This document shows positions 1-32,161 of a DNA stretch of 32,161 bases, piece after piece (the stretch's first letter is position 1; each line of letters starts with the position of its first letter). The stretch comes from Candidatus Gastranaerophilales bacterium. Its GTDB lineage: Bacteria; Cyanobacteriota; Vampirovibrionia; Gastranaerophilales; Gastranaerophilaceae. The translations under genes and the position numbers were made by a program. The notes under the pieces were generated by a model. It made no database searches and was not told the DNA's origin. It saw nothing but the letters and a program-made list of their open reading frames with translations. The stretch lies in assembly GCA_944323035.1 (NCBI GenBank), contig CALUQY010000021.1:1-32161 (forward strand). The letters run 5' to 3'.

Positions 1-488
1 ATTTCAGCAAGTTTCGCGGTTGAAGTGTGTTTTCTGTGTGCTGCGCCAAACGCGTCGTTTACATAGAAATCACCCAATTTAGCCAATTCTTTTGCGAAAG
101 TCATATCATCATCTTTTGCTTCTTCAGCTTTGTAGAAACGGATGTTTTCTAACAATGCAACCTGACCGTCTTTAAGTTTTGCAACGTATTCAGGAGCTTC
201 TTCAACGCTTGGGATGAACATAACTTCTTCGCCTAAAACTTTAGACATATATTTTGCAACAGGTGCAAGTGAAAATTCAGGATTTTTTTCGCCTTTTGGT
301 CTGCCGAGGTGAGCCATCAAAATAATTTTTGCGCCTTTATTTTGAAGTTCGCGGACTGTCGGGATAATTGCCTGAATTCTTGTATCATCAGTAACATTTT
401 TGTCAGCATCCAGAGGAACGTTTACGTCAACTCTTACGAGTGCTCTCTTTCCTCTTACGTCGCCTAAATCTTTGATTGATTTTTTCAT
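1..488 (-). CDS. pgk: Phosphoglycerate kinase, N-terminal part (cut by window edge)
   Basis: Glycolytic enzyme that moves a phosphate from 1,3-bisphosphoglycerate to ADP in the cytoplasm. About 162 N-terminal residues are visible, starting MKKSIKDLGDVRGKRALVRV. The family motifs follow in order: DVNVPLD near residue 20, the substrate-binding HLGRPKG loop near 60-66, LLENIRFY near 115, and VNDAFGAAHR near 145. The start ATG at 488 has an AAGGAG ribosome site 6-7 bases upstream. The C-terminal nucleotide-binding lobe lies beyond the left edge. It is divergent from the PPi-phosphofructokinase gene, so two glycolytic genes share one intergenic region. Identification is firm. Confidence 0.97.
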   Translation of the reverse strand, partial: MKKSIKDLGDVRGKRALVRVDVNVPLDADKNVTDDTRIQAIIPTVRELQNKGAKIILMAHLGRPKGEKNPEFSLAPVAKYMSKVLGEEVMFIPSVEEAPEYVAKLKDGQVALLENIRFYKAEEAKDDDMTFAKELAKLGDFYVNDAFGAAHRKHTSTAKLAE

Positions 489-526
489 AATTGTCTCCTT
501 CTTTACGTAATATCAATTACATATTA

Positions 527-555
527 ATTTTATTAACAACATGGTTCATTGTAAA
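527..555 (-). promoter_or_regulatory. Sigma-70-type promoter for pgk
   Basis: On the minus strand, a -35 box TTTACA (555-550) and a -10 box TAAAAT (532-527) are separated by 17 bases. This gives a leader of about 30 nt before the pgk start at 488. The element overlaps the opposite-facing phosphofructokinase promoter. Confidence 0.55.
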
Positions 556-573
556 GTATTTTTATAGTATAAT
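545..573 (+). promoter_or_regulatory. Promoter for the PPi-phosphofructokinase gene
   Basis: An exact TATAAT -10 box lies at 568-573. The best -35 at 17-bp spacing is TTCATT (545-550), which is weak. Transcription would start near 580, leaving a short leader that carries the GGAAAGAGG ribosome site at 591-599. Confidence 0.5.
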
Positions 574-605
574 TCTATTGTTAAAGAATAGGAAAGAGGT
601 TATAT

Positions 606-2285
606 ATGAGAAAATTATCTCCACTTCAAATTGAAAGATTGAAATACCAGCCTAAGCTTCCTGAAAGTTTAGCAAGCGGTATCAATTCTCTGGAAGTTAT
701 TGAAGGTTCCGCGACAGAATCTGTTAGAGATCAGGAACAAATTAAAGCTTTATTTGTAAACACTTACGGCAAACCAACCGTAACGTTCAAAAAATCATCA
801 CAAACAAAACAATCACCGGTCAGAAACGTTGGTGTAATTCTTTCAGGCGGTCAGGCTCCGGGCGGCCACAACGTAATTGCAGGGCTTTACGACGCATTGA
901 AATCCGCTAATCCACAAAATAAATTATACGGTTTCTTAGGCGGCCCTTCAGGTATTATTGAAGGCAAATACGTTGAGTTCACCGATGAATTTATCAACGA
1001 TTACAGAAACACCGGCGGTTTTGACATCATCGGTTCCGGCAGAACAAAACTCGAAACAGAAGAACAATTTAAATCTTCTTTAGAAGTTTGTAAAAAATTA
1101 AATATTACTGCAGTTGTAATCATCGGCGGCGACGATTCAAACACAAACGCAGCACTTCTGGCTGAATGGTTCGTTAAAAACAATGCAGGTATTCAGGTTA
1201 TCGGCTGCCCGAAAACTATTGACGGCGACCTTAAAAACGAACAAATTGAAATTTCATTCGGTTTTGACACCGCTACAAAAACTTATGCAGAACTTATCGG
1301 AAACATTCAACGTGACGCAAATTCCGCTAAGAAATACTGGCACTTCATCAAAATTATGGGCAGAAGCGCTTCTCACGTAGCTCTTGAAGCTGCGCTTCAA
1401 ACACAGCCTAACATCACTTTAATCAGTGAAGAAGTTGAAGAAAAGAAAATGTCTTTGGAAAGCATTATCAATTACATGACAGATATCATCGTAAGACGTT
1501 CCGAAAACGGCAAAAACTTTGGTATCGCAATCATTCCGGAAGGATTAATCGAATTTATCCCTGAAATGAAATCTATGATTTCTAACCTGAATGACGTTAT
1601 GAGTTCATTGGAAAAAGATTCACGTTACACTAACGGAACTCAGGCTGAAAAATTCGCAATCATTGAAAACACCCTTTCAAGTGACAACGCAAAAGTGTTC
1701 TCATCTCTTCCGACATTGATTAAAGCACAACTGCTTATGGACAGAGATCCGCACGGCAATGTTCAGGTCTCCAAAATTGAAACCGAAAAACTTTTAATCG
1801 AAATGATTAAAGCTAAATTGAACGAGCTGAAAGCTCAGGGCAAATACAAAGGTAAATTTGCAGATCAGGCGCACTTCTTCGGTTATGAAGGCCGCTGCGC
1901 GTTCCCTTCAAACTTTGACGCAGATTACTGCTACTCACTGGGTTACAACGCGTTCGCATTGATTAACAACGGTTTTACCGGTTATTTATCATCAATCAGA
2001 AACCTTACAGACTCTGCAAACAACTGGATTGCAGGAGGTATACCTCTGACAATGATGATGAACATGGAAAAACGCCATGGTGAATGGAAACCTGTTATTC
2101 AAAAAGCGCTCGTTAAACTTGACGGCCCTGTATTCAAGAAACTTGAAGAACACCGTGAAGAATGGGCAATGAACGACAGATACCTCTTCCCGGGTGCTGT
2201 TCAATACTTCGGGCCAAGCTCAGTTTGCGACATAACAACAGTAACCTTACAGCTTGAACGCTCAAAAGAACTTTTAAACGCATAG
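606..2285 (+). CDS. pfp: PPi-dependent (diphosphate) 6-phosphofructokinase, long type
   Basis: Phosphorylates fructose 6-phosphate to the 1,6-bisphosphate, most likely with pyrophosphate as donor, so the step is reversible. The 559-residue protein has the phosphofructokinase fold. The donor loop GGQAPGG is at residues 81-87. The motif GGDDSN is at 174-179, where ATP enzymes usually have GGDGS; the second Asp marks PPi use. The catalytic segment [10 protein letters not shown] is at 202-211, with the Lys also typical of PPi enzymes. The length matches the long plant-like/spirochaete PFP group rather than the ~320-residue ATP-PFK group. The ATG at 606 follows a GGAAAGAGG ribosome site. The gene is monocistronic, ends at a strong terminator, and is divergent from pgk. 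Donor assignment is from motifs only. Confidence 0.93.
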
Positions 2286-2300
2286 TTTAAAATATAAATA

Positions 2301-2335
2301 AAAAAGGGGCGGGAGCTAGCTCCCACCCCTTTTTT
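2301..2335. terminator. Bidirectional intrinsic terminator
   Basis: A run of A, a GGGG/CCCC stem, a perfect 14-bp GGGAGCTAGCTCCC core (2311-2324) and a run of T form a symmetrical hairpin with one internal mismatch. It serves the phosphofructokinase gene from the left and the antitoxin gene, whose stop is at 2338, from the right. Confidence 0.9.
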
Positions 2336-2337
2336 CA

Positions 2338-2598
2338 TCACATAAATTTCTTTTCATCTCTATCCATAGCCTGCTTTAGCGTGGATTTTATATAAGTTTG
2401 ATAAGGCATTCCTAATTTTTCGGCAATCTTTTTAGCCCGCCGGATTTCAAACTCCGACCAGCGGAAGTTGACATTCGCTGTCTGTTTTAGTTGAATAATA
2501 TCTTCTTCTGCCTGTGCGATATCATCATCAATATTATGGCTATACCCGAATTCATCTGTATAGTAAGAGGTATCTGTAACAATTTCTTTTTTATTCAT
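2338..2598 (-). CDS. CopG/RHH-type antitoxin of a type II toxin-antitoxin pair
   Basis: An 86-residue acidic protein. The N-terminal half (1-45) is Asp/Glu-rich. The C-terminal half, from about residue 43 (NVNFRWSEFEIRRAKKIAEK), reads like a ribbon-helix-helix DNA-binding segment of the CopG_antitoxin family (PF12441 type): a beta strand, then an amphipathic helix, a turn (LGMPYQTY) and a second helix. Such antitoxins bind their own promoter and neutralise a partner toxin. The start at 2598 has an AGGAG ribosome site and lies 11 bases after the upstream toxin ORF, the usual toxin-antitoxin order for this class. The partner here is broken, so this may be an orphan antitoxin. Family placement is from pattern, without a search. 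Confidence 0.75.
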   Translation of the reverse strand: MNKKEIVTDTSYYTDEFGYSHNIDDDIAQAEEDIIQLKQTANVNFRWSEFEIRRAKKIAEKLGMPYQTYIKSTLKQAMDRDEKKFM

Positions 2599-2609
2599 AG
2601 TATGAACTC

Positions 2610-2900
2610 CTATAATTTAAACGCAGTTATAATCATAATTTTGGTTTTATCTTTTGAATAATAGTTATAGTAAATATTCAAATCCTCAGTTTCAGAATAA
2701 CTTTCATACCGTTTTCTCAGAGAATTATAATATACATCCGTAATATTCATATAAGCACTTACAACGGTTTCCGGTTCAACCTGATGCCTATGCCATATAT
2801 GCGGCTCATACTATTTTGAAATAGGGTTAAAATCCAATTTAAATCTAAAAGTCAAGCCATTTACCGTATGTATCTCATAATATTTAACTATCGCGTCCAT
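2610..2900 (-). pseudogene. Probable toxin partner, interrupted by in-frame TAG
   Basis: A 97-codon frame reads from ATG at 2900 to TAG at 2610-2612, with one in-frame TAG at codon 30 (2811-2813). Before the stop it reads MDAIVKYYEIHTVNGLTFRF and nine more residues. After it come 66 codons, including PHIWHRHQVEPETVVSAY, a Tyr-rich stretch and the end KTKIMIITAFKL. The frame stays open and protein-like on both sides, as expected of a recent nonsense mutation. It lies directly upstream of the antitoxin and has a strong promoter. I take it to be a small RelE/BrnT-like toxin from size and context only. TAG is used as a normal stop elsewhere in the window (for example at 2283-2285), so recoding is unlikely. 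Restart at the internal ATG (codon 51) would give only 46 residues. Confidence 0.7.
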
Positions 2901-2906
2901 ACTAAC

Positions 2907-2935
2907 ATTATGCCATATTGTCAACACCTTGTCAA
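2907..2935 (-). promoter_or_regulatory. Promoter and possible operator of the toxin-antitoxin locus
   Basis: On the minus strand a perfect TTGACA (2935-2930), a 17-bp spacer and CATAAT (2912-2907) form a near-consensus promoter. A second TTGACA lies inside the spacer (2924-2919), so TTGACA is repeated 11 bp apart. Transcription would start at or very near the toxin ATG (2900), implying a leaderless or very short leader mRNA. The imperfect palindrome around CATA...TATG at 2898-2912 could be an operator for the antitoxin (inference). Confidence 0.7.
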
Positions 2936-2949
2936 TACATATCCAACAC

Positions 2950-2979
2950 AAAATGCCGCTGGTACCCCTCCGGCATTTT
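2950..2979 (-). terminator. Hairpin terminator downstream of the 3043-4227 gene
   Basis: A perfect 9-bp stem, AAAATGCCG (2950-2958) and CGGCATTTT (2971-2979), encloses a 12-base loop. It is followed on the minus strand by a short T-containing run. The gap 2980-3042 holds nothing else convincing. Confidence 0.6.
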
Positions 2980-3042
2980 AATTTTTAATGAATTGGCATC
3001 TTTTCACCAGTTTTAACCCCTTCAACATCAAGTTTCATATAA

Positions 3043-4227
3043 CTAATTGGCAGATGATGTATTTGGATTTTTTATTGAACCTGCAACAGTATGAACTAAC
3101 TCTTCGCCTTTATAAACCTCAATTCTATTATTTTCAGGATTTGCATCATCAATAATGAATTTTTGCGTATAAGTTTCTCCATCTTTTGTATATTTTTTAC
3201 TAACATATTTAACACCATTTATTTCTTCACAAATAGTTACACGACCTTTTATAGGATTTTCAAATCTTGTAAACGAACCATCTTGCGTTACCATATACAA
3301 ATTCCGCAAGCGACCTTTAGCATCGTATTGTTCAAATTGAAGGAGTTTATCTTCTTGCCCCGGGATTTCTTTTAATATAGAAACACGTCTTGACTGTCCT
3401 TGCCCAAACTCGGTAGCTTTATAGGTATCATCAGAAATACGCTGCATTTCATGAACGACTTTTGTTCCTGTCTTTTTGTCAAATCTACGTATTAAGACCA
3501 TATCGTCCTCACCCTTCGGACCAAACTGAACTTCCATAATTTTTCTGCCTGTTTTTGCATCAGTTACAACACCTGAGGTTACCACAGACCTGAAACGTTT
3601 TCCGTCAAGATGTGTTACATACGTCAGTTTTCCCCAAATAGTCTTATCAATATCTGCGAATTTTTCTAAATCAAAGCCTGAGCCGTCAGAATGCGCAGTT
3701 CGTTTGTAAATAACTTCTCCATTCTTGCCGTAGCGAATCTCTGATGCAACAACATTATGTGCCGGATCTGTAACACCTGCCGGAGCCATTTTAAATTCTC
3801 TGACGCGTTCAATTGTTTTGCCGTCTTTTGCATAACGTACTGTTTTAATAAGGTTTCCGTCTTTATCGCGTTCTTCGGTGCGGAAAAGATATTCCGTTCC
3901 GTCCTCAAGTTTTTTCATAAATTTCTTTACTGGTTCAAACACTGGCGCATCAGAAACGGCAGAAGTCGTAGATTGAACGGATGAGGACGCCCCCCCCCCC
4001 CCCGTAGCGGACACGTTGGAAGATGTTTTAGGCGCTTTCCCTTTTCTTGCATATAAAATTATTCCGCCGATAGTAATAGCGGCAAGCGCGCCAAGCCCGA
4101 CCATTTTCTTCATAGATAAACTTTTTTCTTCATCTGACGGTATTTCCTGAGCGGCTGAACCCTCTGAACCTTTAAACGAAACCATTTGTTTTACCGGCAG
4201 CGCAGCATTAATTTTTTCTATAGACAT
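3043..4227 (-). CDS. Membrane-anchored protein with YD/MORN-like repeats and a poly-G tract
   Basis: Function not recognised. The start is ATG at 4227 (MSIEKINAALPVKQ), which has a TAGGAG ribosome site; an ATG 16 codons upstream has none. The protein has 394 residues. Residues 1-42 are a short N-terminal region with VSFKG, 43-60 are one hydrophobic segment (VGLGALAAITIGGIILYA), and 62-100 are a Ser/Gly/Thr linker with four Gly at 76-79. From about 108 to 385 it is built of beta-rich units of the form xYxxDGKxxxxxxx (YAKDGKTIERV, YGKNGEVIYKR, YDAKGRLRNLY, YTKDGETYTQK). These resemble YwqK/MORN-like or YD repeats found in surface and polymorphic proteins. A single N-terminal anchor would leave the repeat domain outside the membrane. 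The Gly linker is encoded by 14 consecutive G, which makes the gene prone to frameshift. Confidence 0.7.
   Translation of the reverse strand: MSIEKINAALPVKQMVSFKGSEGSAAQEIPSDEEKSLSMKKMVGLGALAAITIGGIILYARKGKAPKTSSNVSATGGGGASSSVQSTTSAVSDAPVFEPVKKFMKKLEDGTEYLFRTEERDKDGNLIKTVRYAKDGKTIERVREFKMAPAGVTDPAHNVVASEIRYGKNGEVIYKRTAHSDGSGFDLEKFADIDKTIWGKLTYVTHLDGKRFRSVVTSGVVTDAKTGRKIMEVQFGPKGEDDMVLIRRFDKKTGTKVVHEMQRISDDTYKATEFGQGQSRRVSILKEIPGQEDKLLQFEQYDAKGRLRNLYMVTQDGSFTRFENPIKGRVTICEEINGVKYVSKKYTKDGETYTQKFIIDDANPENNRIEVYKGEELVHTVAGSIKNPNTSSAN
3990..4003 (-). repeat. 14-nt poly-G tract (coding strand) in the linker of the surface protein
   Basis: Fourteen C on the plus strand read as G14 in the coding strand and encode part of Thr, four Gly and part of Ala (residues 75-80). 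A change of one or two G would truncate the protein just after the membrane anchor and remove the whole repeat domain. Confidence 0.95.
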
Positions 4228-4306
4228 TTTTATTCTCCTACAATATTTACCTTGAATATATAAAAACATAAACAAAATAAAAATTGCTACATAAAATCAT
4301 TTCAAA

Positions 4307-4328
4307 AAAGCCGGCTTGCGCCGGCTTT
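4307..4328 (-). terminator. Terminator of the minCDE operon
   Basis: A perfect 9-bp stem, AAAGCCGGC (4307-4315) and GCCGGCTTT (4320-4328), with a TTGC loop. On the minus strand the 3' arm runs into TTTTTT. It lies just after the minE stop. Confidence 0.88.
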
Positions 4329-4333
4329 AAATT

Positions 4334-4810
4334 TTACTTTTCATCTTCAGATTTATTTTCATCCTCTTTGGAAATTTCTTCTTCGGATTCTTCCTCTTCT
4401 GCGGCCTCATCTTCTTCGACGTTTTCATCCTCAGTTTCGGAATCAGCGTCTTTAGTTTCGGTTTCGGCATCTTCCGGTTTTTCTTCCAGCTCCTCTTCAA
4501 GAGCTTTTTCGATATCCTCAGCCGATTTTGCTCTTAAAACCGGAATCGAAAGCATCAGAGCCATCTGTTCGCCTTCCTGTTCAAAATTGAGTTCCAAAGC
4601 ATCTTTATCCATTTCCACGTATTTTGAAAGGAGTTCAATAAGTTCCTTTCTCATTTTTTCCAGTAATTGAGGATTTAAGTTGGTTCTATCCTGCATCAAG
4701 ACGACTCTTAATCTGTTGCAAGCTGTATCTTTTGCGGTTTCCTCAGCATCTGTCTGGCGGAAGAAACCAATAACTTTATTATAAATATCAGTAAAAATAT
4801 TTTCACCCAT
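4334..4810 (-). CDS. minE: MinE, cell-division topological specificity factor, with long acidic tail
   Basis: MinE stimulates the MinD ATPase and drives placement of the MinCD inhibitor away from mid-cell. Residues 1-20 form the membrane-contact/amphipathic start (MGENIFTDIYNKVIGFF). The MinD-contact strand RLRVVLMQDR is near 33-42. The dimerisation part follows (LLEKMRKELIELLSKYVEMD and LMLSIPVLRAK). A normal MinE ends near residue 95-100. This one continues with about 60 residues that are almost all Glu, Asp, Ser and Lys. The start at 4810 lies 2 bases after the minD stop, so the two are likely translationally coupled. It is the last gene of the operon. The tail is unusual, but the core is intact and the assignment is firm. 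Confidence 0.93.
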   Translation of the reverse strand: MGENIFTDIYNKVIGFFRQTDAEETAKDTACNRLRVVLMQDRTNLNPQLLEKMRKELIELLSKYVEMDKDALELNFEQEGEQMALMLSIPVLRAKSAEDIEKALEEELEEKPEDAETETKDADSETEDENVEEDEAAEEEESEEEISKEDENKSEDEK

Positions 4811-4812
4811 TG

Positions 4813-5658
4813 TTATTTCTCCTTACCGCCCGCGGTACTGTCAACTTTATCCTTGCCGACAAGATTGGCGAGGAATTTTTTAAATTTTGCGACAACGCTT
4901 GTTTCCGCTTCCAGATCAAGATACGGAACTTCGTTTCCGAGAATTCTTTGTGCAACATTTTTATATGCACGACCCGCAAGGGATTTTTCATCGTTAACGA
5001 TAGGCTCACCCTTATTGGTAGAAGTAATAATGCCTGTATCTTCCGGTATTATACCAATCAACTTAGCTGATAAAATTTCCACTACATCATCCACGCTCAT
5101 CATATCATTTGATTTTATCAAATTAGGGCGTACTCTGTTAATTAGTAACCTGTACGATTTTATTTCTTCTTTTGCTTCCAGAAGTCCGATAATTCTATCG
5201 GCATCACGAACCGCGGACATTTCAGGGGTTGTAACAACGATTGCTTCTGATGCACCTGCGATTGCGTTTTGGAAGCCTTGTTCAATACCGGCAGGACAGT
5301 CAACCAGAATGAAATCAAAATCTTTTTGAAGTTCTTCGCAGATTTCTTTCAATTGTTCCTGTGTCACCGCGGATTTATCGCGGGTTTGAGCTGCTGCAAG
5401 CAGACAAAGATTTGGATTTTTCTTATCTTTAACCAGAGCTTGTTTTAATTTGCAGCGTTTTTCAACAACGTCAACGATTGTATAAACAATTCTGTTTTCT
5501 AAGCCTAACAACAAATCCAGATTTCTCAAACCCAGATCCGTATCAATCATAACCACTTTTTTGCCTTCACGGGCGAGAGCCGTACCGATATTGGCATTTG
5601 TGGTTGTTTTACCTACCCCGCCTTTACCCGAGGTAATTACAATAACTCGACCGGTCAT
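4813..5658 (-). CDS. minD: MinD, septum-site-determining ATPase
   Basis: Membrane-cycling P-loop ATPase that recruits MinC and responds to MinE. The deviant Walker A KGGVGKTT is at residues 11-18, with the signature Lys at 11. Switch I/Walker A' DTDLGLRNLD is near 39-48, and Walker B FILVDCPAG is near 115-123. The C-terminal amphipathic membrane-targeting helix appears as VVAKFKKFLANLVGK, followed by a short polar tail. The length (281) is slightly above the usual ~265-270. It is the middle gene of the operon, 12 bases after minC and 2 bases before minE. Confidence 0.97.
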   Translation of the reverse strand: MTGRVIVITSGKGGVGKTTTNANIGTALAREGKKVVMIDTDLGLRNLDLLLGLENRIVYTIVDVVEKRCKLKQALVKDKKNPNLCLLAAAQTRDKSAVTQEQLKEICEELQKDFDFILVDCPAGIEQGFQNAIAGASEAIVVTTPEMSAVRDADRIIGLLEAKEEIKSYRLLINRVRPNLIKSNDMMSVDDVVEILSAKLIGIIPEDTGIITSTNKGEPIVNDEKSLAGRAYKNVAQRILGNEVPYLDLEAETSVVAKFKKFLANLVGKDKVDSTAGGKEK

Positions 5659-5670
5659 TATTTCTCCTTA

Positions 5671-6774
5671 TTATCTGTTTATCATTTTTTGTATAATTAT
5701 GTGGTTGCCTTCAACACTTGCTTCTTCCGGAACAAATGTATCTGTTTTTTGTATATATGGAATATTCGCGCTATCCGGACGTCTTGCAAATACATCCGCT
5801 ATTCTTAATTGTATTGCATTCATTTTCAGTGCACGAATTTTAGCGAACTGGTTGCCTTCAATACCTGCGTGGGCAATTCCGCCAAGGATACCCCAGACCG
5901 TAACATCACCGACAGCTTTAATTTCAGAACCCGGATTTACATCACCGATAATTACAATATTTCCATCAGCGGTGAGGGTTTGACCGGAACGGAGCGTTCT
6001 CTGGATATAAAGAGTCGGAAGCTTTTCAGTAAGTTGTAATTTTGCTTCCAGTTCTTTCCTTAATCTTTCTTCTTCCTCTACAGAGAGGTTATTAGCATCC
6101 TCCAGTTCTTTATTAAATTCTTCATATTCGGCGAAATGTTCAATTTCTTCATCCGATTTTTCTTCATTAGATTCATCCGGCGGCGCAATAGGTTCTTGAG
6201 AAACAATTTCTTCCGCGATTTCAAGATCTTCTGCAGTATTTTTTATAGCTTTTTCAATTGGTTTAGCAATTTGGGAAAGTTTTTCTTTAAGTTTAAGTGC
6301 TTCATTTGACACACCGCCAAAAATTTTATCCAGAGCTTTTTCAAGTTCAACGGTGCCTTCTGTGTTTGAGTCAAAATCAGGAGTAACTACTTTATTTTCA
6401 AGCTTAGAAACTTTCATACCGATTTCGTAAGCGGCAGATTCCGTAACGTCGGAAGTTGTACTGATAAATGCCACTTTAGAATTCATCGTTTCTACAAGCG
6501 CGCGTATACTTGAAAGCTGTGAGGAATTAAGGTCTATATCTCCAAGTTTGATACAAATAAGTTTTTCCTGCGCTTCCGGCAAATCCAGAACTGTACTAAG
6601 CTGATATATTACATCCGATATTTTTTTTGCATCTGTAACATCAACTATAAAGCCATTCTCAAGATAAGCCAGCTCTTCCTGCGAAGCATTAAAATCTTGT
6701 TCCAGGTCATTTGTAAGAGTGTTTTCCGGAGCTTCGTCAACACCGTTATCCAAAATTTCATCCCCGTTAAGCAT
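5671..6774 (-). CDS. minC: MinC, septum-site-determining inhibitor of FtsZ
   Basis: Blocks FtsZ assembly at sites marked by MinD. The C-terminal MinC beta-helix domain spans about residues 255-367, with repeated Gly turns (DGNIVIIGDVNPGSEI, GDVTVWGILGGIAHAG). The motif ALKMNAIQLRIADVFARRPD near 320-340 corresponds to the MinD-binding RIxDxxxRxPD signature and is cyanobacteria-like. Residues about 30-145 probably form the N-terminal MinC domain. A long acidic linker (about 195-250) separates the two, making it longer (367) than the ~230-residue E. coli protein. The start at 6774 has AGGAAGG upstream. First gene of the operon. Confidence 0.92.
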   Translation of the reverse strand: MLNGDEILDNGVDEAPENTLTNDLEQDFNASQEELAYLENGFIVDVTDAKKISDVIYQLSTVLDLPEAQEKLICIKLGDIDLNSSQLSSIRALVETMNSKVAFISTTSDVTESAAYEIGMKVSKLENKVVTPDFDSNTEGTVELEKALDKIFGGVSNEALKLKEKLSQIAKPIEKAIKNTAEDLEIAEEIVSQEPIAPPDESNEEKSDEEIEHFAEYEEFNKELEDANNLSVEEEERLRKELEAKLQLTEKLPTLYIQRTLRSGQTLTADGNIVIIGDVNPGSEIKAVGDVTVWGILGGIAHAGIEGNQFAKIRALKMNAIQLRIADVFARRPDSANIPYIQKTDTFVPEEASVEGNHIIIQKMINR

Positions 6775-6811
6775 TTACACACCTTCCTAATCTAAAAACT
6801 TTCACATTTTA

Positions 6812-6840
6812 AATATATCTAAAAGGGAGGCACAGCGCAA
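6812..6840 (-). promoter_or_regulatory. Candidate promoter of the min operon
   Basis: On the minus strand TTGCGC (6840-6835), 17 bases and TATATT (6817-6812) lie about 38 bases ahead of the minC start. The -10 is good and the -35 matches only in its TTG. Confidence 0.4.
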
Positions 6841-6888
6841 GAAATTATGTAGAAATGTGTAATAAAACGTTACGCAAACCTTTTCAGC

Positions 6889-7632
6889 CTAAGCCATAGC
6901 GATTGTCGATTCCAAATTTCCAAGCCGGTTCAGCCAGCCGTTGAGGAATTTTCTTTTCGCGGGACTGTTTGCAGCAATAGCTCTATATTTCCCTTCACGG
7001 GCATCAATCAGACTTTCCAGACTTTCCCCGTTATTATAACGTCTTAAATATTCCTTTCCTCTGCCCACACCCATATTAACGCCGGTGTCAAAGATAAACA
7101 GAGCGACTTTTTCCGGCAAATCGGAACATCCCAGAGGTTTCCAGTATTCATTATAATAAATTTGCCGGACTTCCTCATTAGTTATATTTTTCACATCTTT
7201 TTCCGGCAGACCGTTCTTTTTCCGCCACGCATTGTAGGTGTTCTGGGTAATCCCTTTATTTGTACGTCCGCCGCTGTCGCCTGAAACATTTGCGAAGCCG
7301 CCTTCCCAGCCCAGAACAAAGTCCAGAGCCTCATCAAACATTTTATCGCCTTTCACATCACCAACATCAGTAATAGTACGGCCGGAACCGCCGCTATCAC
7401 TGCGGTAAACCGCTGCGGATTTTAGTGATGGTGCATAAGTTCCGGTTGAAGACGGAGCATAGGAGTATGTACTTCCCTGATAAGTGCTAAAATTCCAGCC
7501 TGACGGCGTATATCCGTATGAAGAGGTATAACTTAACTCCGGCAGGTATGACGCCGCATAATAAGAATATGCAGGGGCATAACTTCCGCCATATAAATCA
7601 AAATTCATACTGCTGTAATATCCAAAACTCAT
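6889..7632 (-). CDS. GH108-type peptidoglycan muramidase with Tyr/Ser-rich N-terminus
   Basis: Residues 97-247 read as a glycoside hydrolase family 108 domain followed by its peptidoglycan-binding part. They carry LGWEGGFANVSGDSGGRTNK with the expected catalytic Glu at 110, then the family-typical NKGIT near 125-129, YWKPLGC and FDTGVNMG. Such enzymes cut the glycan backbone of the cell wall and are common in phage and secretion loci. Residues 1-80 are a low-complexity segment rich in Tyr, Ser, Gly, Ala and Pro, with no signal peptide or membrane helix. The start at 7632 has AAGGGAAAA upstream. No holin, spanin or phage genes lie nearby, so this is probably a cellular or domesticated enzyme. 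How it reaches the wall is not visible. Confidence 0.8.
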   Translation of the reverse strand: MSFGYYSSMNFDLYGGSYAPAYSYYAASYLPELSYTSSYGYTPSGWNFSTYQGSTYSYAPSSTGTYAPSLKSAAVYRSDSGGSGRTITDVGDVKGDKMFDEALDFVLGWEGGFANVSGDSGGRTNKGITQNTYNAWRKKNGLPEKDVKNITNEEVRQIYYNEYWKPLGCSDLPEKVALFIFDTGVNMGVGRGKEYLRRYNNGESLESLIDAREGKYRAIAANSPAKRKFLNGWLNRLGNLESTIAMA

Positions 7633-7786
7633 TATTTTCCCTTAAATCCCATTTATATATATAAAGTATTTAAACATTACCGAATTGCTGCCAGACAGTC
7701 AAATGTTAATATTTGTTAATTAGTCAACAGGATAATTTTTAAAGAATTCATTTTTATTATATTATAAAGATTAGGGCAATAGAATT

Positions 7787-8476
7787 ATGATATTTAACGA
7801 GACAAAGACACACGAGATTACGGTAGACGTTGTAATTTTAACTCTTAAAAATAATGCAATACAAGTTTTATTAGTTAAAAGACTAAATGAGCCTTTTAAA
7901 GACAAATGGGCAATCCCGGGCGGCTATGTAAGGTTATCAGAAAATTTAGATCAGGCAGCCCTGAGAGTTTTAAAAGAAAGAACAAATGTAGATAACATTT
8001 ATCTGGAGCAGCTCTATACCTTTGGCGATCCGCTTCGTCACCCTAACGCAAGGGTTATTACATGCGCATATTTTGCACTCGTACGGGCAGAAGATTTAAA
8101 TGTTATAACAAACGATGAGCTTGCCTGGTTTAAAGTGTCAGACTTGCCGCAACTTGCATTCGACCACAAGGACATTATTGAATACTCAATGAAACGAACA
8201 CGCGAAAGACTTGAAATCTGTCCTGTTGCGTATCAGCTTTTAAATGAAAAATTTACCCTGACAGAAATGCAAAAAGCATACGAACTTATTATGAGCAAAC
8301 AGCTTGACAAGCGCAACTTCCGCAAAAAAGCTATTGCAACAGAAGGTCTTATTGAATTGAACGAATATACTAAATCATCTTCAAAAAGACCGGCAAGACT
8401 TTATACATTTGAAAATATTAAACTGAACTCTAAAAGAGCTCATTTTATTTCTAACAAAACTAAGGAGAAAAAATAA
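7787..8476 (+). CDS. NrtR-like transcriptional regulator with degenerate Nudix box
   Basis: A Nudix-like ligand domain (1-140) fused to a C-terminal winged-helix segment (about 150-215, FTLTEMQKAYELIM ... RPARLYTF). This is the architecture of NrtR regulators, which sense ADP-ribose-type ligands and usually repress NAD-metabolism genes. Against G-x5-E-x7-REUxEExGU the box keeps G46, E52, R60 and E64. It has Val at 61 and Arg at 65 in place of catalytic Glu, and Asn at 67 in place of Gly, so hydrolase activity is unlikely. It is the first gene of a run with secG; its TAA stop overlaps the secG ATG (TAATG). No NAD gene is in view, so its target is unknown. The ATG at 7787 has a distant AGGG site. 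Confidence 0.85.
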   Translation: MIFNETKTHEITVDVVILTLKNNAIQVLLVKRLNEPFKDKWAIPGGYVRLSENLDQAALRVLKERTNVDNIYLEQLYTFGDPLRHPNARVITCAYFALVRAEDLNVITNDELAWFKVSDLPQLAFDHKDIIEYSMKRTRERLEICPVAYQLLNEKFTLTEMQKAYELIMSKQLDKRNFRKKAIATEGLIELNEYTKSSSKRPARLYTFENIKLNSKRAHFISNKTKEKK

Positions 8477-8697
8477 TGGTTAATTTTATATGGGCAATAC
8501 AAATTATAACAGCGCTGCTGCTTATAATTTTGATACTTCTTCATTCACCAAAAGGTGATGGCATCGCAGGAATGGGCGGAATGTCACACGTATTTGCATC
8601 ACAAAAAAGTGCTGAAAAAGGGTTAAACCAGCTGACAGGAATTATTGCAGGTATATTTGTTGTCTGCACATTTATCCTCGGTTACCTGGTAAAATAA
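8476..8697 (+). CDS. secG: SecG, preprotein translocase subunit
   Basis: A 73-residue inner-membrane subunit of the SecYEG channel. Two hydrophobic segments (about 3-22 and 53-71) flank the typical polar loop LLHSPKGDGIAGMGGMSHVF with its Gly-rich end. Length and topology fit the family. The start overlaps the stop of the preceding regulator, and GGAG lies within that gene's last codons. tcdA follows after 28 bases. Confidence 0.95.
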   Translation: MVNFIWAIQIITALLLIILILLHSPKGDGIAGMGGMSHVFASQKSAEKGLNQLTGIIAGIFVVCTFILGYLVK

Positions 8698-8725
8698 AAA
8701 CTTAGCTGTTAAATTAGAGGAATGT

Positions 8726-9475
8726 GTGTTTAATTCTAAGGAGATATTTTCAAGGAATATTTTATTTTGGGGCAAGGAATTTCAAGAGAACCTTGCCTCA
8801 AAAAATATTTGTGTTTTAGGCCTCGGCGGTGTCGGCGGATATACTGCTGAAATGCTTGCCCGCGCAGGTGTCGGCAAGCTTACACTCGTAGATTTTGACA
8901 CGGTTTCAACATCAAATATTAACCGCCAGATTATAGCACTGCACTCAAATACAGGCAAAAAGAAAACCGAACTTTTCACCGAACGGCTGAAAAATATCAA
9001 TCCGGAACTTAAAATTACTACCATTGACGATTTTTACAGAGAAAGCCTTGAACTGGATCTGTCCGTATACGACTTCGTTGCAGATGCAATTGACAGTATG
9101 CGCTCAAAAATCCATCTGCTTGAAACCTGCCATAACTCCGGAGTTTCTGTGATAAGCTCTATGGGCGCCGGTAACCGGCTAGACCCGACGCAGCTATACA
9201 TCTGCGATATCTCAGAAATTGAAAACAAAAACGCTCCGTTTGTTTCTAACATACTATATCAATTGAAAAAGCGCGGAATTGAAAAAGGAATTACTGTCGT
9301 TGCAAGCAGAGAAAAACCATTTTCGCATGAAAAAATTACAGAACAGGAACATATTGAAACCAAATCAGGCGAAGTAATAGAATTTAACAAAATCATTCCG
9401 GCATCAACACCATTTGTAGCTTCAACTGCCGGAATTTTTATGGCATACTATATTATAAAGGAACTAATGAAGTGA
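8726..9475 (+). CDS. tcdA: tRNA threonylcarbamoyladenosine dehydratase (TcdA/CsdL-type E1-like enzyme)
   Basis: ATP-dependent enzyme that cyclises t6A at position 37 of ANN-decoding tRNAs. It belongs to the ThiF/E1 superfamily. The nucleotide loop GLGGVGG is at residues 32-38, followed by the Asp-containing strand LTLVDFDTVSTSNINRQ (52-68) and VADAIDSMRSKIHLL. These match the TcdA subgroup better than ThiF or MoeB, and the CxxC zinc pairs of MoeB are absent. The start is GTG at 8726, with AGAGG five bases upstream; the ATG at 8722 runs straight into a stop. Its TGA overlaps the next gene's GTG by four bases, so the two genes are likely coupled. Confidence 0.9.
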   Translation: MFNSKEIFSRNILFWGKEFQENLASKNICVLGLGGVGGYTAEMLARAGVGKLTLVDFDTVSTSNINRQIIALHSNTGKKKTELFTERLKNINPELKITTIDDFYRESLELDLSVYDFVADAIDSMRSKIHLLETCHNSGVSVISSMGAGNRLDPTQLYICDISEIENKNAPFVSNILYQLKKRGIEKGITVVASREKPFSHEKITEQEHIETKSGEVIEFNKIIPASTPFVASTAGIFMAYYIIKELMK

Positions 9476-10173
9476 ACATACTTGTAACAGGCGCCTCAAA
9501 AGGTATCGGACGCGCAATAGCCAAAGAGCTTAAAGATACAGGGAAAGTATTTGTAACCGCCCGCACAGAATCGGCACTAAAAGAACTCGGTGCAGAAGAG
9601 TATTGTCTTTGCGACCTTACAAAAGACATTGAAAAACTCGCTGAATTTATTCAGCTTAATAAAATTGACGTTTTAATTAACAATGCCGGTGAATACATTT
9701 ACGGCGGAATTGATGAAATGACGCGCGACAAAATAGAAAGTATTTTTAAAACAGATCTTGAAGCGCCTGCCTATTTAATTTCTCAGGCTGTTCCGTTTAT
9801 GAAAGAACAAAAATGGGGCAGAATTATCAATATCGGCTCAATTTCAGGCGTAATGGGAGAGGCAAATGCAAGCCTTTATTCCGCGGCAAAAGCCGGTCTA
9901 ATAGGCTTAACAAAGGCTCTTGCACTTGAACTCGCAGAATACAATATAACCGTAAACACAATAAACCCGGGCTGGGTAGATACAGAACTCGGCAGCAAAT
10001 CAATCGAAGATAGTGAATTTTCAAAAGAAGAAATTCTGGAATGCATTCCGCAGCGCCGTTTTGTAAAACCAGAAGAAATAGCAAAATTGACCCGCTACCT
10101 CATAAGCGATGACGCAAAAGGAATTACGGGTCAATCAATCAATCTATGCGCCGGTTTGAGTGTCGGGATTTAG
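9472..10173 (+). CDS. Short-chain dehydrogenase/reductase (FabG-like)
   Basis: Classical SDR of 233 residues. The NAD(P)-binding TGASKGIG is at 6-13, NNAG at 70-73, and the catalytic set Ser near 123-125, Tyr136 and Lys140 (YSAAK) is intact. NPGWVDTEL follows the active site. It most resembles FabG-type 3-ketoacyl reductases, but the substrate cannot be told from sequence; a true FabG would normally sit with other fab genes. The GTG start at 9472 is inside the end of tcdA (GTGA overlap). The gene ends with a 4-bp convergent overlap with the next, minus-strand gene. Confidence 0.88.
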   Translation: MNILVTGASKGIGRAIAKELKDTGKVFVTARTESALKELGAEEYCLCDLTKDIEKLAEFIQLNKIDVLINNAGEYIYGGIDEMTRDKIESIFKTDLEAPAYLISQAVPFMKEQKWGRIINIGSISGVMGEANASLYSAAKAGLIGLTKALALELAEYNITVNTINPGWVDTELGSKSIEDSEFSKEEILECIPQRRFVKPEEIAKLTRYLISDDAKGITGQSINLCAGLSVGI

Positions 10174-10868
10174 TCATCCTTGCCGATACCAAACCATCTT
10201 GTATAAAACGGTGCATCTTTATATGGATCAATTTCTGATGATGAAATTGTATAAGTCATTCCGTCATATAAAATTGCACGGGAATATACCGGCTGGTAAT
10301 GTCCCGCGTCATCAGTATATTCCAGATAAACTCCGTTTGAAAAATTACTTACACTGTTCATCATTGCTTCATCATAAGAAGCAAAAGGGGCATTCAACCG
10401 TTTTCCTGAAGCCTCTTTGTCAACTCCAATTCCGTCTTTTAACGCGGCTTCTTTCAGTGGTTCCCTGAACGCACCGTCCTCAATATAAAATAAATCCTTT
10501 AATGTTTCTGCCAAAATATCTTTTTTTATCGTAAAGCTGACAGCGCCGCCGGTCGGCGAAATTTCAAAATTTACATATTCCTGCTGTTTGGCATATTTTT
10601 CCTGCAGTTCGTTCAATTCAGCCGAATATCTCTGCCTATCTTCCGCTTCTAAACTTTTATCGGCGAGTTTTGTTTTTAAAGAATCAATTCTGTTTCTGAC
10701 ATAATTAACATTATACAAAACTTCATTATACTGTTCAGCCTGTTTTTTAGTTAATGTGTATTTTTTACCGCCGAAAGTTACGACCATTTTGCCGTTTTCT
10801 TCACGAATGCCCTGTGTTGTTTGTGCCGGAACCGAACCTTGCGCTCCTGAAACTGATTTTACTGACAT
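10170..10868 (-). CDS. Hypothetical protein with central coiled coil
   Basis: Not recognised. It is a 232-residue soluble protein with no signal peptide or membrane segment. The N-terminus is Ser/Gln/Gly-rich (1-25), followed by GKMVVTFGGKKYTLTKKQAEQ, a probable coiled coil at about 40-97 with heptad-like charged residues, and a mixed alpha/beta C-terminal part. The C-terminal part has repeated Tyr/Asp motifs (YLEYTDDAGHYQPVY, DPYKDAPFYTRW). The start at 10868 has AGAGGTGA upstream. It converges on the dehydrogenase gene with a 4-bp overlap, so no terminator separates the two ends. The surface-like composition is only suggestive. Confidence 0.7.
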   Translation of the reverse strand: MSVKSVSGAQGSVPAQTTQGIREENGKMVVTFGGKKYTLTKKQAEQYNEVLYNVNYVRNRIDSLKTKLADKSLEAEDRQRYSAELNELQEKYAKQQEYVNFEISPTGGAVSFTIKKDILAETLKDLFYIEDGAFREPLKEAALKDGIGVDKEASGKRLNAPFASYDEAMMNSVSNFSNGVYLEYTDDAGHYQPVYSRAILYDGMTYTISSSEIDPYKDAPFYTRWFGIGKDD

Positions 10869-10964
10869 ATTTCACCTCTCTTTTATGACCTCTATAAAAA
10901 TATAAAGTTATTTTCTACGGAAAACATGCCAGTCAAAACAAATTCTGTTACAATGGTTAACAAA

Positions 10965-10987
10965 AAGGGCTCTTTTTAAGAGCCCTT
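10965..10987 (-). terminator. Terminator of leuS
   Basis: A perfect 10-bp stem, AAGGGCTCTT (10965-10974) and AAGAGCCCTT (10978-10987), with a TTT loop, followed on the minus strand by TTTTT. It lies directly downstream of the leuS stop. Confidence 0.88.
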
Positions 10988-10993
10988 AATTTC

Positions 10994-13480
10994 TTATTTC
11001 ACAACGATATTAACCAGTTTCTTCGGAACAACAATTGTCTTAACAATTTCTTTTCCGTCGGTTAATTCTTTAACTTTCGGACTGTCAAGCGCAACAGCCT
11101 TCATTTCGTCCTGCGAAAGCGCCTCGTCAACCTCTATTTTGTCTTTAACCTTGCCGTTAACCTGAACAACTAGGGTTATAGAACTTGCTTTGGCAAGATT
11201 TTCATCCCACTTGCACCACGGTTCATCGTGGATTGAGCCCTTACCGCCCAGATCTGCCCAGGCTTCTTCAGTCAGGTGAACTGCGACCGGTGACATCAAC
11301 TTAATCAGAGAAACAACAGCGAAGCTCAAGACTGCTTTATCTTCCGCATTAAGTTCTTTTTTCTTTCCGCGCCATTCATAAATAGCGTTTGTAAGTTCGC
11401 GATACTTGGATATTACGGTGTTGAATTGGAAATCGTTCGCAATATCATTTGTTATACCTTTCATTGCAATATGAACATTTCTGACCATATCGTCATTATC
11501 TTTTGCAAGCGGAAATTCGAGCTTGTAGTCAAGAGAAATATCAGCCGCATTTGACGCAATCAATCTCCAAACACGGTTGAGGAACTTGTAGCAGCCTTCG
11601 ACACCGGCATCTGACCAGTCAAAATCACGTGCCGGAGGAGAATCGGAAAGAATAAATAATCTTGCCGTATCTGCACCGTAATTTTCAAAGATTTCATCCG
11701 GATCTACCGTATTACCTTTTGATTTTGACATTTTAGAACCGTCTTTCAGAACCATACCCTGAGTCAAGAGATTTTTGAACGGCTCGTCAAAATCTAAAAG
11801 CCCTAAATCACGCAACGCTTTTGTGAAAAATCTTGAATATAAAAGGTGAAGAATTGCGTGTTCAATACCGCCGACGTATTGATCAACCGGAAGCCATTTG
11901 TTCACTTTTTCGCGTGCAAACGGAAGTTTGTCATTTTTCGGATCCGAATATCTCAAATAATACCAGCTTGAACATACAAAGGTATCCATAGTATCGGTTT
12001 CGCGTCTTGCTTTACCGCCGCAGTGCGGGCAGGTTGTTTCTATGAAGGTCGGAGAAGTTGTGATAGGAGATTTACCGACGACAGAGAAATCAACATCTTG
12101 CGGCAGCAATACCGGCAATTGATCTTCCGGAACCGGAACTATGCCGCATTTTTCGCAGTAAACAACCGGAATTGGCGCGCCCCAGTATCTTTGACGGGAA
12201 ATCAACCAGTCGCGGAGCCTGTATTGTGTTTTGAATTCACCAAAACCTTCACGCACAGCCTTTTCTGTGATAGCTTTTTTAGCTTTTTCGTTAGGCATTC
12301 CGTTGAATTCTCCGGAATTAACAAGCACACCCGGTTCAGTATAGGCCGAATCCTTGCAGTCAGAAGGATTTTCAGGATTCTGAATAACGACTTTCATAGG
12401 GAGATTAAACTTTTTAGCAAAATCAAAGTCGCGCGTATCGTGTGTCGGAACCGCCATAACCGCACCGGTACCGTATTCCACAAGCGCATAATCAGCAGTC
12501 CAGAGCGGGAAGGTTTCACCTGTCAACGGATTTAAACAATGCGTGCCCAGAGGAACACCCGTTTTAACACGTTCTGTTGAAAGTCTTTCAATTTCAGTCA
12601 TTTTGCGTGCATTAGCGCGGTATTCTTCAACTTTTGTCCTGTTTTCAGGCGTTGTAAGGCGTTCGATGTCTTTATATTCCGGCGCCACAACCAGATATGT
12701 AATCCCGTAAGCAGTATCAGGTCTTGTCGTATAAACAGGAATTTCCAAATCCGAACCGTCCGGCATATCAACAACTTTGAATTTCAAAATTGCGCCCTGC
12801 GATTTACCGATCCAGTTAGCCTGCATTGTTTTAACATTATCGCCCCAGCCCGGGAGTTTATCTAAATCCTCAAGCAAAACTTCTGCATAATCGGTGATTT
12901 TAAAGAACCATTGAGAAAGATATTTTTTCTCAACAACATGGTCGCATCTCCAGCATTTGCCGTCAATTACCTGCTCGTTAGCAAGAACAGTTCCGCATTC
13001 TTCGCACCAGTTAACCGCCGCTTCTTTTTTGTAAGCCAGACCTTTTTTATAAAGCTGCAGGAAGAGCCATTGCGTCCATTTGTAGTAATCCGGTTTGCAG
13101 GTAGTAACTTCTCTTTTCCAGTCATAAGAAAGTCCGAGCATTTTAAGCTGTTTTGTCATATACGCAATATTTTCATCAGTCCAGACTTCCGGATTCGCGC
13201 CGTGTTTCATCGCAGCGTTTTCGGCAGGAAGCCCGAAACTATCCCAGCCCATCGGGTGAAGAACATTGTACCCCTGCGCCTTTTTAAAACGTGCGATTAC
13301 GTCTGTAATCGTGTAGTTTCTAACGTGCCCCATGTGCAACTTGCCTGACGGGTACGGAAACATTGAAAGCGCGTAATATTTCGGCTTGTCTGAATTATCA
13401 TCAACATGGAAAGTGTTATTTTCTTCCCAAACTTTTTGCCATTTTTTCTCTATTTCCTGAGGAAAATAATTCTCTTTCAT
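10994..13480 (-). CDS. leuS: Leucyl-tRNA synthetase
   Basis: Class I aminoacyl-tRNA synthetase charging tRNA-Leu. The 828 residues hold the HIGH-type motif HMGH at 49-52, a Cys-rich zinc-ribbon-like segment (CEECG...CWRCD), the editing domain with TTRPDT and GTGAVMAVPTHD, a second Cys pair (CPHCG), and KMSKS at 583-587. The C-terminal anticodon-binding and LeuRS tail domains follow. Length and order are those of a bacterial LeuRS. The start at 13480 has AGGGAGA upstream. The upstream pilin-like gene ends at its own terminator, so leuS needs a promoter within 13481-13519 or read-through; I see no clear promoter there. Confidence 0.98.
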   Translation of the reverse strand: MKENYFPQEIEKKWQKVWEENNTFHVDDNSDKPKYYALSMFPYPSGKLHMGHVRNYTITDVIARFKKAQGYNVLHPMGWDSFGLPAENAAMKHGANPEVWTDENIAYMTKQLKMLGLSYDWKREVTTCKPDYYKWTQWLFLQLYKKGLAYKKEAAVNWCEECGTVLANEQVIDGKCWRCDHVVEKKYLSQWFFKITDYAEVLLEDLDKLPGWGDNVKTMQANWIGKSQGAILKFKVVDMPDGSDLEIPVYTTRPDTAYGITYLVVAPEYKDIERLTTPENRTKVEEYRANARKMTEIERLSTERVKTGVPLGTHCLNPLTGETFPLWTADYALVEYGTGAVMAVPTHDTRDFDFAKKFNLPMKVVIQNPENPSDCKDSAYTEPGVLVNSGEFNGMPNEKAKKAITEKAVREGFGEFKTQYRLRDWLISRQRYWGAPIPVVYCEKCGIVPVPEDQLPVLLPQDVDFSVVGKSPITTSPTFIETTCPHCGGKARRETDTMDTFVCSSWYYLRYSDPKNDKLPFAREKVNKWLPVDQYVGGIEHAILHLLYSRFFTKALRDLGLLDFDEPFKNLLTQGMVLKDGSKMSKSKGNTVDPDEIFENYGADTARLFILSDSPPARDFDWSDAGVEGCYKFLNRVWRLIASNAADISLDYKLEFPLAKDNDDMVRNVHIAMKGITNDIANDFQFNTVISKYRELTNAIYEWRGKKKELNAEDKAVLSFAVVSLIKLMSPVAVHLTEEAWADLGGKGSIHDEPWCKWDENLAKASSITLVVQVNGKVKDKIEVDEALSQDEMKAVALDSPKVKELTDGKEIVKTIVVPKKLVNIVVK

Positions 13481-13524
13481 TTACTAAATCTCCCTAACTT
13501 TCAGGGTAAATGTAGCATGAAAAA

Positions 13525-13544
13525 AGGGCGGGGTCAACCGCCCT
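13525..13544 (-). terminator. Terminator of pilin-like gene 1
   Basis: A 7-bp stem, AGGGCGG (13525-13531) and CCGCCCT (13538-13544), followed on the minus strand by TTTTTT. It lies between this gene's stop and the leuS start. Confidence 0.8.
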
Positions 13545-13548
13545 GAAA

Positions 13549-14748
13549 TCATCTTTTAACACAGCGAACCTGAGCATCAACAACAGCCTCGTTAACATAG
13601 ATTGTTCCGACAGTAATAGCCATACGCCAGTATTTCCCGGGTTCTAACAATGATGAAGATAAGTAATCATAATCACTATCTGCTAACCCGACAAGAAATC
13701 TATTCACAAACATAGACTTCAATTCTGCATGATTTGGCAGCCGGCTGTCAGAATCAGCTTTTGTGCACTGCCTGCGGCCTTCCTCAAGATTATAGCGCCC
13801 GATATCACGGGTAAGCGGTACCGGTGCGACAACAACGCTGTCCACAGGGTTAAATGCCGTAATAAATCCGATATCTTTGCCGACTGTATTAGGGCCTTTC
13901 GTTCCGTTCAAATCATAGATGAAATTTGCGCACATATACGGCTGAACATAGTGTGAATTATTCATTACACCGGTTTCATCACGACAATTCGGGTTATAAT
14001 AAACAGCGATGCTCTCACCGTTGGCCGTTTCAAAAGCCGCGATTTTAGTATCGGTTTGTGAATAGCTATGGTGGACATCCCCGCCATCAAAATCAAAGTT
14101 AGGGTTAAAGCCAACAAGAGTTTCGGGCAGCCCCTGAGAATAAGCCGAGTATGGATTTGAGCCGTTTAACGCCGTAATTTTGGACGGAATTCCGCAGTCC
14201 GCCAGATGTTCATAATCGCAAATGTTATTAATTTTTAGAACTTTTGAAAGCCCTGCTGTAACAAAAGTTTCCGCAGCAGTATCTTCGGTGACGCTTCCGC
14301 TTTCATCTTCGGTTAAAGTTCCGTAGCCATTGAGTGAAGGCATCAGGGCAATTGCCTGAGAAAACCGCGCATAAAGGGCTTTTCTTTGCGTGTTCCATGT
14401 CCGCTCGTTGATATTGCCGGTGAGTGACGGAAGCGTTATCGCCGCCACCACGCCGATTATCGTGAGGGATAAGAGGATTTCCGCCATGGTAAAGGCACTC
14501 ATACAGACTATACCCTTAACTGTCATTCCGAACTTGTTTCGGAATCTGTCCAACGACACTGATAGCTCGCACCGCTGAACAGACCCTGAATCAAGTTCAG
14601 GGTGACAGATACTTTTCACATTATCGCTCTGTGCCTCTGCTCGCTCGCGCAGTTCAAAATGACAATTATAGGCTTTCGACTCCTCAATTGTGCCTGTTAA
14701 GAGAGGCCCCCCCCCCCCTGCCTCATTCGTTACAATTCGGTTTTTCAT
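13549..14748 (-). CDS. Pilin-like protein 1 (type IV pilin N-terminus, lectin-like C-terminus), poly-G 'in frame'
   Basis: The mature part starts at codon TTT 14493-14491: FTMAEILLSLTIIGVVAAI, a classic class III (prepilin) N-terminal helix with Glu5. It runs 314 residues. Conserved blocks shared with the two paralogues are the first ~60 residues, AAFETANGES...NPNC, ANFIYDLNGTKGPNTVGKDIG, and the end. The segments between differ. The last ~90 residues (C...DSDSRLPN..ELKSM...YW...VRCVKR) resemble DUF1566/C-type-lectin-like modules. The leader MKNRIVTNEAG (start 14748, with AAAGGATGG upstream) would be a proper prepilin leader, but 74 codons of repeat DNA separate it from FTMAEI. The residue before F is Ala, not Gly. 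An internal start at 14502 (MSA, with AAGGG upstream) would restore a 3-residue leader. An ATG at 14760 lies in the same frame. Function (pseudopilin or adhesin) is inferred. Confidence 0.8.
   Translation of the reverse strand: MKNRIVTNEAGGGGPLLTGTIEESKAYNCHFELRERAEAQSDNVKSICHPELDSGSVQRCELSVSLDRFRNKFGMTVKGIVCMSAFTMAEILLSLTIIGVVAAITLPSLTGNINERTWNTQRKALYARFSQAIALMPSLNGYGTLTEDESGSVTEDTAAETFVTAGLSKVLKINNICDYEHLADCGIPSKITALNGSNPYSAYSQGLPETLVGFNPNFDFDGGDVHHSYSQTDTKIAAFETANGESIAVYYNPNCRDETGVMNNSHYVQPYMCANFIYDLNGTKGPNTVGKDIGFITAFNPVDSVVVAPVPLTRDIGRYNLEEGRRQCTKADSDSRLPNHAELKSMFVNRFLVGLADSDYDYLSSSLLEPGKYWRMAITVGTIYVNEAVVDAQVRCVKR
14494..14715 (-). repeat. In-frame 222-bp block of palindromic repeats between pilin leader and mature domain
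   Basis: The block begins inside the poly-G run and ends just before the FTMAEILL codons. It is a mosaic of short dispersed repeats. These are CCTCTCTTAACAGGCAC, a unit with GCGCGAGCGAGCAGAGGC, the hairpin CCCTGAACTTGATTCAGGG, and the hairpin ATTCCGAAACAAGTTCGGAAT. Read in frame it encodes 74 residues, including CHPELDSGS and DRFRNKFGMT, strings typical of translated repeat DNA rather than of a folded domain. The same block, equally long apart from one extra G, sits at the same place in pilin-like gene 2. Confidence 0.85.
14707..14718 (-). repeat. 12-nt poly-G tract in pilin-like gene 1
   Basis: Twelve C on the plus strand read as G12 in the gene and encode four Gly directly after the leader MKNRIVTNEA. 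With 12 G the leader frame continues into the mature pilin frame. One G more or less would break it. Confidence 0.95.
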
Positions 14749-14771
14749 TTTGCTTTCCATCCTTTCATTTT

Positions 14772-14824
14772 CCGAGACCTAGCTCGGGGCTAATTGTAGG
14801 ACAGGCTCAGCCTGCTATCCTTTC
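14772..14824. repeat. Two short palindromes in the leader region of pilin-like gene 1
   Basis: CCGAG(ACCTAG)CTCGG lies at 14774-14789 approximately. AGGA-CAGGCT-C-AGCCTG-CTA-TCCT lies just downstream. Both fall between the promoter (14838-14866) and the ribosome site, so the mRNA leader of this gene would be folded. Their form (stem, CT-x-AG centre, stem) resembles other short hairpins in the window. Confidence 0.6.
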
Positions 14825-14837
14825 TTTATACATTTTC

Positions 14838-14866
14838 ATTATGCTACATGTTTTAGGCGATGTCAA
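14838..14866 (-). promoter_or_regulatory. Promoter of pilin-like gene 1
   Basis: A perfect TTGACA (14866-14861), a 17-bp spacer and CATAAT (14843-14838) on the minus strand. The sequence and surroundings (TTGACATC ... CATAATGAAA) are shared with the promoter of pilin-like gene 2. The mRNA leader would be about 80 nt. Confidence 0.8.
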
Positions 14867-14929
14867 TAGTTGAAAATTAGGGACTTTAATGCTATCATTG
14901 GTTTGAAATATGTTTTGGAATTTTATTGA

Positions 14930-17137
14930 ATGGTAGGAAATACTAAAAAATTATCTATAGCATTTTACTGGCACATGCATCAGCCGGTGTATCAGCTTAC
15001 GCCTGACAGCGACTATATTATGCCGTGGACAAGGCTGCACGCGGTCAAAGATTACCTTGATATGCTCACCATTATCAAAAATTACAAAAATATCAAGCTC
15101 AATTTTAATATAGTTCCGATACTTATTGATTCTTTTATCAGATACGGTCAAAAAGACTTTCACGACATACATTCAAGGATTTCCGTCAAGCCCGTTGAAG
15201 ATTTGACGGATGAAGATAAAAACTTTATTATAAACAATTTTTTTGACGCAAATTATCAATATATGATTATGCCGTTCAAGGAATACGACCGACTTATTCA
15301 TAAATACCAGTTCACAAAAGATATAAACGAATTTACGCTGCAGGAATATTCCGACCTGATGGCGCTGTTTAACCTTGCCTGGATTGACGCTTCACACCAG
15401 AAATATTATCCGGAGTTGAAAGCTTTATACAAAAAGGGTTCGGGCTACACGCTTGAGGATAGGCGGCAAATTATTGAAATTCAGCGTGATATAATCCGAA
15501 AAATCATTCCGACGTTCAAAAAATACCTTGAAGAAGGCAGAATTGAGATTACAACCAGCCCGCACTATCACCCGATACTGCCTATTCTGGTTGATATTGC
15601 AGACGTTTCAACTAATCCTAGCGGAGATTTGCCGCTGACTCTGGGGATGAAAAAAGACGCCGAAAATCAGATAAAAGAGGCAATTCAAATTATTGAGGAC
15701 GCGTTCGGCATAACCCCGAAAGGTATCTGGCCGTCTGAACATTGCATCAGCAATAAAACCCTGAAACTTTTGAGCGATTTGGGTATCAAATGGACGATTT
15801 CGGATGAAGGTGTTCTGGCTAATTCCATAAAATTTGATTTTGTGAGAGATTTTAACGGCAACCTTGAAAACCCTTATCCGCTTTTAAAAGTCTATAACTA
15901 CAAGGGCAACAAATCCGATATCAAGGTTATTTTCAGAGAAGCAATCTTCCCCAATCTTATCAGCTTTGAATACCCGAACCACGATTCTGAACGGGTCGCT
16001 GTAGACCTTTATGACAGAATTAAAACTATACAAAATAAAATTCAAAACTCGCCTGATCAAACGCATCTTCTGACAATTGCTATGGACTGCGAAAACTGCT
16101 GGGAAAACTACACAAAAGACGGCGCTGATTTTCTGAATAAATTATACGAACTGATAAATAATGACGATACGCTGGAGACGGTTTTAATCAGCGATTATAT
16201 TGAGAAAGAACGGCATCTAAAAGAAATTAACAGTATAAAGGCCGGCTCGTGGATTAATCAGGATTTCAAGCTATGGATTGACGAACCGCTCAAAAATCTT
16301 GCATGGACATATCTCAAACAGGTTAAAGACGATTTTGAAGATTTTATCCGTCAGGATCCGGACAATCCAAACATAGAAAGAGCCAGAAGAGAACTATATG
16401 TATGTCAGGGAAGCGATTGGTTCTGGTGGTTTGGCGAACCGAACGACTCCGGACACGATAATATTTTTGATTACCTGTTTAGAATGCACCTTAAAAATGT
16501 CTACGAATTTATGGGACAGACCCCGCCTGAGTGCCTTGATACCCAGCTAATTCAAACATTGGAAGAACACCTTTTTGACAATAACTCCGGCATTGCCCTT
16601 CCGGCCTCAACCGGTATGAACTTCCTTGAACTTTCTGACGGCCCTGTTCTTCAGGAAACCAAAATATTTGACAAAATCGGCTATAGCTGTGATTCTGCAA
16701 ATTTCTACCTGAAATTTTATCTGAACGAATATCTTGTGAACAATCCGTCAAAATACATTCAGACTTTTCAGGCATACATATATATGCGCAACGCCACGAA
16801 AAAGCACCATTTATCGCACATCAGGCTTATAAATAAGAACGATAACATACTGCCGGTTTGCAAAGAAAAGTTCCATAACGAATTACAACTGACAGTCGAC
16901 AATGGTGTATTGAAATTTTCACGTCTGGCATACGCTATTCAAAGCGGATTATGGAGTCTGCAATCCAATAAAGATTTTGCAATAAGCCACGAAAAAACAA
17001 TAGATGTCACAATTCCTTTTGACAATATTGATATAGCCCAAGGCGATGAACTGGAATTTATAATCGCACAGTCAAAATTAGGCGTACTGGATTCAGTAAC
17101 GCCTAATGAAATTCTGTTAAAGGTTAAAAGAGTTTAA
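14930..17137 (+). CDS. GH57 family glycoside hydrolase (alpha-amylase/alpha-mannosidase type)
   Basis: A 735-residue glycosidase of the retaining GH57 family, likely acting on alpha-glucans such as starch or stored glycogen. The N-terminal motif is IAFYWHMHQPVYQ (near 9-21, with the HxHQP signature). The nucleophile region GIWPSEHC has Glu270. The acid/base region AMDCENCWENY has Asp386. A further block, GSDWFWWFGEPNDS, is typical of the longer GH57 proteins. The C-terminal ~200 residues form a beta-rich domain. There is no signal peptide, so it probably acts inside the cell on storage polymer. The start at 14930 lacks a strong ribosome site (only TTGGAA about 15 bases up). It stands alone between minus-strand genes; exact substrate is unknown. 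Confidence 0.88.
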   Translation: MVGNTKKLSIAFYWHMHQPVYQLTPDSDYIMPWTRLHAVKDYLDMLTIIKNYKNIKLNFNIVPILIDSFIRYGQKDFHDIHSRISVKPVEDLTDEDKNFIINNFFDANYQYMIMPFKEYDRLIHKYQFTKDINEFTLQEYSDLMALFNLAWIDASHQKYYPELKALYKKGSGYTLEDRRQIIEIQRDIIRKIIPTFKKYLEEGRIEITTSPHYHPILPILVDIADVSTNPSGDLPLTLGMKKDAENQIKEAIQIIEDAFGITPKGIWPSEHCISNKTLKLLSDLGIKWTISDEGVLANSIKFDFVRDFNGNLENPYPLLKVYNYKGNKSDIKVIFREAIFPNLISFEYPNHDSERVAVDLYDRIKTIQNKIQNSPDQTHLLTIAMDCENCWENYTKDGADFLNKLYELINNDDTLETVLISDYIEKERHLKEINSIKAGSWINQDFKLWIDEPLKNLAWTYLKQVKDDFEDFIRQDPDNPNIERARRELYVCQGSDWFWWFGEPNDSGHDNIFDYLFRMHLKNVYEFMGQTPPECLDTQLIQTLEEHLFDNNSGIALPASTGMNFLELSDGPVLQETKIFDKIGYSCDSANFYLKFYLNEYLVNNPSKYIQTFQAYIYMRNATKKHHLSHIRLINKNDNILPVCKEKFHNELQLTVDNGVLKFSRLAYAIQSGLWSLQSNKDFAISHEKTIDVTIPFDNIDIAQGDELEFIIAQSKLGVLDSVTPNEILLKVKRV

Positions 17138-17168
17138 TTTATTCGTAAACCACGCCACAAACAGAAGA

Positions 17169-17828
17169 CTAGTCCTTTTGGCAAGTTGCAACTGCTGATG
17201 CGGCAAGTGCTATGGCACCCACAATTAAACCGCCTTTAATCATACGTTCGTTTTTAATAGTTTTCATTGCGCTGGTAATAGCTTCGTGAGCCTGTTCTGA
17301 AATTGTAGTACCGGCTTTAACGAGTTTTTTCTTCTTGTCAAAACCGTCTTTTATCAACGCTTTTGCTTCCGCATCACTTGTATTTGTTTTTAACATGAAC
17401 TGTTTGCCATCGTCAGAGAATTTAAGTTCGCCGTTTTCTGCGATTTTCTTATCAACAATTTCTTTCAATTTAGCGCCCATGCCGGAAACATTTTTACCTG
17501 TTTTTTCATCTTTAAATTGTTCGCGTTTAATCTCTAAGAAATCTCCGTAACGATTGAAGAATTTATCAATTTGTTCATTGTTAGGATTAAAGCCTTTTGT
17601 TTTCGGATAAATTGTATCAAGATAATCTTTTGCACTTGCAGCATTAACAAGGTTAAACAGTTTACCGCCGTTCATTTCTTTAGCAACTTCTTTAACAAAT
17701 CTGTCAGAATTTGCTTCACCTTTAGCGTTAACAAAAGGTCTATAATATCCTGCTGCAACACCAGCGCCGACACCGGCGATTGTACTTGCGGCTATAATTC
17801 CCGTACGATTTTGATTATTTATCTGCAT
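17169..17828 (-). CDS. Hypothetical protein with N- and C-terminal hydrophobic segments
   Basis: Not recognised. The start is placed at ATG 17828 (MQINNQNRTGIIAAS), six bases after GGAG; an ATG four codons upstream has no such site. The protein has 219 residues. A hydrophobic Gly/Ala-rich segment lies near the N-terminus (GIIAASTIAGVGAGVAAGYY). The middle is a soluble Lys/Asp/Asn-rich helical region of ~150 residues, and a second hydrophobic segment lies at the end (GGLIVGAIALAASAVATC). This suggests a small membrane protein with a large loop. Nearby genes (dut-alaS, GH57) give no clue. The short gap to GH57 (17138-17168) holds no terminator I can see. Confidence 0.7.
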   Translation of the reverse strand: MQINNQNRTGIIAASTIAGVGAGVAAGYYRPFVNAKGEANSDRFVKEVAKEMNGGKLFNLVNAASAKDYLDTIYPKTKGFNPNNEQIDKFFNRYGDFLEIKREQFKDEKTGKNVSGMGAKLKEIVDKKIAENGELKFSDDGKQFMLKTNTSDAEAKALIKDGFDKKKKLVKAGTTISEQAHEAITSAMKTIKNERMIKGGLIVGAIALAASAVATCQKD

Positions 17829-17878
17829 ACATTTCTCCAATCTAAAGAAAACTACACATTTAATCTAAACTCAAACAT

Positions 17879-17909
17879 AAAATTTTTTGCTAGTTTAAGC
17901 AAAAAATTT
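17879..17909 (-). terminator. AT-rich hairpin downstream of dut
   Basis: A 12-bp stem, AAATTTTTTGCT (17880-17891) and AGCAAAAAATTT (17898-17909), with a 6-base loop, lies 15 bases after the dut stop. It is low in GC, so it is a weak terminator candidate for the alaS-dut transcript. Confidence 0.4.
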
Positions 17910-17923
17910 ACAATTGTTAATAA

Positions 17924-18361
17924 TTATTTACCGGTAGAGCCGAAGCCGCCTTCTCCGCGGACGGTGTCTGTGAGTTCTGTGACGACTTCAATTTTTGCCT
18001 GTTCATATTTTGCAATAATCATCTGCGCAACACGTTCTCCAGGCTGAATTACATAGGATTGGTTTGAAAGGTTAACGATAGGAATACAAACTTCACCTCT
18101 GTAATCCTCATCAATCGTACCGACACAGTTGATAAGGCTGATGCCGTGCTTGATAGAGAGTCCTGAACGCGGTCTGATTTGAGCTTCATAGCCGTGTTCC
18201 AGTTCAATTTTTAAACCTGTCGGGATAAGCTTGCGCTCCAGCGGTTTCAGAACGATTGGCTCTGATATTGCCGCGCACAAATCCATGCCGGCAGCGCCTT
18301 CTGTCTTATATTCCGGCACATTTACATTGTGCGCTAAACGTTGAATTTTTAATACTGTCAT
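17924..18361 (-). CDS. dut: Deoxyuridine 5'-triphosphate nucleotidohydrolase (dUTPase)
   Basis: Trimeric dUTPase that splits dUTP into dUMP and PPi, keeping uracil out of DNA and supplying the dTMP pathway. All five family motifs are present in 145 residues: AGMDLCA, RPRSGLS, GTIDEDYRGE, RVAQMI and the C-terminal RGEGGFGSTGK. The start at 18361 has an AGGAG site. It lies 18 bases after alaS on the same strand, so the two probably form an operon. Confidence 0.97.
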   Translation of the reverse strand: MTVLKIQRLAHNVNVPEYKTEGAAGMDLCAAISEPIVLKPLERKLIPTGLKIELEHGYEAQIRPRSGLSIKHGISLINCVGTIDEDYRGEVCIPIVNLSNQSYVIQPGERVAQMIIAKYEQAKIEVVTELTDTVRGEGGFGSTGK

Positions 18362-18379
18362 AAAATTATTCTCCTTTAA

Positions 18380-21019
18380 CTAATTAAAATTTGCGACAAC
18401 TGCTTCAAGTGCAGTATTGAGTTTTGACGAATCCTTCACACCGCCTTGAGCGAAGTTCGGTCTGCCGCCACCGTTAGCGCCTGTTGCACGTGCTATTTCA
18501 CCGACAATTTTTCCTGCATTTACACCTTTTTGAATAAAGTTATCAGAAACTTTTGCGATAACCATTTTGTCATTTGCAAGAACAATTACACTGTTGCCGA
18601 GTTTGTTTGCAAGAAGCTCTACACCGGCTTTTACGGCATCATTTTCAAAGTTTTCTATCTTTGAAACGAATAACTTACCGCCTTCAATATCCTGAGCACG
18701 GGAAATAAATGTTGCGAATTTAGCTCTGGCCTGTTCTTCTTTCAGTTGTACCAGTTGTTTTTGAAGTTCGCGGTTTTCCTCGGCAAGCTTTTCAACACGT
18801 TCAAGCACTTCATCTGTGTGAACTTTGAATTTAGACTCAAGAGTATTAACGACTTTTGCTTTTTCGTTCAAATAATCCAGCGCGGCTTTAGCGACAACGA
18901 CTTCAATACGTCTTGTGCCGGCAGCGATAGCGCTTTCAGAGATAATTTTTGCAAGACGTAAATCGCCGGTGTTTTTCGCATGTGTTCCGGCGCAGAACTC
19001 TCGTGAAATAACTTCCTGAATTTGCTCGTGACATTTACACTTTCCACCGCACTTACATTTACCCTGGCCGCCGATTGAAACAACACGGACGATATCCTCG
19101 TATTTTTCGCCGAACAAAGCTGTTGCACCTGTGAGTTTAGCTTCTTCAATGCCCATAACATCCGTTCTTACAGGCAGTTTTTCGCTAATCCATTCGTTCA
19201 TAAGGTTTTCAGTCTTTTGAACCTCATCAGACGTCATCGCACGGGAGAAGGTGAAGTCAAATCTCATACGGTTTTCTTCAACCTGAGAACCTGCCTGTTT
19301 AACTACATCGCCGAGGACCTTAACCAGAGCCGCTTGCAGCAGGTGGGCAGAAGTGTGATGAACCCTTATTTCAGAACGTCTTGCCGCATCAATAGAAGCA
19401 AACACATTATCACCGATTATAACTTCACCGTTCAAAATCTGGCATCTGTGAACAAATAAATGGTTAACCTTGAAAGTAGTCAGAACTTCTGCCTTGAGAT
19501 TTTCACTTTCAATTATACCGCTGTCGCCGACCTGTCCGCCGCATTCCGCATAGAACGGGGTTTTATCAAGAACTATATCAACATAACCCTCGCCTTCAAT
19601 TTGAGCCAGAATTTTAGCGTCACAGGAATTTTCTTCATAGCCGACAAACTCTGTTGAGCCGACCTGTTCTTCAATTTTAGCGTATTTCATATCGCCGGTG
19701 ACGCTGATTTTCTGGGTCGCGGCTTTTGCACGGTCTTTCTGTTCCTGCATCGCTTTTTTGAACCCTTCTTCATCAACCGTCAAACCGTTTTCCTGAGCGA
19801 TTTCGCGGGTGAGTTCAAGCGGGAAGCCGAAAGTATCGTAAAGTCTGAAAGCACTTTCACCGTCAATATTTTTCTTTTCGGCAATAAATTCTTCAAGAAG
19901 CTTGTAGCCGCGATCAAGAGTTACTTTAAAGCGTTCTTCTTCTTTTCTGATTACATCTTTGATTTTCGCCTGATTTTTAACCAAATCCGGATAAGCCTGC
20001 CCGTAGAGTTCAACGACCGTATCAACAAGCTTATAGAGGAACGGAAGATCCATTCCGAGGATTTTGCCGTGGCGCAGTGCACGTCTTAATATCATTCTCA
20101 AGACATAGCTTCTGCCTTCATTACCCGGGATTACGCCGTCTGAAATGAGGAAAGTTACACATCTTGCGTGGTCAGTAATAATCCGCAGCGAAATATCTGT
20201 TTTTTCAGATTTTTTGTAAGGAACACCGCTCATTTCGGAAACCTTATCCAAAATAGGCTTCAATAAATCAGTTTCAAAGGTTGAAGCAACCCCCTGACAA
20301 ACCATTGTAATACGTTCAAGTCCCATGCCTGTATCAACGTTTTTCTTTTCAAGCGGGGACTGATTGCCTTCTTCATCCTGATAGAGTTCGGTAAATACCA
20401 AATTCCAGATTTCAACCCAACGGTCGCATTCGCAGGTATCAATCCCACAGTTTTCAGAGCATTTGTACTGTTCACCCAGATCGTAATGGATTTCAGAGCA
20501 AGGCCCGCAAGAACCTGATGCCCCCGGAGGCCCCCAGAAGTTGTCTTTTTTGCCTTTGCGCTTAATACGTTCCGCCGGAACCCCGATACTTCTCCAGATT
20601 TCATAAGCTTCATCATCAGTTTCAAAAATAGTAATCCATAGCCTGTCCTTATCAAGCTTAAGAACTTCAGTCACAAACTCCCAAGCCCACGGAATAACTT
20701 CTTTTTTATAGTAATCACCAAAAGAAAAGTTCCCGAGCATTTCAAAGAAAGTATGGTGGCGCGGAGTTCTGCCGACGTTTTCAATATCAGAATCTTTTCC
20801 GCCGGCTCTCGCGCACTTTTGACACGACGTTGCACGCGCCGGATCATACGGAGATTTCACGATCCCCAAAAATATAGGTAAAAATTGCAGCATACCTGCC
20901 GTTGTGAGCAAAACTGTCGGGTTATCCGGCACGAGGCTGGAGCTTTCAACAATAGTGTGCTGGTGTTTATCTTTAAAATAATCTAAATATAATTGCCTTA
21001 TCTGATTTCCTGTTAACAT
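18380..21019 (-). CDS. alaS: Alanyl-tRNA synthetase with Cys-rich insert in the editing domain
   Basis: Class II synthetase charging tRNA-Ala, 879 residues. The N-terminal catalytic domain (with RTPRHHTFFEMLGNFSFGDY) is followed by the tRNA-recognition domain and the editing domain with the metal site HHTSAH ... CAGTH. The C-terminal C-Ala domain ends GGRPNFAQGG...KLNTAL. Directly before the CAGTH motif, where most AlaRS proteins have only a few residues, there is an insert of roughly 20 residues. It contains Cys655, Cys657, Cys661, Cys663 and His664 (CKCGGKCKCH), which could bind an extra metal. The start at 21019 has AGAGGATAATT upstream. Probably first gene of alaS-dut. Confidence 0.97.
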   Translation of the reverse strand: MLTGNQIRQLYLDYFKDKHQHTIVESSSLVPDNPTVLLTTAGMLQFLPIFLGIVKSPYDPARATSCQKCARAGGKDSDIENVGRTPRHHTFFEMLGNFSFGDYYKKEVIPWAWEFVTEVLKLDKDRLWITIFETDDEAYEIWRSIGVPAERIKRKGKKDNFWGPPGASGSCGPCSEIHYDLGEQYKCSENCGIDTCECDRWVEIWNLVFTELYQDEEGNQSPLEKKNVDTGMGLERITMVCQGVASTFETDLLKPILDKVSEMSGVPYKKSEKTDISLRIITDHARCVTFLISDGVIPGNEGRSYVLRMILRRALRHGKILGMDLPFLYKLVDTVVELYGQAYPDLVKNQAKIKDVIRKEEERFKVTLDRGYKLLEEFIAEKKNIDGESAFRLYDTFGFPLELTREIAQENGLTVDEEGFKKAMQEQKDRAKAATQKISVTGDMKYAKIEEQVGSTEFVGYEENSCDAKILAQIEGEGYVDIVLDKTPFYAECGGQVGDSGIIESENLKAEVLTTFKVNHLFVHRCQILNGEVIIGDNVFASIDAARRSEIRVHHTSAHLLQAALVKVLGDVVKQAGSQVEENRMRFDFTFSRAMTSDEVQKTENLMNEWISEKLPVRTDVMGIEEAKLTGATALFGEKYEDIVRVVSIGGQGKCKCGGKCKCHEQIQEVISREFCAGTHAKNTGDLRLAKIISESAIAAGTRRIEVVVAKAALDYLNEKAKVVNTLESKFKVHTDEVLERVEKLAEENRELQKQLVQLKEEQARAKFATFISRAQDIEGGKLFVSKIENFENDAVKAGVELLANKLGNSVIVLANDKMVIAKVSDNFIQKGVNAGKIVGEIARATGANGGGRPNFAQGGVKDSSKLNTALEAVVANFN

Positions 21020-21110
21020 AATTATCCTCTTCTACTAACATATAAATATAATGTATTACGAACAAATCAGATTTAAAAGAGAATTATAAGTTATGTTGCA
21101 AACGGTGGGA

Positions 21111-21137
21111 ATACGCGCCCTTATTCAGGGCGCGTAT
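21111..21137 (-). terminator. Strong hairpin downstream of pilin-like gene 2
   Basis: A perfect 10-bp GC-rich stem, ATACGCGCCC (21111-21120) and GGGCGCGTAT (21128-21137), with a 7-base loop, lies just after the gene's stop. On the minus strand no T run follows, so it may stabilise the 3' end or need Rho rather than act as a classic terminator. Confidence 0.55.
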
Positions 21138-21140
21138 TTG

Positions 21141-22331
21141 TTAACGTTTTACACAACGGACATAAGTAAAGCTTTCAAGAGTGTCTAACGGCCTCAGCAC
21201 CCTGTTACCGGTAATCGTTGACTGCGCCCACGCCGCCCGTTCACCGGAAGATGTAATTCCACGACTTGAGGTCGCTATCCAGCCGAACGGAAGATTTCCT
21301 ATAAGTTCTTTATTTACAAACAAAGAAGCTGCTTCCTCTTTATTCGGGATCCGGTATTCACTATCCAGCGAAGTGCAATACTTAGAACCCTCAGAGAGTG
21401 AAAATCCTGTTTCTCCCGCAGCAATATGCGGCATTGGAGCTGCTACAGCACTATCTGTCGGATATAAAACCGTAATAAATCCGATGTCTTTACCTACAGT
21501 ATTTGGCCCTTTTGTACCGTTTAAATCATAAATGAAATTGGCACAAATTTTTGGCTGCATAGCATCTTCTCTATCAGTTGATGCCAAATCCGAAACACAA
21601 AACGGATTATAATACACAGCTAAACTTTCCCCGTTAGCCGTTTCAAAGGCTGCAGCCTTGGTATCTATCTGAGAATGCGAATATACATCTGTAGCAGTTG
21701 AATACGACATGCTTACCATCATTGAATTTAAAGCTGACATTGTTCTTGGAAATGACGCGATTGTACCGCCTGACATATTAGTAATTTTGTCAGGGATACC
21801 GCAATCCGCCAGATGTTCACTGTCACAAATATTATTAATTTTTAAGACCTTAGATAACCCTGCAGTTACAAATGTTTCGGCGGCAGTGTCTTCAGCGGAG
21901 GTAGAGCTGTCGCCCTCGGTCAACGTTCCATAACCGTTTAATGCAGGCATGAGCGCTATTGCCTGTGAAAACCGCGCATAAAGAGCTTTCCTTTGCGTGT
22001 TCCAAGTGCGCTCGTTGATGTTTCCGGTGAGTGAGGGCAGTGTAATCGCGGCTACCACGCCGATTATCGTGAGGGATAATAATATCTCCGCCATGGTAAA
22101 ACCACATACAAGGGTCATTTCCTTTAATGTCATTCCGAACTTGTTTCGGAATCTGTCTGGCGTTACCGGTAGAACGCAATGCTGGACAGATCCTGAATCG
22201 AGTTCAGGATGACAGTTACTTTTCACATTATCGCTTTGCGCCTCTGCTCGCTCGCGCAGTTCGCAATGACAATTAAAGGCTTTCGACTCGCCAATAGTGC
22301 CTGTTAAGAGAGGCCCCCCCCCCCCCTGCAT
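21141..22331 (-). CDS. Pilin-like protein 2, leader out of frame because of a 13-G tract
   Basis: Paralogue of the gene at 13549-14748. The mature part begins at codon TTT 22100-22098 (FTMAEILLSLTIIGVVAAI), preceded here by a proper Gly (VCG). It shares the N-terminal ~60 residues, the AAFETANGES and ANFIYDLNGTKGPN blocks and the VRCVKR end, with different sequence between. The C-terminal part (C..LDSEYRIPNKEEAASLF ... VRCVKR) again looks DUF1566/C-type-lectin-like. The frame as annotated starts at ATG 22331, which has no ribosome site. The well-supported start, ATG 22359 (MKKRRKVLTNAG, with AAAGGATGG upstream), is one base out of frame because the poly-G run has 13 G. Translation could still begin at internal ATGs just before the mature part (MTLVCG). 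As written the gene is likely silent or reduced. Confidence 0.75.
   Translation of the reverse strand: MQGGGGPLLTGTIGESKAFNCHCELRERAEAQSDNVKSNCHPELDSGSVQHCVLPVTPDRFRNKFGMTLKEMTLVCGFTMAEILLSLTIIGVVAAITLPSLTGNINERTWNTQRKALYARFSQAIALMPALNGYGTLTEGDSSTSAEDTAAETFVTAGLSKVLKINNICDSEHLADCGIPDKITNMSGGTIASFPRTMSALNSMMVSMSYSTATDVYSHSQIDTKAAAFETANGESLAVYYNPFCVSDLASTDREDAMQPKICANFIYDLNGTKGPNTVGKDIGFITVLYPTDSAVAAPMPHIAAGETGFSLSEGSKYCTSLDSEYRIPNKEEAASLFVNKELIGNLPFGWIATSSRGITSSGERAAWAQSTITGNRVLRPLDTLESFTYVRCVKR
22101..22323 (-). repeat. 223-bp block of palindromic repeats in pilin-like gene 2
   Basis: Same mosaic and same position as the block in pilin-like gene 1: CCTCTCTTAACAGGCAC, then the GCGCGAGCGAGCAGAGGC unit, then hairpin CCTGAACTCGATTCAGG, then hairpin ATTCCGAAACAAGTTCGGAAT. 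Without the extra G it would be 222 bp, identical in length to the gene 1 block, so the only frame-breaking difference is the homopolymer. Confidence 0.85.
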
Positions 22332-22359
22332 TTGTTAATACTTTTCTACGTTTTTTCAT
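22273..22359 (-). other. Out-of-frame leader peptide of pilin-like gene 2
   Basis: From ATG 22359 the frame reads MKKRRKVLTNAGGGGASLNR and eight more residues to a TAA at 22275-22273, 28 residues in all. The AAAGGATGG site upstream is shared with pilin-like gene 1. One G fewer in the tract would fuse this leader to the mature pilin frame. Confidence 0.75.
22314..22326 (-). repeat. 13-nt poly-G tract in pilin-like gene 2
   Basis: Thirteen C on the plus strand (22314-22326) read as G13 in the gene. The tract follows codon GCA of the leader exactly as in pilin-like gene 1, where there are 12. Confidence 0.95.
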
Positions 22360-22446
22360 CTTTCCATCCTTTCTTTGTTATAAGGCAATAGGTCAATAGG
22401 GCATTATGGCAATGGGACTATTTTTCTTCCATTCGGTCATTACGAC

Positions 22447-22478
22447 TTATTGCCTTATTCTCTTATTGCCTTATTGCC
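22447..22478. repeat. Four tandem 8-bp units near the transcription start of pilin-like gene 2
   Basis: TTATTGCC, TTATTCTC, TTATTGCC, TTATTGCC in a row. They lie just downstream of the -10 box of pilin-like gene 2. An inverse partner (ATAAGGCAATA near 22380) could pair with them to fold the leader. Confidence 0.8.
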
Positions 22479-22484
22479 TCTTTC

Positions 22485-22513
22485 ATTATGTAACATTTTT
22501 TAAAAGATGTCAA
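22485..22513 (-). promoter_or_regulatory. Promoter of pilin-like gene 2
   Basis: A perfect TTGACA (22513-22508), a 17-bp spacer and CATAAT (22490-22485) on the minus strand. It shares TTGACATC, a central TAAAA-x-ATGT and CATAATGAAA with the gene 1 promoter. It is divergent from the fba promoter. Confidence 0.8.
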
Positions 22514-22527
22514 CTAATTGCCCACTC

Positions 22528-22554
22528 TTGCATTGAAATCTTGTTTGTTATAAT
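22528..22554 (+). promoter_or_regulatory. Promoter of fba
   Basis: An exact TATAAT lies at 22549-22554, with TTGCAT (22528-22533) upstream at 15-bp spacing. The leader is about 40 nt and carries GAAGGAG before the start at 22601. Confidence 0.55.
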
Positions 22555-22600
22555 TTAAATGTGTGTATTAATTTATTATACAAGAAGAAGGAGAACTCAA

Positions 22601-23560
22601 ATGAGTGAAAGAAAATTAGTTGGAACAAACGAAATGTTCAAGAAAGCACTCGCAGGCAAATACGCTATCGGTGCTTACAACGTTAACAACATGGAAATTT
22701 TACAAGCTATCGCTGAAGCTGCTGAAGAAACTCAATCACCTATTATTTTGCAAGTTTCTGCCGGCGCTAGAAAATATGCTAACCAAACATACCTTGTTAA
22801 ATTAGTAGAAGCTGCATTGGCTACAACTACTGTACCTATCGCTCTTCACTTAGATCACGGTGCAGATTTTGAAATTTGTAAAGCTTGCGTTGACGGAGGT
22901 TTCTCTTCTGTTATGATCGACGGTTCAAGATTCCCGTTGGAAGAAAACATCGCTTTAACTAAAAAAGTTGTTGAATATGCACACGCTCACGGCGTTTCTG
23001 TTGAAGCTGAACTCGGTAAATTAGCCGGCGTTGAAGACGATGTTAAAGTTCACGCTAAAGATTCAACTTACACAGATCCGCAAGAAGCAGCAAGATTCGT
23101 TAAAGAAACAGGCTGTGACTCTCTTGCTGTTGCTATCGGTACTTCTCACGGTGCTTACAAGTTCAAAGGCGAAGCTAAATTAGACTTTGAAAGATTGGCT
23201 GAAATTAAAAAAGCTGTTAACGAAGCTGTAGGTTATGACTTCCCGTTAGTTCTTCACGGTTCATCTTCTGTTCCGCAAGACCTTGTTGCTAAATGCAACC
23301 AATTCGGCGGTCAATTACCTGATGCACAAGGTGTTCCGGAAGATATGCTTAACTACGCTTCTAAACACGGCGTTGCTAAAATCAACATTGATACAGACTT
23401 GAGATTGGCAATGACTTCAACAATCAGAGAATTCTTTGTTGAACACCCTGAAAAATTCGACCCGCGTGAATACATGGGACCGGGAAGAACTGCTATCAAA
23501 GAAATGGTTAAACACAAAATGATAGACGTCCTCGGTACAGCAGGTCACGCAAAAGACTAG
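22601..23560 (+). CDS. fba: Class II fructose-bisphosphate aldolase
   Basis: Zinc-dependent aldolase that splits fructose 1,6-bisphosphate into the two triose phosphates. It works next to the PPi-phosphofructokinase and Pgk also found here. The start is ATG 22601 (MSERKLVGTNEM), with GAAGGAG upstream; the frame is open 14 codons further up but without support. The protein has 319 residues. Zinc-site segment ALHLDHG is near 85-91, LHGSSSVPQ near 218-226, and INIDTDLRLAMT near 262-273. Codon use is strongly biased (lysine almost always AAA, many GCT/GGT), which suggests high expression. It is a single gene with its own promoter and terminator. Confidence 0.96.
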   Translation: MSERKLVGTNEMFKKALAGKYAIGAYNVNNMEILQAIAEAAEETQSPIILQVSAGARKYANQTYLVKLVEAALATTTVPIALHLDHGADFEICKACVDGGFSSVMIDGSRFPLEENIALTKKVVEYAHAHGVSVEAELGKLAGVEDDVKVHAKDSTYTDPQEAARFVKETGCDSLAVAIGTSHGAYKFKGEAKLDFERLAEIKKAVNEAVGYDFPLVLHGSSSVPQDLVAKCNQFGGQLPDAQGVPEDMLNYASKHGVAKINIDTDLRLAMTSTIREFFVEHPEKFDPREYMGPGRTAIKEMVKHKMIDVLGTAGHAKD

Positions 23561-23590
23561 CGTCAAATATAATACTGACAAATTTCACGG

Positions 23591-23628
23591 CGAAAACGCT
23601 CCGAATATTGAGCGTTTTCGCTGTTTTT
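23591..23628 (+). terminator. Terminator of fba
   Basis: A perfect 10-bp stem, CGAAAACGCT (23591-23600) and AGCGTTTTCG (23611-23620), followed by CTGTTTTTG. Confidence 0.88.
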
Positions 23629-23661
23629 GTAAAGAAATATTACAAATAAGGAAACAAATGT

Positions 23662-23689
23662 TAAAGTTTTCAACACACAATACCGATAA
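23662..23689 (+). promoter_or_regulatory. Sigma-28 (flagellar class III)-like promoter
   Basis: TAAAGTTT (23662-23669), 12 bases, then ACCGATAA (23682-23689). The known FliA consensus is TAAAGTTT-N11-GCCGATAA, so this matches 15 of 16 box positions with one extra spacer base. No sigma-70 boxes compete in this gap. It would transcribe the 23766-24779 gene with a leader of about 70 nt that is rich in GGAA. Confidence 0.6.
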
Positions 23690-23765
23690 ACCATGGTGAA
23701 GGAAACGCAAGCCGTTAAGATAAAGGTCGAAGCGGCGGAAGGAAACGAACGAAAGGAACGCAGTT

Positions 23766-24779
23766 ATGGGTATGGCAGCGAGCCAGGCGAGGTTTTTGGG
23801 CCTGACGGCGAGAAAGACAAACGTTGAATATGAAGGTCAGCAGATCAACCAACAACGGACTGCATTATCTAACCAATCAGCAAGTTATTATACGAACTTA
23901 TTGGGGATGAATGTTCCGCAACCGCCTTCAGTGCAAGATTATACAAAGACAATATATTCATTTAGTGACGGAGCGTTAACGAACCAATTAACCAGTTTGA
24001 TAGCGCATGCAGACGGAAGTTATACTATTTCATATTTAAGGAATTATACAGACAATGATGCAATAGTAGCGTCAACGCCGAGCAGAATAATAAAGAATGA
24101 TGACGGTACATATAATGTAGGAAGTACTACATTAAGGGAGTTGGGCGTAGCGGATCCAAATGATCCATATTATGCGAGCCTTTCCGATGATAACAAAAAA
24201 GCGTTACTGGAAGATGAACAGCATTATTTAGATTTATTGAATGAGAAGTACAGCCAAACCGGAACAGATACGTGGTTGGTAAGATATGTGAAGAACGAAT
24301 CAACGGGAGCGTATGTTCCGACGTTTTACAATAAATCTGTATTGGACGGAGCAACGTATGACAGTACGAATACATCTGTATCGTATATAGGTGCGTATAC
24401 AAAGGGCAGTGCGGAAGTAAGCGAAGAGTTAAAGGGAGTCACTGCGTTTTTGGAACAGGATTCAACTGGTCGTTATATAAATATAACTATAGAGGATGAA
24501 AGCGGGAATTTAACCACGTATGCGTTAACGACGAGTACCGTAAAAGATGAAGATGCGTACAATGATGCGATGAATCAATATGAATATGACAAGGCAGAAT
24601 ACGACAAAGATGTACAAGAGATAAATGCGAAGATAGAAATAATCCAGACCGAGGACAAGAATTTAGAGATACGGTTAAAGCAGCTTGATACAGAGCAGGA
24701 TGCAATCTCTAACGAGCTTGATGCAGTAACGAAGGTTATTGAAAAGAACGTTGAATCCTCCTTCAAAACCTTCGGCTAG
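23766..24779 (+). CDS. Hypothetical protein with coiled-coil C-terminus, possible flagellar-regulon member
   Basis: Function not recognised. It is a 337-residue protein with no signal peptide or membrane segment. Residues 1-45 (MGMAASQARFLGLTARKTNV ... INQQRTALSNQSASYY) form a polar amphipathic helix, rich in Gln, Ala, Ser and Asn, like the N-termini of filament or export-apparatus-secreted proteins. The middle (65-240) is Thr/Ser/Tyr-rich and beta-like. Residues about 255-335 are a long charged coiled coil (YDKAEYDKDVQEINAKIEII and onward). ATG 23766 has AAAGGA nine bases upstream; a second ATG two codons later is possible. Lysine is often AAG, and GCG, ACG and GGA are common, unlike adjacent fba, so expression level or origin differs. 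The sigma-28-like promoter is the only functional hint. Confidence 0.7.
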   Translation: MGMAASQARFLGLTARKTNVEYEGQQINQQRTALSNQSASYYTNLLGMNVPQPPSVQDYTKTIYSFSDGALTNQLTSLIAHADGSYTISYLRNYTDNDAIVASTPSRIIKNDDGTYNVGSTTLRELGVADPNDPYYASLSDDNKKALLEDEQHYLDLLNEKYSQTGTDTWLVRYVKNESTGAYVPTFYNKSVLDGATYDSTNTSVSYIGAYTKGSAEVSEELKGVTAFLEQDSTGRYINITIEDESGNLTTYALTTSTVKDEDAYNDAMNQYEYDKAEYDKDVQEINAKIEIIQTEDKNLEIRLKQLDTEQDAISNELDAVTKVIEKNVESSFKTFG

Positions 24780-24830
24780 GCTTAAGACTGCCACACTAAT
24801 AGGTTGGCGGGCTTTCAGTTCTGATATATT

Positions 24831-24861
24831 AAAAAAGAGTCCTTTTCAGGACTCTTTTTTT
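24831..24861. terminator. Bidirectional terminator that overlaps the end of the glycosyltransferase gene
   Basis: AAAAAAGAGTCC (24831-24842), loop TTTTCA, GGACTCTTTTTT(T) (24849-24861): a 12-bp stem with A and T runs on both sides. The minus-strand gene's last codons (KKES) form the right arm and its TGA lies in the loop. Confidence 0.9.
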
Positions 24862-26285
24862 GCATAAAGTGAATACTTTTTATCATTTCTAACCAGAGAA
24901 AAATCTTTTTGTATAAAGGTTTTATAATCTGAATTATTAAATTTTTCATTTTTAACAATCAAATAGCTTTTCGGGTTGCGGAGCAAAGCCTCTTTTAATT
25001 TATCCACGTCATTTCCTACAATGAAATCAATTTTATCAACGTGATAATTCAAAAGGAGGCTCGGTTTAAGCTGCATATTAAATGAAATCAAATGAGAATT
25101 TTCTTGCTGTGCGATTTTAGAGTAAGCTACGAGTTCATTCATACCGCCTTTATATATAACAGGGAACACAATAAAAAGGCATACAAGATTTGCAACAAAC
25201 ATAGCTGCTACACCGTAATTAAGATATTTTTGTTTAAGTTCAATAAGATACTGGGCACAAAGAAAAGCGCAGGCCGGAAACGCCGGAAGAATATACGTCG
25301 GGAGCTTCCCGCTTGCACAAGAAAAAAGTGTGAAAATAAATGAAAAATATAAAAAGAAAAACCAGCCCCACTTATCTTTAAAGCCGTTTTCTTTCACAGC
25401 TTTAAACAATCTCAGGAACAAAACCGGCGTCCACGGAAGGAATCCAATAATTAATACCGGAACGAAATAAAGTAACGGACGTGTTTTTCCAAGCACTTCC
25501 GCATTAACAAAACGCGCGAAATGGTGAACAATAAAATATTCATAAAGGAAATTTTTACCGTAAACTTTATACATTTCATAATGCCAAGGGAAGTTAATCA
25601 GCAGAAACAACAGTATTCCGGGAATAAAATATTTAGGGTTAAAGCAGTCTTTAAGCGCCTCCTGTAGCCCTTTGAATATAATTTTATAAATACCGGCAAT
25701 ACAAACAGGAATAATAAATCCCAGAAGTCCTTTTGACAGAAACGCAAGTGCAGCGCTGATATAGAATAAATACCAGAATAGCCCTCTTTTCTTAGAGTAA
25801 TCCGTCATTAAACCGGAATAAACTGCCAGCGTACAAAATGCAGTAAACACCATATCCAAAATTGCCACGTGAGCAAGCATAATAAAAAACGCGCTGCAAA
25901 GCAATATTACTGCGCTATAAAATCCAAACCTGGCATTTTGGATTTTCCTACCGGTAAAATACGTTGCAATAACGGTAAGCGCAGCCAGAAGTCCGACAGG
26001 AAGCCTTACTGCGAATTCATTAAAACCGAATAATTTTATAGATATAGCAGTAAGCCAGAAGTATAACGGCGGTTTTTCAATAAACGGAACGCCGTTTACA
26101 AATAATAAATTCCAGTTTCCGGAATTAATCAAATCCCGCGACATAACGGCATATCTGGTTTCATCAACATCAAGAAGCGGATAAGACCAGATTCCCGCGA
26201 ACAAAAATACCAGACAAAGTACTATGAGAGTTATCAAATAGTATTTTTCCGGTGTATAGCTAAAAAATTTTTTCCAGTTATCCAT
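24846..26285 (-). CDS. ArnT/PMT-type integral membrane glycosyltransferase
   Basis: A 479-residue polytopic inner-membrane protein of the GT-C fold (PMT_2/ArnT type). It transfers a sugar from a polyprenyl-phosphate carrier to lipid A, lipid or protein on the outer face. The start is ATG 26285 (MDNWKKFFSYTPEKY), with AAGGGAA upstream; the frame continues 46 codons further up through repeat-like DNA and is rejected there. The first loop holds the family's acidic catalytic motif LLDVDETRYAVMSRDL (around 32-47) and then PPLYFWLTA. About 10-12 hydrophobic segments follow, and the ~80 C-terminal residues are soluble. The acceptor cannot be deduced. It is a lone gene. Confidence 0.87.
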   Translation of the reverse strand: MDNWKKFFSYTPEKYYLITLIVLCLVFLFAGIWSYPLLDVDETRYAVMSRDLINSGNWNLLFVNGVPFIEKPPLYFWLTAISIKLFGFNEFAVRLPVGLLAALTVIATYFTGRKIQNARFGFYSAVILLCSAFFIMLAHVAILDMVFTAFCTLAVYSGLMTDYSKKRGLFWYLFYISAALAFLSKGLLGFIIPVCIAGIYKIIFKGLQEALKDCFNPKYFIPGILLFLLINFPWHYEMYKVYGKNFLYEYFIVHHFARFVNAEVLGKTRPLLYFVPVLIIGFLPWTPVLFLRLFKAVKENGFKDKWGWFFFLYFSFIFTLFSCASGKLPTYILPAFPACAFLCAQYLIELKQKYLNYGVAAMFVANLVCLFIVFPVIYKGGMNELVAYSKIAQQENSHLISFNMQLKPSLLLNYHVDKIDFIVGNDVDKLKEALLRNPKSYLIVKNEKFNNSDYKTFIQKDFSLVRNDKKYSLYAKKES

Positions 26286-26649
26286 ATTATAATTCCCTTT
26301 TATACTAATAAAACCGTTTGACGCCGCACAAAAGTTTCGGGCACGGAGCGGCTCTCCTATTTGGCTCATACGCTTTCGGCAGCGATTTCTACAAGTATGG
26401 CTCCGGCCAAGCCGGACGCGCAACTTTCTTGGACAAGTTTATATTTTTGATGCTAAGAAAAAAATGTTAAAATTCTGTTAACGAAATGTTAGAAAAATAT
26501 GACTACATCAATTAGTTTATTTTTGTAAAATTTATTAAATTCATGATTGATTTTGACCGAGAAAAAGTGCATAATTGGTATATACTAAAAATATACTTGG
26601 TAAATTTTTGTAAATTCTTTGCAAAAAAAGTTAAAAATTTATTCATGTT
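26286..26649. other. Gene-free stretch between the glycosyltransferase and tpsB, with a GC-rich repeat
   Basis: 26286-26320 is the short leader of the minus-strand gene. About 26322-26445 is clearly GC-richer than its surroundings and contains hairpin TCCGGC-CAA-GCCGGA (26402-26416). Read on the minus strand, the hairpin is followed by AGCCATA. The same hairpin-AGCCATA arrangement occurs in pilin-like gene 3 near 31860-31880, so I take it as a copy of a dispersed repeat. 26450-26649 is very AT-rich, with no ORF or RNA gene that I can recognise. Confidence 0.55.
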
Positions 26650-26678
26650 TTGACTTTATTTGTAAAGATATATAGTAT
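26650..26678 (+). promoter_or_regulatory. Promoter of the tpsB-like gene
   Basis: TTGACT (26650-26655), 17 bases, TAGTAT (26673-26678). The start codon follows 27 bases later, with GGAAGATAGG as ribosome site. Confidence 0.6.
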
Positions 26679-26705
26679 TCATAGTTTTGGAAGATAGGTA
26701 ATAAG

Positions 26706-28619
26706 ATGGATAATAAAATATTAAAAGATTTCTTCAAACTAATGCTTTCGATTTCAATGATAGCATTTAGTGCGAATGGCGCATTAGCTGTATATAACCC
26801 TAACGGATTTACATTACAACAGGAATCAGGTTTAAATCAGCTTCACGATGCGAGTAATTTAGATTCAAAACGTTACGAAAATTACGTACGCCAGGATTAT
26901 GAACAAAGATATAACAAACAAACACCTGCGGTAGAAGATAATACGACCCCTGACAATTCTATGAATGCCGGAGTTTCGCAGATACAAAGCGATAACAGTG
27001 TTTATATAGGTACAGTAACCGTTGATACTTCTGAGATATTAACGCAGGATGAAATCAACGCTATCATTTCAAAACTTGAAGGCAGAAATGTCACCATTGC
27101 GGAAATTCAACAGGTTGTAAATGAAATCAACCGTTTATATGCTACAAAAGGCTTTGTAACAGCTAGAGCCTATCTTCCCGAGCAAACTATTTCCGGCGGC
27201 AACATCCGCATAGGCTTAATTGAAAGTAAAGTCGGAAATGTTACAGTTCAAGGCAATAAATGGACAAGAACCAAATACATTACCGACCGTGTAGCACAGG
27301 AACAGGATTCAGTATTTGATATTGTCGAACTTGAAAAAGATGTTGTAAGCTTCAACAGATACAATGAAGGCGTAAGCTTGAAAGCCAATCTGAAAGCCGG
27401 TACTGCACCTGGCACAACCGATATTGAACTCAAAGCGGAAGAAAAATTTCCGTTCCACCTCGTCGGTGTAATGGATAACGCAGGCCGTTATTCAACCGGT
27501 CGTATCAGAGGCGGCGCGATGATTTACGCTGACAGCTTGTTCAAAAACAGAGATAAGTTGTCCATCGGTACATATTTAAGCGGCGGCGCAACCAGCCCGT
27601 TCTTTGATTACAACTTCCCTGTCAATAAAAAAGACGGCCGCGTAGGTTTCTTGTTCACATCAACATTTGCTAAAGTAAAATACGGCGCATATACACCGTT
27701 AGATATCAGAAGCCACGGTTATCAATATTCCCTGTACTATTCACAACCGTTAATAAGAAAACCTGATTTTGAATTGAAATCTTACGCAGCATTGAACTAT
27801 AAACGTGCAAGAGTAAGTTATTTAGACGATTTATTCCATACAACAGATAATATTACGAGTGCTGAAATCGCATTGAACTTACGTAAAGATACAAAACGCG
27901 GTATTTGGTATTTGAACCAGACTGCTTACTATGCATTCCCGATTATCGACAGCGTTTCAAACTACTTTAAATACAGCGGTAGCGTTACAAGATTACATGA
28001 CTTCTCGCACGGTATAATCGGTCAATTGAGAGGTAATTATCAGGTTATACCTCAAAACAAATATATTCCGTACCTCGATCAAATCCAATCCGGTGGTTTG
28101 TTCACTGTTAGAGGTTACAACGAAGGTATCATGATAGGTAAGAGCGGTTACTTCCTGAGCGGTGAATTAATATTCCCAATCCTGCCAAGTTCAATCAAAA
28201 AACCGGGCAGCGACGAAAGAATACCGTTCTTAGGCAGAGTTGTTAAAGGTGCAATCTTTGCGGATCACGCAGGTATTTTCCCTCGCCACGCAGAAGATTA
28301 CTACGACGGAAGCTACTTCCTTGCATCAGTTGGTATGGGTCTTAGAGTCCAACTTCCGGGCAGCTTAACCGGCCGTCTATACTGGGGCTTCCCGTTAATC
28401 CACAACAGATATGAAACAGCAATGAGAGGCGGACGTTTCCACTTTGAATTAACGTTAGCACCTGATATTGATGCACTGTTGAAAAACAGAAGTACAAAAG
28501 AAGTTGTTGAGGAAAAACACGTAGAAGCAAAACCGGCACCTGCGCCTGGACCAGCCAACAACTACCCTGACGTACGTCACTACGATTACTTCTTTGACGT
28601 ACCGGGATCGGCACTATAA
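26706..28619 (+). CDS. TpsB/ShlB/FhaC-type outer-membrane two-partner secretion transporter
   Basis: An Omp85-superfamily beta-barrel that exports a large TpsA exoprotein. The signal peptide ends at ANGALA|VY near residue 29. A linker follows, then POTRA_2-type domains at about 98-170 (VYIGTVTVDTSEILTQDEIN, NEINRLYATKGFVTARAYLP) and 171-245 (ESKVGNVTVQGNKW). The 16-strand barrel region starts near 250. The L6 motif VRGY is at 468-471, the hallmark of the superfamily. Length (637) is a little above the usual ~550-590 because of a C-terminal tail of about 45 residues after the last barrel strand. The tail is Glu/Lys then Pro/Ala-rich (KPAPAPGPANNYPD). No TpsA partner is in the window, so the substrate is unknown. 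It implies an outer membrane. Confidence 0.88.
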   Translation: MDNKILKDFFKLMLSISMIAFSANGALAVYNPNGFTLQQESGLNQLHDASNLDSKRYENYVRQDYEQRYNKQTPAVEDNTTPDNSMNAGVSQIQSDNSVYIGTVTVDTSEILTQDEINAIISKLEGRNVTIAEIQQVVNEINRLYATKGFVTARAYLPEQTISGGNIRIGLIESKVGNVTVQGNKWTRTKYITDRVAQEQDSVFDIVELEKDVVSFNRYNEGVSLKANLKAGTAPGTTDIELKAEEKFPFHLVGVMDNAGRYSTGRIRGGAMIYADSLFKNRDKLSIGTYLSGGATSPFFDYNFPVNKKDGRVGFLFTSTFAKVKYGAYTPLDIRSHGYQYSLYYSQPLIRKPDFELKSYAALNYKRARVSYLDDLFHTTDNITSAEIALNLRKDTKRGIWYLNQTAYYAFPIIDSVSNYFKYSGSVTRLHDFSHGIIGQLRGNYQVIPQNKYIPYLDQIQSGGLFTVRGYNEGIMIGKSGYFLSGELIFPILPSSIKKPGSDERIPFLGRVVKGAIFADHAGIFPRHAEDYYDGSYFLASVGMGLRVQLPGSLTGRLYWGFPLIHNRYETAMRGGRFHFELTLAPDIDALLKNRSTKEVVEEKHVEAKPAPAPGPANNYPDVRHYDYFFDVPGSAL

Positions 28620-28631
28620 AGCGTCAGCCGG

Positions 28632-28741
28632 TGCTCGCGGTGTTGGCACGCGGGAGCGCGAACGAGCGGAGTGCGGAGGACGTTAGTCCGAAGGTACATT
28701 CTCCGCGAGTTGAGCAAGACAGCGTGACAACACCGCGAGCA
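28632..28741. repeat. GC-rich folded element: 20-bp inverted repeat enclosing nested hairpins
   Basis: Arms TGCTCGCGGTGTTGGCACGC (28632-28651) and its near-perfect inverse (28722-28741) match at 19 of 20 positions. Inside are stem GCGGAG/CTCCGC (28673-28678, 28701-28706) and hairpin GGAC-GTTA-GTCC (28678-28689). Just outside is CCGC/GCGG (28750-28765). The stretch 28620-28780 is much richer in GC than the genes around it and has no credible ORF. It lies after tpsB and ahead of a terminator and bioD. It could be a structured RNA, an attenuator or a mobile palindromic repeat. Confidence 0.75.
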
Positions 28742-28787
28742 TTACGACACCGCCGTTATGAGCGGAACGAAAGTATAGCGAATGAAC

Positions 28788-28824
28788 AAAAAACGCAAGA
28801 ATATAAATTATTCTTGCGTTTTTT
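28788..28824 (+). terminator. Strong terminator between tpsB and bioD
   Basis: AAAAAACGCAAGAAT (28788-28802), a 7-base loop, and ATTCTTGCGTTTTTT (28810-28824): a perfect 15-bp stem with A and T runs. It can end the tpsB transcript. Because it lies after the folded element and 44 bases before bioD, an attenuator role is also possible. Confidence 0.9.
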
Positions 28825-28842
28825 TACAGGCGGGATTAGAAT
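28814..28842 (+). promoter_or_regulatory. Candidate promoter of bioDA
   Basis: TTGCGT (28814-28819), 17 bases, TAGAAT (28837-28842). The -10 matches five of six and the -35 only its TTG. It overlaps the terminator arm, so its use is uncertain. Confidence 0.35.
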
Positions 28843-28867
28843 GAGAGTGTTACAGGAGAAAATAGAT

Positions 28868-29545
28868 ATGAAAAAAGGGATATTCATAACAGCAACGGGA
28901 ACCGATGTAGGAAAAACTTACATAAGCGGTTTACTTGTAAAACAACTTAGGGGAAACGAAATAGATTGCGGTTATTATAAGCCGGTTTTAAGCGGTGCTC
29001 TGGTTGAAAACGATAAAGTTATAGCAGGCGACGCGGAACACGTCACCAAAACGGCAGAGCTGGGCGGAAATTCACTGGATAGAGTTTCATACCTTTTTAA
29101 ACCGGCAGTATCACCGCACCTTGCGGCAGAAATTGAAGGCCGCCCGATTGCAATAGGTAAAATAGCAGAGGATTTTGCACTTGCAGCGAATAAAAATGAA
29201 TTCACCGTTGTTGAGGGCGCGGGCGGAATAATTTGCCCGTTAAATCTGGAAGAAAATCTTTTTATCTACGATATACCCAAAGCACTCTCACTTAATATCC
29301 TCGTGGTTGCAGACGGCGGACTCGGAACAATAAACAACACTTTTTTAACCGTTGATTTTATAAAACATCTGGGGTTAAATGTCAAAGGAATTATTCTGAA
29401 TAACTTTGAACCCAATAATTTTATGCATAAAGATAACAGAAAAGTTATTGAACAATTATGCGGTGTAAAGGTTATCGGAACTGTAAAGAAGGGCGCTGAA
29501 CAAATAGAATTTATTCAGGGCGGATTAGAGGCAATTTATGAATAA
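28868..29545 (+). CDS. bioD: Dethiobiotin synthetase
   Basis: Closes the ureido ring of dethiobiotin from DAPA, CO2 and ATP, the next-to-last step of biotin synthesis. The start is ATG 28868 (MKKGIFITATGTDVGKT), with AGGAG nine bases upstream; the frame is open far upstream through the GC-rich element and is not credible there. The protein has 225 residues. The P-loop GTDVGKT is at 11-17, the DAPA-contact YYKPVLSG at 36-43, and VVEGAGG at 114-120. It overlaps bioA by 8 bases and forms a two-gene operon with it. bioB and bioF are not in the window. Confidence 0.96.
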   Translation: MKKGIFITATGTDVGKTYISGLLVKQLRGNEIDCGYYKPVLSGALVENDKVIAGDAEHVTKTAELGGNSLDRVSYLFKPAVSPHLAAEIEGRPIAIGKIAEDFALAANKNEFTVVEGAGGIICPLNLEENLFIYDIPKALSLNILVVADGGLGTINNTFLTVDFIKHLGLNVKGIILNNFEPNNFMHKDNRKVIEQLCGVKVIGTVKKGAEQIEFIQGGLEAIYE

Positions 29546-30893
29546 TAATTTGAACGAATGGCAGGAGAAGGATTTAAAATACATCTGGCACCCGTGTTCG
29601 CAGATGAAGGATTACGAAGAACTTGCGCCGATTGTAATAGAGCGCGGCGAGGGGATTAACCTGTATGACACAGACGGGAATAAATATTATGACGTTATAA
29701 GTTCGTGGTGGTGCAATCTTCTGGGGCACTGTCATCCGAAAATTAACGCTGCAATAAAAAAGCAGGTAGATACCCTTGAACACGTAATTTTTGCTAATTT
29801 TTCACACAAACCGGTAATAACATTATGCGAACGGCTGATAAAAGTGCTGCCGGAAGGACTTTGCAAATTTAATTTTGCGGATAATGGTTCAGCGGCAATT
29901 GAAATGGCATTAAAAATGAGTTTTCAATATCACTACCAGACCGGAAACCCGCAGAAAAAACGGTTTATGGCGCTGACTGACGCCTATCACGGCGAAACAA
30001 TCGGAGCACTTTCAGTCGGCGGAGTGGATTTGTATTCTGAAATTTACAAACCGATTTTGCTTGACGTTGAACGGATTGAGGCGCCGGACTGCTACAGATG
30101 TCCGTACGGGTATTTACACGGTGAATGTAACTGTCCTTGTATTGAAAAAGCGGAAGAAACCTTCGCGCGTGTCGGGGAAGAAACCTGCGCGTTAATAGTT
30201 GAGCCTCTTTTGCAAGGTTCTGCGGGTATGAAAGTTTACCCGCCGTTGTATTTGAAAAAGCTGCGCGAGCTTTGCGATAAGTACAATGTTCACCTTATTG
30301 CAGATGAAATTGCGACCGGCTACGGCCGCACCGGCAAAATGTTTGCCTGCGATTGGGCAGGAATTTCGCCCGATATTATGTGCCTTTCAAAAGGTCTGAC
30401 CGGCGGCTACATGCCAATGGCTGTGGCAGTTACAACGCAAAAAATTTACGATGCATTTTACGCTGATTACATAGAAGGCAAAGCGTTTATGCACAGCCAC
30501 ACCTACGCAGGCAACCCGCTTGCGTGCTCTGCGGCCTGCGCGGTACTTGACATACTGGAAGAAGAAAAAATTATTGAAAAAGCACAGGAAAAAGCGGTTT
30601 ATTTTACAAATAAAATAAAAGAGAAATTCGCCAATCACCCGAATGTCGGCGACATCCGCCATATCGGGCTTATAAACGCGATAGAACTTGTTGAGGATAA
30701 AGCTGCGAAAAAAGGTTTTGACTCAAAATTGCGTGTAGGATATCAGATTTACAAAAAAGCGCTGAAAAAGGGCGTAATATTACGCCCTTTAGGGAATGTT
30801 ATTTACTTCAATCCGCCGCTGATTATAGAAAAAGCGGACATGGATTACGTGATTGAAGTTGCTTATGACTGCCTGCGTGAAGTTCTTGGTTAA
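29538..30893 (+). CDS. bioA: Adenosylmethionine-8-amino-7-oxononanoate aminotransferase
   Basis: PLP enzyme that makes DAPA from KAPA with SAM as amino donor, feeding BioD. It is a class III aminotransferase fold of 451 residues: WHPCSQM near 17-23, SSWWCNLLGH at 55-64 (typical of BioA), and DAYHGETIGALS near 148-159. The Asp of LIADEIATGYGRTG (253-266) is present, as is the PLP Lys285 in LSKGLTGGYMP. A Cys cluster (Cys185, 188, 197, 199, 201) sits in a loop after the active-site region; a related Cys-rich loop is known in some BioA subgroups. It overlaps bioD by 8 bases. Its stop overlaps the stop of the convergent pilin-like gene by 4 bases. No terminator follows the gene. Confidence 0.96.
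   Translation: MNNNLNEWQEKDLKYIWHPCSQMKDYEELAPIVIERGEGINLYDTDGNKYYDVISSWWCNLLGHCHPKINAAIKKQVDTLEHVIFANFSHKPVITLCERLIKVLPEGLCKFNFADNGSAAIEMALKMSFQYHYQTGNPQKKRFMALTDAYHGETIGALSVGGVDLYSEIYKPILLDVERIEAPDCYRCPYGYLHGECNCPCIEKAEETFARVGEETCALIVEPLLQGSAGMKVYPPLYLKKLRELCDKYNVHLIADEIATGYGRTGKMFACDWAGISPDIMCLSKGLTGGYMPMAVAVTTQKIYDAFYADYIEGKAFMHSHTYAGNPLACSAACAVLDILEEEKIIEKAQEKAVYFTNKIKEKFANHPNVGDIRHIGLINAIELVEDKAAKKGFDSKLRVGYQIYKKALKKGVILRPLGNVIYFNPPLIIEKADMDYVIEVAYDCLREVLG
30767..30790. repeat. Perfect 24-bp palindrome inside bioA
   Basis: AAAGGGCGTAAT and its exact inverse meet with no loop, within codons for KKGVILRPLG. The protein sequence here is a conserved stretch of BioA, so the palindrome uses synonymous freedom. 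It could form a hairpin in the mRNA near the end of the operon, or on the opposite strand downstream of pilin-like gene 3, which otherwise has no visible terminator. Confidence 0.8.
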
Positions 30894-32161
30894 CGTTTAA
30901 CGCAGCGAACCGAAAAAACTTCACTACCTTCAACCGTTGAATCAACCGGTGAAAGCATACCCTTATTGGTATATGTCACCTGCCATGCATTCTCGCCCTC
31001 CCGCGAATTCGTCCAATATCTTGTATTGGCAAGATTTGACACGTTATGATTATACTGTAGTGCCATCATTTCTTCCAAATTTGGCGCCCTGTATTCACTG
31101 TCAACATTTTTGCAGGAACTGTTAGCCTCACTCCAGTTGACCTCCAAATCCCCGCCGCGCAAGAATGGCATAGGCGCAACAACAACGGAATCCGTTGGAT
31201 AAAACACAGAAATAATTCCAATATCTTTACCAAAAGTATTCGGGCCTTTAGTTCCATTCAGGTCGTAAATAAAATTAGCACACATCTTCTCCGGAATATG
31301 CAAGGCATTTTCGACACTCAGGACATCTTTTGCGTTACAATTAGGGTTATAAAAAGCCAAAATACTTTCCCCGTTTGCGGTTTCAAATGCTGCGGCATTG
31401 ATATCAGCATAAGTAACCGAAGAACCGGAATAAGAACCAAATAGCTCAACATTTATATTTTTGCTGTACAGATCACTGATTTTTACCGGGATATCCATTT
31501 TTGAGCCCTGAGCGTTGGTCATTGAGGACGCAATACCACAATCAGGAAGTGAGTCCTTATTACAAATATTGTTAATTTTCAGGACTTTAGTCAATCCGGC
31601 AGTCAAAAAAGTTTCCGTAACATTGTGAGTATCCGAACTGTCAAGAGTTCCGTAGCCGTTCATTGCCGGCATCAGAGCAATTGCCTGTGAAAACCTCGCA
31701 TAAAGCGCTTTTCGCTGGGTGTTCCATGTGCGCTCATTTATGTTGCCGGTAAGTGACGGAAGCGTTATCGCCGCAACCACACCGATTATCGTCAAGGATA
31801 ACAATATTTCCGCCATTGTGAACGCTATTCGTCGTCCGTAAGCACATAAACCATTTATGGCTCTCGACTCAGTCGAGCGGCCCAGTCGGGCTGCCATGGT
31901 AAAGGCACTGAGTGCCATCCACAAGGGTTGAACATGACTTTTTAACGAACAACCCAAACAGGAAGCCGCCTTGACCGGCGGAGTCATTGCGAGCGACCAA
32001 CGGGAGCGTGGCAATCCACTTGAGGACGCGGCGTTGGTTGACAGGATTGCCGCGCGGTCAGCGACCGCTCGCAATGACAAAAAATTGTCACCCTGAACTG
32101 CGCGAGCGAGCAGAGGCACTAAGCGAAAACCACGCTTTTCGCGGTGCCGTTTTTCGCGAGG
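30890..32161 (-). CDS. Pilin-like protein 3, open to the right edge, with duplicated FTMA motif
   Basis: Third paralogue. From FTMAEILLSLTIIGVV (codon TTC at 31822-31820) it shares the constant N-terminus, AAFETANGES, ANFIYDLNGTKGPNTFGKDIG and the VRCVKR end, with its own middle segments. The C-terminus (DSEYRAPNLEEMMAL ... YW ... VRCVKR) is again lectin-like. The residue before F is Ala. Upstream the frame stays open without a stop to the last base of the window through repeat DNA, so the true leader may lie outside. A GTG at 32119 is only formal; ATG 31918 (MALSAFTMA) is another candidate start. The element order before the mature part differs from genes 1 and 2, there is no poly-G in view, and 81 bp separate two FTMA copies. 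The stop overlaps that of bioA. Confidence 0.7.
   Translation of the reverse strand, partial: PREKRHREKRGFRLVPLLARAVQGDNFLSLRAVADRAAILSTNAASSSGLPRSRWSLAMTPPVKAASCLGCSLKSHVQPLWMALSAFTMAARLGRSTESRAINGLCAYGRRIAFTMAEILLSLTIIGVVAAITLPSLTGNINERTWNTQRKALYARFSQAIALMPAMNGYGTLDSSDTHNVTETFLTAGLTKVLKINNICNKDSLPDCGIASSMTNAQGSKMDIPVKISDLYSKNINVELFGSYSGSSVTYADINAAAFETANGESILAFYNPNCNAKDVLSVENALHIPEKMCANFIYDLNGTKGPNTFGKDIGIISVFYPTDSVVVAPMPFLRGGDLEVNWSEANSSCKNVDSEYRAPNLEEMMALQYNHNVSNLANTRYWTNSREGENAWQVTYTNKGMLSPVDSTVEGSEVFSVRCVKR
31811..31903 (-). repeat. 81-bp in-frame insertion with duplicated FTMA codons
   Basis: TTTACCATGGCA (31903-31892) and TTCACAATGGCG (31822-31811) both encode FTMA and are exactly 81 bp apart. 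Between them lie two short hairpins (GCCC-GACT-GGGC and CTCGA-CTGAG-TCGAG) and AGCCATA, as in the repeat near 26402. The first copy matches the start of gene 1's mature codons; only the second leads into EILLSL. Confidence 0.75.
31983..32078. repeat. 96-bp imperfect inverted repeat (GTCATTGCGAGCG ... CGCTCGCAATGAC)
   Basis: The outer arms GTCATTGCGAGCG (31983-31995) and CGCTCGCAATGAC (32066-32078) are exact inverses. The inner arms GGCAATCC (32010-32017) and GGATTGCC (32044-32051) are too. This is a typical dispersed palindromic (REP/MITE-like) repeat. It lies within the open frame of pilin-like gene 3. A partial GCGCGAGCGAGCAGAGGCAC unit follows at 32100-32119, inverted relative to the copies in genes 1 and 2. 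Confidence 0.8.

Follow-up and report, generated by a model that had tools for sequence, protein, structure and literature searches.

Poly-G tracts in type IV prepilin leaders point to probable translational phase variation among a large repertoire of pilins in a Gastranaerophilales bacterium

Introduction

Phase variation by poly-G tracts is best known from pathogens, in which the tracts lie in many different genes. Such contingency genes have been described in Neisseria meningitidis and Campylobacter (PMC5084427, PMC8437040), and the ~11 opa genes of Neisseria gonorrhoeae carry CTCTT repeats in the sequence encoding their leader peptide (PMC3745409). Among gut commensals, the sortase-dependent pilus of Bifidobacterium breve has runs of G10-G11 inside a pilus gene; the productive slip is mainly the omission of one G, so that a surplus of one G is the usual state, and for one tract the majority length is not that of the reference (PMC9187656). 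Pilins to which a further module has been added, so-called modular pilins, are known from Streptococcus sanguinis, where PilB and PilC are of this kind (PMC8179133, PMC9934059).

Here, we analyze a window of 32,161 nucleotides (the whole stretch of DNA studied) from a Candidatus Gastranaerophilales genome of 1.94 Mb in 41 contigs (hereafter G000), in which pilin genes carry a run of G within a type IV prepilin leader. The mechanism resembles that of Opa and of the B. breve G tract and differs from both by its type IV prepilin leaders, its scale, and its phase lock. As in Opa, a repeat in the leader-coding sequence of dispersed paralogous, putative surface proteins restores or breaks the frame according to repeat number. 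Unlike in Opa, the repeat is a G run instead of a pentamer, the leaders are those of type IV prepilins, there are scores of copies, protein family and phylum are unrelated, and most copies are locked one G too long (+1). As in B. breve, a gut commensal has a G run within a pilus gene and most often carries one G more than the frame requires, but there each genome has two sortase-pilus clusters and the tract was not described in a prepilin leader, whereas here the family is one of type IV pilins. With N. meningitidis and Campylobacter, the system shares the use of homopolymeric G/C tracts to switch surface functions at the level of translation, although there the tracts serve many unrelated genes and here they fall mostly within a single pilin family. 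Finally, as in PilB and PilC, a pilin N terminus bears an extra module, which is adhesive in the S. sanguinis proteins; what is different here is a predicted Lcl/C-type-lectin-like head, in scores of copies and behind a G run. We found no paper joining Gastranaerophilales with phase variation, and a broader search gave none among the matches listed (subscription journals and preprints lay outside the search).

Results

The window contains three pilins of one family and a further tract in a non-pilin gene. Its features are listed below; the Shine-Dalgarno regions, the leaders, and the out-of-frame reading of gene 2 were taken directly from the sequence.

14719-14766, minus strand: gene 1 Shine-Dalgarno region (GAAAGGATGG) and leader from ATG 14748, MKNRIVTNEA; a module common to ~70 loci
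14707-14718, minus strand: gene 1 G12 tract, with leader and pilin in one frame (ON)
14494-14706, minus strand: gene 1 spacer, with a CCTCTCTTAACAGG motif adjoining the tract, then a REP-like repeat mosaic; pilin frame open
13549-14493, minus strand: gene 1 mature pilin, starting FTMAEILL, with a predicted Lcl/C-type-lectin-like C-terminal domain (residues 204-314)
22327-22368, minus strand: gene 2 Shine-Dalgarno region (AAAGGATGG) and leader from ATG 22359, MKKRRKVLTNA
22314-22326, minus strand: gene 2 G13 tract, +1 (OFF)
22273-22359, minus strand: gene 2 leader read out of frame, stop after 28 codons
22101-22313, minus strand: gene 2 spacer, pilin frame open
21141-22100, minus strand: gene 2 mature pilin, FTMAEILL from 22100, with prepilin motif TIGR02532 above cut-off
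30890-31822, minus strand: third pilin of the family (gene 3), from FTMAE; its 5' end points towards the contig end (32161), with leader and any tract beyond the assembly
3990-4003, minus strand: G14 tract in a non-pilin gene (3043-4227, DUF2963 match)

In genes 1 and 2, the tract lies ~30 nt after the ATG and its end is 213 nt from FTMAE. With 12 G, the leader opened by the Shine-Dalgarno-preceded ATG reads through to FTMAEILL, whereas with 13 G it meets a stop after 28 codons. This confirms the observation of an earlier note on this DNA, which had reported a ribosome-binding site shared by the two genes (AAAGGATGG, indeed found in both), the two leader peptides followed by poly-G (both on the minus strand), and an out-of-frame gene 2 leader ending after 28 codons (22359-22273). 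The one-base difference between the genes in the distance from the first G to FTMAEILL also stands, but the absolute values of 222 and 223 do not, as we counted 225 and 226 nt. To say that the paralogs differ only by homopolymer length was too strong, since their mature proteins are ~60% identical.

Within the leaders, at 14494-14706 and 22101-22313, REP-like palindromic repeats are read in frame (CHPELDSGS..., FRNKFGMT). The spacer between tract and FTMAE is a mosaic of such repeats in most loci of G000 and of the sister species G004, and only a few codons long in many loci of genomes G001, G003, and G005. It is possible that the spacer is a tolerated landing zone for REP-like repeats, perhaps because it lies inside a leader that should be cut off.

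The mature pilins show a median identity of 56%, with the first 50 residues almost invariant and variable C termini. TIGR02532 matched gene 2 with 17.9 bits (cut-off 16.3); genes 1 and 3 gave weak matches to related pilin families, and their first 24 residues are nearly identical to those of gene 2. A prepilin peptidase is encoded in G000 (PF01478, 36.5 bits, cut-off 26.5). In an AlphaFold2 model of pilin 1 (44 paralogs; mean pLDDT 89), a long N-terminal helix (helices 3-19 and 21-50, confidence being lower in residues 1-30) was predicted. The fold comparison, which covers the C-terminal domain, matched residues 204-314 to the C-terminal domain of Legionella Lcl (8q4e_A; Z 10.7, rmsd 1.7 over 91 residues; Foldseek E 8.3e-5) and, with lower Z, to other C-type-lectin-like folds including invasin and intimin. 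Pfam Lcl_C (PF07603) was found in 21 of the 44 paralogs at E up to 0.01; within the window, the match of gene 3 falls below the curated cut-off, and genes 1 and 2 have none. We infer that these pilins would be lectin-like and displayed on the surface.

The design predicted by the earlier note for several loci proved to be common. G000 has 87 runs of at least 9 G, against ~1.6 expected from base composition, and the window alone has 18 overlapping G8 words, against 0.22 in shuffles. About 70 tract loci of G000 follow a single layout of Shine-Dalgarno-preceded ATG, 9-16 codons, G tract, spacer, and FTMAEILL. In sequence, the module reads AGAAAGGATnGAA, ATGAAnAA..., 9 to 16 codons, G10-G16, and then FTMAEILLSLTIIGVVAAITLP after 12 to 759 nt, a distance scored only where the pilin is on the same stretch as the tract. 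The pilin family occupies ~100 stretches of G000 (109 matches, some of them fragments), and at least 50 of its genes have a run of ~12 G just after the start codon. These copy numbers are lower bounds because several contigs end in or beside leader-tract modules. GGG accounts for 8.7% of glycine codons in nine other open reading frames of the window, yet the tract is pure GGG. Over the 8568 codons counted from tract to FTMAE, only 10 stops fall in the pilin frame; the alternative frames contain 456 and 497.

In the genus as a whole, more than 100 leader-tract loci with a readable pilin were found, and relatives occur in 14 of the 41 genera sampled in the family. A run of at least 10 G is present in 116 of the 146 family genomes sampled (36 of 41 genera), and a G run no more than 30 nt before FT.AE in 36 genomes from 14 genera, a search whose reversed-pattern control gave no match. 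In G047 (genus g3), at C1 and C4 (L384-L397), the G run precedes FTLAEV behind a different leader (MNKLNLNL) and the tracts are shorter, 9-11 G; 7 of them are ON, 5 are +1, and 2 are one G too short (-1).

We next consider the frame states. Of 139 distinct loci scored in six genomes of the genus, the frame is intact at 28, whereas the tract has one G too many at 102 and one too few at 9. These counts come from draft assemblies, where long homopolymers can be miscounted by one base. In G000, 12 of the 52 clean tract-bearing pilins are in frame, compared with 11 of the 12 tract-free pilins with a complete 5' end (Fisher p 1.7e-5). Therefore, the start rule is sound and it is the tract that breaks the frame. 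In G002, of the same genus, there is no run of at least 10 G and the prepilin leaders are mostly ordinary short ones such as MKKFA|FTMAE. The modal tract length varies with the frame requirement (13, 14, or 12, and 11 for some leaders) and is always the in-frame length plus one. When tract lengths were permuted among loci (5000 shuffles), the +1 class held 57.6 ± 4.9 loci with a maximum of 76, compared with 102 observed. A common equilibrium length therefore does not explain the excess, nor would simple neutral slippage about a single preferred length predict it. A cause in lost mismatch repair is unsupported: MutS1 is intact in all seven genomes of the genus.

Could the extra G be an artifact, all genes being truly in frame and the short-read consensus adding one base to most long runs? 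The +1 is systematic in several draft assemblies, some G001 tracts contain N gaps, and G-run lengths in databases can be wrong (PMC9187656). We nevertheless regard assembly error as improbable: one base added to every tract could not account for the 28 loci in frame, and some short runs, whose length is easier to determine, also miss the frame, at -1 (G8 at L221, G9 at L128 and L187), although the G9 of L403 is in frame. Also against it, the G14 tract of the non-pilin gene keeps the reading frame in this same assembly. That gene (3043-4227) is in frame in both G000 and G004; its relatives in G003 (G14) and G006 (G11) have one G too many. No close tract-free ortholog of it was found, and hence no empty site for the tract. 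In named relatives, the neighborhood of the fructose-bisphosphate aldolase gene gave no orthologous tract, since none of those read has the corresponding pilin beside that gene.

A start codon adjoining the tract offers another way to read gene 2 and similar +1 copies. A second ATG at 22331 (ATG CAG GGG...) opens the pilin frame with 13 G, giving a 396-aa open reading frame beginning MQGGGG; were the gene to start there, at ATG-CA-G13, the tract would be no switch. However, no Shine-Dalgarno sequence precedes this ATG, and an ATG in the pilin register is available for a +1 tract at only 37 of the 139 loci (28 of 139 for a -1 tract) and at none with leaders ending ILS. We rejected it as a general explanation, and consider it very unlikely overall.

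Comparison with a related genome revealed differences in tract length. We compared loci of G000 and G004 that share the same upstream neighbor, with flanks mostly 85-98% identical, and found that lengths at syntenic loci differ between the two species and shift the frame, as the earlier note's proposal would have it; this variation is between species only. In two cases, leader and spacer length are the same, the pilin body is orthologous, and the tract differs: L037 (G13, ON) corresponds to L160 (G14, +1), and L038 (G13, +1) to L159 (G14, -1). At L047/L153 and L055/L171 the phase differs, but so do the pilin bodies. Elsewhere too, the body at a syntenic site is often another paralog, usually 54-63% identical. 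Among the bodies read in G004, a match at 80% exists for just 12 of the 50 pilin bodies of G000, so the sites are conserved while their heads are replaced.

The same pairs bear on whether tract-bearing copies are decaying pseudogenes, as might be thought from the fact that most are out of frame and that pilin fragments and internal stops occur in a few cases. Nearly every body of full length is free of interruptions, and dN/dS, far below 1, is 0.04-0.16 in the informative syntenic pilin pairs (one nearly identical pair was uninformative), each of which includes at least one +1 copy. The OFF copies compared are therefore not decaying, and we find decay the least credible of the explanations considered.

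Some tracts outside pilin leaders share a motif with those inside them. In the full set of tracts that we read in the genus, most pilin-leader G runs and about half of the others have a CTTAACMGG-like motif on their 3' side. By script count, CT[TGC]A[AGC]C[AC]G occurs no more than 22 nt after the run at 10 of 17 tracts outside pilin leaders, compared with a background of 0.57% of positions. Leaving aside two of the 17 (L088 and L113), which are leader tracts interrupted by contig ends, gives a fairer count of 8 of 15. At L032 (1371-1510) and at L033 and L034 (around 1501), G runs lie in genes for AlgX/SGNH-type proteins, just past the part that encodes the N-terminal membrane segment; the gene at L032 adjoins an MBOAT gene, and phase-variable O-acetylation of a surface polymer is possible. 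At L079 (2001), L091 (3241), L104 (67), and L334 (1501), an intergenic G run followed by ATTGCTTAACMGGC lies shortly upstream of opposite-strand open reading frames, and such runs could act on promoters. A bolder proposal, which we put forward tentatively and hold to be doubtful as a whole, is that G run and motif form a portable switch cassette, placed in pilin leaders, in O-acetyltransferase-type and other membrane-protein genes, and between genes; a search for an empty site found none. Most copies would be selected at the in-frame length plus one, from which one omission turns them ON, giving a genome-wide, default-OFF but poised repertoire of lectin-headed pilins.

Discussion

The best explanation of these observations, to which we give a probability of about 0.72 as a reading of genome sequences, is that the tracts place a large repertoire of pilins, mostly OFF, under translational phase variation. 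A pure run of ~10-14 G within the prepilin leader of each family member would be a simple-sequence contingency switch: slipped-strand replication, the presumed agent, would add or remove one G and so join the Shine-Dalgarno-preceded start to the pilin frame or separate it. The mature pilin would remain unchanged because tract and spacer lie in the leader, which prepilin peptidase should remove. A minority of copies would be ON at any time (12 of the 52 clean loci in G000) and most OFF by a single surplus G, so that different cells should display different lectin-like pilin heads. The earlier note's view that this is the pattern of slipped-strand phase variation is supported by recurrence, by syntenic length differences, and by tract-free paralogs being in frame when tract-bearing ones mostly are not. 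We infer that switching would take place within a population, and that surface display would bring a benefit in contact with host glycans, immunity, or phages.

The most serious competitor, in our view unlikely, holds that the genes function at +1: slippage during transcription or -1 frameshifting of the ribosome would restore the frame in a fraction of products, and the tracts would set low expression and not an OFF state. A G run permits complete re-pairing once a -1 slip has occurred, tracts keep to one G above the in-frame length across species and across leader classes that differ in absolute length, and purifying selection acts on +1 copies. However, about one-fifth of the loci are exactly in frame, and a ribosomal slip needs only ~7 G, yet 11-14 are kept. 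Because in-frame copies and tract-free in-frame paralogs coexist with +1 copies in the same genome, we prefer the reading, without holding it to be proven, that selection favors OFF states that a single omission turns ON over partial expression from +1.

Phase variation of this kind would mean that, in an uncultured gut lineage related to cyanobacteria, a single pilin family offers scores of variable heads, predicted to be C-type-lectin-like, each individually switched by a G run in its leader. Fifty independent switches alone would allow ~10^15 surface combinations. Automatic annotation will call many such genes truncated or misplace their starts. The system makes it testable how commensals vary their contact with host glycans, antibodies, and phages and why the OFF states cluster at one G too long.
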